In this document: one piece after another, positions 1-64,000 of the stretch
Numbering within the stretch: the stretch's first letter is position 1
How the letters are laid out: the number at the start of each line of letters is the position of its first letter
From: Allobosea sp. 67-29
GTDB lineage: Bacteria > Pseudomonadota > Alphaproteobacteria > Rhizobiales > Beijerinckiaceae
NCBI RefSeq assembly: GCF_001898115.1
Contig: NZ_MKSQ01000007.1
Location: 347,324 to 411,323, forward strand
Reading direction: 5' to 3'
Length of the DNA: 64,000 nt
Notes under the pieces: model-generated
Database searches by the model: none
What the model was told of the DNA's origin: nothing
The model's input: only the letters and a program-made list of their open reading frames with translations
Made by a program: the position numbers and the translations under genes

Positions 1-1166
1 CCGGTCCTTATCGCGTCAGCGAGGTCAGGCCGGGCGAATCGCTGACGCTGACACGGCGAACCGACTGCTGGGCCGATTCATTGCCCTTGATGCGCGGCCT
101 CTTCAACGCCGCCGAGATCCGCTACGATTTCTACCGCGACTCCAACGCGCTGTTCGAGGCGTTCAAGGCCGGGCTCTGCGACGTCCGACTCGAAGGCGAT
201 CCGACACGCTGGATGACCGGCTACGACATCCCCGCCGTCCAAGACGGCCGCATCGTCCGCGAGACGCTGCATTTCGACGCGCCGAAGGGCATGACCGGCC
301 TCGTCTTCAACACGCGCCGGCCGATCTTCGCCGATATCCGGGTGCGCGAGGCGCTGGGGCTGCTGTTCGATTTCGAGTGGGTCAATCGCAATCTCTTCTA
401 CGGCGTCTACCGGCGCGCCGGCAGCTTCTTCTCCGATTCGGAGCTGTCGGCCCTGGGCGTGCCGGCCGATGCCCGCGAAAAGGCGCTGCTCGCCGGCTTT
501 CCGGGCGCCGTCCGCGACGACATTCTGAGCGGGGCCTGGCGCCCGTCGGAGACGGATGGCTCGGGCCGCGACCGCAAGCAGGCTCGCAGGGCGCTCGACC
601 TGCTGAACCAGGCGGGCTTCTCCCTGCGCGAGGGTTCCCTGCGCAATCGCAAGGGCGAGCCCTTCGACTTCGAGATCATGGTGACGAGCCGCCCGCAGGA
701 GCGGCTGGCGCTGAACTACGCCCAGTCGCTGGTGCGGCTCGGCATTGCCGCGCAGGTCCGGCTGATCGACGACGTGCAGTATTGGCGCCGGCTTTCCGCC
801 TTCGATTTCGACATGATCCAGTGGACCTGGCCGGCCTCGGCCTCGCCCGGCAACGAGCAGATCGGCCGCTGGGGCTCGGCCAATGCCGAACGCCGCGGTG
901 CGCTCAACTATGCGGGCGTGAAGTCCCCGGCCGTCGACGCGACCCTGCAGGCGCTGCTGCGGGCACGCCGGCGGGAGGAGTTCGTCGCCGCCGTGCGAAC
1001 CCTGGACCGCCTGCTGATCTCGGGCTTCTACGTGGTGCCGCTCTACTACTTGCCGGACACCTGGCTGGCCCATGCGCGCGACGTCGTGCTGAGCGGGCGG
1101 CAGCCGTCCTATTTCCTGGCCAACGAGACGCTGGCGCGCCTTTCGGCGCCGGCCGCGGCAAACTGA
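1..1166 (+). CDS. Extracellular solute-binding protein, family 5 (YejA-like), 3' part only
   Basis: The frame is open from the first complete codon at position 3, so the gene starts before the window; about 387 C-terminal residues are visible and the signal peptide is missing. The fragment begins with G-P-Y-R-V-S-E and contains FEAFKAG-x-CDVRLE, FDFEWVN and a final FYVVPLYYLPDTWLA segment, all typical of periplasmic oligopeptide-binding proteins of the YejA/DppA type. Such proteins deliver peptides or related solutes to an ABC importer in the inner membrane. No permease or ATPase gene is visible downstream; they would have to lie upstream or elsewhere. The next gene starts 11 nt after the stop, so the two are probably co-transcribed. 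Ligand unknown. Confidence 0.9.
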   Translation, partial: GPYRVSEVRPGESLTLTRRTDCWADSLPLMRGLFNAAEIRYDFYRDSNALFEAFKAGLCDVRLEGDPTRWMTGYDIPAVQDGRIVRETLHFDAPKGMTGLVFNTRRPIFADIRVREALGLLFDFEWVNRNLFYGVYRRAGSFFSDSELSALGVPADAREKALLAGFPGAVRDDILSGAWRPSETDGSGRDRKQARRALDLLNQAGFSLREGSLRNRKGEPFDFEIMVTSRPQERLALNYAQSLVRLGIAAQVRLIDDVQYWRRLSAFDFDMIQWTWPASASPGNEQIGRWGSANAERRGALNYAGVKSPAVDATLQALLRARRREEFVAAVRTLDRLLISGFYVVPLYYLPDTWLAHARDVVLSGRQPSYFLANETLARLSAPAAAN

Positions 1167-1177
1167 GGGATCGGCGA

Positions 1178-2191
1178 ATGCGGGCTGAACAGGACGAGGC
1201 GACCGCCCTGCTCGACGGCCTCGATCTCGACGCGCTGCTGGCGGCGCTGGCCCGCGGGCGCGGCTACGAGACGGCCCTCCGCGACCCGCCGGGCCGGCGC
1301 GGCTGGAGCGACGTCAATGCCGCCTCGCTGAATTTCCTGCAGCTCGACCAGCGCATCGACCGCCTGGCCCGCCTGCTGTCGATCAACCGCGGCCAGCCGG
1401 GCGCCAGCGTCGCGATCCTCGCCCCGCTCGGCCCCGAGGCGATCGTTTCCGTTCTCGCCTGCCTGCGGGCCGGGCTCTCTCCCGTGATGCTGCCGCTGCA
1501 TGGCAACGAGATCGAATTGCTCAGGCTCGTCGAGGCGTCGGGCGCGGTGATGGCGCTCGGCGTCAGCCGGATCGGCCCGCTGCGCCCCCTGCTGATCCTG
1601 CGTAACCTGGCGATGCGCGCCTTCAGCACCCGCTTCGTCGGGGGTTTCGGCCCGGATGTCCCGGAAGGCGTCGCGCCGCTCGACATGTTGATGGCCAATG
1701 CATCCTTGCACCCGCTGCCGCCGGTCTCGGAGCGGCCGCCGATCCAGGTGGCCGATGCGACGACGATGGCGGGTCCTGTCGCACTGCCCGAGCGCGATGT
1801 TCTCGCCAAGGCACTGGAGCTGTCCCGGCTGCTGAAGCCCGTCGCGTCGTCGCGCATCGTCACCACGCTGGTCGGGGGCGATCTCGCCGCGCTCGCCAGC
1901 GGGCCGGGCATGGCCATGCTCGCCGGGATCGAACTGCTGCCGCTCGGCTTGTTCAACCTGGGCGATCTGCAGGCCTGCATCGAGGGCGGCCGCCACGTTC
2001 ATCTCGTGCTGCCCGGCGAGATGGAGCCGGCGCTGGCCCATTCGCGGCTGGCGGAGCATCAGGCGCTGGCGAGCGTCATCTTCGTCAGGCGGGCGGAGCA
2101 CCCGGCATACCCGGCGCTCGACCGGCCGGATCTCGCCATCGTCGAGGTCGAGGCCCGCTCGGCATCGGAGATCTTGATTTCCCGGCGCTGA
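1178..2191 (+). CDS. Degenerate AMP-binding (ANL superfamily) protein, probable pseudoenzyme
   Basis: 337 residues from ATG 1178, 11 nt after the solute-binding gene. Residues about 45-110 resemble the N-terminal part of acyl-CoA synthetases: a Q-L-D-x-R-I-D-R-L-A-R-L-L segment, then V-A-I-L-A-P-L-G-P-E-A and A-C-L-R-A-G. The P-loop region, where active enzymes have a Ser/Thr/Gly-rich loop ending in Lys, reads D-A-T-T-M-A-G-P-V-A-L without the lysine. The Y-G-x-T-E motif and the whole C-terminal lid domain are absent, since active enzymes are about 500-600 residues. The frame is intact and codon use matches its neighbours, so it looks maintained rather than freshly broken. It may bind an acyl or adenylate ligand or act as a partner protein. 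Function unknown. Confidence 0.7.
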   Translation: MRAEQDEATALLDGLDLDALLAALARGRGYETALRDPPGRRGWSDVNAASLNFLQLDQRIDRLARLLSINRGQPGASVAILAPLGPEAIVSVLACLRAGLSPVMLPLHGNEIELLRLVEASGAVMALGVSRIGPLRPLLILRNLAMRAFSTRFVGGFGPDVPEGVAPLDMLMANASLHPLPPVSERPPIQVADATTMAGPVALPERDVLAKALELSRLLKPVASSRIVTTLVGGDLAALASGPGMAMLAGIELLPLGLFNLGDLQACIEGGRHVHLVLPGEMEPALAHSRLAEHQALASVIFVRRAEHPAYPALDRPDLAIVEVEARSASEILISRR

Positions 2192-2195
2192 CGGC

Positions 2196-2220
2196 GGAAC
2201 CGTATCGGTGCCCGCGCGTT
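2196..2220 (+). promoter_or_regulatory. Predicted EcfG (general stress sigma factor) promoter
   Basis: GGAAC at 2196-2200, a 16-nt spacer, then CGTT at 2217-2220. This is a perfect match to the alphaproteobacterial general-stress consensus GGAAC-N16/17-CGTT. Transcription would begin near 2226, about 27 nt before the ATG at 2253, and would include the GGGAGG ribosome site at 2241-2246. It is the only perfect match I found in the window. Confidence 0.6.
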
Positions 2221-2252
2221 GACGAGGCCGGGCGCGCCACGGGAGGTCCGCA

Positions 2253-2543
2253 ATGCTGATCGCAGGTCTGGTTTCGCTGTCCCTTTCCTCCGGCCTGCTC
2301 GTGCCCGTCGCCGACGGCCCCCCGAAATTCAACATCGAGGCGACCTGCCGCGATGTCGGCAAGGCCGGCGGCGGCATCGGCGGCTCGGTCGAGGCCTGCC
2401 GCAGCGACGAGACCAAGGCGCGCGATTCGCTCGCCGCGAAATGGACGCAATACCCCGCGGCGAAGCGCAACAGCTGCGTTGCCAGCGCCAGGCTCGGCAC
2501 GTCGCCGAGCTACGTACAGGTCATCACCTGCCTGGAGATGTAG
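2253..2543 (+). CDS. Small secreted protein with four cysteines, function unknown
   Basis: 96 residues. The N-terminus (M-L-I-A-G-L-V-S-L-S-L-S-S-G-L-L-V-P-V-A-D-G) is hydrophobic and reads as a short Sec signal or anchor with few leading charges. The mature part carries four cysteines, in A-T-C-R-D, E-A-C-R-S-D-E, N-S-C-V-A and I-T-C-L-E-M, spaced so that two disulfides could form in the periplasm. The middle is Lys/Arg-rich around A-K-W-T-Q-Y-P. A strong GGGAGG site lies 6 nt before the ATG. The EcfG-type promoter at 2196-2220 suggests induction in the general stress response. I do not recognise the family beyond small hypothetical proteins of Rhizobiales. Confidence 0.7.
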   Translation: MLIAGLVSLSLSSGLLVPVADGPPKFNIEATCRDVGKAGGGIGGSVEACRSDETKARDSLAAKWTQYPAAKRNSCVASARLGTSPSYVQVITCLEM

Positions 2544-2642
2544 GACCGCCTGCGCGGCCCTCGCGGGACAGCTTGCTCCCGGCCACCGGTTCCGTCACAA
2601 CGATCGGGCCGAAGAAGCATGTCGGCCGGAAGGGTCATCGCA

Positions 2643-2936
2643 ATGCCTCATCTTTCCGCGTTCATCATGCCTGCGCTGGCCGGGACCGGGATGCTGGCCC
2701 TCGCCATGGCAGCGCCGGCGCCGGCCGCAGCCGAGAGCTGTGCCGATCTGTGGACCGCGCGCAACGAGATCTACAAGGCGCAGGGCTACTGCTTCCGGAC
2801 GGCGCGGGCGATCGCGGCGTTCGGCAATGCCGGCTGCCAGTACGACGATGTCGAGGATGTGCCGCTCTCGGCCCACGACCGCCGCATGATCGCAGACATT
2901 GTGCGCCGCGAACGGGCCTTGCGCTGCCCGCGCTGA
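2643..2936 (+). CDS. Secreted YARHG-domain protein
   Basis: 97 residues from ATG 2643. I prefer this start because GGAAGGG lies about 9 nt upstream and the product opens directly into a Sec signal peptide ending A-A-P-A-P-A-A-A-E. An in-frame ATG at 2619 would add eight residues. The mature protein has W-T-A-R-N-E-I-Y-K-A-Q-G-Y-C-F, a YARHG-type core, and then F-G-N-A-G-C and a final R-C-P-R. YARHG proteins are small extracytoplasmic modules of unclear role, often with peptidase or cell-wall associations. Its four cysteines suggest an oxidised periplasmic fold. The gene lies 99 nt after the preceding secreted-protein gene and may share its transcript. Confidence 0.75.
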   Translation: MPHLSAFIMPALAGTGMLALAMAAPAPAAAESCADLWTARNEIYKAQGYCFRTARAIAAFGNAGCQYDDVEDVPLSAHDRRMIADIVRRERALRCPR

Positions 2937-3059
2937 TCGGCCCGGCCCCGTCATTGCCTGTGGAATGCAGCCCTGCCCTGCACCCGGCGGGAACCATGCC
3001 ATGCTAGAAGCGCCGGCCGCGCCTTCGCGCGCGCCCAAACGAGACGACGCACGACCGGC

Positions 3060-4571
3060 ATGACGACAGCGATCGAGATGGGAACGACAAGGACCGGCGA
3101 ACCCGGTCTGATCGATCTCGCCGAATTGCTGGCGACGCGGCTGCTCGTGCAGGGCAATTCCGGCTCGGGCAAGTCGCACCTGCTGCGCCGCCTGCTCGAG
3201 CAGAGCGCACCGCTGGTGCAGCAGGCGATCATCGATCCCGAAGGCGATTTCGTCTCGCTCGCCGACCAGTTCGGTCATGTCGTGGTCGATGCCGAATGCG
3301 GCGAGGCCGAGTTGCAGCGCGTCGCCTTGCGTGTGCGCCAGCATCGCGTCTCGGTGGTGCTGAATCTCGAGAATCTCGAAGCCGACGAGCAGTTGCGCGC
3401 CACCGCCGCCTTCCTCGGCGGGCTCTTCGACGTCGACCGCTCGCTCTGGTTCCCGATGCTGATCGTCGTCGACGAGGCCCAGCTCTTCGCACCGGTGATG
3501 GCGGGCGAGGCCTCGGACGAGGCGCGCCGGCTCTCGCTCGGCGCCATGACCAACCTGATGTGCCGTGGCCGCAAGCGTGGGCTCGCCGGCGTCATCGCGA
3601 CGCAGCGCCTCGCCAAACTCGCCAAGAACGTCGCGGCCGAAGCCTCCAACTTCCTGATGGGGCGCACGTTCCTGGACATCGACATGCAGCGCGCCGCCGA
3701 CCTGCTGGGCATGGACCGGCGCCAGGCGGAGATGTTCCGCGATCTGGAGCGCGGCCAGTTCGTCGCGCTCGGCCCCGCCCTGTCGAAGCGCCCGCTGCCG
3801 ATCCGGATCGGCTCGGTCTCCTCGGTCGATCGCGGCGGCGCCCCGGGCTTGATGCCGCTGCCCGAGCAGGCGCCGGAAGAGGCCGGCAAGCTGATCTTCA
3901 CGCCCGGCGAGGACGAGCCGCCGCCGCTGGCCCGCGCCGTCCGCCCCGCCCCGCGGCCGCGCCCGGATCCCACCGAGGTGCTGCGCCGGATCGAGACCTA
4001 CCGCCCTGCCCCGCTGCCGGAGCCGGAGCCGGAAATCGAGCTCGAGCCGCACGAGCGCGAGGCCATCATGACCGATATCCTGCGTGAGCTGATGGCCGAT
4101 CCCGAAAGTCAGTCGCGTCAGACCGCGGTGCTCTATCAGGATTTCACGGTGCGCTGCCGGATGCGCCGGCTCGGCCGCACGCATCTGAGTCTGGAGGAGT
4201 TCCGCCGCCGTCTCGCCGTGGCGCGTGCCGGCGTCAGCGACAGCATCGCCACGAGCGAGGGCTGGCAAGCCGCAGTGGCGGCCTCCGGCAGCCTGCCGGA
4301 AGATCTGCAGGGGCTCTTCCTGTTCATCGCCCGGACGGCCATTGAAGGCGGCACCTGTCCCAGCGACGCCGAACTCGCGCGGGTCTATGGCAGCCATTCG
4401 CCGAGCCGGGCGCGCCGGTTGCTCGGCTACATCGAGGAGCGCGGCCTCATCGTCTGCCACATCGATTTCCGCGGGCAGCGCACGCTCGCCCTGCCGACGC
4501 TCGGCGTCGAAACCGCGCCGGGCCTGGCGCAGCCCCGCACGGCCGGCATGCCGCGCAGCGCGCGCGGCTGA
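3060..4571 (+). CDS. HerA-like (DUF87/DUF853-type) ATPase
   Basis: 503 residues. A Walker A motif G-N-S-G-S-G-K-S lies at about residues 32-39 and a Walker B strand L-I-V-V-D-E-A-Q at about 138-145. A downstream G-V-I-A-T-Q-R segment matches the sensor region of FtsK/HerA hexameric translocases. Residues about 265-345 are a Pro/Glu/Arg-rich linker. The last 150 residues look alpha-helical and winged-helix-like (ELARVYGSHSPSRARRLLGY), which could bind DNA. HerA proteins usually pair with the nuclease NurA or with defence effectors; none is adjacent. It probably acts on DNA in the cytoplasm; the exact role is unknown. The start was chosen because 3060 is the first ATG before the conserved region. 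Confidence 0.8.
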   Translation: MTTAIEMGTTRTGEPGLIDLAELLATRLLVQGNSGSGKSHLLRRLLEQSAPLVQQAIIDPEGDFVSLADQFGHVVVDAECGEAELQRVALRVRQHRVSVVLNLENLEADEQLRATAAFLGGLFDVDRSLWFPMLIVVDEAQLFAPVMAGEASDEARRLSLGAMTNLMCRGRKRGLAGVIATQRLAKLAKNVAAEASNFLMGRTFLDIDMQRAADLLGMDRRQAEMFRDLERGQFVALGPALSKRPLPIRIGSVSSVDRGGAPGLMPLPEQAPEEAGKLIFTPGEDEPPPLARAVRPAPRPRPDPTEVLRRIETYRPAPLPEPEPEIELEPHEREAIMTDILRELMADPESQSRQTAVLYQDFTVRCRMRRLGRTHLSLEEFRRRLAVARAGVSDSIATSEGWQAAVAASGSLPEDLQGLFLFIARTAIEGGTCPSDAELARVYGSHSPSRARRLLGYIEERGLIVCHIDFRGQRTLALPTLGVETAPGLAQPRTAGMPRSARG

Positions 4572-4686
4572 GCCGGCGTCGCAGCGCCCGCTCGATGACT
4601 TGAACTCACGAATGATGTTCCCGCGCCGGGGCTAATCGGGCCCTCCAAGGGGCGCCATCTTCCTGCTCTCACAGGAGATCAGGATC

Positions 4687-5721
4687 ATGGAATACAGGCG
4701 TTTGGGCCATTCGGGATTGATGGTTCCGGCCCTCAGCTTCGGCGCGGGGACCTTCGGCGGACAGGGGCCGCTCTTCGGCGCCTGGGGCAATACCGACGCC
4801 GAGGAGGCGCGCCGCCTCGTCGACATCTGCCTCGATGCCGGGCTCAACCTCTTCGATACGGCCGATGTCTATTCGAACGGTGCTTCCGAGGAGGTTCTCG
4901 GCGCCGCCATCAAGGGCCGGCGCGACAAGGTCCTGATCTCGACCAAGACGACCCTGCCGATGGGCGATGGTCCGAACCAGGCAGGCTCATCGCGCGGCCG
5001 GCTGATCAAGGCGACCGAAGACGCCCTGCGACGGCTCGGCACCGACTACATCGATCTGCTGCAGTTGCACGCCTTCGATGCCGGCACGCCGGTCGAGGAG
5101 GTTCTGTCGACGCTCGACGCGCTCGTCCGGGCAGGCAAGCTGCGCCATGTCGGCGTCTCGAACTTCTCCGGCTGGCAGTTGATGAAGGCGCTCGCCGCCG
5201 CCGACCGCCATGGCTGGCCGCGCCATGTCGCGCATCAGGTCTATTACTCGCTCGTCGGGCGCGACTACGAGTGGGAGCTGATGCCGCTCGGGCTCGACCA
5301 GGGCGTCGGTGCGCTGGTCTGGAGCCCGCTCGGCTGGGGCCGCCTGACCGGCAAGATCCGGCGCGGCCAGCCACTTCCCGCGGGAAGCCGCCTGCACGAC
5401 ACAGCCGAATTCGGCCCGCCGGTCGAGGACGAGCAGCTCTATGCGATCGTCGATGTGCTCGACGCAATCGCGCAGGAAACCGGCAGGAGCGTGCCGCAGA
5501 TCGCGATCAACTGGCTGCTGCAGCGCCCGACGGTGTCCTCCGTCATCATCGGCGCCCGCAACGAGCAGCAATTGCGCGACAATCTCGGCGCGGTCGGTTG
5601 GAATCTGACGGCCGAGCAGGTTGCACGGCTCGACGCCGCAAGCGAGCGCACGGCGCCCTATCCCTACTTCCCCTATCGGCGCCAAGCGGGCTTCGCCCGC
5701 CTGAACCCGCCGGCGGTCTGA
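4687..5721 (+). CDS. Aldo/keto reductase
   Basis: 344 residues, the normal length for NADPH-dependent aldo/keto reductases of the YghZ/YajO/MocA type. The catalytic Asp-Tyr pair is in L-F-D-T-A-D-V-Y-S-N-G, the Lys in I-S-T-K-T-T-L-P, and the His in L-L-Q-L-H-A-F-D. The cofactor-binding C-terminal loop is V-I-I-G-A-R-N-E-Q-Q-L. It should reduce aldehydes or ketones in the cytoplasm; the substrate cannot be read from sequence. An AGGAGATC ribosome site precedes ATG 4687. It appears monocistronic, with 115 nt before it and a palindromic repeat after it. Confidence 0.93.
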   Translation: MEYRRLGHSGLMVPALSFGAGTFGGQGPLFGAWGNTDAEEARRLVDICLDAGLNLFDTADVYSNGASEEVLGAAIKGRRDKVLISTKTTLPMGDGPNQAGSSRGRLIKATEDALRRLGTDYIDLLQLHAFDAGTPVEEVLSTLDALVRAGKLRHVGVSNFSGWQLMKALAAADRHGWPRHVAHQVYYSLVGRDYEWELMPLGLDQGVGALVWSPLGWGRLTGKIRRGQPLPAGSRLHDTAEFGPPVEDEQLYAIVDVLDAIAQETGRSVPQIAINWLLQRPTVSSVIIGARNEQQLRDNLGAVGWNLTAEQVARLDAASERTAPYPYFPYRRQAGFARLNPPAV

Positions 5722-5739
5722 CCAACCATTGGAAGCCGA

Positions 5740-5788
5740 GCCCTCATCCCGACGAGCGCCGCAGGCGCGTCTCGGAGCATGAGGGCCC
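5740..5788. repeat. Imperfect palindromic (REP-like) intergenic repeat
   Basis: GCCCTCAT at 5740-5747 is mirrored by ATGAGGGC at 5779-5786, with an inner pair GCGCC / GGCGC around 5755-5767. It resembles the short dispersed repeats with CCCTCATCCTGAGG and CTCGAAGGATG arms common in Rhizobiales genomes. A related copy lies at 38919-38961. It sits between the aldo/keto reductase gene and trpG and could also act as a hairpin terminator. Confidence 0.6.
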
Positions 5789-5890
5789 GGACGATCGTCG
5801 GCCCGCCATCGGCCCTCGCCCTGCGGCGCAAAACTTGACCACCCCGCCCCCGAACGTGCATGACCTGTGGCCATCTACACAGGTCCGGCC

Positions 5891-6508
5891 ATGCGCGTTC
5901 TGTTGATCGACAACTACGACAGCTTCACCTGGAACCTGGTCCACCTGATCGGTGGGCTGGGCGCCGAGGTCGATGTCTGGCGTAACGATGCGCTCACCGT
6001 CGACGAGGCGCTCGCCGGAGAGCATGACGCGATCGTGCTTTCCCCCGGCCCCTGCACCCCCAACGAGGCCGGCATCTGCCTCGACCTCATCAGGCAAGGC
6101 GCTGGACGGAAGCCGATCTTCGGCGTCTGTCTCGGACTGCAGGCGATGGGACAGGCCTTCGGCGGCCAGGTCGTGCGCGCGCCGCTGCCGATGCACGGCA
6201 AGGTCTCGCCGATCCGCCACAACGCGCGCGGGCTGTTCCGCGGCATCAACGGCCCGCTGCATGCGACGCGCTATCACTCGCTCGTGGTCGAGCGTGCCTC
6301 CTGCCCGGCGGTCTTCGACATCGAGGCGGAGAGCGATGACGGCCTGATCATGGCGCTCTCGCACCGGGAGCTGCCGGTCCACGGCGTGCAGTTCCATCCG
6401 GAGAGCATCGCTTCCGAGCACGGAGCGACCATCCTGCGGAACTTCCTCGATCTCGCGGAGCGATGGCAGAGCGAACGCGAAGCCTCCGCCCTGACCCTTT
6501 CAGCCTGA
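5891..6508 (+). CDS. trpG: Anthranilate synthase glutamine amidotransferase component
   Basis: 205 residues from ATG 5891; an ATG eight codons earlier at 5867 gives no conserved sequence. This class I glutamine amidotransferase has the oxyanion region S-P-G-P-C-T-P, the nucleophile Cys in G-V-C-L-G-L-Q-A-M-G and the His/Glu pair in V-Q-F-H-P-E-S-I. It supplies ammonia to TrpE for anthranilate synthesis and may also serve as PabA for folate, as is common when one copy is present. trpE is not in the window. It heads trpGDC-moaC-moeA-lexA; trpD begins 15 nt after its stop. Confidence 0.95.
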   Translation: MRVLLIDNYDSFTWNLVHLIGGLGAEVDVWRNDALTVDEALAGEHDAIVLSPGPCTPNEAGICLDLIRQGAGRKPIFGVCLGLQAMGQAFGGQVVRAPLPMHGKVSPIRHNARGLFRGINGPLHATRYHSLVVERASCPAVFDIEAESDDGLIMALSHRELPVHGVQFHPESIASEHGATILRNFLDLAERWQSEREASALTLSA

Positions 6509-6523
6509 TTCCGCAGAGTTCCA

Positions 6524-7537
6524 ATGGACGATTTCAAACCTTTCGTCGCCAAGGTTGCGACCGGCGCGAGCCTCTCCCGCGAGGAAGCGCGCGACGCCTT
6601 CGACACGATTCTGTCCGGTGAGGTCACTAACGCGCAGTCCGCGGCCTTCCTGATGGCGCTGCGCGTGCGCGGCGAGACGATCGACGAGATCGCCGGCGCC
6701 GTCGGCGCCATGCGCGGCAAGATGCTGCCAGTCAAGGCGCCGCCGGACGCGATCGACATCGTCGGCACCGGCGGCGATTCCTCCGGCTCCTACAATGTCT
6801 CGACGCTGGCCTCGATCATCACTGCCGCCTGCGGCGTGCCGGTCGCCAAGCACGGCAACCGCGCGGCGTCCTCGCGCTCCGGCGCCGCCGATGTGCTGAC
6901 CGCGCTGGGCGTCAAGGTGGGGCTCGACCCGGCCGCGACCGAACGCTGCATCCGCGAGGCCGGCGTCGGCTTCATGTTCGCGCCGACGCATCACGCCTCG
7001 ATGCGCCATGTCGCGCCGGTGCGCACCGAGCTCGGCACGCGCACGATCTTCAACCTGCTCGGCCCGCTCTCCAACCCGGCAGGCGTCAAGCGCCAGCTCA
7101 TCGGCGCCTTCTCCGAGACCTGGCTGGAGCCGATGGTCAAGGTGCTCGCCTCCTTCGGCTCGACCCGCGTCTGGGCGGTGCACGGCTCCGACGGTCTCGA
7201 CGAGATCACCACCACCGGGCCGACCCGCGTCGTCTCGCTGGAGAACGGCAAGATCGAGAGCTTCTCCATCAACCCTGCCGATGTGGGCTTGAGCCTCGCG
7301 AAACCCGAAGATCTGCGCGGCGGCACGCCGGAAGAGAACGCCGCGGCCCTGCGCGCCGCGCTCGACGGCGGGAAGACCGCCTTCCGCGACATCGCCGCCT
7401 TCAACGCCGCGGCAGGCCTGCTCGTTGCAGGCAAGGCGAAGGACCTCCGGGACGGCTTCGCCCAGGCGACGGCCGCGCTCGATTCCGGCAAGGCCAAGGC
7501 GGTGCTGGCGAAGCTCGTCGCCGTCTCCAACGCCTGA
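6524..7537 (+). CDS. trpD: Anthranilate phosphoribosyltransferase
   Basis: 337 residues, the standard TrpD length. The PRPP-binding loop [14 protein letters not shown] and the anthranilate-binding [16 protein letters not shown] segment are intact, as is N-L-L-G-P-L-S-N-P. It transfers phosphoribose to anthranilate in the second step of tryptophan synthesis. The ATG at 6524 follows trpG by 15 nt and the stop is 13 nt before trpC, so the three genes form one transcription unit. Confidence 0.97.
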
Positions 7538-7550
7538 GGGAGCTGGTCGA

Positions 7551-8363
7551 ATGACCGATATCCTCGCGAAGATCGAAGCCTATAAGCGGCAGGAGATCGC
7601 CGCCGCAAAGGCGGCTGTACCGCCGGCCGAGATCGAGAGGCGCGCTCGCGCGGCGGACCGGCCGCGCGGCTTTGCCGCTGCGCTCGCAACCAGGATCGCC
7701 GCCGGGACGCCGGCGCTGATTGCCGAGATCAAGAAGGCGAGCCCGTCCAAGGGCCTGATCCGCGCCGATTTCGACCCGCCCTCGCTTGCACGCGCCTATG
7801 CGGCGGGCGGCGCGGCCTGTCTCTCGGTCCTGACCGACGAACCCTCCTTCCAGGGCCGCCCCGAATTCCTGACCGCGGCGCGCGCGGCCTCCGGCCTGCC
7901 GGCGCTGCGCAAGGATTTCCTCTACGATCCCTATCAGGTCTACGAGGCCCGCGCCTGGGGCGCCGACTGCATCCTGATCATCATGGCCGGCGTCGACGAC
8001 GCCACCGCCCGGGCACTCAACGAGACCGCGCGCGAACTCGGCATGGACGTGCTCGTCGAGGTCCATGACGATGCCGAGCTCGACCGGGCGCTCGAACTCG
8101 AAAGCCGGCTGCTCGGCATCAACAACCGCGACCTGCGCAGCTTCCACGTCGATCTTGCCGTGACCGAGCGGCTGGCGCCGCGTGTCCCGGCCGACCGCAT
8201 CGTCATCGGCGAAAGCGGCATCTTCACCCATGCCGACGTGCAGCGGCTGAACAAGGTCGGCGTCAACGGCTTCCTCGTCGGCGAAAGCCTGATGCGGCAG
8301 GCCGATGTTGCAGCCGCAACCTCGCTGCTGCTGACCGGCAAGGTCCGCGAGACCGCAGCGTGA
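7551..8363 (+). CDS. trpC: Indole-3-glycerol phosphate synthase
   Basis: 270 residues from ATG 7551, which opens with the conserved M-T-D-I-L-A-K-I. It is a monofunctional TIM-barrel enzyme; the TrpF domain is not fused. The active-site segment [10 protein letters not shown] and the lysine in A-L-R-K-D-F are present, with I-N-N-R-D-L and G-E-S-G-I further on. It closes the indole ring from CdRP. Its TGA overlaps the GTG start of moaC by 4 nt (GTGA), a translational-coupling arrangement. Confidence 0.97.
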
Positions 8364-8839
8364 GCCGGCTCAGCCATCTCGACGCGCAAGGCGCTGCGCA
8401 TATGGTCGATGTCGGCGGCAAGGCCGAGACCAGCCGCATGGCGGTCGCCGAAGGCCAGGTGGTGATGGCGCCCGAGACCATCGCGATCGTGCGCGACGGC
8501 AACGCCAAGAAGGGCGACGTGCTCGGCACCGCCCGTCTTGCCGGCATCATGGCGGCGAAGCGCACCCATGAGTTGATCCCGCTCTGCCACCCGCTGCTGT
8601 TGAGCAAGATCGCGGTCGATCTGGAGATCGACGAGGCCCTGCCGGGCGTGCGCGTGCGCGCGGAGGTGAAGATGAAGGGCCAGACCGGCGTCGAGATGGA
8701 GGCGCTGACCGCCGTCTCCGTCGCCTGCCTCACCGTCTACGACATGGTCAAGGCGGTGGACCGGGCCATGCGGATCGAGAATATCCACCTGATTCACAAG
8801 TCCGGCGGGCAATCCGGCGATTACGACGCCGTGGGCTAG
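8360..8839 (+). CDS. moaC: Cyclic pyranopterin monophosphate synthase
   Basis: 159 residues, the usual length. The signature [13 protein letters not shown] and the active-site K-x-K in [14 protein letters not shown] are intact. With MoaA it converts GTP to cPMP, the first committed intermediate of molybdenum cofactor. The GTG start overlaps the trpC stop, so moaC is translated from the tryptophan operon message. That trp-mo linkage is conserved in this clade. Confidence 0.97.
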
Positions 8840-8900
8840 GACCGACAAGCGGGTTTCCGTTTTCGAATGCACCCGATGCGATCCCAAAAGGCATCCTGAC

Positions 8901-10112
8901 ATGGCTCTCACTCCGGTCCCGGTCGCGCTCAAGGCCCTGCTCGACAGCGTCCCGGGGCCGACCGGCAGCGAAACCCTGCCACTGGCGCGCTGCGCCTGGC
9001 GCGTGCTCGCCGCCGATGTGAAGGCGCTGCGCACCCAGCCGCCCTTCGCCAATGCCGCCATGGATGGCTATGCCGTCCGTGCCGACGACATGGCGGCCGG
9101 CCAGCAGCTCCGCGTCATCGGCGAATCGGCGGCCGGCCGGCGCTTCGACGGCAGCCTGGGCTCAGGCGAGGCCGTGCGCATCTTCACCGGCGCACCGATG
9201 CCGGAAGGAGCCGACAGCGTCCTGATGCAGGAGAATGCCGAAGGCGTCGGCGGGCCGGTCATCACGGTGCGCGAGCCCGTCGCCAGGGGCCGGCATGTGC
9301 GCGCGGCCGGGCTCGATTTTCGCGAAGGCGACGTTCCGCTGATGGCCGGGCGCGTGCTCGACAGCGCCGCACTCGGCCTCGCCGCCGCGATGGGACATCC
9401 GCGATTGCCGGTCCGGCGCAAGCCGCGCGTCGCCATCCTCGCCACCGGCGACGAACTGGTCGCGCCGGGGGAACCGGCCGGTCCCGACCAGATCGTCGCA
9501 TCCAATTCCTTCGCCTTGATGGCGCTGGTCGAAAAGGCCGGCGGCGAAGCGCTCGACCTCGGCATCGCGCGCGACGACCACGACGATCTCGCCGCTCGGA
9601 TCGGCGCCGCTCGGGCCGCCGATGCCGACGTGCTGATCACGCTCGGCGGGGCGTCGGTCGGCGACCACGACCTCGTGCAGGAGGCGCTGAAGCGGGCCGG
9701 CATGAATCTCGGCTTCTGGAAGATCGCGATGCGGCCCGGCAAGCCGATGATGACCGGCCGGCTCGACCGCATGGTGGTGCTCGGCCTGCCCGGCAATCCC
9801 GTCTCCTCGATCGTCTGCGGCCACCTCTTCCTGCTGCCGCTGGTCGAGGCCCTGCTCGGCACGCACGACCCGGGTCGCGATCGCTCGATCCCGGCGATCC
9901 TCGGAAAAGATATGCCGGCTAATGATGAGCGCGAGGATTATGTCCGCTCCGATCTCGCACTGACTCCCGCCGGATGGGTGACGACGCCCTTCGACAAGCA
10001 GGACTCTTCGATGCTCGGCACATTGGCACGCGCCGGCGCGCTGACGATCCGGCCGGCACATGCAAAGCCGGCTAAGCAGGGCGATGCCTGCCGGATCCTG
10101 CCATTGCGCTAG
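8901..10112 (+). CDS. moeA: Molybdopterin molybdenumtransferase
   Basis: 403 residues. Landmarks are N-A-A-M-D-G-Y-A near residue 51, F-T-G-A-P-M-P-E-G-A-D, I-L-A-T-G-D-E-L-V, the substrate loop T-L-G-G-A-S-V-G-D-H-D, M-R-P-G-K-P-M-M and G-L-P-G-N-P-V-S-S. It inserts molybdate into adenylylated molybdopterin. An AAAAGG ribosome site precedes ATG 8901, 61 nt after moaC. Fusions to other domains are absent. Its stop is 78 nt before the lexA start, and the LexA promoter lies in that gap. Confidence 0.97.
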   Translation: MALTPVPVALKALLDSVPGPTGSETLPLARCAWRVLAADVKALRTQPPFANAAMDGYAVRADDMAAGQQLRVIGESAAGRRFDGSLGSGEAVRIFTGAPMPEGADSVLMQENAEGVGGPVITVREPVARGRHVRAAGLDFREGDVPLMAGRVLDSAALGLAAAMGHPRLPVRRKPRVAILATGDELVAPGEPAGPDQIVASNSFALMALVEKAGGEALDLGIARDDHDDLAARIGAARAADADVLITLGGASVGDHDLVQEALKRAGMNLGFWKIAMRPGKPMMTGRLDRMVVLGLPGNPVSSIVCGHLFLLPLVEALLGTHDPGRDRSIPAILGKDMPANDEREDYVRSDLALTPAGWVTTPFDKQDSSMLGTLARAGALTIRPAHAKPAKQGDACRILPLR

Positions 10113-10119
10113 CTGCCGC

Positions 10120-10148
10120 TTGCGGAACACAAGGCGAACAGCTATAGT
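10120..10148 (+). promoter_or_regulatory. lexA promoter with LexA (SOS) box in its spacer
   Basis: A -35 TTGCGG (10120-10125) and a -10 TATAGT (10143-10148) are separated by 17 nt. A perfect alphaproteobacterial SOS box, GAAC-N7-GAAC at 10125-10139, occupies the spacer. LexA bound there would block RNA polymerase, giving the expected autoregulation of lexA independently of the trp-mo read-through transcript. Confidence 0.8.
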
Positions 10149-10190
10149 GTTCTGGCTTTGTTTCGAATCTGCGAGGCGCCGGCGAGGATC

Positions 10191-10901
10191 ATGCTCACAC
10201 GCAAGCAACACGAACTCCTGCGCTTCATCCAGGAACGCTTGCGCGAAAGCGGCGTGCCCCCGTCCTTCGACGAAATGAAGGACGCGCTCGACCTGCGCTC
10301 GAAATCCGGCATCCATCGGCTGATCATGGCGCTCGAGGAGCGCGGCTTCATCCGCCGCTTGCCGAATCGGGCACGGGCGCTCGAGGTCATCAAGATGCCG
10401 GACGGGCTTGCCGGCCCGCAGCCGCGCCGCTTCAACCCTGCGGTGGTGCAGGGCGGTCTCGGTACGCACCCCAGCCTCGCCAAGCCGCGCCCGGCCGCGG
10501 TCGAGGACGACGGCCGCTCCCCGGTCGCGATCCCGGTGATGGGCCGGATTGCCGCCGGTACGCCGATTTCGGCGATCCAGAGCCGCAGCCACACGGTGTC
10601 GCTGCCGCCGGACATGCTGGGCGCCGGCGAGCATTACGCGCTCGAGGTGCGCGGCGATTCGATGGTCGAGGCCGGCATTCTCGACGGGGATACCGTCATC
10701 ATCCGGCGGCAGGACACCGCCAATACCGGGGACATCATCGTGGCCCTGATCGACGACGAGGAAGCGACGCTGAAGCGGTTGCGGCGGCGCGGTTCCTCGA
10801 TTGCGCTCGAAGCGGCGAATCCCGCCTATGAAACCCGCGTGCTCGGCCCGGACAGGGTCAAGATCCAGGGTCGCCTGGTCAATCTGCTGCGCCGCTACTG
10901 A
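10191..10901 (+). CDS. lexA: LexA repressor
   Basis: 236 residues from ATG 10191, which opens the conserved [10 protein letters not shown]. Residues 1-65 form the winged-helix DNA-binding domain. The autocleavage site is A122-G123 in R-I-A-A-G-T-P, with catalytic Ser157 in R-G-D-S-M-V and Lys195 in A-T-L-K-R-L. The long linker between the domains is characteristic of alphaproteobacterial LexA. RecA filaments trigger self-cleavage, which derepresses DNA-damage genes. A second operator in this window lies at 38708-38722. Confidence 0.97.
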
Positions 10902-11060
10902 GCGGTTGTGCCGCCGGGCCGGGGTGTCTGCGGCGATTCTTGCCAGGACGCGAGGCCTTTCGTCTTATCCGGGCGAGACGGCGCGTTGCGGCCGGATGAG
11001 TGCGGAACGCCTGGCGGCGTCGGGAGGCATCTCCGGTTTCCGTGTGCTCATGGAGGGCCT

Positions 11061-13316
11061 TTAGAGACGCTCGGAATCGCTGCTATCGGCCTCGGGCTCT
11101 TGCGGTCGATTCGGACGAGTCCGTTCGGGCGGCGGCGGTCTGGGGCGGCTCCATGGCCGCTCGCCGCTGCCGGTCTCTGAGGAGCGGCTGCTCCAGCCGC
11201 CGACCGTGGAGTAGAAGGAGGTAGCGCCGTCGCGCGTCAGGGCCATGCGATCGACGAGTCTGGCCTCGCAGGGCGCGCTCCATGGAATGTTGGTGACGAC
11301 GAGATCGGCGCGGCGGCAATCCTCGATGATCGCCACCCGGTCGCGGGCATAGGATATGCTGCGTCCGCGGGCGTCGTGGACGACGCAGGCGCGGCTGTCG
11401 CATTCGATGCCCTTGCGCAGACTCGGGTCCTCCGGCGGACGGCCGTCGCCGTCGGCCACGAGCCATTGCTGGATAACGAAGCGGCTCGGCCGGCCGGCGA
11501 TGGCGAGGCGGCCGTCGCCGCCGCGGATGGCGAGGCCGGCGCCGTCGCGCTCGATCAGGATGTCAGGTCGTTCCGGCTTGGCGGCGGAGGCGACGCCGAG
11601 GACGAGCGGAACGGCCGCGAGCCAGCGCAGCCACGTCGTCCAGAGCGTCAGCCAAAGCAGCGACAGGGCAAAGCAGAGCAGGACGGCCGGGCCGAAGGCG
11701 ACGACCGAGACGGTCGAATGCTCGATGCCCGCGACCCAATGCGCCACCTTCAGCACGATCTCTGACGCCAGCCCCATCAGCGCCCAGGCCGGCCAGTCCA
11801 GCCCGAACGGATAGGCGAGCACGCCGAAGACGGCCGCCGGCATCACGCAGAGCGAGACGAAGGGCAGCGCCATGGCATTGCCGAGCAGGCCGAAGGGGTT
11901 GAACGTCTGGAAATGGTAGGCGCCGAAGGGCGCCGTGGCGGCCGTGGCGAGGATCGTCGTCACCAGAATGCCGAGCGTGGCGGTCCAGAGCGTGTGCAGC
12001 GGCCAGGGCAAGGCCGAGGGCGGCTGCGATCGGTCGCGCCTGTCCCAGCGCTCGGCGAAGGCGATCAGTGCCGCGACGGCGCCGAAGGACATCTGGAAGC
12101 TCGGGCCGAGCAGGGCATCGGGCTCGCGCAGCAGGACGATGATCGCCGCGAGCGCGAGGTTGCGCATGCTGAGCGCCGCCCGGTCGACGAGGATCGCACC
12201 CAGCATGACCAGCGTCATGATCAGCGAGCGCTCGGTGGCGACGTCCCCGCCGGAGAAGACGCAATAGGCGGTGGCCCCGAGCATGGCGGCAACCGCCGCT
12301 GTCTTTTTCACCGGCCAGCCGAGCGCCAGCGTCTGCGACAGGGCCAGCAGGGCCCGCACCAGCCAGAAGATCGTTCCGGCGGCCAGCACCATGTGCAGCC
12401 CGGAGATCGAGACGATGTGATAGATCCCGGCAGCGCGCAGGTCGTTGTTGGTCGCCTCGGTGATGAGGCCGCGCTTGCCGGTGACGAGCGCTGCCGCCAC
12501 GGCCCCTCCCTGCCCTCCGCCGACATCGGCGATGCGCTGGGTCAGGCCGTTGCGCGCCTTGTCGATCGCGACGTCGAGGATAAGTCGCCACGGTCTTTCG
12601 GCAGGTGCCGGGCTGAGCACGATCTTGCCGGCGATGCTGCCCACGGCACCCAGGCCGCGGAAGAAGGCGTCGCGCCCGAAATCATAGCCTCCGGCGCGCG
12701 CCGGCCCGGGCGGCGGCAGGAGCCGCGCGGTCGCGGTGATGTGGTCTCCGGCCGCGACCGTGCCGCTGCGGATGTTGACGCGCACCCGTTTCGGCCGCTT
12801 CTCAGCCGGCAGACCGGCAATGTCCGTCACCAGCAGGACGAGGCGCGCGCCGGCGTCGCGAGCCTCGACGCTTTCGACGAAGCCGCTGATCCTGCCGATG
12901 CGCGGCCGCTCCAGCATCGGCGCCGCGATGTCGGCTGTGCGCCAGATGCCCGCGGCGAAGCCGGCGAACGCCGCCGCGAAGGCGATGCAGAGCGCAGCGG
13001 CAACCGGCCGCCCGCGCAACGCCACGGCCAGCCCCGCGATGATCGCGAAGCCTCCGAGCGGTGCCCAGAGCACGGGCTCCCGGTCCGCCGCAAAATACAA
13101 CAGGATGCCGCAGCCCATCGCCACCGGCAGCCAGAGGAACGGCCGGCGTCGCTCGGCCTCCGTCAGGAAGGCGGCGCCGAGCTGGCCGCGGAGCCAGTCG
13201 AGCCAGCCGGCGGCGGGCAGGCCTGCGAGCGCGGCGGAAGGCAGGCGCGCCGGCAGGATGCCGGCCACGGCCCTCAGCGCGCTACGGCGCCCCGGCGCTG
13301 CCGGTTGCCTCGCCAT
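11061..13316 (-). CDS. comEC: ComEC/Rec2-family membrane protein
   Basis: 751 residues. After a short cytoplasmic start come several N-terminal membrane helices and a periplasmic DUF4131 region (residues about 90-225). The multi-helix Competence core follows (about 245-520), including H-I-V-S-I-S-G-L-H and [11 protein letters not shown]. This is the presumed inner-membrane channel for single-stranded DNA uptake. The C-terminus, which in full-length homologues is a metallo-beta-lactamase-like nuclease domain, is reduced to about 170 residues without an H-x-H-x-D-H motif and ends in a Pro/Arg-rich tail. No other competence gene is nearby. It is convergent with lexA and divergent from gltX. Confidence 0.9.
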
Positions 13317-13517
13317 CCTCCCGCGACCGCCCCCTGGCGGCGAGCCCCGTGCCGCGCCGCCCTCGAAACCTGCCGGCTGCGCATTGAGCGCTTAACCGCC
13401 CGGCGAAGCCATGTTACAGGGCGCGCGCCGATTGTCATGCCTGCTTCGCGGTGTATGGCATTGCCCTTTCCCACGTCTCGCCCCGGGCGGAATTCCGCCC
13501 GGCTGGAGTTGCCTTCC

Positions 13518-14936
13518 ATGAGCAATGCCGTCGTCACGCGCTTTGCGCCGTCCCCCACCGGATTCCTCCATATCGGCGGCGCCCGCACCGCGCTGTTCAA
13601 CTGGCTCTATGCCCGCCGCCATGGCGGCAAGATGCTGCTGCGCATCGAGGATACCGATCGGGAACGCTCGACCGACGCCGCCATCGCCGCCATCCTCGAC
13701 GGACTGGAATGGCTCGGCCTCGATTGGGACGGCCAGACGGTCTATCAGTTCCAGCGCGCCGCCAGGCACCGCGAGGTGGCCGAGCAGATGCTCGCGGCCG
13801 GCAGGGCCTATTACTGCTATGCGACGCCGGCCGAGCTCGAGGAGATGCGCGAGAAGGCGCGCGCCGAGGGCAAGCCGCTGCGCTATGACGGGCGCTGGCG
13901 CGATCGCGATCCGGCCACGGCGCCGGACGGCGTCAAGCCGGTCATCCGGCTGAAGGCCCCGCAGACCGGCGAGACGGTCGTGAACGACGAGGTCCAGGGC
14001 CGCGTCGTCTGGCAAAACGAGAACCTCGACGACCTCGTGCTGCTGCGCTCGGACGGAACGCCGACCTATATGCTGGCCGTCGTCGTCGACGATCACGACA
14101 TGGGCGTCACCCACATCATCCGCGGCGACGACCATCTCACCAACGCCGCCCGCCAGACGCAGATCTACGACGCGCTCGGCTGGGACGTGCCGAGCATGTC
14201 GCATATCCCGCTGATCCACGGCCCCGACGGCGCCAAGCTCTCGAAACGCCACGGCGCGCTCGGCGTCGATGCCTATCGCTCGATGGGCTATCTGCCGGTG
14301 GCGCTGCGCAACTACCTGCTGCGCCTCGGCTGGAGCCATGGCGATCAGGAGATCTTCTCGACGCAGGAGATGATCGAGCTGTTCAATCTCTCGTCGATCG
14401 GCCGCTCGCCGGCCCGCTTCGACTACGCCAAGCTGGAGAACCTCAACGGGCTCTACATGCGCCAATCGAGCGATCGTGATCTGCTCGAGGCGCTGAAGGT
14501 GATCCTGCCCGAGATCGGCCCGGCGCGCGGCATCGGCCCCGCGCTTTCGCCCGAGCTGGAGGCGAAGTTCCTCGCGGCCATGCCGGGGCTGAAGGACCGC
14601 GCCAAGACGCTGGTCGAGTTGCTCGACAGCGCCTTCTATCTCTACGCCGCGCGCCCGCTGCAGCTCGACGAGAAGGCCAAGGGTCTGCTCGACGATGCCG
14701 CGCGCGCCCGTCTGCCGGCGATCGCCGCAAAGCTCGCCGCCGTCGCGGACTGGTCGGCCGCACCGCTCGAGGCCGCCGTCCGTGCCTATATCGAGGAAGC
14801 CGGCATCAAGCTCGGCCAGGCCGCGCAGCCGCTGCGCGCGGCCCTCACGGGCCGGGCGATGTCGCCTGGGCTGTTCGACGTCATGGCGGTTCTCGGGCGC
14901 GAGGAAACGCTGGCGCGGCTGGCCGATCAGGCCTGA
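13518..14936 (+). CDS. gltX: Glutamyl-tRNA synthetase
   Basis: 472 residues from ATG 13518, the start that gives the conserved [11 protein letters not shown]. The class I signatures are H-I-G-G (HIGH) near residue 19 and K-L-S-K-R (KMSKS) near 242. Many alphaproteobacteria have two GltX paralogues, one of which charges tRNA-Gln for the amidotransferase route; which this is cannot be settled here. The open frame continues a long way upstream, but that part is antisense to comEC and is not coding. A small hairpin with TTT follows at 14989. Confidence 0.96.
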
Positions 14937-15245
14937 TCCGGCGCCTGCCCGGCGGGGGCTGCTGCCGCTTGGGCAGGCCATGCTCCGGAGGCGGCACAAG
15001 CCGCCTTTCGGCTCGGTTGAATGCGCTGGGCAAATGGTCTAGTGACGCGCAAGTGCATTGCGCCGCAACACGACGCGACGTGCGAATATTGCTTGTACAT
15101 CAGCCGCATGGATTGCCGTTGCCTCTTCCGCTGACATGCTCTCGTCACGTCAGGCCACTCGGATGACGCACCTTCCGCAGAGCGCCGCGGACGGGGCACG
15201 GAAACGCCGGCTGAACAGCAGCGAGCCTTGAAAGGATCGGTATCG
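14937..15245. other. gltX-gltA intergenic region
   Basis: 309 nt without a supported gene. It holds the gltX terminator candidate near its start and then a less GC-rich stretch (about 15040-15130) that presumably carries the gltA promoter. I could not identify a convincing -35/-10 pair, operator or small ORF. Confidence 0.5.
14989..15009 (+). terminator. Weak intrinsic terminator after gltX
   Basis: AGGCGGC at 14989-14995 pairs with GCCGCCT at 15000-15006 around an ACAA loop, followed by TT then CGG. The stem is 7 bp and GC-rich, but the T-tract is short, so termination is probably partial. Confidence 0.45.
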
Positions 15246-16535
15246 ATGAGCGGAAATACCAGCCAGCTCCACGTCGGCGACAAGACCGTCGACATGGCGA
15301 TCAAGGAAGGGTCGGTCGGCCCGGCCGTCATCGACATCGCCAAGCTTTACGCCCAGACGGGCATGTTCACCTACGACCCCGGCTTCACCTCGACGGCGAG
15401 CTGCGAGTCGCAGATCACCTATATCGACGGCGATGCGGGCGTCCTGCTCTATCGCGGCTATCCGATCGAGCAGCTCGCCGAGCATGGCGACTTCCTCGAG
15501 ACCTGCTATCTGCTGCTCTACGGCGAGCTGCCGACGGCCGCGCAGAAGGCCGATTTCGACTACCGGATCACGCGCCACACCATGGTGCACGAGCAGATGG
15601 CCCGCTTCTTCCAGGGCTTCCGCCGCGACGCGCACCCGATGGCCGTGATGGTCGGCTCGATCGGCGCGATGTCGGCCTTCTACCACGACTCGACCGACAT
15701 CTCCGACCCGCAGCAGCGCATGATCGCCTCGATGCGGATGATCGCGAAGGTGCCGACGCTGGCCGCGATGGCCTACAAGTACACGGTCGGCCAGCCCTTC
15801 GTGTACCCGCTGAACTCGCTGGACTACACCTCGAACTTCCTGCGCATGTGCTTCGCCGTGCCGGCCGAGGAGTACAAGGTCAATCCGGTGCTGTCGCGCG
15901 CGCTCGACCGCATCTTCATCCTGCATGCCGACCACGAGCAGAACGCCTCGACCTCGACGGTGCGCCTCGCCGGCTCGTCGGGCGCCAACCCCTTCGCCTG
16001 CATCGCGGCCGGCACCGCCTGCCTCTGGGGCCCCGCCCATGGCGGCGCCAACGAGGCGGCGCTGAAGATGCTCGAGGAGATCGGGACGGTCGAGAACATC
16101 CCGAAGTACATCGCCAAGGCGAAGGACAAGAATGACCCCTTCCGCCTGATGGGCTTCGGTCACCGGGTCTACAAGAACTACGATCCGCGCGCCAAGATCA
16201 TGCAGAAGACCACGCATGAGGTGCTCAACGAGCTCGGCATCAAGGACGACCCGCTCCTCGACGTCGCGGTCGAGCTGGAGCGCATCGCGCTCTCGGACGA
16301 GTACTTCATCGAGAAGAAGCTCTATCCGAACATCGATTTCTATTCGGGCATCACGCTGAAGGCGATGGGCTTCCCGACCTCGATGTTCACCGTGCTCTTC
16401 GCCGTCGCGCGCACCGTCGGCTGGATCGCGCAGTGGAAGGAGATGATCGAGGATCCGTCCCAGAAGATCGGCCGCCCGCGCCAGCTCTACACCGGCTCGC
16501 CGAAGCGCGACTACACGCCGATCGGCCGCCGCTGA
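15246..16535 (+). CDS. gltA: Citrate synthase (type II)
   Basis: 429 residues from ATG 15246, chosen because AAAGGA lies 9 nt upstream. A TTG at 15228 would add six unconserved residues. Catalytic residues appear in [17 protein letters not shown] and N-I-D-F-Y-S-G. The N-terminal beta domain typical of NADH-regulated Gram-negative hexameric enzymes is present. It condenses acetyl-CoA with oxaloacetate at the entry to the TCA cycle. It is monocistronic, bounded by a terminator at 16560. Confidence 0.98.
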
Positions 16536-16559
16536 GCCGAAGGGCCGAGACTGCTGCTA

Positions 16560-16596
16560 AGAGGGCGCGGGGCATGACCCGCGCTCTTTCTGTTTT
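16560..16596 (+). terminator. Intrinsic terminator after gltA
   Basis: An AGAG-GCGCGGG arm pairs with CCCGCGC-TCT across a six-base loop (GCATGA), with a small GG bulge, and is followed by TTCTGTTTT. It starts 25 nt after the gltA stop. It separates gltA from the convergent lpxB. Confidence 0.75.
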
Positions 16597-16669
16597 CGGG
16601 GACACGCTGCAGGAACGCGTCGACGGCCGGCAGGGGCGGGACACCTGGCCCGGCGCCACGCGCGACGGT

Positions 16670-17842
16670 CTAAGGCCTTTCGCCGGCCGGCAGGAGCGCG
16701 AGCGCGGCCTCGACGGCGTTGACGGCCGGGCTCGGCCCCGCCGAGCGCATGATCGTCTCGACTTCCGCGAAGCCGTCGCATTGTGCCTGCCGGGCCGGGC
16801 CTTGCGCCAATATCTCCAGCATGTGCCGGCTCAGGGCGTCGGCGGTGGCCTGCTCCTGAATGAATTCGGGGACGATGTTCCGCCCGAGGATGAGGTTCGG
16901 CAAAATGACGCTCGGGAGCTTGACGAGCCGCCGGGCCAGGGCCGCCTCCCAGCTCGCTCCCCGATAGGCCGCGACCGTCGGCACGCCCGAAAGGGCCAGC
17001 TCCAGCGTCACCGTGCCGGATGCCGCCAGCGCGCCCCGGGCCGAGCGGAAAGCGGCGAGCTTGCCCGCCTCCCCGACCACGAGCTCGGGCGCAACCGGCC
17101 AGCGGGCTGCCGCCTCGGCGATGATCGGCTGCAGCCGCTCGACCGCCGGCAGGATGAAGCGGGCCTCGGGACGCGCAGCGGCGGCCCGCGCCACCGCCTC
17201 GCCGAAAACCGGCATCAGGTGATGGATTTCCGACCGCCTGCTGCCCGGCAGAACCAGGACCTGCGGCCGCTCGCTCCGATCCCGCGCCTGCTGCTCCAGC
17301 TCATCGGGGCGCAATTCGCCGAGCCGCTCCATGAGCGGATGGCCCACATAGATCGTTTCAGGTCCATGGAGACGGGCGAGCGCGGCCGGCTCGAACGGCA
17401 ACAGCGCCAGAATGCGGTCGACATGCGGTGCCATCCGGCGTGCACGGCCGGACCGCCAGGCCCAGACGCTCGGGCAGACCCAGTGCACGATCGGAATGCC
17501 CGGAGCCCGCGCGCGCACCTTCTTGGCCACGCGCAGGCAGAAATCCGGGCTGTCGATGGTCAGGAGCAGGTCCGGCTGGAAGGCGGCGACGCCGCGCGCC
17601 GCATCCTCGATTCGCCGCAGCAGCAGCGGCAGCCTTGCGATCACCGGGCCGAAGCCCATCACCGCGATGTCGGCTTGGGGAAAGAACGGCCGCAGCCCCG
17701 CCTCCGGCAAGCCATGATCGCCGACGCCGCGCAGCTCCAGCGGGCGCTCGCCCAGTCGCTCCCGCAGCGCGGCCAGGAAGCGCAGGGCCAAGGCGTCACC
17801 CGACGCCTCGCCGGCGATGATGGCCAGGCGGAAGGGGCGCAT
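16670..17842 (-). CDS. lpxB: Lipid-A-disaccharide synthase
   Basis: 390 residues, a GT19 glycosyltransferase of normal length. It begins I-I-A-G-E-A-S-G-D and includes G-F-G-P-V-I, V-L-P-G-S-R-R-S-E-I and S-G-T-V-T-L-E-L-A-L. It joins lipid X to UDP-diacylglucosamine at the inner face of the cytoplasmic membrane to make the lipid A disaccharide. Its ATG shares one base with the lpxI stop (TGATG), so it is coupled to lpxI and is the last gene of the lpxD-fabZ-lpxA-lpxI-lpxB group. Confidence 0.97.
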   Translation of the reverse strand: MRPFRLAIIAGEASGDALALRFLAALRERLGERPLELRGVGDHGLPEAGLRPFFPQADIAVMGFGPVIARLPLLLRRIEDAARGVAAFQPDLLLTIDSPDFCLRVAKKVRARAPGIPIVHWVCPSVWAWRSGRARRMAPHVDRILALLPFEPAALARLHGPETIYVGHPLMERLGELRPDELEQQARDRSERPQVLVLPGSRRSEIHHLMPVFGEAVARAAAARPEARFILPAVERLQPIIAEAAARWPVAPELVVGEAGKLAAFRSARGALAASGTVTLELALSGVPTVAAYRGASWEAALARRLVKLPSVILPNLILGRNIVPEFIQEQATADALSRHMLEILAQGPARQAQCDGFAEVETIMRSAGPSPAVNAVEAALALLPAGERP

Positions 17843-18708
17843 CAGGCGAAGCCTTCGACGAAGAGACCGAGCTCATCCGCCTGGCGGCCGAGCGCGGCCC
17901 GGTCGCCGACCAGCACCTCGCCGGCCCGAACCCCGACCCCGGAGAGCCCGGCTTCAGCGATGTTCCTCAGCGTATCCGGCCCGATGGCCGGCATGTCGAC
18001 CCGCAGGTCCTGGCCCGTCTTCGGAACCTTGACGAGGAAGCCGTCGCCCTTGCCGATCTTGAGGCGCCCGCGTGCCACCAGATCGGCGACCCGGCGGATC
18101 ATCGCATCCGTGCCTTCGGCAGCTTCGATCGCGACGACCCGATGATCGGCCAGGATCGCCGCCTGCCCGACATCGAAGGGCGACAGGGCGGCCAGCAACG
18201 CGAAGCCGCGCTCGAGCTCGGTGCGCTGCTCCGGCGACACCTGCCGGCGGCCCAGCGGCCCAAGCGGCGCCGTCATCTCGGGAGCGATCTCCGCCGGCCC
18301 GTGAACGCGAAAGCCCTGCATCTCGAAGAAGCGGACGACGCCTCGCAGCAGATGGTCGTCGCCGCCCTGAAACGCCTTCGCGAAATGCGGCAGGTGCTTC
18401 AGTGTCGAGACCTCGGGCCGCAGCGAGCCGAAGCTCGGCCGTGGCAAGGCCCCGAGCATGACGATATCGGCAATCTCGCGCCGGCGCAGTTCCTTGAGCA
18501 GACTGCCGAGCTGGCCGAGGCGATAGCGCCGGACATCGGCGCCTTCGCCGAAGGCTTCGGGGTCGGCCGCGCCGTCCAGCGCCACGATATAGGGGCGCTC
18601 GCCATGCCCCGTCACGATGCGGGCGAGCTGAAGCGGGTAGTCGCCGCTTCCCGCGATCATCGCCAGCGGCCCGCGCATCGGGGCCGCTCCTTGCATATCG
18701 GCGCTCAC
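17842..18708 (-). CDS. lpxI: UDP-2,3-diacylglucosamine pyrophosphatase LpxI
   Basis: 288 residues, DUF1009/LpxI family, with M-I-A-G-S-G-D-Y-P near the start, M-L-G-A-L-P-R-P and a C-terminal A-I-G-P-D-T-L-x-N segment. It hydrolyses UDP-2,3-diacylglucosamine to lipid X, the step done by the unrelated LpxH in enterobacteria. Its placement between lpxA and lpxB fits that role. The start overlaps the lpxA stop by 4 nt (ATGA) and the stop overlaps lpxB by 1 nt. Confidence 0.95.
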   Translation of the reverse strand: MSADMQGAAPMRGPLAMIAGSGDYPLQLARIVTGHGERPYIVALDGAADPEAFGEGADVRRYRLGQLGSLLKELRRREIADIVMLGALPRPSFGSLRPEVSTLKHLPHFAKAFQGGDDHLLRGVVRFFEMQGFRVHGPAEIAPEMTAPLGPLGRRQVSPEQRTELERGFALLAALSPFDVGQAAILADHRVVAIEAAEGTDAMIRRVADLVARGRLKIGKGDGFLVKVPKTGQDLRVDMPAIGPDTLRNIAEAGLSGVGVRAGEVLVGDRAALGRQADELGLFVEGFA

Positions 18709-19514
18709 CGCTCCGCTGCGGTGGCATCCCGCGGCGTGCAGAGCGGCTTGTCGCCGCCTTCCCTGATGAAATTCAGGATCTCGTCGATCAGGGGATGCTC
18801 CGAAAACTCCGCCCCGACATCCTCGACGCGCTCGGCCAGCGTCCCTTCATCGGCGAAAAGCAGCCGGTAGGCGCGGCGCAGCTCGTGGATCTGCTCGCGG
18901 GTGAACCCGCGCCGCTTCAGCCCGACGAGATTGAGACCGGCCAGATGCGCCGGGTTGTCACGCACCAGGCCGAACGGAATGACATCGCTCGTCACGCCTG
19001 CGCCGCCCCCGATGAAGGAGTGATCGCCGATCCGGATGAATTGCAGCAGGCCGGCGCCGCCGCCGATGATGACGAAATTACCGATCTTGACATGGCCGGC
19101 GCACATCGCGTTGTTCGAGAACACCACGCCATTGCCGATCTGCGCATCATGCCCGACATGCGAATTGGCGAGGAAGGCGCAGCTGTTCCCGATGACGGTG
19201 GCCATGCCGCCGCCTTCGGTTCCGGGATTCATCGTCACGCCCTCGCGGATGATGCAATCATCGCCGACCGTGAGCGTCGAGGGCTCGCCCCGGTACTTCA
19301 GGTCCTGCGGCGGATGACCGATCGAAGCGAACGGGAAGATCCGCCCGCGTGCGCCGATCGTGGTGCGCCCGGCGACCACGACATGGCTGACGAGCTCGAC
19401 ACCGGCGCCGAGGACGACATCCGGGCCGACCAGGCAGAAGGGGCCGATCTTGACCCCCTCCCCGACCTGCGCCTTGGGGTCCACGATCGCGGTGGGGTGG
19501 ATGGTGCTACTCAT
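18705..19514 (-). CDS. lpxA: UDP-N-acetylglucosamine acyltransferase
   Basis: 269 residues. Hexapeptide repeats run from the start (I-H-P-T-A-I-V-D-P-K-A) to about residue 190 and form a left-handed beta-helix. The catalytic His lies in A-N-S-H-V-G-H-D. The C-terminal helical part ends with F-I-R-E-G. It adds the first 3-hydroxyacyl chain from acyl-ACP to UDP-GlcNAc, the first step of lipid A synthesis. It follows fabZ by 35 nt. Confidence 0.97.
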   Translation of the reverse strand: MSSTIHPTAIVDPKAQVGEGVKIGPFCLVGPDVVLGAGVELVSHVVVAGRTTIGARGRIFPFASIGHPPQDLKYRGEPSTLTVGDDCIIREGVTMNPGTEGGGMATVIGNSCAFLANSHVGHDAQIGNGVVFSNNAMCAGHVKIGNFVIIGGGAGLLQFIRIGDHSFIGGGAGVTSDVIPFGLVRDNPAHLAGLNLVGLKRRGFTREQIHELRRAYRLLFADEGTLAERVEDVGAEFSEHPLIDEILNFIREGGDKPLCTPRDATAAER

Positions 19515-19549
19515 CGAAAACTCTTTGACCTAGCTCGCGCGCGGACTGC

Positions 19550-20008
19550 TCAGGACACCATGGCCGAAATCTCGGCCTCGGCGACGAGGACGCCATCGAC
19601 TTTCGCTTCGCCGCGGTAGAACCAGATGTTGCGCCGGCGGGCGAGCTTGGTGAGATGGAAGCGGAGCTGGTCGCCCGGAGTCACCGGCTTGCGGAACTTC
19701 GCCTTGTCGATCGTGGTGAAGAGCACCGAGTTGACGTGCTGCTCGCCGATGCCGCGCGCGTTCACGACGAGGACACCGGCCGTCTGCGCCATGCCCTCGA
19801 TCATCAGCACCCCCGGAAAGACCGGCCGCTCGGGAAAATGACCGGTGAACTGCGGCTCGTTGGCGGTGACGTTCTTGATGCCGATGCCGGATTCGTCGCC
19901 CTTGATCTCGACGACGCGATCCACCAGCAGAAACGGGTAGCGATGCGGGATGCACGCCATGATCTTCTGGATGTCGATCACATCCAGCGTCGTCGTCGGC
20001 TCGCTCAT
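19550..20008 (-). CDS. fabZ: 3-hydroxyacyl-ACP dehydratase FabZ
   Basis: 152 residues from ATG 20008 (M-S-E-P-T-T-T-L-D). The frame is open upstream, but nothing conserved lies there. The hot-dog fold signature [11 protein letters not shown], the catalytic His in [11 protein letters not shown] and the Glu in M-I-E-G-M-A-Q are intact. It dehydrates 3-hydroxyacyl-ACP. Because LpxA and LpxD use the same acyl-ACP pool, its position between them suits balancing lipid A against fatty-acid synthesis. Confidence 0.97.
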
Positions 20009-20203
20009 CGCCCCTGTTCTCCACAACTGCGGCGCGCCTGCCCAATCCGCGCGCCGTTTGATCTGTCGCCGCGCCGCCGATCCTTCGCGCCGGGCTGGTT
20101 TCTTGCAATGACCGCCCCTTTGCCGGAAACGAGGCCGGTTCGGCAACAGAAATCTCGGCCGCTCCGGGGATAAGGTCCGTGCCGCCCCGCCTGTCCGGTC
20201 TCG

Positions 20204-21265
20204 TCACTCCTGCGGAGCGTCCCCCTTGCGGCCGCGTCGTGCGACCGCCGCCTTGAGCCAGGCGCTCTCGCGCGCCCAGCTCAGCGCCGGCTGGGCCGGG
20301 TAGCCGCCGAAGCGGGCGCCGCGCGGAATATCGCCGGCGACGCCGCTCTGTGCGGCGACCTGGGCCCCAGCGCCCACGGTCAGATGACCGGCCAGGCCGA
20401 CCTGCCCACCCAGCACGACGAAATCCTCCAGCGTCGAGGAGCCCGCCAGCCCGGTCTGGGCGCAGATGACGCAATGGCGGCCGATGACGCAGTTATGGCC
20501 GATCTGGACGAGGTTATCGATCTTGGTTCCCTCGCCGATCACCGTGTCGCGGCTGGCGCCGCGGTCGATGCAGCTGTTGGCGCCGATCTCGACATCGTCC
20601 TGGACGATCACCCGCCCGATCTGCGGCACCTTCATATGGCCCTTCGGGCTCATGGCGAAGCCGAAGCCGTCCTGCCCGATGCGGGCCCCGGGATGGACGA
20701 TCACGCGGTTGCCGATCAGCGAGGCCTGAATCGTGCTGCCGGCGCCGATCGAGCAGTTGCGCCCGATACGGACCTGCGGGCCGATCACCGCGTGCGAGGC
20801 CACGACCGTGCCTGCTCCGATCTCGGCGCCGGGGCCGATCACGGCTCCGGGGTCGACCGTCACGCCCGGCTCCAGCACCGCCGTGGCATGCACGATGGCG
20901 CCGGGCGCCACACCCTGCGAGGCGAAGACCGATTCAGGCCGCAGCGCCGCCGGGAAGAAGCGCGCCAGAACGCGGGCGAAGGCATGGTAGGGCGCAGGCG
21001 AAACCAGGGCCACGGTCCCCGCCGGTACGCGGTCGGCGAAGCGCGGCGAGACCAGGCACAGGCCGGCCTTGGTGGCAGCCAGCGCCTCGACGTATTTCGG
21101 GTTGTCCATATAGGCGAGATCGGCCGGGCCGGCCATCTCGAGCGCCGCGGCACCCTCGACGCGGCGAGCCGCATCCGCCCCCTCCGGCAGGGAGGCGCCT
21201 GAAATGCTTGCGACCTCGCCGAAATCGAGCGAGGTCGCGAAGGGAAAGAAAACGGGATCTGCCAT
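20204..21265 (-). CDS. lpxD: UDP-3-O-acylglucosamine N-acyltransferase
   Basis: 353 residues from ATG 21265 (M-A-D-P-V-F-F-P-F). An N-terminal uridine-binding domain of about 110 residues is followed by hexapeptide repeats, with the catalytic-region motif I-G-H-N-C-V-I-G. It adds the N-linked hydroxyacyl chain to lipid A precursor. It lies 35 nt downstream of bamA and 195 nt upstream of fabZ; that longer gap shows no clear hairpin or ORF. Confidence 0.96.
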
Positions 21266-21300
21266 CGCAATATCCGAAGCGGGGCCGGAGCCCCGCCCCG

Positions 21301-23814
21301 TCAGAACCGCGTGCCGCCGGAGAAGCGGAAGGCCTGGGTGCGGTCGCCACCATACTTGGCGAAGCCGAACGGGCCGTTGCCCCACTGGCCGTCGTCCTTG
21401 CTCAGCGCATAGGCGTAGTCGAAGCGGATCGGCCCCAGCGGCGACTGCCACAGCAGGCTCACGCCGACAGACGAGCGCAGCACGTTCTTGTCGCGCACGC
21501 AGGCGATGTTTGACTGGCCATAGGGCCCACCGCCAGTCGTGACGTTGAACGCCCTCGCCTCGGAACCCGCGGGGCAGCTGCCCAGCGCCGTCTTGGTGCC
21601 GCCGTCGTAGTTGAACAGCGTACCGGCGTCGGCGAAGACCGCGCCGCGCAGGCCGATATCGCGCGGCAGGCCCCAGATCGGGAACTGCACCTCGACCGTG
21701 CCGCCGAAATAGGTCGTGCCGCCGAGCGCGTTGGCCGTGGGATCGTTCAGCACGTCGCGCGGGCCGATGCCGGACGGAGCGAAACCGCGAACCAGTGTCG
21801 GTCCGAGGAAGTAGTGATCGGCCATACGGAGGTTGCCGCTGGTCGCCTGGACGTGGCCGCCCTGGACGCGGATGAAGCCGACGACGTCGTCGAAGATCTC
21901 GCGATAATACCGGGCATCGGCCGCGATGCGCAGGAACTTCGAGTCGCCGCCCACGCCCGCGAACTCCGGCTTCAGCTCCGCGACGAAGCCGTTGCGGGGG
22001 TTCTGCACGTTGTCGAGCGAGTTGTAGTTGAAGTTCAGGCCGACGAGCGAGGTCAGCGTCGAGCCCTGGGCTTCCTTGACCGCGACGCTGGCTTCGCCGT
22101 TGGTCACGCAGTTGTAGACCGCGTCGGCCGGCAGGCCCGACGTATAGCCGGGGGTGATGCCCGGGATCGGATAGGTACAGTCGTTATAGGGACGCGAGGC
22201 CTCGTTCGGGATCTTGATGTTCGTCACGTAGAGCGAATAGCGCGGCGTGACCGAGAATTCTTCCGTGATCGGGAAGGTGAACCGCACCTGACCGCCGGTG
22301 ACGCGGCTCTCGAAGCGGCCGACATTGTAGTTGTCGTTGTACTTCGAGAACAGGTCGAAGCCTGCCGCCACCCGGTAGCCAAGGAAATACGGCTCGGTGA
22401 AGGAGAAGTCGACGCCCTGCGTCCGCTGGCCGAGCGTGCCGGCGATGCGGACGAACTGGCCCTTGCCGAGGAAGTTCGATTCCGACAGCGAGATCTCGCC
22501 GATGGCACCGTCCGAGGTCGAATAGCCGCCGGCGATCGAGAACGAGCCGGTCGCCTTGTCCTCGACGTCGATGTTGACCACGACACGATCCGGTGCCGAG
22601 CCGGGCTCGTTGGTGATGCGGACCTTGTTGAAGAAGCCGAGATTGGTCAGGCGCCGTTCGGCGCGGTCGACCATGACCTTGTTGTAGGCGTCGCCCTCGC
22701 CGAGATCGAGCTCGCGGCGGATGACGTAGTCGCGGGTGCGGGTGTTGCCGCGCACGTTGATGCGCTCGACATAGACCCGCGGCCCCTCGTCGACGACATA
22801 GGTGATGCCGATCACGCGGCCCGACGCATCGCGATCGCCGCGCGGGCGAACCTGCGCGAACGGATGGCCCTCGCGATTGACCTCGGTGGTCAGCGCGACG
22901 AGCGACTTCTCGACCGCCTCGGCGTTGTAGGTGTCGCCCGTCGAGGTGGCGAGATAGCGCTGCAGCCGCCCCGCATCGACGCCGGGGACCGACGAGTCGA
23001 CGCCGACATTGCCGACCTTGTACTGCGGACCTTCCTCGACCTGGATGTCGACCACCCAGCCGCCGGCCTGCTCGTCGAAGCGCGCGGTGTTGTTGACGAT
23101 CTGGAAGTCGGCATAGCCGTTCTTCAGGTAGAAGCGCCGGATCAGTTCGAGATCCGAATTGATGCGGTCCGGATCATAGACGTCCGAGGTCTTGATCCAG
23201 CTCAGGAAATTCATCTCGCTCGAGGACATCAGCCCGCGCAGGCGGCCCGACGAATAAGCGTTGTTGCCCGAGAAGTTGATCGACTTGATGCCGGTCTTCC
23301 CGCTCTCGTTGATGGTGTAGACGACGTCCTGGCGGCCGTTCGGCAGCGGCGCGATGCGGCCGCTGACGGAGGACAGGCCGTAGCCGGCGCGGCGATAGGC
23401 CTCGCGCAGGCGCTCGACGTCGGAATCGATCAGAGCCTGGCTCAGCGGCCCGCCGGCGCGCGACTGCACCACCTGCGACAGCTGCTCGCTCTTCAGGCGG
23501 CGATTGCCCTCGAAGGCCACGCGATTGACGACGCCGCCCTGCTCCTTGACGGAGATCACGGTCTGGGCGCCGCGTCGGCTGACCTGGACGCTGCTGAACA
23601 TGCCCGTCGCCAGCAGGCTCTCGCGAATCTCCTGCGGATTCTCGCGGCCGACGGCGTAGGAGCGGATCGTTTCGGCATCGACTCGCTGATTGCCGTGGAC
23701 AACCACGGCCTGGGCGAACGCAACACCACCACTCACGGCCAAGATCAGGGCCGAAAGTCCGATCGATCGAGAGAGCCGCGCCTTGGTCGTCCGGCTCTTT
23801 TGGGTCGACGTCAT
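21301..23814 (-). CDS. bamA: Outer membrane protein assembly factor BamA
   Basis: 837 residues from ATG 23814. A signal peptide ends G-G-V-A-F-A-Q-A near residue 36. Five POTRA domains follow (to about residue 370), then a 16-strand beta-barrel that includes the conserved R-G-F loop ([10 protein letters not shown]). The last residue is Phe, the usual outer-membrane sorting signal. It inserts beta-barrel proteins, including the LptD encoded in this window. The rseP-bamA-lpxD order is conserved in Gram-negative bacteria. Confidence 0.97.
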
Positions 23815-24030
23815 CGGGTCGCCTATTCCATTTCTCTGGTCACCACCCCAACAGGGGTCCGCAATCTGGGGGATCGCGGCAGGGCGAGATTTGCAGTGCA
23901 ATCGCTTCTACAAAGTTTCCCGCAGGGTGCAAACCGCCATCATCGTTAATAAAGTATTTTTAAAGACCTCGTTGCCGGGGTGCCACGCGAGCCGCCGCGA
24001 TTCCGCCGCAAACGCGGCAGGCGGGGCCGC

Positions 24031-25179
24031 TCAGAGCAGCCCCTTGACGTGGACGAGGTCGTTCCACGTCACGAACAGCATCAGCATGAGAACGAGCGCC
24101 AGCCCGAGCCGGAATCCGATCTCCTGGGCGCGCGGGCTCAGCGGGCGGCCGCGAACCGCTTCGTAGAGATAGAACAGCAGGTGCCCGCCATCGAGCATCG
24201 GCACCGGCAACAGGTTCATCAGCCCGATCGAGACCGACAGGATCGCGGCGAGATTCATCAGCCCGAACAGGCCGGCGTTCTGCGCCACGGCGCCCGATAC
24301 CTGCGCAATCCGAATCGGGCCCGATAGCTGGTCGGTCGAGGCGCGGCCGCGCACCAGCTTGGCGATGTAGTCATAGGTCTGGGTGACGATGAACCAGCTT
24401 TCGGTGACGCCCTGCTTGACGGAATCGACCAGCCCGAACCGCTGCGTCGTCCAGTCTTCCGGCCGCGGCGAGGCCTTCACGCCGATCACGCCGATGCGCT
24501 GCTTGCCGAGCGGCGAATCCATCTCGACGAGGGCCGGCGTCACCGGCAGGGTCACCGTGCTTCCGCCTCGCTCGACCGTGACGGACAACGTCTCGTCGGG
24601 GCGCGTCTGCACGATGCGCTGCATGTCGGAGAAGCTGTGGATCGGCTGCCCGTCGATCGTGATGACCAGGTCGCCAGGCCGCAGGCCGGCGCGCTCGGCC
24701 GCGCTGCCGGCCACGATCTCGTCGACGCGCGGGGTCAGCATCGGCTTGCCGAAGATGAAGGCCGAGCCGGCGAAGATCAGGATCGCCAGCAGGAAATTGG
24801 CGATCGGCCCGGCAGCCACGATGGCCGCCCGCTCGCCGATCGACTGGGCCGGGAAGGAGCGCGCCCGTTCCTGCGCCGTCATGCGGCTGACGGCCTCGTC
24901 GTCCGGGGCGCTGGAGACGTCGGCGTCACCGGAGAACTTGACGTAGCCGCCGAGCGGGATCAGCGCGAAGCGCCAGCGCGTGCCGTGCCGGTCGTTGAAG
25001 CCGAAAATCTCGCGCCCGAAACCGATGGAGAAGGTCTTCACATCGACGCCGCACCAGCGTCCGACCAGGAAGTGGCCGAGCTCGTGGATGAAGACGACCA
25101 GGGTCAACACAAACAGGAAAGGCACCAGATAGACGAGCACGGAATGCCCGGCGCTGCCGATCGACCCCAGGATTTCCAT
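24031..25179 (-). CDS. rseP: RIP (site-2) metalloprotease RseP
   Basis: 382 residues. The zinc-binding H-E-L-G-H lies at residues 32-36 within the first membrane segment, a single PDZ domain around 125-205, and the third metal-ligand motif P-V-P-M-L-D-G-G-H near the C-terminus, with a final membrane helix. It cleaves transmembrane anti-sigma factors and signal-peptide remnants. It is encoded between dxr (23 nt upstream) and bamA (216 nt downstream). Confidence 0.96.
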   Translation of the reverse strand: MEILGSIGSAGHSVLVYLVPFLFVLTLVVFIHELGHFLVGRWCGVDVKTFSIGFGREIFGFNDRHGTRWRFALIPLGGYVKFSGDADVSSAPDDEAVSRMTAQERARSFPAQSIGERAAIVAAGPIANFLLAILIFAGSAFIFGKPMLTPRVDEIVAGSAAERAGLRPGDLVITIDGQPIHSFSDMQRIVQTRPDETLSVTVERGGSTVTLPVTPALVEMDSPLGKQRIGVIGVKASPRPEDWTTQRFGLVDSVKQGVTESWFIVTQTYDYIAKLVRGRASTDQLSGPIRIAQVSGAVAQNAGLFGLMNLAAILSVSIGLMNLLPVPMLDGGHLLFYLYEAVRGRPLSPRAQEIGFRLGLALVLMLMLFVTWNDLVHVKGLL

Positions 25180-25202
25180 CGAACTCTCCCGATCCTTTCT
25201 TG

Positions 25203-26384
25203 TTAGGTGACAGTGAACGAGGCTTGCGACAAGAGCGAGGCGGCCCGTCGTCGCGCATCATGGTCAATGGCGAGCGCCTCGGCGACGTCGCGCGGGGCTT
25301 TCGCCCCTCCGGCATCCTGCGCGCAGACCTCGGCGACCAGCGCCGCGATCCCGGGAAAGCGGATCCGTCCGGCAAGGAAGGCCGCGACCGCGACCTCGTT
25401 CGCGGCGTTGAGAATGGCGGGCTTGGCGCCGCCTTCGGCGAGCGCCGACAGGGCGAGCCCGAGCGCCGGAAAGCGCTGCAGGTCCGGCCGTTCGAAGCTC
25501 AGCGGCTCGCCGGCAGCGAGATCGAGGAAGCGCGCCGGCGGTGCGTCGAGCCGGCCGTCGATGCCCAGGCAGTGTGCCGCCGCGACCCGCATGTCGGGCA
25601 CCGCCATGCCGGCGCTGACCGAGCCGTCGCGGAAGGTGACGAGCCCGTGCACGACCTGTTGCGGATGGACCAGAACGTCCAGCTGGTCCGGCAAGAGATC
25701 GAAGAGGAAGCGGGCCTCGATCACCTCCAGCCCTTTGTTCATCAGGCCGGCGGAATCGATCGTGATCTTGGCACCCATGGCGTAGTTCGGGTGCTTGAGC
25801 GCCTGCTCGGGGCCGGCGGCCGCGATCCTCTCGGCGCTCCAGGTCCGGAACGGCCCACCCGAGGCGGTGAGCGTCATGCTCCGGATCGAATCGAGCGGCT
25901 CCTGGCCGAGCACCTGGAACAGCGCGTTGTGCTCGGAATCGAGCGGCAGCATCCGCGCGCCGGCGGCGGCCGCGCGCGCCATCACCGCCTCGCCGGCGCA
26001 GACCAGGCTTTCCTTGTTGGCGAGCGCGATCGTCCGGCCCGGCGTCAGGGCCGCGAAGGTCGCCTCCAGCCCCGCCGCCCCCGCAATCGCGCTGACGACG
26101 ATGTCGGCCGGTCGGGCCACGGCCTCCAGCACGGCCGCGCGCCCTGCCCCGCTCGCGATCCCGGTCCCGGCCAGCGCCTGCTTCAACACCGCGCCGGCAG
26201 AGGCGTCGGCGAGCGCGGCGTATCGCGCGCCGACATCGATCGCGACACGCGCGAGCCCCTCGGCATCCCGGCCGCCCACGACGGTATCGATCGCCAGCCG
26301 TTCCGGATTCTCGGCCACCACGTCCCGGACGGAGCGGCCGACGGAGCCGGTAGCCCCCAGAAGCGTGACGGTGCGAAGCGGCAT
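25203..26384 (-). CDS. dxr: 1-deoxy-D-xylulose-5-phosphate reductoisomerase
   Basis: 393 residues from ATG 26384, just 4 nt after the cdsA stop. It has the NADPH-binding L-L-G-A-T-G-S-V-G at the start, A-N-K-E-S-L-V-C-A-G, L-P-L-D-S-E-H-N-A and T-A-S-G-G-P-F-R. It makes MEP from DXP, the committed step of the non-mevalonate isoprenoid pathway that supplies UppS next door. Confidence 0.97.
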   Translation of the reverse strand: MPLRTVTLLGATGSVGRSVRDVVAENPERLAIDTVVGGRDAEGLARVAIDVGARYAALADASAGAVLKQALAGTGIASGAGRAAVLEAVARPADIVVSAIAGAAGLEATFAALTPGRTIALANKESLVCAGEAVMARAAAAGARMLPLDSEHNALFQVLGQEPLDSIRSMTLTASGGPFRTWSAERIAAAGPEQALKHPNYAMGAKITIDSAGLMNKGLEVIEARFLFDLLPDQLDVLVHPQQVVHGLVTFRDGSVSAGMAVPDMRVAAAHCLGIDGRLDAPPARFLDLAAGEPLSFERPDLQRFPALGLALSALAEGGAKPAILNAANEVAVAAFLAGRIRFPGIAALVAEVCAQDAGGAKAPRDVAEALAIDHDARRRAASLLSQASFTVT

Positions 26385-26388
26385 CGGC

Positions 26389-27216
26389 TCAGAGTTCGAT
26401 ATGGAAGGCGAAAAGAGCGAGCCCCGCGAGGACCAGCACGGCCCAGTAGCCGTCCAGCCGGTCGAGGAAGCCGCCATGGCCCGGGATGAGTCCGCTCGAA
26501 TCCTTGGTGCCGAAACGCCGCTTCAGCGCGGATTCGTAGAGATCGCCCGCCTGGCTCGCGACGGAGGCGGCGAGCGAGGCCGCCAGGACGCGGCCGTTCA
26601 CGCCGAACCCGCCGGTCGCCGCCCAGCTCCAGATCAGCGCGCCCGCGACCGTTCCCGCCAGCGTGCCGCCGATCGCGCCGGACCAGGTCTTCTTGGGGCT
26701 GACGCGCGGCATCAGTTTGGGGCCGCCGAGCGTCCGGCCGGTGAAATAGGCGGCGATGTCGGTCAGCCAGACGACGGCGAAGCTCCACAGGATCAGCGCG
26801 AGGCCGGCCACCGGCCAGTCGCGCAGGGCCGGCGTGATAATCGCGAAGGCCAGCGCATAGGCGACGCCGCAGAGCTCGAGCGGCAGGCGTCCCCGGACGA
26901 AGGGAGCCGACAGGGCACCGAGGAGCGCGGCCGCGGCCGTCACCCCTACGACGGCCGCGGAGGACAACGGCAGGAGCGCCAGGGCGAGGCCTGCCACGGC
27001 GACGCCCGCTCCGGCCGCGACGGCGTTGGCACGGCTGACGATCGAGAGCCATTCATAGGCGACGATGCCGGCGACCAGCACCCAGACCAGACGGAACGGC
27101 CAGCCGCCCCACAGCGTGACGGCGAGCACAGCGGCCGCCAGCACCAGCGCCGAGACGACCCGCCGCTTCAGCTCGCTGGCGCCCGGCCCGGGCGCTGCGG
27201 AGGCAGGTTCATTCAC
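26389..27216 (-). CDS. cdsA: Phosphatidate cytidylyltransferase
   Basis: 275 residues from a GTG at 27216 that overlaps the uppS stop (GTGA). The protein has multiple membrane helices and ends with the family signature [11 protein letters not shown] followed by [12 protein letters not shown]. It makes CDP-diacylglycerol for all phospholipids in the inner membrane. The upstream continuation of the frame lies inside uppS and is not coding. Confidence 0.96.
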
Positions 27217-27971
27217 GCGACGTCCACGCTGCGGTCTGCCGGAGCCGCGAGCCCGCCGAAACGACGCTCGCGCTGCCGGTACTGTGCCAGCGCATCCTCG
27301 AAGGCGGCGCGGTCGAAATCCGGCCACATCACCGGGGTGAAGACGAATTCGGCATAGGCCGCCTGCCACAGCAGGAAGTTGGAGATGCGCGTCTCGCCGG
27401 AAGTGCGGATCACGAGCTCCGGATCCGGCAGGTCCCGCGTGTCGAGCCGCGCGGCGAGCGCGGCCTCGTCGATGGCCGATGGATCGATGCGCCCGGCCGC
27501 GACATCAGCGGCGAGCTCGCGAGCGGCCCGCACGATCTCGTCGCGCGAGCCGTAGTTGAAGGCGATCGCCAGGATGAGGCCGGTATTGCCGCGGGTGCGC
27601 GCCTCGGCATGCTCGACGAGGCGGCGCAGCTCCGGCGCCAGGTCCTGCCGGCTGCCGATGATGCGCACCTGCACGTTGGCGCCGGCGAGCTCGGCCAGAT
27701 CCTTCTCGACGAAATGCTTGAGCAGCCCCATCAGGAAGCTGACTTCGGCATGGGGCCGACGCCAGTTCTCGGTCGAGAAGCTGTAGAGCGTCAGCACCGC
27801 GATGCCGAGATCACTGGCATTGCGCACCGTACGCCGCAACGCTTCCAGCCCGCGCCGGTGGCCTTCCTGCCGCGGCAGACCGCGCATCTGCGCCCAGCGG
27901 CCGTTTCCATCCATGATGATGGCGACATGGTTGGGGGTCGATCGCCCCGCATCGCGCTGGCCAGATGACAT
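27213..27971 (-). CDS. uppS: Undecaprenyl (polyprenyl) diphosphate synthase
   Basis: 252 residues from ATG 27971, preferred because GAGG lies 9 nt upstream. In-frame ATGs at 28004 and 28016 are possible and would add 11-15 residues. The family motif [13 protein letters not shown] is followed by [12 protein letters not shown] and I-R-T-S-G-E-x-R-I-S-N-F-L. This cis-prenyltransferase makes the C55 lipid carrier for peptidoglycan and LPS. It is translationally coupled to cdsA. Confidence 0.95.
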
Positions 27972-28029
27972 TCGGATGAGCCTCGCTGGGCCGAACTGGG
28001 ACATCACCCCGTCCACGGACGGAGCCGGA

Positions 28030-28593
28030 TCAGACGTGCAGGATTTCCTTTTCCTTGGCCGCCAGCGCCTGGTCGATCTCGGCGATGTGCTGGTCGGTCG
28101 CCTTCTGGACCTGGTCGGACTGGCGCTGGGCGTCGTCCTTGGTCATGTCGCCGTCCTTCTCGAGCTTCTTGAGGATGTCGATGCCGTCGCGGCGGACATG
28201 GCGCACCGCGACCTTGGACTCCTCGGCGTATTTATGGGCGACCTTGACCATCTCCTTGCGGCGCTGCTCGTTGAGCTCGGGGATGCGGATGCGCAGCACC
28301 TGCCCTTCGGTCTGGGGATTGAGGCCGAGGTCGGATTCGCGGACCGCCTTGTCGACGGCCTGGACCATCGAGCGGTCCCAGACCTGGACGCTGAGCAGGC
28401 GCGGCTCGGGCACGGAGACCGTGGCGAGCTGGCTCAGCGGCGTGCGTGCGCCATAGGCCTCGACCGTGATCGGATCGAGCATGTTGGCGGAGGCGCGGCC
28501 GGAACGCAGCGAGGCGAGATCGCCCTTGAAGGACTGCACGGCACCAGCCATGCGGCGCTTGAGGTCGGCGAGGTCGAACGTCGTCTGGGCCAT
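28030..28593 (-). CDS. frr: Ribosome recycling factor
   Basis: 187 residues, the standard length, with the conserved [27 protein letters not shown] and the long C-terminal helix. With EF-G it splits post-termination ribosomes. It is usually directly downstream of pyrH; here a gene on the opposite strand separates them by about 0.8 kb, so frr probably has its own promoter. Confidence 0.98.
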
Positions 28594-28686
28594 TTCAATC
28601 AGGACCTTGCAGATAATCGAAAATCGGCGCGACCATGGCGGCGAGGCCGCACAGGGTCAAGATTTACCTGTCCGAACAGCATTTTC

Positions 28687-28706
28687 CTTGCACGGGAGCA
28701 AGGAGA
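28687..28706. repeat. Short inverted repeat in the frr/VOC divergent region
   Basis: TCCTTGC and GCAAGGA arms (7 bp) flank an ACGGGA centre. It lies 94 nt upstream of frr and 139 nt upstream of the VOC gene. It could be an operator for either gene or a leader hairpin; nothing else supports a function. Confidence 0.3.
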
Positions 28707-28844
28707 AAGCCGCCCGAAGCGGGGAAACCGCGGCGGGTGGCTGGAACCAAGCTTGGCAGCCGCCTCCCGCACACCCATCTCCACATTACCGTCTCGCCCC
28801 GCTGCGAGCCAGTTCCCGTTCGCATAAAGCCTTGGAGAAACGGC

Positions 28845-29258
28845 GTGCCCCGGCTGAACCGCATCATCGAGACCGCGCTCTATGTCGACGACCTCGAACG
28901 CGCCCGCACCTTCTACGAAACCAAGCTCGGTCTCGAGCCGCTGCTCAAGACCGCGACGCTGTTCGCCTATGATGTCGGTGGCCAGAGCGTCCTGCTGCTG
29001 TTCCAGCGCGGTCAGTCGCTGCATACCCAGTCCTCTGCCGGCGGCAGCATTCCGCCGCATGACGGGCATGGGCCGCTTCATATCGCCTTCGCCGTGGAGG
29101 AGAGCGAACTCGCCGCCTGGGACGAGAAGCTGCAGCAGCTCGAAATCGCCGTCGAGGGCCGGATGGACTGGGACCGGGGCGGCAGGAGCCTCTATTTCCG
29201 CGATCCCGACGGTCATCTGCTCGAGCTGATGACGCCGGGAATCTGGCGCACCTACTGA
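28845..29258 (+). CDS. VOC-family (glyoxalase-like) protein
   Basis: 137 residues from a GTG at 28845 with GGAGA 7 nt upstream; the frame extends further upstream but without conserved sequence. It is a single glyoxalase/bleomycin-resistance/dioxygenase fold: E-T-A-L-Y-V-D-D-L-E-R-A-R-x-F-Y opens it and Y-F-R-D-P-D-G-H-L-L-E-L closes it with the metal-ligand Glu. H-I-A-F-A-V in the middle supplies a second ligand. Substrate unknown. It lies opposite in sense between pyrH and frr. Confidence 0.85.
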   Translation: MPRLNRIIETALYVDDLERARTFYETKLGLEPLLKTATLFAYDVGGQSVLLLFQRGQSLHTQSSAGGSIPPHDGHGPLHIAFAVEESELAAWDEKLQQLEIAVEGRMDWDRGGRSLYFRDPDGHLLELMTPGIWRTY

Positions 29259-29290
29259 GAGTTCGCCGGGTCTTCAGCGCTCCCCATTCT

Positions 29291-29322
29291 TCGAGATGCC
29301 GTTCCTCGCGGAGCGGCATCTC
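29291..29322. repeat. Inverted repeat between the VOC gene and pyrH
   Basis: CGAGATGCCG and CGGCATCTCG form a perfect 10-bp stem around a 12-nt centre. The preceding CATTCTTCGAG resembles the arms of the palindromic repeats at 5740 and 38919. It lies between two converging genes and could terminate both transcripts. Confidence 0.5.
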
Positions 29323-29371
29323 GGGTCGAGGGCTTCGGAAGTCTCGGGCAGAACCTAGAAATGCCGCCGGC

Positions 29372-30079
29372 TCAGGGCGTCACATAGGTCGCCCGGCCTT
29401 CACCGCGCAGCACCGCGGCGAGCGCGCCCTTCTCGGCGATCGAGAACACGACGATGGTGAGCAGCGCATCGCGGGCCAGCGCGAAGGCGGCCGTGTCCAT
29501 CACCTTGAGGTCGCGCCGGATCGCTTCCTCATGGGTGAGCGTGTCGTAGCGGGTTGCGCTCGGATCCTTCTTCGGATCGGCGGTATAGACGCCGTCGACC
29601 TGCGTCGCCTTGAGCAGATGGCTGCAGTCCAGCTCGGCGGCGCGCAGCGCCGCGCCCGTATCGGTGGTGAAGTACGGATTGCCGGTGCCGCCGCCGAGGA
29701 TGACCACCTTGCCGTTGCTGAGATGGTCGAGCGCACGCTTGCGGGCATAGCTCTCGCAGAGCGAGGGCATCGGCACCGCGGACATGGCGCGGGCCGGCGC
29801 ACCGGCCGCCTCGATGGCATGCTCCAGCGCGAGCGCATTCATCACCGTGCCGAGCATCCCGATCGAATCGGCGGTCGTGCGGTCGAGCCCCTTGTTGAGG
29901 CCCTGCACGCCGCGGAAGAAATTGCCGCCGCCGACGACGATACCGACCTCGACGCCCTCGCGCGAAGCATGGGCGATGTCGGCGGCCAGCGCGACCAGCG
30001 TGCCGCCATCGAGGCCGGAACCCTGCGGCCCGGCCAGGGCCTCGCCGGAGAGCTTCACGAGAACGCGTTTGGGTCTCAT
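29372..30079 (-). CDS. pyrH: Uridylate kinase
   Basis: 235 residues, amino-acid-kinase family. L-V-K-L-S-G-E-A-L is at the start, then V-V-G-G-G-N-F-F-R-G, G-G-G-T-G-N-P-Y-F-T-T-D-T and K-A-T-Q-V-D-G-V-Y. It phosphorylates UMP to UDP. The tsf terminator lies upstream, so it starts a new transcription unit. Confidence 0.98.
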   Translation of the reverse strand: MRPKRVLVKLSGEALAGPQGSGLDGGTLVALAADIAHASREGVEVGIVVGGGNFFRGVQGLNKGLDRTTADSIGMLGTVMNALALEHAIEAAGAPARAMSAVPMPSLCESYARKRALDHLSNGKVVILGGGTGNPYFTTDTGAALRAAELDCSHLLKATQVDGVYTADPKKDPSATRYDTLTHEEAIRRDLKVMDTAAFALARDALLTIVVFSIAEKGALAAVLRGEGRATYVTP

Positions 30080-30135
30080 CGATGGTCTCTCCGTGATTGT
30101 GGCGGCCGCGGGGATCGGCGGCTCGTCCTCCTACA

Positions 30136-30164
30136 AGAAAGGCCGCGCGATGCGCGGCCTTTCT
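30136..30164 (-). terminator. Strong intrinsic terminator after tsf
   Basis: A perfect 13-bp stem (AGAAAGGCCGCGC with its complement) flanks a three-base loop. The T-rich arm and following TTGT form the release tract for minus-strand transcription. It begins about 48 nt after the tsf stop and isolates rpsB-tsf from pyrH. The symmetric A/T arms could also work in the other direction. Confidence 0.8.
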
Positions 30165-30212
30165 GTCACCTCGTCAGGGGCTTGTCAGCCCGTCTTTGTC
30201 CGGGCGGGTCGC

Positions 30213-31136
30213 TCAGCCCGTGGTGCCGCCGGCGGCGGCGACCTCGGCGGCGAAGTCCTGCTCTTCCTTCTCGATGCCCTCGCCGAGCGCGAAACGGGCG
30301 AAGCCGGTGAGCTTCACCGGAGCGCCGACCTTGCCCTCGATCTCCTTCAGGACCTGCGAGACCGACTTCGAGCCGTCATGGATATAGGCCTGCTCCAGCA
30401 GGCAATATTCCTTGGCGTAGCTCTTCAGGCCGCTCTCGGTGATCTTGGCGAGGACATGCTCGGGCTTGCCGGCGTTCTTCTCGGCCAGGATCGCCTTCTC
30501 GCGCTCCAGGACCTCCGGAGCGACCGAGGCGAGATCGAGCGCGACCGGGTTGGTCGCTGCGACATGCATGGCGAGCTGGCGACCGAGCATGGCGAGCTCG
30601 TCGCCCTTGCCGGTCGACTCGAGCGCGACGATGACGCCGATCTTGCCGAGCCCGTCGGCGATCGCGCCATGGACGTAGGAGCCGATCACGCCCGACGACA
30701 CCTTGAGCGAAGCGACACGGCGCAGCGTCATGTTCTCGCCGATGGTGGCGATGGCGTTGGCGATCGCGTCCTGCACGGTGCCGCCACCCGGATAGTGATG
30801 GCCGAGCAGCGCCTCGACATCGCCGCCACGCTCGAGCGCGACATCGGCGATGGTCTTGGCCAGCGCCTGGAACTCGGGGTTGCGCGCGACGAAGTCGGTC
30901 TCGGAGTTGACCTCGACGACGACGCCCTCATGGCCCTGCACCGCGACGGCGACGAGGCCTTCGGCGGCGACGCGGTCAGCCTTCTTGGCAGCCTTGGACA
31001 GGCCCTTGGCGCGCAGCCAGTCGATGGCGGCTTCCATGTTGCCGTCGGTCGCCGACAGCGCGGCCTTGCAATCCATCATGCCCGCGCCGGTCTTGTCGCG
31101 GAGTTCCTTCACGAGTGCGGCGGTGATCGCTGCCAT
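30213..31136 (-). CDS. tsf: Elongation factor Ts
   Basis: 307 residues. The N-terminal UBA-like domain contains [13 protein letters not shown], and the core has [12 protein letters not shown], the EF-Tu contact. Both dimerisation subdomains are present. It exchanges GDP for GTP on EF-Tu. It is downstream of rpsB across a 179-nt spacer with two hairpins. Confidence 0.98.
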
Positions 31137-31219
31137 GGTCTCAAATCCTTGCTGTCGTTGCGGCGCAGGTCCGGTGACCGGCCGCGGATCATCTCATTGC
31201 GAGGCCGCTGATGGTGAAA

Positions 31220-31304
31220 CGCCGACGCTCCGTTTCCGGCCGTCGGCGCTGGTCGGCATCACATCAGAAGCCCGATTGCGACGCGCCGATGACGCGTCGC
31301 AATC
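31220..31304 (-). other. Two hairpins in the rpsB-tsf spacer
   Basis: Just after the rpsB stop (31316-31318) a perfect 12-bp stem, GATTGCGACGCG paired across a 7-nt loop, spans 31274-31304. A second 8-bp stem (CGCCGACG) spans 31220-31248. Neither has a good T-tract, so they look like attenuation or mRNA-processing signals rather than full terminators. An rpsB-tsf intercistronic attenuator is known in E. coli. Confidence 0.55.
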
Positions 31305-31315
31305 GTGAGGCCTAA

Positions 31316-32317
<1,002 letters not shown>

Positions 32318-32431
32318 GGTGTTCGTGTCCTTCCGGTTGAGCCTCTGGGGAGCGAATGAAACGGCCATAGGCTGGCCGATCACCGGAACGCCTCGGTGTC
32401 GAGGTGATGCTCCCCATGTGGAATGCGGTGC

Positions 32432-32460
32432 GCCATACACGCGATCCCGCCGGATTGCAA
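32432..32460 (-). promoter_or_regulatory. Predicted rpsB promoter
   Basis: On the minus strand, TTGCAA (32455-32460) and TATGGC (32432-32437) are 17 nt apart, giving a sigma-70-type promoter. Transcription would start near 32425, leaving a leader of about 108 nt before the rpsB ATG, long enough for autoregulation by S2. Confidence 0.5.
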
Positions 32461-32480
32461 CCCGCCGGGAGCGGCACGCC

Positions 32481-32921
32481 CTACTCTCGCCCGGCGGCAA
32501 CCGGCTGCGCCGCCATGGCCTGCGCGATCGTGGCGAAGTCGCCCTCCTCCACCGCAAGCACGCCGAAGCGCAGCCGGTAACCCCAATTCGGCGCGCCCTC
32601 GCTGAAACGCAGGACCGGAAGCAGCGGTCGTATCGGGGCCGGCCGCGCTGAAGACCAGTTCACGTCCCGCCGGAACGGCTCGAAACCTGCGGCCATCACG
32701 CCCCGATACGGCTCGCCTGCCCCGATACGGCCGATCGCGGTGAAGGATTGCAGCCCGTCGGGCTGGCCCATCTTCTCGCTCGGCGAATAATAGACGATGC
32801 CGTCACCGGGCTCCATCCTCCGCAGCGGACCGGCCTTGCCGTGATTGACCTGCATGAAGCCGCCGGCAACGCCGCGCCGGACATGTGTGGCGCAGGCGAC
32901 CGCGATCCAATGCCCCGTCAC
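32481..32921 (-). CDS. EVE-domain protein
   Basis: 146 residues. It has the EVE/PUA-like pattern [10 protein letters not shown] at the start, G-D-G-I-V-Y-Y-S-P and F-T-A-I-G-R-I, and L-L-P-V-L-R-F. EVE domains are predicted to recognise modified bases in DNA or RNA and are structurally close to YTH and PUA modules. It is likely a cytoplasmic nucleic-acid binder; target unknown. Its stop is 163 nt upstream of the rpsB start. No restriction genes accompany it. Confidence 0.85.
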
Positions 32922-32930
32922 GACATCGCC

Positions 32931-33302
32931 TCAGGATTCGGACGGCCAGAATACGCGCAGGCGGTGTCCGTCGGGGTCCGCCGCGGTGAAGGTCCGGCCG
33001 AAATCGAGATCGGTCGGCTGCTGCAGGATCGTGATGCCGCGCCCGCTCCACGCGGCGCAGGTCGCATCGACCGCCTGCGCCGAGGGCGCGACCATGGCGA
33101 TCTCTGCAGCTCCGCCCTGCGCTGCGGCGGCGGGCTCGACCGTATGCCGCGACCATAGGCCGAGGCGAGCCCCCGACGGCAGCGCGAACATCGCAAAGGT
33201 CGGCGACTGCTCCAGCGGCGGCTGGCCGATGAGATCCGCATAGAAGCGCGCGCTGGCCGCCGGGCTTTCGACATGCAGCAGGATGAAATGGGCATCGAAC
33301 AT
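32931..33302 (-). CDS. VOC-family (glyoxalase-like) protein
   Basis: 123 residues. H-F-I-L-L-H-V-E-S-P-A-A-S-A-R-F-Y at the start and F-T-A-A-D-P-D-G-H-R-L-R-V-F at the end are the two beta-alpha-beta-beta-beta edges. The final metal-ligand Glu is replaced by Arg (L-R-V-F), so metal binding may be lost; such members are often binding or resistance proteins. It lies 78 nt downstream of the WYL regulator gene and 9 nt upstream of the EVE gene, a likely three-gene unit. Confidence 0.8.
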   Translation of the reverse strand: MFDAHFILLHVESPAASARFYADLIGQPPLEQSPTFAMFALPSGARLGLWSRHTVEPAAAAQGGAAEIAMVAPSAQAVDATCAAWSGRGITILQQPTDLDFGRTFTAADPDGHRLRVFWPSES

Positions 33303-33380
33303 GGTGGGCTCCCGCGATCCGTCCGGAGTGGACAGGACGGAACGCTAGAATCAGATGCTGCCAATTTCCGGCAGCGTCCC

Positions 33381-34076
33381 TCACCGGGGCGACGGAATGC
33401 CTTCCTTCTCGCGCCAGGCCTTGAGCAGCGCCGCGCGCCGCTGCGGGTAACGCTCTTCCAACGGAACGAAGGCGGCGATCCTGTCGGTGCGGAAATGCCG
33501 GAAATCCCGCCTGAGCTCGCACCAGGCGACGAGGACGCGGACATGGTCGAAGAAGGAGAGCGCCAGCGGCCAGACGACGCGCTCGCTCGCCCGCCCCTCG
33601 CCGTCACCATAGGTGATCCGCGCCCGGCGTCCGGAGCGGATGGCGCGGCGGACGGCCGAAAGATCGACGGTATCGCCGGCGGCGATGGCGGAACCCGGCC
33701 CGAGCATCAGCACCGCATCGTCGACTCGGCCGGCGAGATCCGGCGGCAGCACCGCGACGATCTTGGCCATGGCATCCCGCGCCGCGAGCGCGAGCGGTCC
33801 ATCGGCCCGGTCGGCAACCCAGCGCGAGCCCAGCAGCAACGCCTCGATCTCATCCTCTCCGAACATCAGCGGCGGCAGCATGAATCCGGGCTTGAGCACG
33901 TAGCCGAGCCCCGGCTCGCCCTCGATCGGTGCGCCCTGCCCCTGCAGCGTGACGATGTCGCGATAGAGCGTGCGGATGCTGACGCCGAGCTCATCTGCAA
34001 GCTTGCGGCCCGACACCGGCCGCCGGTGGCGGCGCAGGAGCTGGACAAGATCGAGCAGCCGCTCGGTGCGCGACAA
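33381..34076 (-). CDS. YafY-type HTH-WYL transcriptional regulator
   Basis: 231 residues. The N-terminal winged helix reads R-L-L-D-L-V-Q-L-L-R-R-H with L-G-V-S-I-R-T-L-Y-R-D-I as recognition helix. A WYL-domain region (about 140-200) contains A-I-R-S-G-R-R-A-R-I-T-Y and V-W-P-L-A-L-S-F-F-D. WYL regulators sense small ligands or nucleic acids and are frequent in DNA-damage and defence contexts. It starts 10 nt after the nicotinamidase stop and probably controls that local cluster. Confidence 0.88.
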   Translation of the reverse strand: MSRTERLLDLVQLLRRHRRPVSGRKLADELGVSIRTLYRDIVTLQGQGAPIEGEPGLGYVLKPGFMLPPLMFGEDEIEALLLGSRWVADRADGPLALAARDAMAKIVAVLPPDLAGRVDDAVLMLGPGSAIAAGDTVDLSAVRRAIRSGRRARITYGDGEGRASERVVWPLALSFFDHVRVLVAWCELRRDFRHFRTDRIAAFVPLEERYPQRRAALLKAWREKEGIPSPR

Positions 34077-34086
34077 GGCGGCTCCT

Positions 34087-34815
34087 TCAGCCCGGCAGAT
34101 CGGCCGTCTTGATCCGGCTCACATCGTTCTCCGCCATCTCGGCCCAGGCACGGGCCAGCGAGCCTTCGAGATCGATGGCGCGGCAGGCGTCCTCGACGAC
34201 ATAGGCGTCGAAACCCGCCCGCGCCGCATCCTGCGCCGTCCAGTTGACGCAGAAATCGGTGGCAAGCCCGACGATGACCGTGCGCAGGATGCCTCGCTCG
34301 CGCAGATAGCCGGTGAGGCCGGTCGGCGTCGTGCGATCCGCCTCGACGAAGCCGGAATAGCTGTCGACCTCCCGGCGATAGCCCTTGCGGATCACCGCCT
34401 GCGCCGGCGTCATGTCGAGACCGGCATGGAACTCCGCTCCCTTGCTGCCCTGGACGCAATGCTCCGGCCAGAGCACCTGCTGGCCATACGGCATCGCGAT
34501 CACTTCGAAAGGCCGCTTGCCGGTATGGCTCGAGGCGAAGGAGGAATGCCCCGCCGGGTGCCAGTCCTGCGTCATCACCACATGGGAGAAGCGCTTCGCC
34601 AGCGCGTTGATGACCGGCACGACCTCGTCGCCGCCGGGAACCGCCAGCTTGCCGCCGGGACAGAAATCGTTCTGGACGTCGACGACGATCAGAGCGGTCC
34701 GCGCATCGATCACCGGTATCTCCTGTGCCCTGGCGCCGCGCGCGGCTGCCGCGGCGCCGACTGCCACCGCTCCCGCCATCAAACTGCGCCGGTCGATCCC
34801 GAAAGCTTCCGCCAT
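34087..34815 (-). CDS. pncA: Tat-exported nicotinamidase (isochorismatase family)
   Basis: 242 residues from ATG 34815. The N-terminus has a twin-arginine signal: D-R-R-S-L-M at residues 8-13, then an Ala/Gly/Val-rich stretch ending A-R-A-Q-E. The enzyme part has the catalytic triad in V-D-V-Q-N-D-F-C-P-G-G (Asp), I-R-K-G-Y (Lys) and T-D-F-C-V-N-W-T-A (Cys), and the metal site D-W-H-P-A-G-H-S-S-F. It hydrolyses nicotinamide to nicotinate. Most PncA proteins are cytoplasmic, so the export signal is unusual and implies periplasmic salvage. Confidence 0.9.
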   Translation of the reverse strand: MAEAFGIDRRSLMAGAVAVGAAAAARGARAQEIPVIDARTALIVVDVQNDFCPGGKLAVPGGDEVVPVINALAKRFSHVVMTQDWHPAGHSSFASSHTGKRPFEVIAMPYGQQVLWPEHCVQGSKGAEFHAGLDMTPAQAVIRKGYRREVDSYSGFVEADRTTPTGLTGYLRERGILRTVIVGLATDFCVNWTAQDAARAGFDAYVVEDACRAIDLEGSLARAWAEMAENDVSRIKTADLPG

Positions 34816-34960
34816 GGCCGCCTCCCGCGACACCGGCCGGGATGCCTTGCCACCCCGTGGAGCCGATGCGACGCCGGTCCAGCCTGCGTCAGCCCGGAAG
34901 AGACGGCAAGAGGCGGGCTGCGGCACGACGCTCAACTGTGCGAGAGCGCAGAACCGCCTG

Positions 34961-37900
34961 TCAGCGCAGCTCGACCGAAACCACGCCGGGCGCGGCACGC
35001 ACCGCATTGGCGACCTGCTGGCTGACCGGATACTTGCCCGGCAACTCGATCTCGACCTCCTGCGCGCCGTCGTCGAGGATCATCACGATCGAGACCTTGC
35101 CGTCGGAGCGCGAGGCCTCGCCGCGCGGCCGGATGCGCTCGGCGATCGAAGACACCGCCTTGTCGTCGCGCAGATAGATCAGCAGATCCTGCTTCTGGCG
35201 CGAGGCGAGGTCGTCGAGCACCTCGACATCCTCGATCCGTGGCCGAACCTCTTCGCCGTCGAGCACCGCCGACAAGCGCAGCACCAGCGCCCTGCCCGGC
35301 TCCAGCAAATCGCGGTAGCGCATCAGCCCTTCAGAGAACAGCACCGCCTCGAACTGGCCGCTCGGATCGGACAGGTTGACGATGCCCATCTTGGAGCCGG
35401 ACTTGGTGCGCCGCTCCGATTTATCGATGACGGAGACCGCGACCTTACCGACGCCGGTGCCGTTGACGCGCACGGTCTGGGAGAAATCGGCATAGCGTTG
35501 GACGCGCAGGCGCTTGAGCACATGCTCGTAATCGTCCAGCGGATGGCCCGAGAGGAAGAAGCCGACAGCCTCGTGCTCGCGCTTCAGCTTCTCGGCCGGC
35601 GCCCAGGGCTCGACCTGCGGGATGCGGAAGGCCTCCTGCACCACGCCGCCGCCGAGCAGGTCGAACTGGCCCGCTGCCGCCTCGTCACGCGTGCGGTTGG
35701 AGAGCGCCAGCATGCCGTCCAGCGCCGCGACGGCCCGGGCACGATCCGCCTCCAGTTCATCGAGCGCTCCAGCCGCGATCAGCGCTTCCAGCGTGCGGCG
35801 GTTGACCAGCCTGGTGTCGATGCGACGGGCCAGATCGGCGAGATCGCGGAACGGGCCGGCGGCCTGTCGCGCCGCGACCAGCGATTCCACCGCTGCCCGG
35901 CCGACGCCCTTGATGGCGCCGAGCGCGTAGAAGATCTTGCCGTCGGCGACATCGAACTCGACGCCGGACTGGTTGATCGCCGGCCGCTCGACCTTGATCC
36001 CGAGACGCTCGGCATCGCGGCGGAATTCCGAGAGCTTGTCGGTATTGCCCATGTCGAGCGTCATCGACGCGGCCAGGAACTCGACCGGGAAATTCGCCTT
36101 CAGATAGGCGGTCTGGAAGGCGACGACGGCATAGGCCGCCGCATGGCTCTTGTTGAAGCCGTAATCGGCGAACTTGGCCAGCAGATCGAAGATCTCGGAG
36201 GCGGTTTCCTTCTTGATCTTGTTCTCGATCGCGCCCTTGACGAAGCGATCGCGCTGGGCGTCCATCTCCGCCTTGATCTTCTTGCCCATGGCGCGGCGCA
36301 GAAGGTCCGCCTCGCCGAGCGAATAGCCCGAGAGCGCCTGCGCCACCTGCATCACCTGTTCCTGATAGACGATGATGCCGTGGGTCTCGCGCAGATAGGG
36401 CTCCATGCCGGGATGGAGATAGGTCGGATCCTCCAGACCGAGCTTGCGGCGGCAATAGGTCGGGATGTTGTCCATCGGGCCCGGCCGGTACAGCGCCACC
36501 AGCGCGATCAGGTCCTCGATGCGGTCGGCCTTCATCTCGACCAGCGCCTTGCGCATGCCGACCGATTCCACCTGGAACACGCCGACCGTCTCGCCCCGCG
36601 CCAGCATGGCGTAGGTCGCAGGGTCGTCGAAGGGGAGCTGCGCCAGATCGATATGGATGCCGCGCTGGGCGATGAGCTTCACCGCGGTCGTCAGCGTCGT
36701 CAGCGTCTTGAGGCCGAGGAAGTCGAACTTCACCAACCCGGCCTGCTCGACCCATTTCATGTTGAACTGGGTCACGCGCATGCCGGTGCGCGGATCGACC
36801 GAGAGCGCGACGAGCTGTTCGAGCGGCCTGTCGCCGATCACCACGCCTGCGGCGTGAGTCGAAGCATGGCGGTGAAGCCCCTCCAGCTTCTGGCCGATTT
36901 CGAGCAGGCGCGCGACGATCGGCTCGTCCTGCGCCGCCTGCTGGAGCTTGGGCTCGCCCTCGATCGCGTCCTTCAGCGAGATCGGCTTGGCCGGGTTCTG
37001 CGGTACGAGCTTGGTCAGCTTGTCGACCTGGCCATAGGGCATTTCCAATACGCGGCCGACGTCGCGCAGCACGCCACGCGCGAGCAGCGTGCCGAAGGTG
37101 ATGATCTGCGCGACGCGCTCCTGCCCGTAATGATGCTTGACGTAGTCGATCACCTCTTCGCGCCGGTTCTGGCAGAAGTCGATGTCGAAGTCCGGCATCG
37201 AGACGCGGTCGGGGTTGAGGAAGCGCTCGAACAGCAGGCCGAAGCGCAGCGGGTCGACGTCGGTGATGGTCAAGGCATAGGCGACGAGCGAGCCCGCGCC
37301 CGAGCCGCGGCCCGGCCCGACCGGAATATCATGGGCTTTCGCCCATTTGATGAAGTCCGAGACGATCAGGAAATAGCCCGGGAACTTCATCCGCGTGATG
37401 ATCGAGAGCTCGAAATCGAGCCGCTTCTCGTAATCCTCGACGGAAAAACCCTCCGCCGGGCCGTGCTTGGCGAGCCGCGCCGCGAGGCCGGCGCGGGCCT
37501 GCGCCTCCAGCTCCTCGGCCTCGTCGCGCCCCTCCTCGCCGAAGCGCGGCAGGATCGGCTTGCGGGTGGTCACGCGCCAATGGCAGCGCATCGCGATCTC
37601 GACCGTGTTGGCCAGCGCCTCGGGCAGGTCGGCGAAGCGCTTCTGCATCTCGGCGCGCGAGGCGAAATAGTGCTCGGGCGTGACACGACGGCGCGTGCCA
37701 TCCGAGACGAGCCGCCCCTCCGCCACCGCGAGCAGCGCGTCATGCGCGTCGAAATCCGCGGGCTTAGCGAAGAAGGGTTCGTTGGTCGCGACGATCGGCA
37801 GATCGGCATCATAGGCGAGGCGCAGGAGATGCGCCTCCAGCGCCGCTTCGTTCTCGCGGCCATGGCGCTGGATCTCGACATAGAGCCGGTCGCCATAGAT

Positions 37901-38437
37901 GCCGGCGAGCGTGGCGAGGCGGGTCGCCGCCACCGGAAGCTGGCCATTGCGCAAAGCCGTGTCGATCGGCCCGTCGCTGCCGCCAGTCAAGGCGATGAGA
38001 TTGTCGTGATAGGCCGCGAGGCGTTCGACCGTCGTCACCGGCTGGCCGGCGCCACCCGTCGCCAGCGCCGCGTCGCTGACGAGCTTCATCAGGTTGCCGT
38101 AGCCGGCCTCGTCCATGGCGAGCAGGACGATATGCGGCAGGCGCTGCGGCTGGACCGGCTTGCGGCCCCCTTCGCCCTCGTCGGCGAAATCGACCGAGAG
38201 CTGGACGCCGGCGATGGGCTGCAGGCCGGAGCCCGAGAGCTTTTCGGAAAACTCCAGCGCCCCGAACAGATTATCGGTATCCGTCAGCGCCAGCGCCGGC
38301 TGGCCATCGGCCGCGGCGAGCTTGGCGATGGTCGCGACCGTCATCGCGCCTTCGAGCAGGGAGTAGCTCGAATGGACATGGAGATGCACGAAGCCGATCT
38401 CCGACAGGATGCGCGCCTCGCCTGCTTCCCGTCCCAT
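34961..38437 (-). CDS. dnaE: DNA polymerase III alpha subunit
   Basis: 1158 residues. The PHP domain opens with V-H-L-H-V-H-S-S-Y-S-L-L-E-G. The catalytic palm has P-D-F-D-I-D-F-C and the metal-binding G-x-G-S-G-A-G-S-L-V-A-Y region. Thumb, fingers, tandem HhH and a C-terminal OB fold complete it. This is the replicative DnaE1 type rather than the mutagenic ImuC/DnaE2. The proofreading exonuclease is separate. An SOS-controlled small gene lies 124 nt upstream on the same strand. The long open frame on the opposite strand is a GC-bias shadow. Confidence 0.98.
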   Translation of the reverse strand: MGREAGEARILSEIGFVHLHVHSSYSLLEGAMTVATIAKLAAADGQPALALTDTDNLFGALEFSEKLSGSGLQPIAGVQLSVDFADEGEGGRKPVQPQRLPHIVLLAMDEAGYGNLMKLVSDAALATGGAGQPVTTVERLAAYHDNLIALTGGSDGPIDTALRNGQLPVAATRLATLAGIYGDRLYVEIQRHGRENEAALEAHLLRLAYDADLPIVATNEPFFAKPADFDAHDALLAVAEGRLVSDGTRRRVTPEHYFASRAEMQKRFADLPEALANTVEIAMRCHWRVTTRKPILPRFGEEGRDEAEELEAQARAGLAARLAKHGPAEGFSVEDYEKRLDFELSIITRMKFPGYFLIVSDFIKWAKAHDIPVGPGRGSGAGSLVAYALTITDVDPLRFGLLFERFLNPDRVSMPDFDIDFCQNRREEVIDYVKHHYGQERVAQIITFGTLLARGVLRDVGRVLEMPYGQVDKLTKLVPQNPAKPISLKDAIEGEPKLQQAAQDEPIVARLLEIGQKLEGLHRHASTHAAGVVIGDRPLEQLVALSVDPRTGMRVTQFNMKWVEQAGLVKFDFLGLKTLTTLTTAVKLIAQRGIHIDLAQLPFDDPATYAMLARGETVGVFQVESVGMRKALVEMKADRIEDLIALVALYRPGPMDNIPTYCRRKLGLEDPTYLHPGMEPYLRETHGIIVYQEQVMQVAQALSGYSLGEADLLRRAMGKKIKAEMDAQRDRFVKGAIENKIKKETASEIFDLLAKFADYGFNKSHAAAYAVVAFQTAYLKANFPVEFLAASMTLDMGNTDKLSEFRRDAERLGIKVERPAINQSGVEFDVADGKIFYALGAIKGVGRAAVESLVAARQAAGPFRDLADLARRIDTRLVNRRTLEALIAAGALDELEADRARAVAALDGMLALSNRTRDEAAAGQFDLLGGGVVQEAFRIPQVEPWAPAEKLKREHEAVGFFLSGHPLDDYEHVLKRLRVQRYADFSQTVRVNGTGVGKVAVSVIDKSERRTKSGSKMGIVNLSDPSGQFEAVLFSEGLMRYRDLLEPGRALVLRLSAVLDGEEVRPRIEDVEVLDDLASRQKQDLLIYLRDDKAVSSIAERIRPRGEASRSDGKVSIVMILDDGAQEVEIELPGKYPVSQQVANAVRAAPGVVSVELR

Positions 38438-38561
38438 GTCCCTCTCCTGCCGCGGCGCCGCGACTCGTCCAGCCGCCTCTATCGCTTATGCCGCCGCGGC
38501 CCTGCCGGCGTCGAGGCCGATCCCGCCGGCACGGGCCGGCTGTGGATGACTCCTGCCGCGA

Positions 38562-38672
38562 TCAGACATGCGGGCCGGAGAGAAGTGCGGCCCAGAGCCA
38601 GATCATGCCCAGGAACACCGCCAGCGAAGTGATCTCGGCCAGCCCGGCGGCGAATTTTCGCGCTGCAGTCAT
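38562..38672 (-). CDS. SOS-controlled small membrane protein (36 aa), SidA-like candidate
   Basis: 36 residues from ATG 38672 to TGA 38562-38564. The N-terminus is short and basic (M-T-A-A-R-K-F-A-A-G). One membrane helix follows at about residues 15-32 (S-L-A-V-F-L-G-M-I-W-L-W-A-A-L-L) and then a short S-G-P-H-V tail. A strong GGAGG lies 6 nt before the ATG. The promoter at 38702-38729 has a perfect LexA box in its spacer. Size, topology and control match SidA of Caulobacter, a 29-residue SOS-induced division inhibitor that acts on FtsW/FtsN; sequence homology is not claimed. dnaE starts 124 nt downstream. Confidence 0.72.
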   Translation of the reverse strand: MTAARKFAAGLAEITSLAVFLGMIWLWAALLSGPHV

Positions 38673-38701
38673 GACGAACCTCCGTCGTTCTCGATAGGTT
38701 C

Positions 38702-38729
38702 ATTTTAGTTCATGTTTTGTTCTGGTCAA
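38702..38729 (-). promoter_or_regulatory. SOS promoter: LexA box between -35 and -10
   Basis: Reading the minus strand: -35 TTGACC (38729-38724), 16-nt spacer, -10 TAAAAT (38707-38702). The spacer contains GAAC-N7-GAAC at 38722-38708, a perfect match to the LexA operator upstream of lexA in this same window. Transcription would start near 38694 and give a leader of about 22 nt. LexA binding would physically cover the promoter. Confidence 0.8.
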
Positions 38730-38918
38730 TCGCACTCGTTGAAACGCGCGGCCGCCCGGCTCGAAAGAGTCAATGATCGCTTAACGACTCGGATATTCAG
38801 CGTGGTTTCGCCAGCGACCGCCCAGCCTGAAAATTCATCGCGCCCTCATTCCGGGGAGCCATTTCATCGGCAATGGCGTCTGGAAGGACGTTCTGGAAGG
38901 CTCCGGAACCATCGGACG

Positions 38919-38961
38919 CATCCTTCGAGACGCGCTTGACCGCGCGCCTCAGGATGAGGGC
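38919..38961. repeat. REP-like palindromic repeat
   Basis: The arms CATCCTTCGAGACGCGC and GCGCGCCTCAGGATG flank TTGACC, followed by AGGGC. The structure matches the dispersed repeat type with CTCATCCTGAGG and CTCGAAGGATG ends that is frequent in Rhizobiales. A related copy is at 5740-5788. Confidence 0.65.
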
Positions 38962-39026
38962 TGCCGTGCGTGTCGTCCTTTCGGATTCCCGGGCCGCCGC
39001 TGCGGGCGATCCCAGACTGCAGCCGC

Positions 39027-39716
39027 TCAGCGCAGCGGAACGACCAGCCCGTCGCGGATCGTCACCTGGCGATCCATCTGACGCGCGAGTTCAAGGTTGT
39101 GCGTCGCGATCAGGGCCGCCAGCCCGGAGGCGCGGGCGAGCGCGATCAGCGTGCCGAAGACATGCTGCGAGGTGTGCGGATCGAGATTGCCCGTCGGCTC
39201 GTCGGCCAGCAGCAGGCGCGGGCCGTTGGCGACGGCCCGGCCGATGGCGACGCGCTGCTGCTCGCCGCCGGAAAGCTCTCCGGGCAGATGGTCGAGCCGC
39301 TGGCCGAGGCCGAGGAAGCTCAGGAGCTCGGTCGCACGCTCTTCGGCCTCGCCCCGGTCGAGGCCGCGGATGCGCTGCGGCAGCACCACGTTCTCCAGCG
39401 CCGTGAACTCCGGCAGCAGATGGTGGAACTGGTAGACGAAGCCGATCTCGGTGCGGCGCAGCCGCGTGCGCCCCTTGTCGTCGAGCTTGGTCGTCGCGAG
39501 CCCGCCGACGAAAACTTCGCCGGCATCCGGCTTCTCGAGCAGCCCGGCGACGTGCAGCAGGGTCGACTTGCCGGTGCCGCTCGGCGCGACCAGCGCGACG
39601 ACCTCGCCTGGCCAGAGCGCGAAATCGGCCTTGCGCAGCACCTCGAGCGGCGCGTCGGCCTGTGGATAGAAGCGCTCGACCTGCGAGAGGAAGAGCGTCG
39701 GCGTCTCCTGTGCCAT
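39027..39716 (-). CDS. lolD: Lipoprotein-releasing ABC transporter ATPase
   Basis: 229 residues. Walker A is A-P-S-G-T-G-K-S-T, the signature L-S-G-G-E-Q-Q-R-V, and Walker [27 protein letters not shown] is the Q-loop region typical of the LolD/MacB group. It powers release of outer-membrane lipoproteins from the inner membrane to LolA. It follows lolC by 2 nt. Confidence 0.96.
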
Positions 39717-39718
39717 GC

Positions 39719-41011
39719 TCAGCCCATCCTCAACGCTTTGACCGGGTCGAGGCGGGCGGCCTTCCAGGCCGGGTAGAGCGTCGCCAGCAGCGACAGCACC
39801 AGCGCCATCAGCACCACGCTCGACACGTCGCGCCAGTCGAGCACGGACGGGATGTCGCTGAGGAAGCGCACCGTCGGGTCCCAGAGATTGGCGCCGGTGA
39901 TCCAGTTCAGCGCGGCCATGATCGACTTGATGTAATGCGAGAAGAGAACGCCGAGGATGAAGCCGGCGAGCGTGCCGACGACGCCGATCGTGGCGCCTGT
40001 GATCAGGAAGACGCGCAGCACCGTGCCGGCGGTCGCACCCATGGTGCGCATGATCGCGATGTCCTCGGTCTTGTCCTTCACCAGCATGATCAGGCCGGAC
40101 ACGATGTTCAGCGCCGCCACCAGAACGATCAGCGTCAGGATGATGAACATCACGTTGCGCTCGACTTCCAACGCATTGAAGAAGCTGCGGTTGCGCTGCC
40201 GCCAGTCCGAGAGCACGAGCGGGCGCGGGGCATCGGCCTCGATCGCGTCGCGAACCTTCTGCGTGTTGTCGGGATTATCGACGAAGATCTCGATGACGTT
40301 CACGTCACCGTCCCGGTTGAAATAGGCCTGGGCCTCCGAGAGCGGCATGTAGACGAAGGTGCCGTCGAACTCGGTCATGCCGATCGAGAAGATCGCCTTG
40401 ATCGGATAGGCCTTGATGCGCGGCGCGGTCCCGAACGGGGTGGAGGCCCCCTGCGGTGTTACCAGGGTGATGGTGTCGCCGACCTGGACGCCGAGCGCAT
40501 TGGCCAGCCGGATGCCGATCGCGACGCCGGGCGGCGCGGCGTCGAAGCCTTCGAGCGTGCCGGACTTGATGTTGCCACCGATGAAGGGGATCGCCTTGAT
40601 GTCGGCCTCGCGCACGCCACGCACGAGCACGCCGCTGTTCCCGGTCTGCGAGGAGGCGAGCGCCTGCCCCTCGACCAGCGGAATGGCGAGCTTGATGCCC
40701 TGCACCTTGCGCAGCTTCTCGGCGACGCTGTCGTAATCGTCGAGCGGGCGGTCGATCGGCGTGGCGAAGATGTGGCCGTTCACGCCGACGATCTTGCTCA
40801 GGAGTTCGATCCGGAAGCCGTTCATCACCGACATCACGATGATCAGCGTCGCGACGCCGAGCATGATGCCGAGGAAGGAGAAGCCGGCGATGACCGAGAC
40901 GAAGCCCTCGCGCCGGCGGGTCCGGAGATAGCGCCCGGCGAGCGTCCATTCGAAGCTGGCGAAGGGCTTCGTTCCGGTCGGGATATCGGCGTTGTCGGCG
41001 ACGGCGCTCAC
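39719..41011 (-). CDS. lolC: Lipoprotein-releasing ABC transporter permease (LolC/LolE family)
   Basis: 430 residues from a GTG at 41011 with GGAG about 8 nt upstream; the frame runs on upstream but lacks conserved sequence. It has the four-helix LolC/E topology: helix 1 around residues 40-62 ([13 protein letters not shown]), a large periplasmic domain, then three C-terminal helices ending [12 protein letters not shown] single permease gene next to lolD suggests a homodimeric transporter, as in other alphaproteobacteria. Confidence 0.95.
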
Positions 41012-41054
41012 ATCCGCGCTCCGGCCCTGCGAGACGTCATGACGGCGGGTTTCC

Positions 41055-42386
41055 TCACGCCGCCCGGCCCTTGAAGCGGTCGAGCGCGGCCTCGAGCGAG
41101 ACGGTCTCGCGCTCGCCGCCGGCACGGCGCTTGATCTCGACCTTGCCCTCGGCCAGCCCCTTCGGGCCGATGATGATCTGCCAGGGCACGCCGATCAGAT
41201 CGGCGGTGGCGAATTTCGCGCCGGGGCGATCGTCGGTGTCGTCGAGCAAGGCATCGTAGCCCTTGGCGAGCAGGTCCTTGTAGATGCGCTCGGAGGCGCC
41301 GTCGGTCGCCGCATCGCCGGCCTTGAGGTTGATGACCGCGACGTCGAAGGGCGCGATCTCCTCCGGCCAGACGATGCCGGCGTCGTCATGGCCGGCCTCG
41401 ATCAGCGCCGCGACGAGGCGGCTCGGGCCGATGCCGTAGGAGCCGCCATGCAGCAGCACCGGTTGGCCGTCAGGCCCGGCCACGGTCGCGCCCATCGGCT
41501 CGGAATATTTCGTGCCGAAATAGAAGATATGCCCGACCTCGATGCCGCGCGCCGAGACGCGCTTGTCTTCCGGAACCGCCTCGAAGGCGGCCTTGTCGTG
41601 CATCTCCTCGGTCGCGGCGTAGAGGCTCGTCCACTTGTCGAAGATGCCCTGCAGTCCGGCGACGCTGTCGAAATCGGTGTCCGCCGCCGGCGTCTCGAAA
41701 TTCAGGTAGTCGCTGTGGCAGAAGACCTCGCTCTCGCCGGTCGAGGCGAGCACGATGAATTCATGCGAAAGGTCGCCGCCGATCGGGCCGGTATCGGCCT
41801 TCATCGGAATCGCCTTGAGGCCGAGCCGCGCGAAGGTGCGCAGATAGGCCGCGAACATGCGGTTATAGGCGTGGCGCGCCGCGTCCTTGTCCAGATCGAA
41901 GGAATAGGCGTCCTTCATCAGGAACTCGCGGCCGCGCATCACGCCGAAGCGCGGGCGGACCTCGTCCCGGAACTTCCACTGGATATGGTAGAGGTTGAGC
42001 GGCAGATCCTTGTAGGACTTGACGTAGGCGCGGACGATCTCGGTGACCATCTCTTCGTTGGTCGGCCCGTAGAGCATCTCGCGGTCGTGCCGGTCCTTGA
42101 TGCGCAGCATCTCCTTGCCATAGGCATCGTAGCGCCCGCTCTCGCGCCAGAGATCGGCCGACTGGATCGTCGGCATCAGGATCTCGATGGCGCCCGAGCG
42201 GTTCTGCTCCTCGCGGATGACGTTGCTGATCTTGTTCAGCACGCGCAGGCCCAGCGGCAGCCAAGCATAGATGCCGGCCGATTCCTGGCGGATCATGCCG
42301 GCGCGGAGCATCAGCCGGTGCGAGACGATCTCCGCCTCCTTGGGCGTATCGCGCAGAAGGGGCAGGAAGTAGCGGGAGAGACGCAT
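41055..42386 (-). CDS. proS: Prolyl-tRNA synthetase (short alphaproteobacterial class)
   Basis: 443 residues from ATG 42386 ([15 protein letters not shown]). This is about 130 residues shorter than the E. coli enzyme because the editing (INS) domain between class II motifs 2 and 3 is missing. Motif 2 lies in [12 protein letters not shown] and motif 3 in [13 protein letters not shown]. Editing of Ala-tRNA-Pro would need a separate ProXp/YbaK protein. It lies 43 nt upstream of lolC on the same strand. Confidence 0.97.
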
Positions 42387-42546
42387 CGGGAAACCTGTCG
42401 GAGGGCAGTGCGCGAACAACCGCGCCGGAAACTACGCAACGAGTCGCTTGACCTGAGAGACACCATCGCTCTCGGCAAATTGCAAACCAAAATGAGCAGG
42501 AAGCGGCGGAAGATGGCGAAGTTATGTGCCTTTCGCCGCGGCCCGG

Positions 42547-43047
42547 TCAGCGCCGGGCGAAACGCGCCTTGAGCGCGGCCAGCACCGGGCGCGGCACGAA
42601 GGCCGAGACGTCCCCGCCCATCGCCGCGATCTGCCGGACGAGCGTCGCGGTGATGTGCCTCGCGGCCGGGGAAGCGGGGAGGAACACAGTCTGCAGTTGC
42701 GGCGCCATGGTCGCGTTCATGCCGGCCATCTGCATCTCGTAATCGAAATCGCTGCCGTCGCGCAGGCCGCGCAGAATGATGCCCGCCCCTGCCCGCTTCG
42801 CCGCATCGACCGCGAGGTCGTCGAAGGTCACGACCTCCAGCGCCGTGCCATGCCGGGCCAGCAGCGGCATGGCCACCTCCTTCAGCAGACCGGCGCGCTC
42901 CTCGGCGGAAAACAGCGGCGTCTTGCCGGGATGAACGCCGATCGCCAGCACCAGCCGGTCGCAGAGGCTGGCGGCGGCGGCGATCACGTCGGCATGACCG
43001 TTGGTCACGGGATCGAAGGAGCCGGTATAGAAGGCGATGCGGGTCAT
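42547..43047 (-). CDS. coaD: Phosphopantetheine adenylyltransferase
   Basis: 166 residues. It begins with the nucleotidyltransferase motif [12 protein letters not shown] and has [16 protein letters not shown] and the second ATP-binding region around F-L-P-A-S-P. It transfers AMP to phosphopantetheine, the penultimate step of CoA synthesis. It precedes proS by about 160 nt and follows the chemoreceptor gene by 59 nt. Confidence 0.97.
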
Positions 43048-43106
43048 GCTGCAGCGTTAGAGCATCGGATCGAAAAGGGGAATCCGCATTTCGACGCCGT
43101 GCCAGG

Positions 43107-45239
43107 TCATGCCGCCCGAACCTGGACGATGAACTCGCCGACCCGGGCGTTCAGCCGGTTGGCCAGCTCCGAGAGATCGGCGGAGGCCCGCTCGACCGCC
43201 GCAGCCGCTTCCGCCGTCTGGGCCGAGGCGGCCGAAACCAGGCTGGTCGCCTCACCGATGCGGACGAATTCGTCGGTCGCGGTTCCCACGTCGAGGACGA
43301 TCTCATGGGTCACGCCATGCTGATGACGCATCGTCTCGGCGGACCGGCAGACGACCTCGCTGAGACTGGCGATCATCTCCCTGATCCCGGCAATGGCATC
43401 GACGGTCGCGGTGGTCGCCTGATTCATCGCCGCGATCTGACGGGCGATATCGTCGGTCGCGCGCGCCGTCTGGCCCGACAGCCCCTTCACCTCGGAGGCG
43501 ACGACGGCGAAGCCGCGGCCCGCCTCTCCGGCACGGGCGGCCTCGATGGTGGCGTTGAGCGCCAGCAGGTTGGTCTGCGCCGCGATCTCGGAAATCAGGC
43601 CGACGACGTCCGACACCCGCGCCGCGCCGACCGCGAGCGAGTCGACCACGGCGCCCATGTGATCGGCATAGTCCCGGGCGGTCCGGGCCGAGCGGTCGGA
43701 AGACTGCATGTCGCCGTCCAGCCGATCGATGACCACGCACAGGCCTTCGGCCGCCGAGCCGATGGAGCGGATGCTAGAGACCGCCCGCGCCGCGGAATCG
43801 TGAACGGTCCCGGCGCTTTGCCGGGTTTCGTTCACCCCGCTGTTCAGTTCCGCCGCCGTGACCTTGAGCCCCTCCGCCGCAGCCGAGACGGCCGTGGTGG
43901 CGCTGAGCACGGAGCGTTCGAGATCCTCCGCGAGATCCGACAGCAGCAGCTCGCGCTGGCGCCGGCTCTCCAGATCGCGCTCCTCGCGTTCCCGCAGGCG
44001 CAGGCTTTCCTCCTCGCGCACGCGCTGGCGGATGTGCTGGACGGAAGCGGCGATGGCGCCGATTTCGTCGCGCCGATGCGCGCCCGGTATCGGCATCGCC
44101 GTGCGGCCGGCGGCTGCTTCCGCCAGCGCCAGCGCCAGACCGCCGATCGGCCGTGCGACCGAGATGCCGAGCAGCAGAGCGACCGCCGCGATCGGCACCA
44201 GCGCGCCGAGGCCCGCGACGATGATCGCATTGTCGATCTGGTCGACCACCGCGAAGACGTTCTTTTCCGGCTCGGTCAGCCAGAGAAGCCAGTGCAGGTC
44301 GCCCAGCTGGATCTCGCGCCCCTTGGCGACCAGCGCTTCGCCGGCACGGCTGCGCAGCTTGAGGAGGCCGCCTTCGGCGGCATCGAGCCGGCGCTGGTCG
44401 AGCGTGCCCTCAGGCGCCCGCGCGTCACGCCGCGCCGCGGGGTCGGAGCGCATGAAGCCGTCCCGGCCGAGCACATAGCTGCGGATCTGCGGAGAGCTGG
44501 CGGAGAGCGCCGACAGGCTCTCGTCGATGAAGCGCGGCCCCACCGAGACCACGAAGGTCCCCATCACCTCGCCGCCGCCGTCGGCATTGCGGAATTGCTG
44601 CGCGATGAACGCGCGGGGCGGCCCGCCGATCAGGTCGTAGGGCGCGAAATCCACGGTCGCCTGCTGGTTGGCCGGCAGCCTTGCGGCGGCCGTCACGGCC
44701 TGGGCGAGCCCGGTTCCGGCCAACTCGGGGGCGCTCAGCAGCCGGCCGAATTCCGGGCCCTTGGTCACGCTGTAGACGACGCGCCCGTTCGGGGCGACGA
44801 GGTAGATGTCGGCGTAGCCGAATTGCTGGAGCACGGAGAGATAGGTTTCGTGGATCGGCACGTGCCGCCAGGAATAGGCGGTCCTGTGGTCGACGCCGCT
44901 CCTCCTGCGCCTGTCCGCCGGTGCGACGGCGGGGTCGTCGCGGAAATAGTCGGTGATGTCGCGCAGGCTCTGCGGGTTGATCTCCATCCATTGCGCCAGC
45001 GCGTCGATCATGCTGACCGCATAGGCGCTGCGCGCCTGCACGGCGACTTCGGCATGAAGCCGCTGCCAGCGCTGCTCGATCACCTGAGCGTGGCTGTCGG
45101 CGAGGAGGCTCAGATGCTCGCCGGCCGCCGTCTCCGCCCATGATGATACCGTCCGGTAGGCGGCCCACCCCACCGAAAATGCCGACAGGCAGGCGAGCGC
45201 CAGCATGGCGAGGGGAAGCCTAACCCTGAGACTGAACAA
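43107..45239 (-). CDS. Methyl-accepting chemotaxis protein
   Basis: 710 residues. An N-terminal membrane helix (about 7-28) and a second helix (about 338-361) enclose a 300-residue periplasmic double-Cache-like sensor, with [15 protein letters not shown] in it. A HAMP region follows (362-410), then a cytoplasmic signalling coiled coil whose tip contains [19 protein letters not shown]. It should relay ligand binding to CheA/CheW. No che genes are nearby, and the ligand is unknown. It does not end in a CheR-tethering pentapeptide. Confidence 0.93.
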
Positions 45240-45421
45240 GCTCCCCGCCCTCGACCTTGCAGAAACGCTGCGTCATCGAAGCAGAGCCATGTTAAATTTC
45301 GCTGAAACAGCGGCCGGCCAAGCAAGCCGACCGGTCGCTGCCAGCCCGTGCCGGGCGGCCGGTCTCGTCGGCACCGAAGCCCTCCTTCGGCACCAGCCCG
45401 TCGAAAAGCCGGCCAGGCGGT

Positions 45422-45550
45422 TCAGGAAAGCGGAACGAAGGTTGCGAGCGCGGCCAGGCTGGCGGCGACGATCGACGCGAAAACGAGCAGCGACGCGCAG
45501 ACCGAGACACGACGCGGATAGGCATAAGGCTGACCGGCGAACATGGGCAT
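45422..45550 (-). CDS. Putative 42-residue membrane protein
   Basis: 42 residues from ATG 45550 (a second in-frame ATG lies at 45544). After a polar start M-P-M-F-A-G-Q-P-Y-A-Y-P-R-R comes one hydrophobic helix, S-L-L-V-F-A-S-I-V-A-A-S-L-A-A-L, and a short end F-V-P-L-S. The ribosome site is weak (GAG 4 nt upstream). A near-EcfG promoter (GGAAC-N17-CGTC, 45557-45582) lies immediately upstream, which would place the transcript start at or beside the ATG. The coding call rests on composition and topology only; the family is not recognised. Confidence 0.4.
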   Translation of the reverse strand: MPMFAGQPYAYPRRVSVCASLLVFASIVAASLAALATFVPLS

Positions 45551-45700
45551 GATCTCGACGAATCACGAATTACTTCCGTTCCGCTAGGTGAGGATCCGGG
45601 CGGGCCGCGCCAAGGCAACAACGTGACGAAACGGTGACATCGCCGGCGTTTCGGCGGCTTTCGATTGGCTTTTCGCGCCGGGCACCCTAAATCGCCCGCC

Positions 45701-47572
45701 ATGCTCACGCTCAACGACATCACCTATCGACTCGGGGAACGCCTGTTGCTCGACCATACCGGCGTCGCGATTCCCGACGGCGCCCGGGTCGGCTTCGTCG
45801 GCCGCAACGGCACCGGCAAGACGACGCTGTTCAGGATCATCACCGGCGAGCTCGGCACCGAGAGCGGCAATGTCAGCCTGCCGAGGGGCCGTCGCATCGG
45901 CGGCGTGGCACAGGAGGCGCCCGGCGGCCCGGAGACCCTGATCGAAGTCGTGCTCGCAGCCGATACCGAGCGCACCGCCTTGATCACGGAATCCGAAACC
46001 GCGACCGACCCGCACCGCATCGCCGAGATCGAGACGCGGCTCGCCGACATCGGCGCGCATTCGGCCCCGGCGCGGGCCGCGATGGTGCTGCACGGCCTTG
46101 GCTTCGACGAGGCGGCCCAGCAGCGCCCCTGCGCGGATTTCTCCGGCGGGTGGCGCATGCGCGTCGCGCTCGCCGCCGTGCTGTTCTCCGAGCCCGACCT
46201 GCTGCTGCTCGACGAGCCGACCAACTATCTCGACCTCGAAGGCACGCTCTGGCTCTACGACTACCTGGAGCGCTATCCGCACACCGTGATCGTCATCAGC
46301 CACGATCGCGAATTGCTGGACACCTCGGTCGACCACATCATGCATCTCGACCAGGGCAAGCTGACGCTCTATCGCGGCGGCTACTCGTCATTCGAGAAGC
46401 AGCGCGCCGAGAAGCAGATGCAGCTTGCCCGTGCACGGGAGAAGCAGGAGGCCGAGCGCAAGCATCTCCAGTCCTTCGTCGACCGCTTCAAGGCCAAGGC
46501 GACCAAGGCCCGGCAGGCTCAATCGCGCGTCAAGCGGCTGGAGAAGATGCAGACCATCGCCGCGATCGTCGATCGCGACGTGCAGCCTTTCATGTTCCCC
46601 GGCCCGGAGAAGCCGCTCTCGCCGCCGATGATCGTGCTGGAGGATGCCGCCGCCGGCTATGGCGAACGCAAGGTTCTATCGAAGCTCAATCTCTCGCTGG
46701 CGCCTGACGATCGCATCGCCCTGCTCGGCTCGAACGGCAACGGCAAGTCGACCTTCTGCAAGCTGATCGGCGGGCGGCTCGACGCCATGTCCGGCGAGAT
46801 GAAGAAGTCGAGCAAGCTGGAGACGGCCTATTTCGCCCAGCACCAACTCGACGAGTTGCGCATCGAGGACACGCCGGTCGGCCATCTGCGCGACCTGATG
46901 CCGGACGCGCCCGAGGCCAAGGTGCGCGCCAAGGCGGCGCAGATCGGCTTTCCGGCCTCGAAGGCCGATACGCCAGTGAAGCTGCTTTCGGGCGGCGAGA
47001 AGGCGCGGCTGATGCTCGGACTCGCAACCTTCCACGGCCCGCATCTGCTCATTCTCGACGAGCCGACCAACCATCTCGACATCGACAGCCGGACCGCGCT
47101 GGTCAGCGCGATCAACGACTATCCGGGCGCGGTCATCCTCGTCAGCCACGACCGCTTCCTGATCGAGGCTTGCGCCGACCGGCTCTGGCTCGTCGGAAAT
47201 GGCTCGGTTAAAAACTTCGACGGCGACATGGACGACTACCGCGCCTATGTGCTGGGCGCCGCCAAGGCCGAGAAGCGCGGCAAGCCGGCCCCGGAGGCGG
47301 CAGCCAGGCCGAAAGCCGACGAGCGCAAGGAAGCGGCGACGAAGCGCGTCGCGCAGGGTCCGCTGCGGCAGAAGCTCAACCTCGCGGAGGCGCGCATCGC
47401 CAAGCTGACCGGCTTGATCGAAAAAGTCGACGAGGCACTCGCCAACGGCGCTTTCGCGCGCGATCCCGACAAGGCGCTGCAAATTTCGCGGCAGCGGGCT
47501 GAGCTGGCCGAGGCGCTGACGGCGGCGGAAGAGGAATGGCTGCTGTTGGGTGAGGAGCTGGAGAGCGCCTGA
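45701..47572 (+). CDS. ABC-F family ATPase (YheS/Uup-like)
   Basis: 623 residues from ATG 45701. Two ABC domains are present: first Walker A G-R-N-G-T-G-K-T-T, signature F-S-G-G-W-R-M-R, second Walker A G-S-N-G-N-G-K-S-T, signature L-S-G-G-E-K-A-R. The inter-domain P-site linker region (about 225-290) has the YheS-like F-V-D-R-F-K-A-K-A-T-K-A-R-Q-A-Q-S-R. A charged coiled-coil tail (about 530-623) resembles the Uup C-terminus. There are no membrane helices. ABC-F proteins act on ribosomes to rescue stalled translation; the exact class is not certain. Confidence 0.93.
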   Translation: MLTLNDITYRLGERLLLDHTGVAIPDGARVGFVGRNGTGKTTLFRIITGELGTESGNVSLPRGRRIGGVAQEAPGGPETLIEVVLAADTERTALITESETATDPHRIAEIETRLADIGAHSAPARAAMVLHGLGFDEAAQQRPCADFSGGWRMRVALAAVLFSEPDLLLLDEPTNYLDLEGTLWLYDYLERYPHTVIVISHDRELLDTSVDHIMHLDQGKLTLYRGGYSSFEKQRAEKQMQLARAREKQEAERKHLQSFVDRFKAKATKARQAQSRVKRLEKMQTIAAIVDRDVQPFMFPGPEKPLSPPMIVLEDAAAGYGERKVLSKLNLSLAPDDRIALLGSNGNGKSTFCKLIGGRLDAMSGEMKKSSKLETAYFAQHQLDELRIEDTPVGHLRDLMPDAPEAKVRAKAAQIGFPASKADTPVKLLSGGEKARLMLGLATFHGPHLLILDEPTNHLDIDSRTALVSAINDYPGAVILVSHDRFLIEACADRLWLVGNGSVKNFDGDMDDYRAYVLGAAKAEKRGKPAPEAAARPKADERKEAATKRVAQGPLRQKLNLAEARIAKLTGLIEKVDEALANGAFARDPDKALQISRQRAELAEALTAAEEEWLLLGEELESA

Positions 47573-47661
47573 GGCGTCCGCCCGGCCGCAAGCGGGCCGC
47601 GGCGTTTGCCTCTCTGAAACGACTGTCGGGCCATGTTTGACGGGTCGCCCGGAGAGCCGAT

Positions 47662-48357
47662 GTGGAAACGTCCCTTTATCTGCCCGTCAAAAGCTTCCTC
47701 GAGGGCCTGGGCTACGCCGTCAAGGGCGAGATCGGGCATTGCGATCTCGTCGGGCTCCGGGATGGCGACCCGGCCGTGGTGGTGATCGGCGAGCTCAAGC
47801 TGACATTCAATCTCGAGTTGATTCTCCAGGGCGTGGATCGCCTGAGCCTCGGCGACGAAATCTGGCTGGCCGCCCGGCTTTCTGCCAAGGGCAAGGGGCG
47901 CGAAAGCGATCCGCGATACCGCAATCTCTGCCGCCGTCTCGGTCTCGGACTATTGGGCGTGTCCCCGTCCGGCCGCGTCGACGTCCTGGTGTCCCCGAGC
48001 GCACCCGAACCGCGCAGGAACCATCGCCGGCGATCGAGGCTGGTCGAGGAGCACAGGCGGCGGCAGGGCGACCCCGTCGCAGGCGGAGGCACGCGCAAGC
48101 CGATCATGACGGCCTATCGCCAGCAGGCGCTCGCCTGCGCGGCCGCAATGTCGGAGGGCCCGCAACGGCCGCGCGATCTCAAGCCGGCCTTCCCGGATGC
48201 CCAGAAGATTCTGCGGCGCAATGTCTACGGCTGGTTCGAGCGGTCGGCGCGCGGTGTCTATGCGCTGACGGAAACGGGCCGGAGCGCCTTGTCGACATGG
48301 CTGCCGGAAGCAAGGCAGGGCAGCGATCCGGGCGCCGAGGTTGAGGCTCGCGCCTGA
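47662..48357 (+). CDS. DUF2161 protein, predicted PD-(D/E)XK phosphodiesterase
   Basis: 231 residues from a GTG at 47662. The N-terminal half has the DUF2161 pattern: L-Y-L-P-V-K-S-F-L-E-G-L-G-Y, then C-D-L-V-G-L, V-V-V-I-G-E-L-K-L-T-F-N-L-E-L-I-L-Q and G-V-D-R-L. The D ... E-x-K arrangement is the restriction-like nuclease core. After a very basic segment (N-H-R-R-R-S-R) the C-terminal half looks like a winged helix (K-K/A-F-P-D-A-Q-K-I-L-R-R-N-V-Y-G-W-F). It probably binds and cuts or repairs nucleic acid. It lies 89 nt after the ABC-F gene. Target unknown. Confidence 0.8.
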   Translation: METSLYLPVKSFLEGLGYAVKGEIGHCDLVGLRDGDPAVVVIGELKLTFNLELILQGVDRLSLGDEIWLAARLSAKGKGRESDPRYRNLCRRLGLGLLGVSPSGRVDVLVSPSAPEPRRNHRRRSRLVEEHRRRQGDPVAGGGTRKPIMTAYRQQALACAAAMSEGPQRPRDLKPAFPDAQKILRRNVYGWFERSARGVYALTETGRSALSTWLPEARQGSDPGAEVEARA

Positions 48358-48370
48358 TGGGAGGGGCGGC

Positions 48371-48784
48371 TCAGCCTTCTCCGCCCGGCTTCACGATCCG
48401 CCCCAAGCGGTTGTCGGTAAACAGATAAAGCTCGCGGCCGCCGGGCTCGGCATAGAGCACCTGCACCTCGCGCTGGCCCTTGCCGCTCTCGCCGATCAGC
48501 ACGTCGGTCGGCGGCTTGCCCTTGAGCTTGACCAGCTCGCATTCGGTGATCCCCGGCGCGATCTCTTGCGGCAGCGGCCGGGTCGAGGGGTCGAGCGAGA
48601 CGCCGACGCTGCATTCCCCCTCCGGCGTCAGCACGGGCTCGCGCGTCGAAATGCCGGCACTGGCCGTGCTCGTCGTCGTCGTGGTGACGCCGCCCTTCGT
48701 CTCCGATTGAAAGGCGAAACCCCCCATGTCGACCGAGCAGCCGCCGAGCGCCGCGGCGCAAAGAAATAGAACGGGCAGTCTCAC
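48371..48784 (-). CDS. Small lipoprotein, function unknown
   Basis: 137 residues from a GTG at 48784 whose second and third bases overlap the holC stop (GTGA). The signal peptide ends in a lipobox A-L-G-G-C, so the mature protein is lipidated at Cys near residue 16. A Thr/Ser-rich spacer (G-G-V-T-T-T-T-T-S-T) precedes a compact domain with G-I-T-E-C-E-L-V-K-L-K-G-K-P-P and E-L-Y-L-F-T-D-N-R-L, resembling a SmpA/OmlA-type fold. It is probably anchored in the outer membrane by the Lol system. It converges on the DUF2161 gene. Confidence 0.8.
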   Translation of the reverse strand: MRLPVLFLCAAALGGCSVDMGGFAFQSETKGGVTTTTTSTASAGISTREPVLTPEGECSVGVSLDPSTRPLPQEIAPGITECELVKLKGKPPTDVLIGESGKGQREVQVLYAEPGGRELYLFTDNRLGRIVKPGGEG

Positions 48785-49233
48785 GCTTTTTTCTCCCAGC
48801 GCCCCGCTTCGTCCTGCTGCCAGTAGCTGGCCGCATGTCCGGAGGCCCGCGCCTTCTTCCAATCCGCACGGGCGGCATCGAGCGCCTCGGGATCGTCGCC
48901 ATCGAATATCAGAACGACGCGCTCGTAGTCCTGCAATGCGTCGGGAATGCGGACTCCGTCCGCGCAGACCCGGACGTGCGCCGCATTGGGATTGTGTGCC
49001 TGCGTCGTCAGCACGACCGGGTTCTGCGGCGCATCCGCCTCCAGCGCCGTGACATGCGGCAGGAAGCTCTCGTCGGCATAGGTCCAGAGATGATCGTCGA
49101 CGGCGCTCAGGCGCTCCTGGCTGGAGACTTCCACCACGACCTTCTGCTCGCGCGCCAACGCCCGCTCGAGAATGGTCGGCAGGACCTGCTCGAGCGGGCG
49201 CGACTGCAGATGAAAGAACAGGATCTCAGCCAT
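48781..49233 (-). CDS. holC: DNA polymerase III chi subunit
   Basis: 150 residues from ATG 49233 (M-A-E-I-L-F-F-H-L-Q). The chi signature regions are L-I-x-R-A-L-like L-E-R-A-L-A-R-E-Q-K-V, H-L-W-T-Y-A-D-E-S-F-L-P-H and F-D-G-D-D-P-E-A-L. Chi links SSB to the clamp loader. pepA lies upstream (131 nt), the usual pepA-holC order, with the long inverted repeat at 49241-49320 in the gap. Confidence 0.93.
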   Translation of the reverse strand: MAEILFFHLQSRPLEQVLPTILERALAREQKVVVEVSSQERLSAVDDHLWTYADESFLPHVTALEADAPQNPVVLTTQAHNPNAAHVRVCADGVRIPDALQDYERVVLIFDGDDPEALDAARADWKKARASGHAASYWQQDEAGRWEKKA

Positions 49234-49240
49234 GTGCGAC

Positions 49241-49320
49241 AGTCGGCGGTGGGCCATCGGCAGTCCGGATCTGCCGGCGCCGGAATCCCGGCCACCGACG
49301 GCCCATTGCCGACCGCCGAC
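49241..49320. repeat. 23-nt imperfect inverted repeat between pepA and holC
   Basis: The left arm begins GTCGGCGGT at 49242 and the right arm ends ACCGCCGAC at 49320. The 23-nt arms agree at 19 positions, with a 34-nt centre that itself holds CGGCAG/CTGCCG. The transcript would form a long hairpin 45 nt after the pepA stop and just ahead of the holC start. It may be a REP-type element or a partial terminator. Confidence 0.55.
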
Positions 49321-49364
49321 CCCAGCCTCTCCATGTCCGCGACGAGAGCATCACCCAGCCGCCT

Positions 49365-50858
49365 TCAGCTCTCGTAATGATCCCTCACCAGCCGGTCGAG
49401 CAGACGCACGCCCCAACCGGGCCCCCAGGAGCGGTTGATCTCGCTGTCCTTGGCTGCCATGCCGGTCCCGGCGATGTCGAGATGCGCCCAGGGCACGTCG
49501 TTGACATGGCGCTGCAGGAACTGCGCCGCCGTGATCGAGCCGGCATAGCGCCCGGCGGAGTTCTTCATATCCGCGAATTTCGAATCGATCATCTTGTCGT
49601 AGGCCTTGCCGAGCGGCATGCGCCAGACCGTCTCGCCGGTGGCCAGCCCCGCCGCCGTCAGCCGCTGCGCCAGCTCGTCGCTGTTGGTGAACAGGCCGGC
49701 ATTCTCCTGCGCCAGCGCCACGAGGATGGCGCCGGTCAGCGTCGCCAGGTTGATCATGAAGCGCGGCTTGAAGCGGTCCTGCGTGTACCAGAGCACATCG
49801 GCCAGGACGAGGCGCCCCTCCGCATCGGTATTGATGATCTCGATGGTCTGGCCGGAGAGCGAGGCGACGATGTCGCCGGGCCGCTGGGCATTGCCGTCGG
49901 GCATGTTCTCGACGAGGCCGATGACACCGATCGCGTTGACCTTGGCCTTTCGGGCGGCGAGCGCGTGCAGGAGCCCGACGACGCAGGCGGCGCCCGCCAT
50001 GTCGCCCTTCATGTCCTCCATGCCGGCACCGGGCTTCAGCGAGATGCCGCCGGTATCGAAGGTGACGCCCTTGCCGATGAAGGCGACCGGCTCGTCGCTC
50101 TTGCCCGCACCGTTCCAGCGCATCACGACGACGCGGCTCTCGCGGCGGGAGCCCTGCCCGACACCGAGCAGCGCCCGCATGCCGATCTTCTTCAGGTCCT
50201 TCTCGTCGAGCACCTCGACCTCGACGCCGAGCTTCTCGAGCTTCTTCGCGCGATCGGCGAACTCTTCGGGATAGAGGACATTCGGCGGCTCGTTGACCAG
50301 GTCTCGCGCCAGCAAGACGCCCGCGGCGATCGCCTCGGCCACCTTGAGCGCCTTCCGCGTCGCCGCCGGATCGGTGACCCGAAGCGTGACCGAAAGCGTG
50401 CCGGCCTCGTCCTTGTCCTTGCTCTTCGTCTTGTAGCGATCGAACCTGTAGCTGCGCAGCCTCAGCCCCAGCGCGAGCTCGGCCGCCTGCTTCGCCTCGA
50501 TCTCGGCGCCGGGCATGGCCGCCACCACATCGGCATCGCGGCCGCCGCCGAGCCGGCCGGCGATCGCACCGCCGAGCTTCACGAAATCGAGCTCGCCGCG
50601 CTCGCTCGAAGGCCCCAGGCCCACGACGATCAGCCGTTCATAGGCCGCTCCCTCCGGCGAGGGCAGCGTCAGACCGGAGAACGCCTTGCCCTTGAAATGC
50701 GAGGCCGCCGCCATGCGCGCCAGCAGCGAAGCCGCATCGCGGCCGGCCAGCGCCTCCGCCGGCCCCGACAGCACGAGGTCTTCGCCGACGAGGACGACGA
50801 GATCGCGCCCCTCGACGGCGTCCAGGGCTTTGATCTCGAGCTTCAGGCGCTGCGACAT
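49365..50858 (-). CDS. pepA: Leucyl aminopeptidase (M17)
   Basis: 497 residues from ATG 50858. The catalytic domain carries [14 protein letters not shown], the M17 signature N-T-D-A-E-G-R-L, and the metal ligands in K-G-D-M-A-G-A. The N-terminal macro-like domain is present. It removes N-terminal residues in the cytoplasm; in some bacteria PepA also binds DNA. It is divergent from lptF, with 156 nt between the start codons. Confidence 0.96.
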
Positions 50859-50927
50859 GGTCCGCTCACAATCTTGCGAAAGTCGTCGGGAAGAGACAGT
50901 TGAAAGGCACGGCGCGGGCGATTCCCG

Positions 50928-50977
50928 TTTGCGCCGCAAATCCGCCTATACCATAGGGTGTGTTCGACGAACCACCT
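50928..50977. promoter_or_regulatory. Palindromes in the pepA/lptF divergent region
   Basis: A perfect 13-nt palindrome TTTGCGCCGCAAA (50928-50940) is followed by GTTCGACGAAC (50962-50972), itself flanked by GGTG and CCACC. Both lie between the divergent pepA and lptF starts and could be operators or a leader hairpin for lptF. No assigned regulator. Confidence 0.35.
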
Positions 50978-51014
50978 TGGGGAGTTCCTCTCCCCGCCTC
51001 CCGGAAAGCGACGC

Positions 51015-52208
51015 GTGCTCCTCAACCGTCTCGACCGATACATCCTGAAGATCGCGGCGGTCGCGGCGATCGTGCTGCTGCTTGGCCTGACGGGCGTGAT
51101 CTGGGTGACGCAGGCCCTGCGCGAGGTCGACCTGATCACCGGCAAGGGCCAGACCGTCCTGATCTTCTTGACCGTCACGCTGCTCTCGCTCCCGGCGCTG
51201 CTCGCCGGCATCGCCCCCGTCGCGCTGTTCATGTCGACCCTCTACACATTGAACAAGCTCAACGGCGATTCCGAGCTGATCGTCATGAACGCCGCCGGCG
51301 TCGCCCCGCATCGGGTCACCCGGCCCTTCCTCGTCCTGACGATGGCGACGGCGGTCATCGTCGCCTGGATGACCATCTCGGTCATGCCCGCAAGCTTTCG
51401 CACGCTGCGCGACCTGATCACCCTGATCCGAGCCGATTTCGTCGCCAACGTCGTCAAGGAGGGCCAGTTCGTCTCGCTCGATTCCGGCGTGACCTTCCAC
51501 TATCGGGAGAAGGTCGGCGACGCGCTGGTCGGCATCTTCATGCAGGACCGCCGCGACCCGACGCAGCCCTCGATCTATCTCGCCGAGCGCGGCCGTACCG
51601 TCGAGGCCGAAGGCCAAAGCTTCCTGATGCTGGAGAAGGGCACCATCCAGCGCGAGGCCAAGAACACCAACACCACCTCGATCATTTCCTTCGAGCGCTA
51701 CGCGCTCAACCTGTCGGCCCTGACCGGCGACAGCAGCGGCGGCCCCGGCGAGGGCGACGGCGACAAGGTGGTCTACAAGCCGCGCGAGCGCTCGACCTGG
51801 GAACTGCTCAACCAGAACCCGAACGAACCCTATTACAAGATCCAGGAAGGCCGCTTCCGGGCCGAGCTGCATAACCGCCTCTCGGCTCCGCTCTACCCCT
51901 TCGCCTTCATGCTGATCGCCTTTGCCGCGATCGGAGAGGCGCGCACGACGCGCCAGGGCCGGGCCCTCGCGATCCAGGCCGCGATCATGATCGTCGGCGC
52001 GACCCGCCTCGCAGCCTATGCGGCCTGGACGGCGAGCGTCCGCTCGCCTTTCGCCGCCGCGCTGCTCTACATCCTGCCGATCGCCGCCATCCTCCTCGCG
52101 ATCGCCTTCATCTTCTACGGCGAGCGGCTGCGGCCGGTGCTGTCACGGGTGATGACCCCGCTGACCCTGCCCCTCGCCCATCTCGCATCTCGTTTCCGGC
52201 GCGCCTGA
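51015..52208 (+). CDS. lptF: LPS export permease LptF
   Basis: 397 residues from a GTG at 51015, the start of the conserved L-N-R-L-D-R-Y-I-L-K. It has the six-helix LptF/G topology: helices near residues 13-35, 53-75 and 100-122, a periplasmic jellyroll domain (about 130-270), then three C-terminal helices. With LptG and LptB it extracts LPS from the inner membrane. It overlaps lptG by one base (TGATG). Confidence 0.95.
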   Translation: MLLNRLDRYILKIAAVAAIVLLLGLTGVIWVTQALREVDLITGKGQTVLIFLTVTLLSLPALLAGIAPVALFMSTLYTLNKLNGDSELIVMNAAGVAPHRVTRPFLVLTMATAVIVAWMTISVMPASFRTLRDLITLIRADFVANVVKEGQFVSLDSGVTFHYREKVGDALVGIFMQDRRDPTQPSIYLAERGRTVEAEGQSFLMLEKGTIQREAKNTNTTSIISFERYALNLSALTGDSSGGPGEGDGDKVVYKPRERSTWELLNQNPNEPYYKIQEGRFRAELHNRLSAPLYPFAFMLIAFAAIGEARTTRQGRALAIQAAIMIVGATRLAAYAAWTASVRSPFAAALLYILPIAAILLAIAFIFYGERLRPVLSRVMTPLTLPLAHLASRFRRA

Positions 52209-53302
52209 TGCTGCTCTTCACCACCCTCGGCCGCTACCTGACGCTGCGGTTCACGCGCGCCATCCTCAGCGTGTTCAGCACCTTCTTCTTCCTGATCGGC
52301 ACGCTCGACTTCGTGGAGCTGATGCGCCGCGCCGGCGACTCGCCGATCGCCACCACGCCGAAGATCATCATGCTCGCGCTCTATCGCGTGCCGAGCGTCG
52401 CCGAGCAGATCTTTCCCTTCGCGGCGCTGTTCGGCGGCATGTTCGCCCTGCTGACGCTGAGCCGGAAGCTCGAGCTGGTCGTGGCGCGCTCCGCCGGCGT
52501 CTCGGCCTGGCAGTTCCTGCAGCCGGCGGTCGTCGTGGCCGGCGTGATCGGACTCGTTTCGGTGATGGCCTACAACCCGCTCGCCGCCGAGATGAAGCGG
52601 CGCGCCACCGCGCTGGAGACGAGGCTCTTCGTGCGCGCGGGCGGACAGTCCGCCGCAAGCCTGCCGGAGATCTGGCTGCGCCAGACCAGCGTCGACGGGC
52701 AGGCCATCATCCGCGCCGCCGGAGCACGGCCGGATGAAGACGGGCTCTCGGGCGTGACCGTCTTCAATTTCAACCACGACGGCTCGTTCCGGGATCGAAT
52801 CGACGCTCGCCAGGCCGTGCTTCGCCCGGGACATTGGGAGCTCAGCGACGCGCGGCTGACCTCCGCCACGGAAGAGCCACAGAGCTACAAGAATTACACG
52901 CTGGCGACGACGCTGGAGCCCGACCAGATGCGGCAGAGTTTCACGCCCCCCGAGGCGGTCGGCTTCTGGGCGATGCCGTCGGCGATCGAGCGGACGCGTC
53001 GCGCCGGCCTCGACATCACGCCCTATGAGCTTCGTTATCAATCACTTATGGCGCGCCCGCTGCTGCTGGTCGCCATGGTGCTGGTCGCCGCATCCGTTTC
53101 TTTAAGATTTTTCCGGTTTGGTGGAGTGACCAAACTGGTGGTGGCTGGCGTCACGGCGGGGTTCGTGCTCTATGTGGCGACGCAACTGTCGGAGGAACTC
53201 GGATCGTCGGGAATCGTCAATCCGGTCGTCGCGGCGTGGCTGCCCGCAGCATTGGGAACGATGCTGGGGGCGCTGGCCCTCCTCCATCAGGAAGACGGGT
53301 AG
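52208..53302 (+). CDS. lptG: LPS export permease LptG
   Basis: 364 residues, the partner permease. It starts L-G-R-Y-L-T-L-R-F, with helices around 17-37, 60-83 and 100-122, a periplasmic beta domain and three final helices (M-V-L-V-A-A-S-V-S-L-R-F-F). Its ATG shares the A of the lptF TGA stop. Together with lptD downstream it places most of the LPS bridge in one operon; lptA, lptB, lptC and lptE are elsewhere. Confidence 0.95.
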   Translation: MLLFTTLGRYLTLRFTRAILSVFSTFFFLIGTLDFVELMRRAGDSPIATTPKIIMLALYRVPSVAEQIFPFAALFGGMFALLTLSRKLELVVARSAGVSAWQFLQPAVVVAGVIGLVSVMAYNPLAAEMKRRATALETRLFVRAGGQSAASLPEIWLRQTSVDGQAIIRAAGARPDEDGLSGVTVFNFNHDGSFRDRIDARQAVLRPGHWELSDARLTSATEEPQSYKNYTLATTLEPDQMRQSFTPPEAVGFWAMPSAIERTRRAGLDITPYELRYQSLMARPLLLVAMVLVAASVSLRFFRFGGVTKLVVAGVTAGFVLYVATQLSEELGSSGIVNPVVAAWLPAALGTMLGALALLHQEDG

Positions 53303-53351
53303 AACGTACTGTGCCTATGGTTAATTTTGTGTTGAACGGACAGGTCGGAGC

Positions 53352-55916
53352 GTGACGAGCGTGGCGCGATTCGCTGCGGCGACTGCCCTCGCCTCCAGCC
53401 TTGCCTTTCTGCTGGCGGGTCCGGGCTTCGCCCAGGGCAAGCCTGCGGCCGGCGGCAAGCCTGCGGCTGCGGCTGCGGCCAAGCCGCAGGACCGGATGGT
53501 CGTCGACGCCCGCGAACTCGTCTATGACAACGACAAGAAGACGGTCGCTGCCGTCGGCAACGTGCAGATCCTCTACCAGGGCCGTACGATCGAGGCCGAC
53601 CGCGTCGTCTACGACCAGGCCAACAAGCGCGTCATCGCGGTCGGCAACGCGCGCATCACCGAAACCAACGGGTCGGTCATCACCGGCGACCGCTTCAACC
53701 TGACCGACGACTTCCGCGACGGCTTCATCGACTCGCTGCGGGTGGTGAATCCCGACAAGACCCGTTTCTCGGCGCCGCGCGCCGAGCGGACCGACGGCGA
53801 GACCTTCGTCTTCGACAAGGGCATCTACACCGCCTGCGAGCCCTGCAAGGAGCATCCCGAGCGGCCGCCGCTCTGGCAGGTGCGCTCGGCCCGCATCATC
53901 CACAAGAAGTCCGAGCAGACGATCTACTACGAGGATGCCAGGCTCGAATTCGCCGGCATTCCGATGGCCTACATCCCCTACATGTCGGGCCCGGATTCGA
54001 CGGTGAAGCGCAAGACCGGCTTCCTGGCGCCGAAATTCATCAACACCTCGGCGCTCGGCTACGGCGTCGGGCTGCCCTACTTCATCAATCTGGCGCCGAA
54101 CTACGATCTGACGCTGACGCCGACCTACCTGACGCGCCAGGGCCTGCTCGGCCAGGTCGAGTGGCGCCACCGCCTGCTCAACGGATCGTACACGATCCGG
54201 GCCTCCGGCATCTTCCAGCAGGACAAGGACGCCTTCCTCGCAGCTCCGCTCGGGCCGCGCGACAAGGAATTCCGTGGCGCGCTCGAAAGCACCGGCAAGT
54301 TCTTCATCAATCCGCGCTGGACGATCGGCTGGAACGTCGCCATGTCGACGGATCGCTGGTTCTACAAGAACTACCGCATCCTGAACGCGAGCCTCAGCAA
54401 CACGACCTATCTGCAGGAATCGATCTCGACGGCCTATCTGAACGGCCAGAGCCCGACCGCCTGGTTCGATCTGCGCGGCTACTACTTCCAGCCGCTGAAC
54501 TATCAGGACTGGCAGAAGCAGCAGCCGGTCGTCATGCCGGTGCTGGACTACGACAAGCGCGTCCACAAGCCGTCCTTCCTCGGCGGCGAGCTCGAATTCA
54601 ACGTCAACGTCACCAGCCTGCACCGCGACACCGCCGCCTTCGCGGAGCTGCCGCAGCAGAAGGCCTATCTCGTCAACGGCACGACGAGCAGCGGAACCGG
54701 CTACTCGCTCTATGACGGCTGCGCCGTCTACGACAAGAATCACTGCCTCGTGCGCGGCCTGGCCGGCAACGTCTCGCGCGCGACGGCGCAGGTCTCGTGG
54801 CGGCGCAACATCATCGACCCACTCGGACAGATCTGGACGCCCTACGCCTCGCTGCGGGCCGACGTCTTCGCGGTCAATCCCGATACCAGCGGCATCATCA
54901 ATTCCCACGTCGCGACCATCGCCGACACCTCGGACGAGGTCTTCGGGCGGGTGATGCCGGCGATCGGGCTGATGTACCGCTATCCCTTCGTCGCCAAGAC
55001 GGATTGGGGCACCCATATCATCGAGCCGGTGGCGCAGATCGTCGCCCGCCCGAACGAGACCAATAGCCTGCGCGTCGCCAACGAGGACGCCCAGAGCCTG
55101 GTCTTCGACGCCAACAATCTGTTCGAGTGGAGCGGCAAGTTCTCGGGCTATGACCGGCTCGAGGGCGGAACGCGCGCCAATGTCGGCGCCCTCTATACCG
55201 GGCGCTTCGGCAAGGAGGCCTATGCCAACGTCCTGATCGGCCAGTCCTTCCAGCTCGCCGGCCGCAATTCCTATGCGACGGGCGACCTGCTGAACACCGG
55301 CCTCGACTCGGGCCTCAACACGGACAGCTCGGATTACGTCGCCCGGGCCCAGTTCTCGCCGGCGAAGGGCTTCTTCCTGACCGGCGCCACCCGGCTCAAC
55401 GCCACGACTTTCGAGGCGCAGCGCATCGACGCCGCCGCGACCTATTCGAACAGCGTGATTTCGGCCTCGGTCGGCTACGGCCGCTACGAGCCGCAGCCCA
55501 ATCTCGGCATCTTCCGCCGCCGCGAAGGTCTTTCGCTCAACGGCTCGCTGCTCGTCGCCCAGAACTGGCGCGTCAGGGCCGGCGTGCTGTTCGACCTCGA
55601 CAAGTACAAATACGACCGCGAGCTCTGGCGGACGGCCTATGCCGCCGCCCAGGCAGCCTCGACGGCGGTGCCGGCCTATCCCAACACCGGGCCGTTCCAG
55701 ACCGCCTCGACCTCGTTCGGCATCAACTACACCGACGAGTGCACGGTCTTCGACGTCTCCTACACGCAGAGCTATGCCGACCGGCAGGCGGGCGCGACCA
55801 AGGACACGCGCACCATCATGTTCCGGCTCGAGCTGCGGACCCTCGGCGAGATCAACTACTCGCAGAATCTCGGCAACAGCTCCGCGTCGAGCGACGGCAT
55901 CAGCAGCAGCAATTGA
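53352..55916 (+). CDS. lptD: LPS assembly outer-membrane protein LptD
   Basis: 854 residues from a GTG at 53352. The signal peptide ends near residue 27 (G-P-G-F-A-Q-G), followed by an Ala/Lys/Pro-rich stretch. The OstA/LptA-like beta-jellyroll lies at about 45-190 ([12 protein letters not shown]). The rest is the large beta-barrel that inserts LPS into the outer leaflet, with cysteine pairs C-E-P-C and C-A-V-Y-D-K-N-H-C. It follows lptG by 49 nt. Confidence 0.95.
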
Positions 55917-55960
55917 GGCGCCGCGGGGCGCCCCGTGCAATCGCCAGACCGGAGCATTCC

Positions 55961-56974
55961 TTGCCGCGCCTGCCGCTAGCGCTGACCCAGGGCGACCCGG
56001 CCGGCATCGGGCCGGAGCTCAGCCTGCGCGCCTGGCTGGAGCGGCGGGAGCGGGCGCTGCCTGCCTTCGCCTGCGTCGCCGCCCCCGCCGAGCTCGCTCG
56101 GGCCGCCGGGCGGCTGGGCTGGCAGGTTCCGATCAGGGCGTCCAGCTGGGAAGAGGCAACGGCATTGTTCGCGCAGGCGCTGCCGGTCATCCCTCTCGCG
56201 CAGAGCGTCGCGGCCACGCCGGGCGAGCCGGACCCTTCTTCCGCCGCAGCGACGATCGACTCCATCGACCGGGCCGTCGCGGCCGTGCGAACCGGCAGGG
56301 CCGGTGCCGTCGTGACCAACCCCATCGCCAAGTCGGTCCTTTATGCGGCCGGGTTCAAGCATCCCGGCCATACCGAATACCTCGCGCATCTCGCGGCGGA
56401 AGCCGGCACCGAACCTCTGCCGGTGATGATGCTGTGGTGCGAGGAACTCGCGGTGGTTCCGGTCACCATCCATGTCCCGCTGCGGCGCGTGCCGGAGCTG
56501 CTGACCCGGAAGCTCATCGTCGATACGGCCCGGATCGTCGCGGTGGGCCTGCGCCGGCAGTTCGGCATCAAAAGCCCCCGGCTCGCCATCAGCGGGCTCA
56601 ATCCCCATGCCGGTGAGAACGGGACGATGGGCCGCGAGGACGAGGAGATCGTCAAGCCGGCGATCGCCGAGCTCCAGGCCGAGGGCATCGATGCGCGCGG
56701 ACCCTATCCGGCCGATACGATGTTCCATGCCAGGGCGCGGGCCGGCTATGACGCGGCGTTGGCAATGTATCACGACCAGGCGCTGATCCCGATCAAGACC
56801 ATCGCCTTCGACGAGGGCGTCAACGTCACATTGGGACTGCCCTTCATCCGCACCTCGCCCGACCACGGCACCGCCTTCGACATCGCCGGGCAGGGCATCG
56901 CCCGGCCGGACAGCCTCTGCGCGGCCCTGAGACTCGCGGCTCGCATGGCCGAACGTCAGGAAGCCGCGCGATGA
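55961..56974 (+). CDS. pdxA: 4-hydroxythreonine-4-phosphate dehydrogenase
   Basis: 337 residues from a TTG at 55961, chosen because GGAG lies 7 nt upstream and the product then opens with [15 protein letters not shown]. The frame upstream runs inside lptD. Metal-binding His residues are in [15 protein letters not shown] and S-P-D-H-G-T-A-F. It oxidises 4-phosphohydroxythreonine in pyridoxal phosphate synthesis. It overlaps rsmA by 4 nt (ATGA), the conserved pdxA-rsmA pair. Confidence 0.95.
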
Positions 56975-57843
56975 GCCAGATCGATGATCTGCCGCCGCTG
57001 CGCGAGGTCGTCGAGCGCCATGGCTTGATGGCCCAGAAGGCGCTCGGCCAGAACTTCCTGTTCGACCTCAACCTGACGAGCCGGATCGCGCGCGCGGCCG
57101 GCCCGCTCGACGGCGAGACCGTCGTCGAGATCGGCCCCGGCCCCGGCGGGCTGACGCGCGCGCTGCTCGCCAACGGCGCCGGCCGCGTCATCGCGATCGA
57201 GCGCGACCGGCGCTGCCTGCCGGCGCTGGCTGAGATCGCGGCACGCTATCCGGGGCGGCTGGAGGTCGTCGACGGCGATGCGCTCGCGACCGACCTTGCA
57301 CCCTATCTCAAGGGCGAGCCGGCCCGCATCGTCGCCAACCTGCCCTACAATATCGGCACGCCGCTGCTGGTCGGCTGGCTGAGCCTGGAGCCCTGGCCGT
57401 CCTGGTGGACGTCCCTGACCTTGATGTTCCAGCGCGAGGTGGCCGAGCGCATCGTCGCCTCCCCGGAAGAGCGGGCCGACTATGGCCGGCTTGCCGTGCT
57501 GGCGAACTGGCGCTGCCGGACCAGAATCCTGTTCGACGTGCCGCGTGGCGCCTTCGTGCCGCCGCCGAAGATCACCTCGTCGGTGGTTCAGCTCGTGCCG
57601 CGGCCGGAGCCCGAGCCCTGCGACCGGCGCCTGCTGGAACGGGTCACGCTCGCCGCCTTCGGCCAGCGCCGCAAGATGCTGCGCCAGAGCCTGAAGGCGG
57701 TGCTGCCGGACCCTGCGCCGATCATCGCGGCGGCCGGCCTCTCCGAGACGGCCCGCGCCGAGGAGGTGCCGGTCTCGGGCTTCGTGCGGCTCGCCAACGC
57801 GCTCGCCGCAACGCTTCAGGCCAATTCCTCCGCCAGGAGCTGA
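56971..57843 (+). CDS. rsmA: 16S rRNA dimethyladenosine transferase
   Basis: 290 residues. [10 protein letters not shown] at the start, the SAM-binding [12 protein letters not shown], and the catalytic N-L-P-Y-N-I are present. It dimethylates two adjacent adenines in helix 45 of 16S rRNA late in 30S assembly. Its last 28 nt overlap the 3' end of the convergent gmk. Confidence 0.97.
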
Positions 57844-58463
57844 TCGACGAAATCGCCGAGGCCGACGGCGCGGCTGCGCTTCAGGCGCTCGGCCGTGAGG
57901 ATCGCCTTGATCGCGTCATAGGCGGCATCGAGATCGTCGTTGATGATGACGTAGTCGTACTGGCTCCAGCGGGCGATCTCGTCGCGGGCATTGGCCAACC
58001 GCTTGGCGATCACATCCGGCGCGTCCTCGGCGCGGCGCACGAGGCGCGAGCGCAGCTCGGCCATCGACGGCGGCAGGATGAAGATGGTCACGACATCCGC
58101 CCGCGCCTTCTTGACGATCTGCTGCGTGCCCTGCCAGTCGATGTCGAACAGCACATCGCGCCCGGCCGCCAGCGAGGCCTCGACCTCCTTGCGGGGCGTG
58201 CCATAGCCGTTGCCGTGGACCTCCGCCCATTCCAACAGGTCATTGTGCTGGCGCATGGCGTCGAAGGTGCCGCGATCGATGAAGCGGTAGTGGACGCCGT
58301 CGATCTCCGAAGGGCGCCGCGTCCGCGTCGTCACGGAAATCGACAGGTCGAGGTTGTTCTCGCTCTTGAGGTTGCGGGTGAGCGTCGTCTTGCCGGCCCC
58401 GGAGGGCGACGACAGGATCAGCATGAGGCCGCGGCGGGCCGGACGATGGCTCTCGGCCGTCAT
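57816..58463 (-). CDS. gmk: Guanylate kinase
   Basis: 215 residues. The P-loop is [11 protein letters not shown] and the GMP site S-V-T-T-R-T-R-R-P, followed by F-D-I-D-W-Q-G-T-Q. It converts GMP to GDP. It starts 3 nt after yicC, a common pairing, and its 3' end overlaps rsmA tail to tail. Confidence 0.97.
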
Positions 58464-58466
58464 GTC

Positions 58467-59345
58467 TCACTCCACATTCTGAACCTGCTCGCGCATCTGG
58501 TCGACGACCGTGCGCAGGTCGAGGCCGATCCGCGACAGGTCGGGGTCGTTCGCCTTGGCGCAGAGCGTCGAAGCCTCGCGGCCGAACTCCTGGGCCAGGA
58601 AATCGAGCTTGCGGCCGATCGGCCCGCCCTTCGCCAGCAGCTCGCGCAGCGCTGCGACATGGGCATGGAGCCGGTCGATCTCCTCGCGGATATCGGCGCG
58701 CACGGCGATCAGCGCCGCCTCCTGGTGAAGGCGCTGCGGATCGAGCCCGTTCGCGGAACCGAGCAGTGCCTCCACCTGGGCGGCGATACGGGCGCGGATC
58801 GCCTCGGACCGGCGGGCGGGATGGTGCTCGGCCTCGCTGGCCAGGCGCGAGATCGTCTCGACATGACCCAGCACGATCGCTTCGAGCGCCCGGCCCTCGT
58901 CGGCGCGGGCTTCCTGCAGCGCCTCGACTGCAGCCTCGAGCCCGGCGAGCGCCGGCTTCTCGACGGCTCCGAGCACATCCTGCGCCTCGTCGGCGTATTC
59001 GACCACGCCGCGGACGGCGAGGAGCCCGTCGAAGGTCGGCCGATCGATGCCGCTGGCCGGCAACGCCTCGATCGCCGCCAACAATGCGGCGAGCACGGTT
59101 TCGTTGACGCGCGGGCGCGGCGGCCCGGCATCGCTGGTCACGGCGAGATTGACGTGCAGCGTGCCGCGGGCGAAGGCCCCGGACAGGCGCTTGCGGGCGG
59201 CTTCGGCGAGGATTTCAAGGCCCGGCGGGACGCGAACGCGCACATCGAGCCCGCGGCCGTTGACGCTGCGAATCTCCCAGGCCCAGCCATGGACGCCGGT
59301 GGTTCCTGCCGCGCGGGCGAAGCCCGTCATGCTCTCGATGCCCAT
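58467..59345 (-). CDS. yicC: YicC/YloC-family endoribonuclease
   Basis: 292 residues from ATG 59345, preceded by GGGGAG at 4 nt; that sequence overlaps an upstream in-frame GTG at 59357, which I judge not to be the start. It opens S-M-T-G-F-A-R-A, has E-I-R-S-V-N-G-R-G-L-D and ends with the family C-terminal pattern K-L-D-F-L-A-Q-E-F-x-R-E and R-E-Q-V-Q-N-V-E. YicC proteins cut RNA and influence small-RNA stability. It lies directly upstream of gmk. Confidence 0.94.
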   Translation of the reverse strand: MGIESMTGFARAAGTTGVHGWAWEIRSVNGRGLDVRVRVPPGLEILAEAARKRLSGAFARGTLHVNLAVTSDAGPPRPRVNETVLAALLAAIEALPASGIDRPTFDGLLAVRGVVEYADEAQDVLGAVEKPALAGLEAAVEALQEARADEGRALEAIVLGHVETISRLASEAEHHPARRSEAIRARIAAQVEALLGSANGLDPQRLHQEAALIAVRADIREEIDRLHAHVAALRELLAKGGPIGRKLDFLAQEFGREASTLCAKANDPDLSRIGLDLRTVVDQMREQVQNVE

Positions 59346-59464
59346 CAAGCTCCCCACTCCGCAAGCCGGTCGACACGGCCGGCGCGGCGGGACCCTAGAG
59401 CACGGGCCGATCAGATTGCAACGCTGCCACGGCCGGCCAGGCGCTTGCTATCAACATGTTGGAA

Positions 59465-59487
59465 GGCCCGGCCGTCCCGCGGCCGGG
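59465..59487 (-). terminator. Hairpin after mltG
   Basis: GCCCGGCCG and CGGCCGGGC make a perfect 9-bp stem with a 5-nt loop, 40 nt past the mltG stop on the minus strand, followed by CTTCC. The T content is low, so it may only partly separate mltG from yicC. Confidence 0.45.
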
Positions 59488-59526
59488 CGAACTGTCACTG
59501 GAACAGCCGACGCGCCGTCTTGCCGA

Positions 59527-60870
59527 TCAAGGCCCCTTGAGCTGCGGGACCTGCTTGGGAGAGTTGAGATCGAAGGTCTTGTTCAGCAGCGGGTCGCGCG
59601 CCGTGCCTTCCGAAGCGTCGAAGGCGCGGGCACGGGTCCCGGCCACGCCGGCAGGCTGCGCGATCGGCGCGCCGCCGGATCCGATATCGGAGGCCGGCTG
59701 CGTCGTCGCCGGCGCCTCGGTCCGGTTGTCCGGACCCGCGGGCGGCTCGACCTTGTCGATCGCATCGGCCGGCGGCTTGCCCTGCTGGGTTCGCGTCGTC
59801 TCGATCTGGCGCCAGCGCGAGACGTTGCGATTGTGCTGGTCGAGCGTCTCCGAGAAGACGTGCCCGCCGGTGCCGTCGGCCACGAAGTAGAGGTCCTTGG
59901 TCCGGGAATGATTGACCACGGCCTCCATCGCGGCGCGGCCGGGATTGGCGATCGGTCCGGGCGGGAGACCGGAAATGACATAGGTGTTGTAGGGCGTCGG
60001 CTGGGTGATCTCGCTGCGCTGGATCGGACGGCCGAGCGTGCCCTTGCCGCCGACGAGGCCGTAGACGATCGTCGGATCGGACTGCAGCTTCATCTTCTGG
60101 TTCAGCCGGTTGATGAAGACCCCGGCCACGCGCGGGCGCTCGTCGGCGCGCCCGGTCTCCTTCTCCACGATGGAAGCGAGGACGACCAGCTCTTGTGGCG
60201 TCTTGATCGGCAGGTCGGCCGGCCGCTTGGCCCAGATTTTCTCCAGGACCACGTTCTGGTCCCTGGCCATGCGATCCAGGATGCCCTTTCGCGAGAAGCC
60301 GCGCGGGAAGCGGTAGGTGTCGGGAAGGATGGATCCCTCCTTCGGAATCTGGGCGATCTCGCCGGTCAGCAGATCGTTCTCGCGCAGCCTCTCGACGATC
60401 TGCTCGCTGGTCAGGCCTTCCGGAATGGTGATGGAATGCTCGACCACCTTGCCGCTCGAGATCACGTCCAGGATCTCCTGCGGGCTGACGCGCGCCTTGA
60501 ACAGATACTCGCCCGCCTTGAGCTTGTGCCAGTCGCCGCCGATGACCGCGGCGATCCGGAAGGAGAGCGGGTGCTCGATCAGCCCTTCGCGCTGCAGCAG
60601 TTCGGCGATCTCGGTCAGGCCGCTGTCCTTCGGAATGATCACGGCGCGGTCGCTGGCCAGCGGGCCGGGCGCCTTGCTCTGGTTCGAGACAATCGCGATA
60701 CCGGCGCCGACGACGCCGGCTGCGACCAGGAGCAGCGTGAACAGGCCGCTCAGCATGGCCAGGAAGGGGCTGCGCCGGCGGCGACGAAGTTTGGGAGGCG
60801 GCGCCGGTGGCGCGACCGGCTTGAGGGCCTCGCTCGGGCTCTTCGGGGCGACGCGGGGCGTATCGTTCAC
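59527..60870 (-). CDS. mltG: Endolytic murein transglycosylase MltG
   Basis: 447 residues from a GTG at 60870. A Pro-rich basic cytoplasmic start (P-P-A-P-P-P-K-L-R-R-R-R-R) leads to one membrane helix (about residues 42-66). A LysM-like subdomain and the YceG catalytic domain follow, with the catalytic Glu in A-S-I-V-E-K-E-T-G and G-L-P-P-G-P-I-A-N-P-G. It cuts nascent glycan strands and sets their length. A low-complexity Pro/Ala/Thr tail of about 90 residues extends past the domain. It lies downstream of fabF, as in many bacteria. Confidence 0.94.
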   Translation of the reverse strand: MNDTPRVAPKSPSEALKPVAPPAPPPKLRRRRRSPFLAMLSGLFTLLLVAAGVVGAGIAIVSNQSKAPGPLASDRAVIIPKDSGLTEIAELLQREGLIEHPLSFRIAAVIGGDWHKLKAGEYLFKARVSPQEILDVISSGKVVEHSITIPEGLTSEQIVERLRENDLLTGEIAQIPKEGSILPDTYRFPRGFSRKGILDRMARDQNVVLEKIWAKRPADLPIKTPQELVVLASIVEKETGRADERPRVAGVFINRLNQKMKLQSDPTIVYGLVGGKGTLGRPIQRSEITQPTPYNTYVISGLPPGPIANPGRAAMEAVVNHSRTKDLYFVADGTGGHVFSETLDQHNRNVSRWRQIETTRTQQGKPPADAIDKVEPPAGPDNRTEAPATTQPASDIGSGGAPIAQPAGVAGTRARAFDASEGTARDPLLNKTFDLNSPKQVPQLKGP

Positions 60871-61255
60871 AGTTTCAGCGCTCGCAGCACAAGGTAGACA
60901 ACCTCGGCACGATGCGCTCGAGCACATCGCGCCGGATGGAGAACCGGGCATATCGGGCCCCGGATCGTGGCGCGCCCCACAGGTGCGCCTGACGATCCAT
61001 CACACCTGAAGCATCGGGACGTCCCCGGCTTCGGGCCGTCGCATTAGAGCCCGTTTCGTCACGGCTGTGAACGCGGAATCGCGCATCCATCAGCACCGGC
61101 GGCGAACTCTACCCAACATTATGGCGAAACCGCGCTTCACCGCCGGCAGGCCATGCAAGCGCCCAGTCGCAGCGCAACGGACGGCCCGGTTGCCGGACGG
61201 GCACGGCGCGGCCCGGAGCGCGACGAAACGATGCCGCCCCCAACGGGCCGGGCGA
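60871..61255. other. fabF-mltG intergenic region
   Basis: 385 nt with no ORF of convincing coding character on either strand. The several open frames are Arg/Ala-rich shadows of GC bias. No strong inverted repeat with a T-tract was found. A promoter for mltG is expected in the less GC-rich part (about 61040-61130), but I could not assign it. Confidence 0.5.
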
Positions 61256-62548
61256 TCAGTTCGCGGCCGCGTAGCGCCGCAACACCAGCGAGGCGTTGGT
61301 GCCGCCGAAGCCGAAGGAGTTCGATAGCGCGTACTCGATCTCGCGCTTGCGCGCGACATGCGGCACGAGGTCGATCTCGGTCTCTACGGAAGGGTTGTCG
61401 AGATTGATCGTCGGCGGCGCGACCTGATCGCGGATCGCGAGCACGGTGAAGATCGCCTCGATCGCGCCCGCCGCCCCGAGCAGATGGCCGGTCGCCGACT
61501 TCGTCGAGGACATGGACGGGCGCTTCGGCGCGTTCGCCAGCAGGCGCTCGACGGCGCGCAATTCGATCTCGTCGCCGAGCGGCGTCGAGGTGCCGTGGGC
61601 GTTGACGTAATCCAGGTCGGAGGCGGCGATGCCCGCGCGATCGAGCGCCATGCTCATGCAGCGATAGGCGCCGTCTCCGTCCTCGGCCGGCGAGGTGATG
61701 TGATAGGCGTCGCCCGACAGCCCGTAGCCGATGACCTCGGCATAGATGCGCGCTCCGCGAGCCAGAGCATGCTCCAGCTCCTCGAGCACGACGACGCCGG
61801 CGCCCTCGCCCATGACGAAACCGTCGCGGTCCTTGTCGTAGGGGCGCGAGGCCTTCTCCGGCGTGTCGTTGAATCCGGTGGAGAGCGCCCGGCAGGCGCA
61901 GAAGCCGGCGATGCCGATGCGGTTGATCGCCGATTCGGCCCCGCCCGCAACCATGACGTCGGCATCGCCGAGCGCGATCATGCGGGACGCGTCGCCGATG
62001 GCATGCGCGCCGGTCGAGCAGGCGGTGACGGCCGAATGGTTGGGGCCCTTGAGCCCGTGCTCGATCGAGACGTAGCCCGCGGCAAGGTTGATGAGGCGGC
62101 CCGGGATGAAGAACGGAGAAAGCCGGCGGGGGCCCCGCTCCTTCAGCAGCAGCGAGGCCTCGTAGATGCCGCCAAGCCCGCCGATGCCGGAGCCGATGGC
62201 GACGCCGGTGCGGATCTGGTCCTCGTAGGTTTCCGGCTTCCACCCGGCATCCGTCAGGGCCTGCTTGGCAGCCGCCATGGCGAAAACGATGAAATCGTCG
62301 ACCTTGCGCTGCTCCTTGGGCTCCATCCAGTCGTCGGGATTGAAGGTCCCGTCGCTGCCGTCACCCCGCGGGATATTGCAGGCGATCTGCGCCGGCAGGT
62401 CGCTGGCGTCGAAGCTGGTGATGGGGCCGGCGCCGCTGGCGCCGGCGAGGATTCGCGTCCAGGTCGGCTCGACGCCGCAACCAAGCGGCGTCACCATGCC
62501 GAGGCCGGTCACGACGACGCGCCGCATCGAAACAGTACGAGGAGCCAT
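61256..62548 (-). CDS. fabF: 3-oxoacyl-ACP synthase II
   Basis: 430 residues from ATG 62548 with AGAAGG upstream; ATG 62527 is an alternative. The condensing-enzyme triad is Cys in T-A-C-S-T-G-A, His in N-A-H-G-T-S-T-P and His in K-S-A-T-G-H-L-L-G-A-A-G. It elongates acyl-ACP chains. It lies 47 nt after acpP, the conserved fabG-acpP-fabF order. Confidence 0.97.
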   Translation of the reverse strand: MAPRTVSMRRVVVTGLGMVTPLGCGVEPTWTRILAGASGAGPITSFDASDLPAQIACNIPRGDGSDGTFNPDDWMEPKEQRKVDDFIVFAMAAAKQALTDAGWKPETYEDQIRTGVAIGSGIGGLGGIYEASLLLKERGPRRLSPFFIPGRLINLAAGYVSIEHGLKGPNHSAVTACSTGAHAIGDASRMIALGDADVMVAGGAESAINRIGIAGFCACRALSTGFNDTPEKASRPYDKDRDGFVMGEGAGVVVLEELEHALARGARIYAEVIGYGLSGDAYHITSPAEDGDGAYRCMSMALDRAGIAASDLDYVNAHGTSTPLGDEIELRAVERLLANAPKRPSMSSTKSATGHLLGAAGAIEAIFTVLAIRDQVAPPTINLDNPSVETEIDLVPHVARKREIEYALSNSFGFGGTNASLVLRRYAAAN

Positions 62549-62595
62549 GATGCCTTCTGCAGGAAACGACCCGGAAGGGTCGATCGGGCGCCCGA

Positions 62596-62832
62596 TCAGG
62601 CGCTCTTGGCGGACAGGAACTTGACCGCGTCGCCCACCGTCACGATCGTCTCGGCCGCATCGTCCGGGATCTCGACGCCGAACTCTTCCTCGAAGGCCAT
62701 GACGAGCTCGACGGTGTCGAGGCTGTCCGCACCCAGGTCCTCGATGAAGTTGGCGCTATCGATGACCTTCTCGGGCTCGACGCCGAGGTGCTCGACCACG
62801 ATCTTCTTCACGCGCTCGGCGACATCGCTCAT
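62596..62832 (-). CDS. acpP: Acyl carrier protein
   Basis: 78 residues, highly acidic, from ATG 62832. Ser37 in [11 protein letters not shown] is the phosphopantetheine attachment site. It carries acyl chains for FabG, FabF, FabZ, LpxA and LpxD, all encoded in this window. The 257 nt upstream to fabG probably hold its own strong promoter. Confidence 0.98.
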
Positions 62833-63055
62833 GAGTCTCTTCCTTAGAAACTGGAAACGCACCGCGGATCCGCGACACGCATATGGATCTTCATTCCGAC
62901 CCGCCGCGCCATCGGGGTGATGCACGCGATCCGGAAAGCTAGAAGCCTGCACAAACGCAACAACCGGGTTTTCGTCAAGTCCCCGAGCGTTCGAAAGGCA
63001 GCGCGACGGCGCTAGTTAACATACACTGTCCACAGAGGCGAGAGCGGCCAACAGC

Positions 63056-63074
63056 TTCTGGAACGCTTCCAGAA
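63056..63074. repeat. Palindromic hairpin after fabG
   Basis: TTCTGGAA, a CGC loop and TTCCAGAA form a perfect 8-bp stem, 16 nt past the fabG stop in the minus-strand transcript. There is no T-tract. It could attenuate read-through into acpP or protect the fabG mRNA end. Confidence 0.4.
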
Positions 63075-63089
63075 TGCGTCGTAACGCCT

Positions 63090-63827
63090 TCAGATCATGG
63101 CCATTCCGCCGTTGACGTGCAGGGTCTGGCCGGTCACGTAGCCGGCTTCGTCGCTGGCGAGGTAGGCGACGGCGGCCGCGATGTCGGCCCCGGCGCCGAG
63201 CCGGCCCATCGGCACGTCGGCCAGGATGCCGTCGCGCTGCTTCTCGTTCAAGGCCTGGGTCATCGGGGACTCGATGAAGCCCGGCGAGACGACATTGACG
63301 GTGATGTTGCGGCTCGCGACCTCCGCCGCGAGCGCCTTCGACATGCCGATCAGCCCGGCCTTGGCGGCGGCGTAGTTGCCCTGGCCGGGGTTGCCCGTCG
63401 TGCCGACGACCGAGCCGATCGCGACGATTCGGCCATAGCGGCGGCGCATCATCGACTTGACGGCCGCGCGCGAGAGCCGGAAGGCCGCGGTGAGGTTGAC
63501 CGCGAGCACGCTGTCCCAATCCTCGTCCTTGAGGCGCAGGAACAGGTTGTCGCGGGTGATCCCAGCATTGTTGACGAGGATGTCGAGCCCGCCGAGCTTT
63601 TCCTCGGCCGCCGGCACCAGCGCCTCGACCGAATCCTTGTCGGCAAGATTGCAGGGCGTGACCACGACCCGCTCGCCGAGCTCCGCGGCGAGAGCTTCCA
63701 GCGCCTCGGCACGGGTGCCGGAGAGCGCGACGCTCGCGCCCTGGGCATGAAGGGTTCGCGCGATGGCTCCGCCCAGCCCCCCGGTCGCGCCGGTGACCAG
63801 GGCCTTGCGGCCGGTCAGATCAAACAT
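63090..63827 (-). CDS. fabG: 3-oxoacyl-ACP reductase
   Basis: 245 residues, a classical short-chain dehydrogenase. The cofactor motif is T-G-A-T-G-G-L-G, then N-N-A-G-I-T-R-D-N, catalytic Ser in I-G-S-V-V-G-T-T-G and Y-A-A-A-K. It reduces 3-oxoacyl-ACP with NADPH. It follows fabD by 65 nt. Confidence 0.98.
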   Translation of the reverse strand: MFDLTGRKALVTGATGGLGGAIARTLHAQGASVALSGTRAEALEALAAELGERVVVTPCNLADKDSVEALVPAAEEKLGGLDILVNNAGITRDNLFLRLKDEDWDSVLAVNLTAAFRLSRAAVKSMMRRRYGRIVAIGSVVGTTGNPGQGNYAAAKAGLIGMSKALAAEVASRNITVNVVSPGFIESPMTQALNEKQRDGILADVPMGRLGAGADIAAAVAYLASDEAGYVTGQTLHVNGGMAMI

Positions 63828-63892
63828 GTCGTTTCCCCTTCTGCGGCCTTCTGCCGTGCTTGTACGTCCGCTTCTTGGCCGGCGCGATCCCG

Positions 63893-64000
63893 TCAGCCCT
63901 GACGGGTCTTGTAGGCTGCGATGTCGTCGGCCGTGCCGATCGAGGCCGTCGTGGTCCCGGCGGCGATGCGCTTAACCAGACCGGCGAGAACCTTGCCGCT
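63893..64000 (-). CDS. fabD: Malonyl-CoA-ACP transacylase, C-terminal end only
   Basis: The last 35 codons plus TGA are visible; the gene continues past the window. The translated end, S-G-K-V-L-A-G-L-V-K-R-I then S-I-G-T-A-D-D-I-A-A-Y, matches the FabD C-terminus. Its place directly upstream of fabG-acpP-fabF supports the call. The catalytic Ser and His are outside the window. Confidence 0.88.
   Translation of the reverse strand, partial: SGKVLAGLVKRIAAGTTTASIGTADDIAAYKTRQG

What the first reader, a model, noticed from the sequence alone, without database searches (positions are those of the whole stretch)
38562..38729. SOS-controlled 36-residue membrane peptide, candidate SidA-like division inhibitor
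Seen: a 36-codon gene with one hydrophobic helix, GGAGG 6 nt before ATG, and a promoter (TTGACC, 16 nt, TAAAAT) whose spacer holds a perfect GAAC-N7-GAAC box at 38708-38722. Known: this is the alphaproteobacterial LexA operator, and Caulobacter SidA is a 29-residue SOS-induced membrane peptide that blocks division. Inference: this gene is a checkpoint peptide of the same type in a Rhizobiales-like host. It is short enough to be missed by normal annotation.
Basis: partly seen in the sequence, partly recalled or inferred. Interest (0 to 1): 0.82.

Follow-up and report, generated by a model that had tools for sequence, protein, structure and literature searches.

The report
SidA-type SOS division-checkpoint peptide
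A tiny, easily overlooked membrane-peptide gene beside the DNA-polymerase gene dnaE, probably switched on by DNA damage, sits at the same place as Caulobacter's cell-division brake SidA and belongs to a family found in many Alphaproteobacteria.

Summary
In this Bosea genome a 36-codon gene (38562-38672, minus) encodes one membrane helix. Gene, frame and position before dnaE are kept in 36 of 36 other genus genomes examined, with coding constraint; at least one box with at most one mismatch in 33 of the 36. The same trio (box, 25-60 aa membrane ORF, dnaE) occurs in 57 of 110 sampled genomes of the order, against a mean of 0.15 in shuffles, and in other orders. In a Caulobacter genome with a beta clamp identical to the solved one, the peptide at this place has 29 codons and matches NCBI's SidA model at 72 bits. 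A profile from other families recognises both peptides (0 of 2000 shuffles as good); NCBI's SidA model and a Caulobacteraceae-only profile do not recognise Bosea. Best reading: a SidA orthologue, induced by LexA cleavage, that arrests division at the FtsW/FtsI/FtsN complex. Regulation and homology rest on sequence; induction and division arrest are inferred.

The parts
38562..38672 (-). 36-codon gene of the SidA-type membrane peptide; predicted single helix 3-31, most hydrophobic window 14-31, R5/K6 at the N-terminal side
   Evidence: found in 36 of 36 genus relatives; pooled pN/pS 0.35 in frame against 1.39 and 1.91 in the other two frames; hydropathy; AlphaFold2 model, mean pLDDT 92.9
38679..38683 (-). 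Shine-Dalgarno GGAGG, 6 nt before ATG
   Evidence: an SD-like motif in 35 of 37 genus loci
38708..38722 (-). LexA box 1, GAACAAAACATGAAC, inside the -35/-10 spacer
   Evidence: at most 1 mismatch in 34 of 37 genus loci
38687..38701 (-).
   Evidence: at most 1 mismatch in 31 of 37 genus loci
38724..38729 (-). -35 element TTGACC (TTGACG in most relatives)
   Evidence: TTGAC in 37 of 37 genus loci
38702..38707 (-). -10 element TAAAAT
34961..38437 (-). dnaE, replicative DNA polymerase III alpha subunit, directly downstream; the syntenic anchor of the family
   Evidence: downstream of the peptide in 37 of 37 genus loci and 23 of 26 fetched distant HMM hits
10191..10901 (+). lexA, the repressor gene, in the same window (start codon chosen from the sequence)
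   Evidence: TIGR00498, 177.6 bits, over its cut-off
10125..10139 (+). GAAC-N7-GAAC box 51 nt before lexA, expected autoregulation

Best explanation
The gene is the Bosea orthologue of Caulobacter sidA. In undamaged cells LexA sits on two boxes in and just after the promoter and silences it. After DNA damage RecA filaments trigger LexA self-cleavage, the promoter fires and a 36-residue single-pass inner-membrane peptide is made. By its homology to SidA it binds the late divisome in the plane of the membrane (FtsW, with FtsI and FtsN nearby) and holds back septal wall synthesis until the damage is repaired. Shown from sequence: the gene, coding constraint, promoter, paired boxes, conservation, synteny with dnaE and with Caulobacter sidA, family-level similarity, and a predicted helix. 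Inferred: induction, membrane insertion with the N-terminus inside, binding to FtsW, and division arrest.
For: Found in 36 of 36 genus relatives, each before dnaE; of 37 loci, 34 ORFs are exactly 36 codons, the other three 34. Coding constraint. Both boxes conserved. recA and ssb have such a box 123 and 90 nt before their ATG in the same genome, and lexA lies in the window with its own box. A profile of Bosea-type peptides alone found distant peptides elsewhere in the order; of the 26 best distant hits fetched, 21 have a perfect box within 300 bp upstream and 23 have dnaE downstream, neither of which the profile knew. Order sample: 57 of 110 with box plus TM ORF, shuffles 0.15. In G905, one of three genomes with 100% clamp identity, a box, GGAGG and a 29-codon ORF stand before dnaE; that peptide hits NF033228 div_inhib_SidA at 2.2e-20, 72.3 bits, cut-off 35. 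SidA is 29 aa and acts on FtsW (PMC4211646 passages); its promoter is strongly induced by mitomycin C (PMC5189948 passage). A profile built without the Bosea family scores Bosea 25.4 bits and the Caulobacter peptide 16.0 bits, 0 of 2000 segment shuffles as good for either.
Against: No expression, translation or phenotype data. NCBI's SidA model does not recognise the Bosea peptide at E <= 1, and a Caulobacteraceae-only profile does not either (351 of 2000 shuffles as good); the link runs through intermediates and synteny. The [RK][DE] pair of SidA before the helix is not kept in Bosea, which has a Glu three residues on. Not universal: in the order sample 43 of 110 had neither a perfect box nor a profile hit in 600 bp (41 after correction of two misplaced loci). 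Three of the 37 genus loci lack a recognisable box.
Confidence: 0.75

Rival explanations
1. The boxes serve dnaE: damage induces the replicative polymerase through a longer transcript, and the ORF is a leader peptide or a by-product.
For: No intrinsic terminator found between ORF and dnaE, same strand, a gap of only 124 bp in Bosea, and ORFs that end within a few bases of the estimated dnaE start in some relatives, so read-through is plausible.
Against: Purifying selection on the amino-acid sequence; SD-like motif kept in 35 of 37 loci; a family alignment with a near-invariant Phe; the Caulobacter counterpart is SidA, a demonstrated inhibitor (PMC4211646 passages). In Bosea a separate conserved block with a GANTC site stands before dnaE in 14 of 15 aligned loci.
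Confidence: 0.1
2. It is an SOS-induced membrane-active toxin of the TisB kind that depolarises the membrane and gives persistence, not a divisome inhibitor.
For: TisB is also short, single-helix and LexA-controlled (recalled).
Against: The most hydrophobic window has a low moment (0.08-0.12 in the five members computed), which does not suggest an amphipathic pore former; no TisB yardstick was computed. Homology and synteny point to SidA.
Confidence: 0.06
3. Orthologous to SidA but with a different target in Bosea, for example an elongation or polar-growth enzyme, since Hyphomicrobiales differ from Caulobacter in growth mode.
For: Identity to SidA is about 21% in the family alignment and the acidic residue is shifted; polar growth of the order is recalled.
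Against: Helix length, position of the Phe and the type of regulation are kept.
Confidence: 0.09

Closest known systems
SidA of Caulobacter crescentus (NCBIfam NF033228, div_inhib_SidA)
   Same: Same place directly upstream of dnaE on the same strand, LexA box upstream, GGAGG before the start, about 30 codons, one hydrophobic helix, a Phe kept in the middle of the helix.
   Different: 36 instead of 29 residues; two perfect LexA boxes in tandem (about 97% of Caulobacter SOS promoters carry one, PMC12700426 passage); not recognised by NF033228; Glu shifted by three residues; a W-x-W near the outer end.
YneA (Bacillus), SosA (Staphylococcus), ChiZ (Mycobacterium)
   Same: DNA-damage-induced small membrane proteins that stop a late step of division; YneA binds FtsW (PMC13396833 passages).
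   Different: YneA and ChiZ have a LysM domain, SosA an extended helix. That they use other LexA boxes and lie away from dnaE is recalled. Analogues; no relationship was tested here.
DidA of Caulobacter
   Same: Single-helix division inhibitor induced by DNA damage.
   Different: 71 aa, SOS-independent, binds FtsN (PMC4211646 passages).
TisB of Escherichia coli
   Same: Short SOS-induced membrane peptide (recalled).
   Different: Depolarising toxin with antisense control (recalled); not compared here.

Membership tests
SidA-type SOS division inhibitors | LexA operator in the promoter | tested here: met
   two boxes, 38708-38722 and 38687-38701; conserved; same form of box at recA, ssb and lexA of the genome. 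Binding itself was not testable
SidA-type SOS division inhibitors | very short single-pass membrane peptide | tested here: met
   36 aa, hydrophobic window 14-31, one predicted helix 3-31
SidA-type SOS division inhibitors | same genomic place as sidA (upstream of dnaE, same strand) | tested here: met
   Caulobacter loci L249, L254, L255; the L254 peptide is named by NF033228
SidA-type SOS division inhibitors | hit to NCBIfam NF033228 above its cut-off of 35 bits | tested here: not met
   P0001: 0 families at E <= 1; 11 of 48 members of A3 match at E <= 1. The one match that I located outside Caulobacteraceae is 13.2 bits; one Caulobacteraceae member scores only 20.5 bits. Hence I call the Bosea gene a SidA orthologue by place and family profile, not a member of that equivalog model
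SidA-type SOS division inhibitors | statistically supported sequence similarity to SidA | tested here: inconclusive
   through a profile of other families: met, 0 of 2000 shuffles as good for Bosea and for Caulobacter; directly with a Caulobacteraceae-only profile: not met, 351 of 2000
SidA-type SOS division inhibitors | blocks division by binding FtsW (FtsN) | not testable with these tools
   experiment needed
SidA-type SOS division inhibitors | RecA/LexA-dependent induction by damage | not testable with these tools
   experiment needed
TisB-type SOS toxins | amphipathic pore-forming helix | tested here: inconclusive
   hydrophobic moment 0.12 with mean hydrophobicity 0.82 speaks against, but no TisB reference was computed

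The most novel reading that the evidence does not exclude
SidA is not a Caulobacter speciality but an ancient alphaproteobacterial checkpoint, vertically kept beside dnaE since before the split of Caulobacterales and Hyphomicrobiales. It goes unrecognised outside Caulobacteraceae because the peptides are some 25-45 residues long and diverge below the reach of existing models. Its place beside the replicative polymerase gene may itself matter, through shared transcription or coupling of polymerase supply to division arrest.
Probability: 0.65. Interest if true: 0.75.

Novelty: new member of a known kind. Interest (0 to 1): 0.64.

Why it matters
It gives Bosea, and by extension many Hyphomicrobiales, a concrete candidate for a damage checkpoint of cell division, with dozens of natural variants of a 30-residue peptide to map what such an inhibitor needs. 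It also shows how to find it: look in front of dnaE for a LexA box. In the ten literature searches named in the report I saw no paper that describes sidA beside dnaE or sidA relatives in Rhizobiales.

Tried and rejected
Pfam, PHROGs and PDB sequence searches of the Bosea peptide gave nothing; NCBIfam nothing for it. MipZ as a Caulobacter marker failed: the own genome gave only weak ParA-like hits; the beta clamp was used instead. Rejected as main readings: chance ORF, dnaE leader, TisB-type pore. The second, weak hit in G006 (L038) is not beside dnaE and was left as a note. The structure job of A1 was unfinished at nine attempts and finished; a single helix was expected, so it adds little. Modell 2011 and da Rocha 2008 are not held; their content is taken from held papers that cite them, or recalled. 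Two papers that the searches listed for 'sida' together with Rhizobiales or Brucella (PMC9638019, PMC10811719) mean the Sidak test.

Errors of my own: one search did not turn minus-strand loci (redone); mis-turned L046, which lies near a contig end; the dnaE start was misplaced for L051 and L065, which count as negatives although one search shows the peptide in both, with a perfect box in L051 and a one-mismatch box in L065. A few of the 57 ORFs picked (for example in L296, L299, L309) do not look like family members. Note 5 asks itself '28 of 30'; the count is 23 of 30. Note 7 gives approximate places for two motifs; they are 38540-38548 and 38462-38466, and the lexA box is 51, not 52, nt before the ATG. 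The class survey has no shuffle control.

Full report
Observation. The minus strand reads -35 TTGACC (38729..38724), 16-nt spacer, -10 TAAAAT (38707..38702), GGAGG (38683..38679), ATG at 38672, stop ending at 38562: MTAARKFAAGLAEITSLAVFLGMIWLWAALLSGPHV. It is the only promoter-like site found in 38400-39030. By motif count alone the boxes would not convince (4 in the window, 1.23 expected); conservation does.

Genus. Of 40 related loci with record titles, 30 say Bosea, one Boseaceae, seven only Rhizobiales or Hyphomicrobiales bacterium, one Beijerinckiaceae and one Methylobacterium. All 36 same-genus genomes examined carry the peptide. That search counted 38 of 61 genomes, the own genome and one stop-containing hit at E 0.09 included; the other 23, of other families, had none by single-sequence search. 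With the own copy that makes 37 loci: 34 have 36 codons and 3 have 34; box 1 is kept with at most one mismatch in 34, box 2 in 31, at least one perfect box in 26, an SD-like motif in 35, TTGAC in 37. dnaE follows on the same strand in 37 of 37. Over 34 distinct 36-codon genes pooled pN/pS is 0.35, against 1.39 and 1.91 in the other frames. A DNA alignment of 15 sequences (the window and 14 of the other 36 loci) shows the promoter block as the conserved island in variable flanks. AlphaFold2 gives one helix, residues 3-31, mean pLDDT 92.9.

The regulator. I fetched 20 of the 100 boxes in the genome, chosen mostly for an A-rich core, so this is no unbiased count. Ten ORFs near ten of them went to Pfam: one is RecA and one SSB, with the box 123 and 90 nt before the ATG; one is a radical-SAM protein, one has a DnaA-type C-terminal domain, one is a phage-type integrase, two matched other domains and three had no family. 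The other ten were not assigned. lexA itself lies in this window (10191-10901, +) with a box 51 nt before it. The Caulobacter operator is GTTC-N7-GTTC, the same motif read from the other strand (PMC12700426 passage; PMC9578287 table).

Beyond the genus. A profile of 25 Bosea-type peptides was run on 397 genomes of the order; 185 had a match at E <= 1, most of them weak and many inside long frames, probably chance. Of the 26 best distant hits fetched as loci (L043-L068), 21 have a perfect box within 300 bp upstream and 23 have dnaE downstream. The profile knew neither. I then turned to dnaE as anchor. Class: 191 of 193 genomes have dnaE at E <= 1e-200; I read the upstream region of 110 of them (30 best-scoring, 80 that I picked, about 2 Mb or larger), and 19 of 110 show box plus TM ORF, in 13 families, 12 of them outside the order (no shuffle control). 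A further 20 genomes chosen by hand gave 12 of 20. Order, drawn evenly by the tool at completeness of 95 or more: 112 genomes; two dropped (one with a partial dnaE, one without a usable hit); of 110, 61 have a perfect box in either direction within 600 bp and 57 box plus a 25-60 aa TM ORF on the dnaE strand; 20 rounds of shuffles gave means of 1.8 and 0.15, the reversed motif 3 and 0. A profile of 41 peptides, 38 of them from these same genomes, hits forward ORFs in 58 of 110 genomes and one reverse-strand ORF; six of the 58 lack a perfect box, the best near-box having 1 mismatch in five and 2 in one (no chance estimate for these). 43 of 110 have neither (41 once L051 and L065 are counted rightly); I did not test whether they carry the gene elsewhere.

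Caulobacter. Of 385 class genomes only one family reached 76-82% identity; the next best was 61%. Of 299 genomes searched in that family three are 100% identical. In 30 genomes of the family that I chose, 23 have box plus short TM ORF before dnaE, 6 do not, and one dnaE lies at a contig edge. In G905 the box ends 49 nt before the ATG of a 29-codon ORF with GGAGG. NCBIfam names that peptide SidA (NF033228, 2.2e-20); the near-identical peptides of G939 and G886 were read but not scanned. SidA is described as a 29-aa inner-membrane protein that acts on FtsW (PMC4211646 passages), with locus tag CCNA_02004 (PMC10769358 passage). So sidA lies directly upstream of dnaE, and the Bosea gene is at the same place.

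Homology. A core aligns almost without gaps across families, with a Phe kept in at least 90% of 48 rows. A profile without the Bosea family gives Bosea 25.4 bits and Caulobacter 16.0 bits, 0 of 2000 shuffles that keep segment composition reaching either. With a profile of 41 peptides, six Caulobacteraceae peptides were equalled or beaten by 0, 1, 0, 0, 1 and 3 of 2000 shuffles. Against: the Caulobacteraceae-only profile does not see Bosea (351 of 2000), and sees two other Hyphomicrobiales peptides only moderately (11 and 7 of 2000); NF033228 matches 11 of 48 rows at E <= 1, and the only match outside Caulobacteraceae that I located is weak, 13.2 bits. Of 11 peptides from other families of the class, six were equalled or beaten by at most 3 of 1000 shuffles, the other five by 15 to 101; those five rest on place and box alone.

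Mechanism. LexA on paired boxes should give tight repression, apt for a gene whose product stops division; about 97% of Caulobacter SOS promoters have a single box (PMC12700426 passage). Damage relieves it; the Caulobacter sidA promoter is strongly induced by mitomycin C (PMC5189948 passage). The peptide is a uniformly hydrophobic helix with a low moment, as expected for binding within the bilayer. SidA overproduction is suppressed by ftsW and ftsI mutations (PMC4211646 passages), and a model that its authors say is not of high confidence places the SidA helix on TM7 of FtsW (PMC13396833 passage). I infer the same kind of action for Bosea.

Literature. Ten searches were seen as listings; I read passages of eight papers that mention SidA. 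None showed an account of sidA beside dnaE (no held paper has sidA, dnaE and Caulobacter together) or of sidA relatives in Rhizobiales. The library lacks most subscription papers, the original SidA paper included, so this is not proof of absence from print.

Verdict. Novelty: a new, divergent member of a known kind, and through it a much wider family than NCBI's model covers.

Noticed in passing
window 10125-10139 and 10191-10901: lexA with its own GAAC-N7-GAAC box lies in the same window.
   Followed up: yes
window 38462-38466 and 38540-38548, minus strand: Between the peptide and dnaE, a GANTC site in the context CGANTCGC (14 of 15 aligned loci) and a DnaA-box-like TCCACA motif (14 of 15); possible separate control of dnaE. 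A GAGTC also overlaps the sidA stop codon in Caulobacter L254.
   Followed up: partly
L035, L036, L037, L042: Genus members with smaller genomes (3.2-3.8 Mb) keep a 34-aa peptide before dnaE, but no good box remains: forms such as GAACAAAACAAATAC.
   Followed up: no
L038 (G006:C11), position 1500 on the minus strand: A weak second relative, ending LRRWLATAGELLALVIFVAMVWIWSALGAGA, not beside dnaE, with a GAAC-N7-GAAC box 190 bp upstream.
   Followed up: partly
L055-L058, L060, L062, L064, L067, L295, L298 (family f36); L375, L378, L385 (f22): Another double operator: a GAAC-N7-GAAC box followed 18 bp later (46 bp in L062) by a GTTC-N7-GTTC box.
   Followed up: no
L280 (G000:C23:246552): A box just before a radical-SAM gene in the same genome, a candidate SOS gene.
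   Followed up: no
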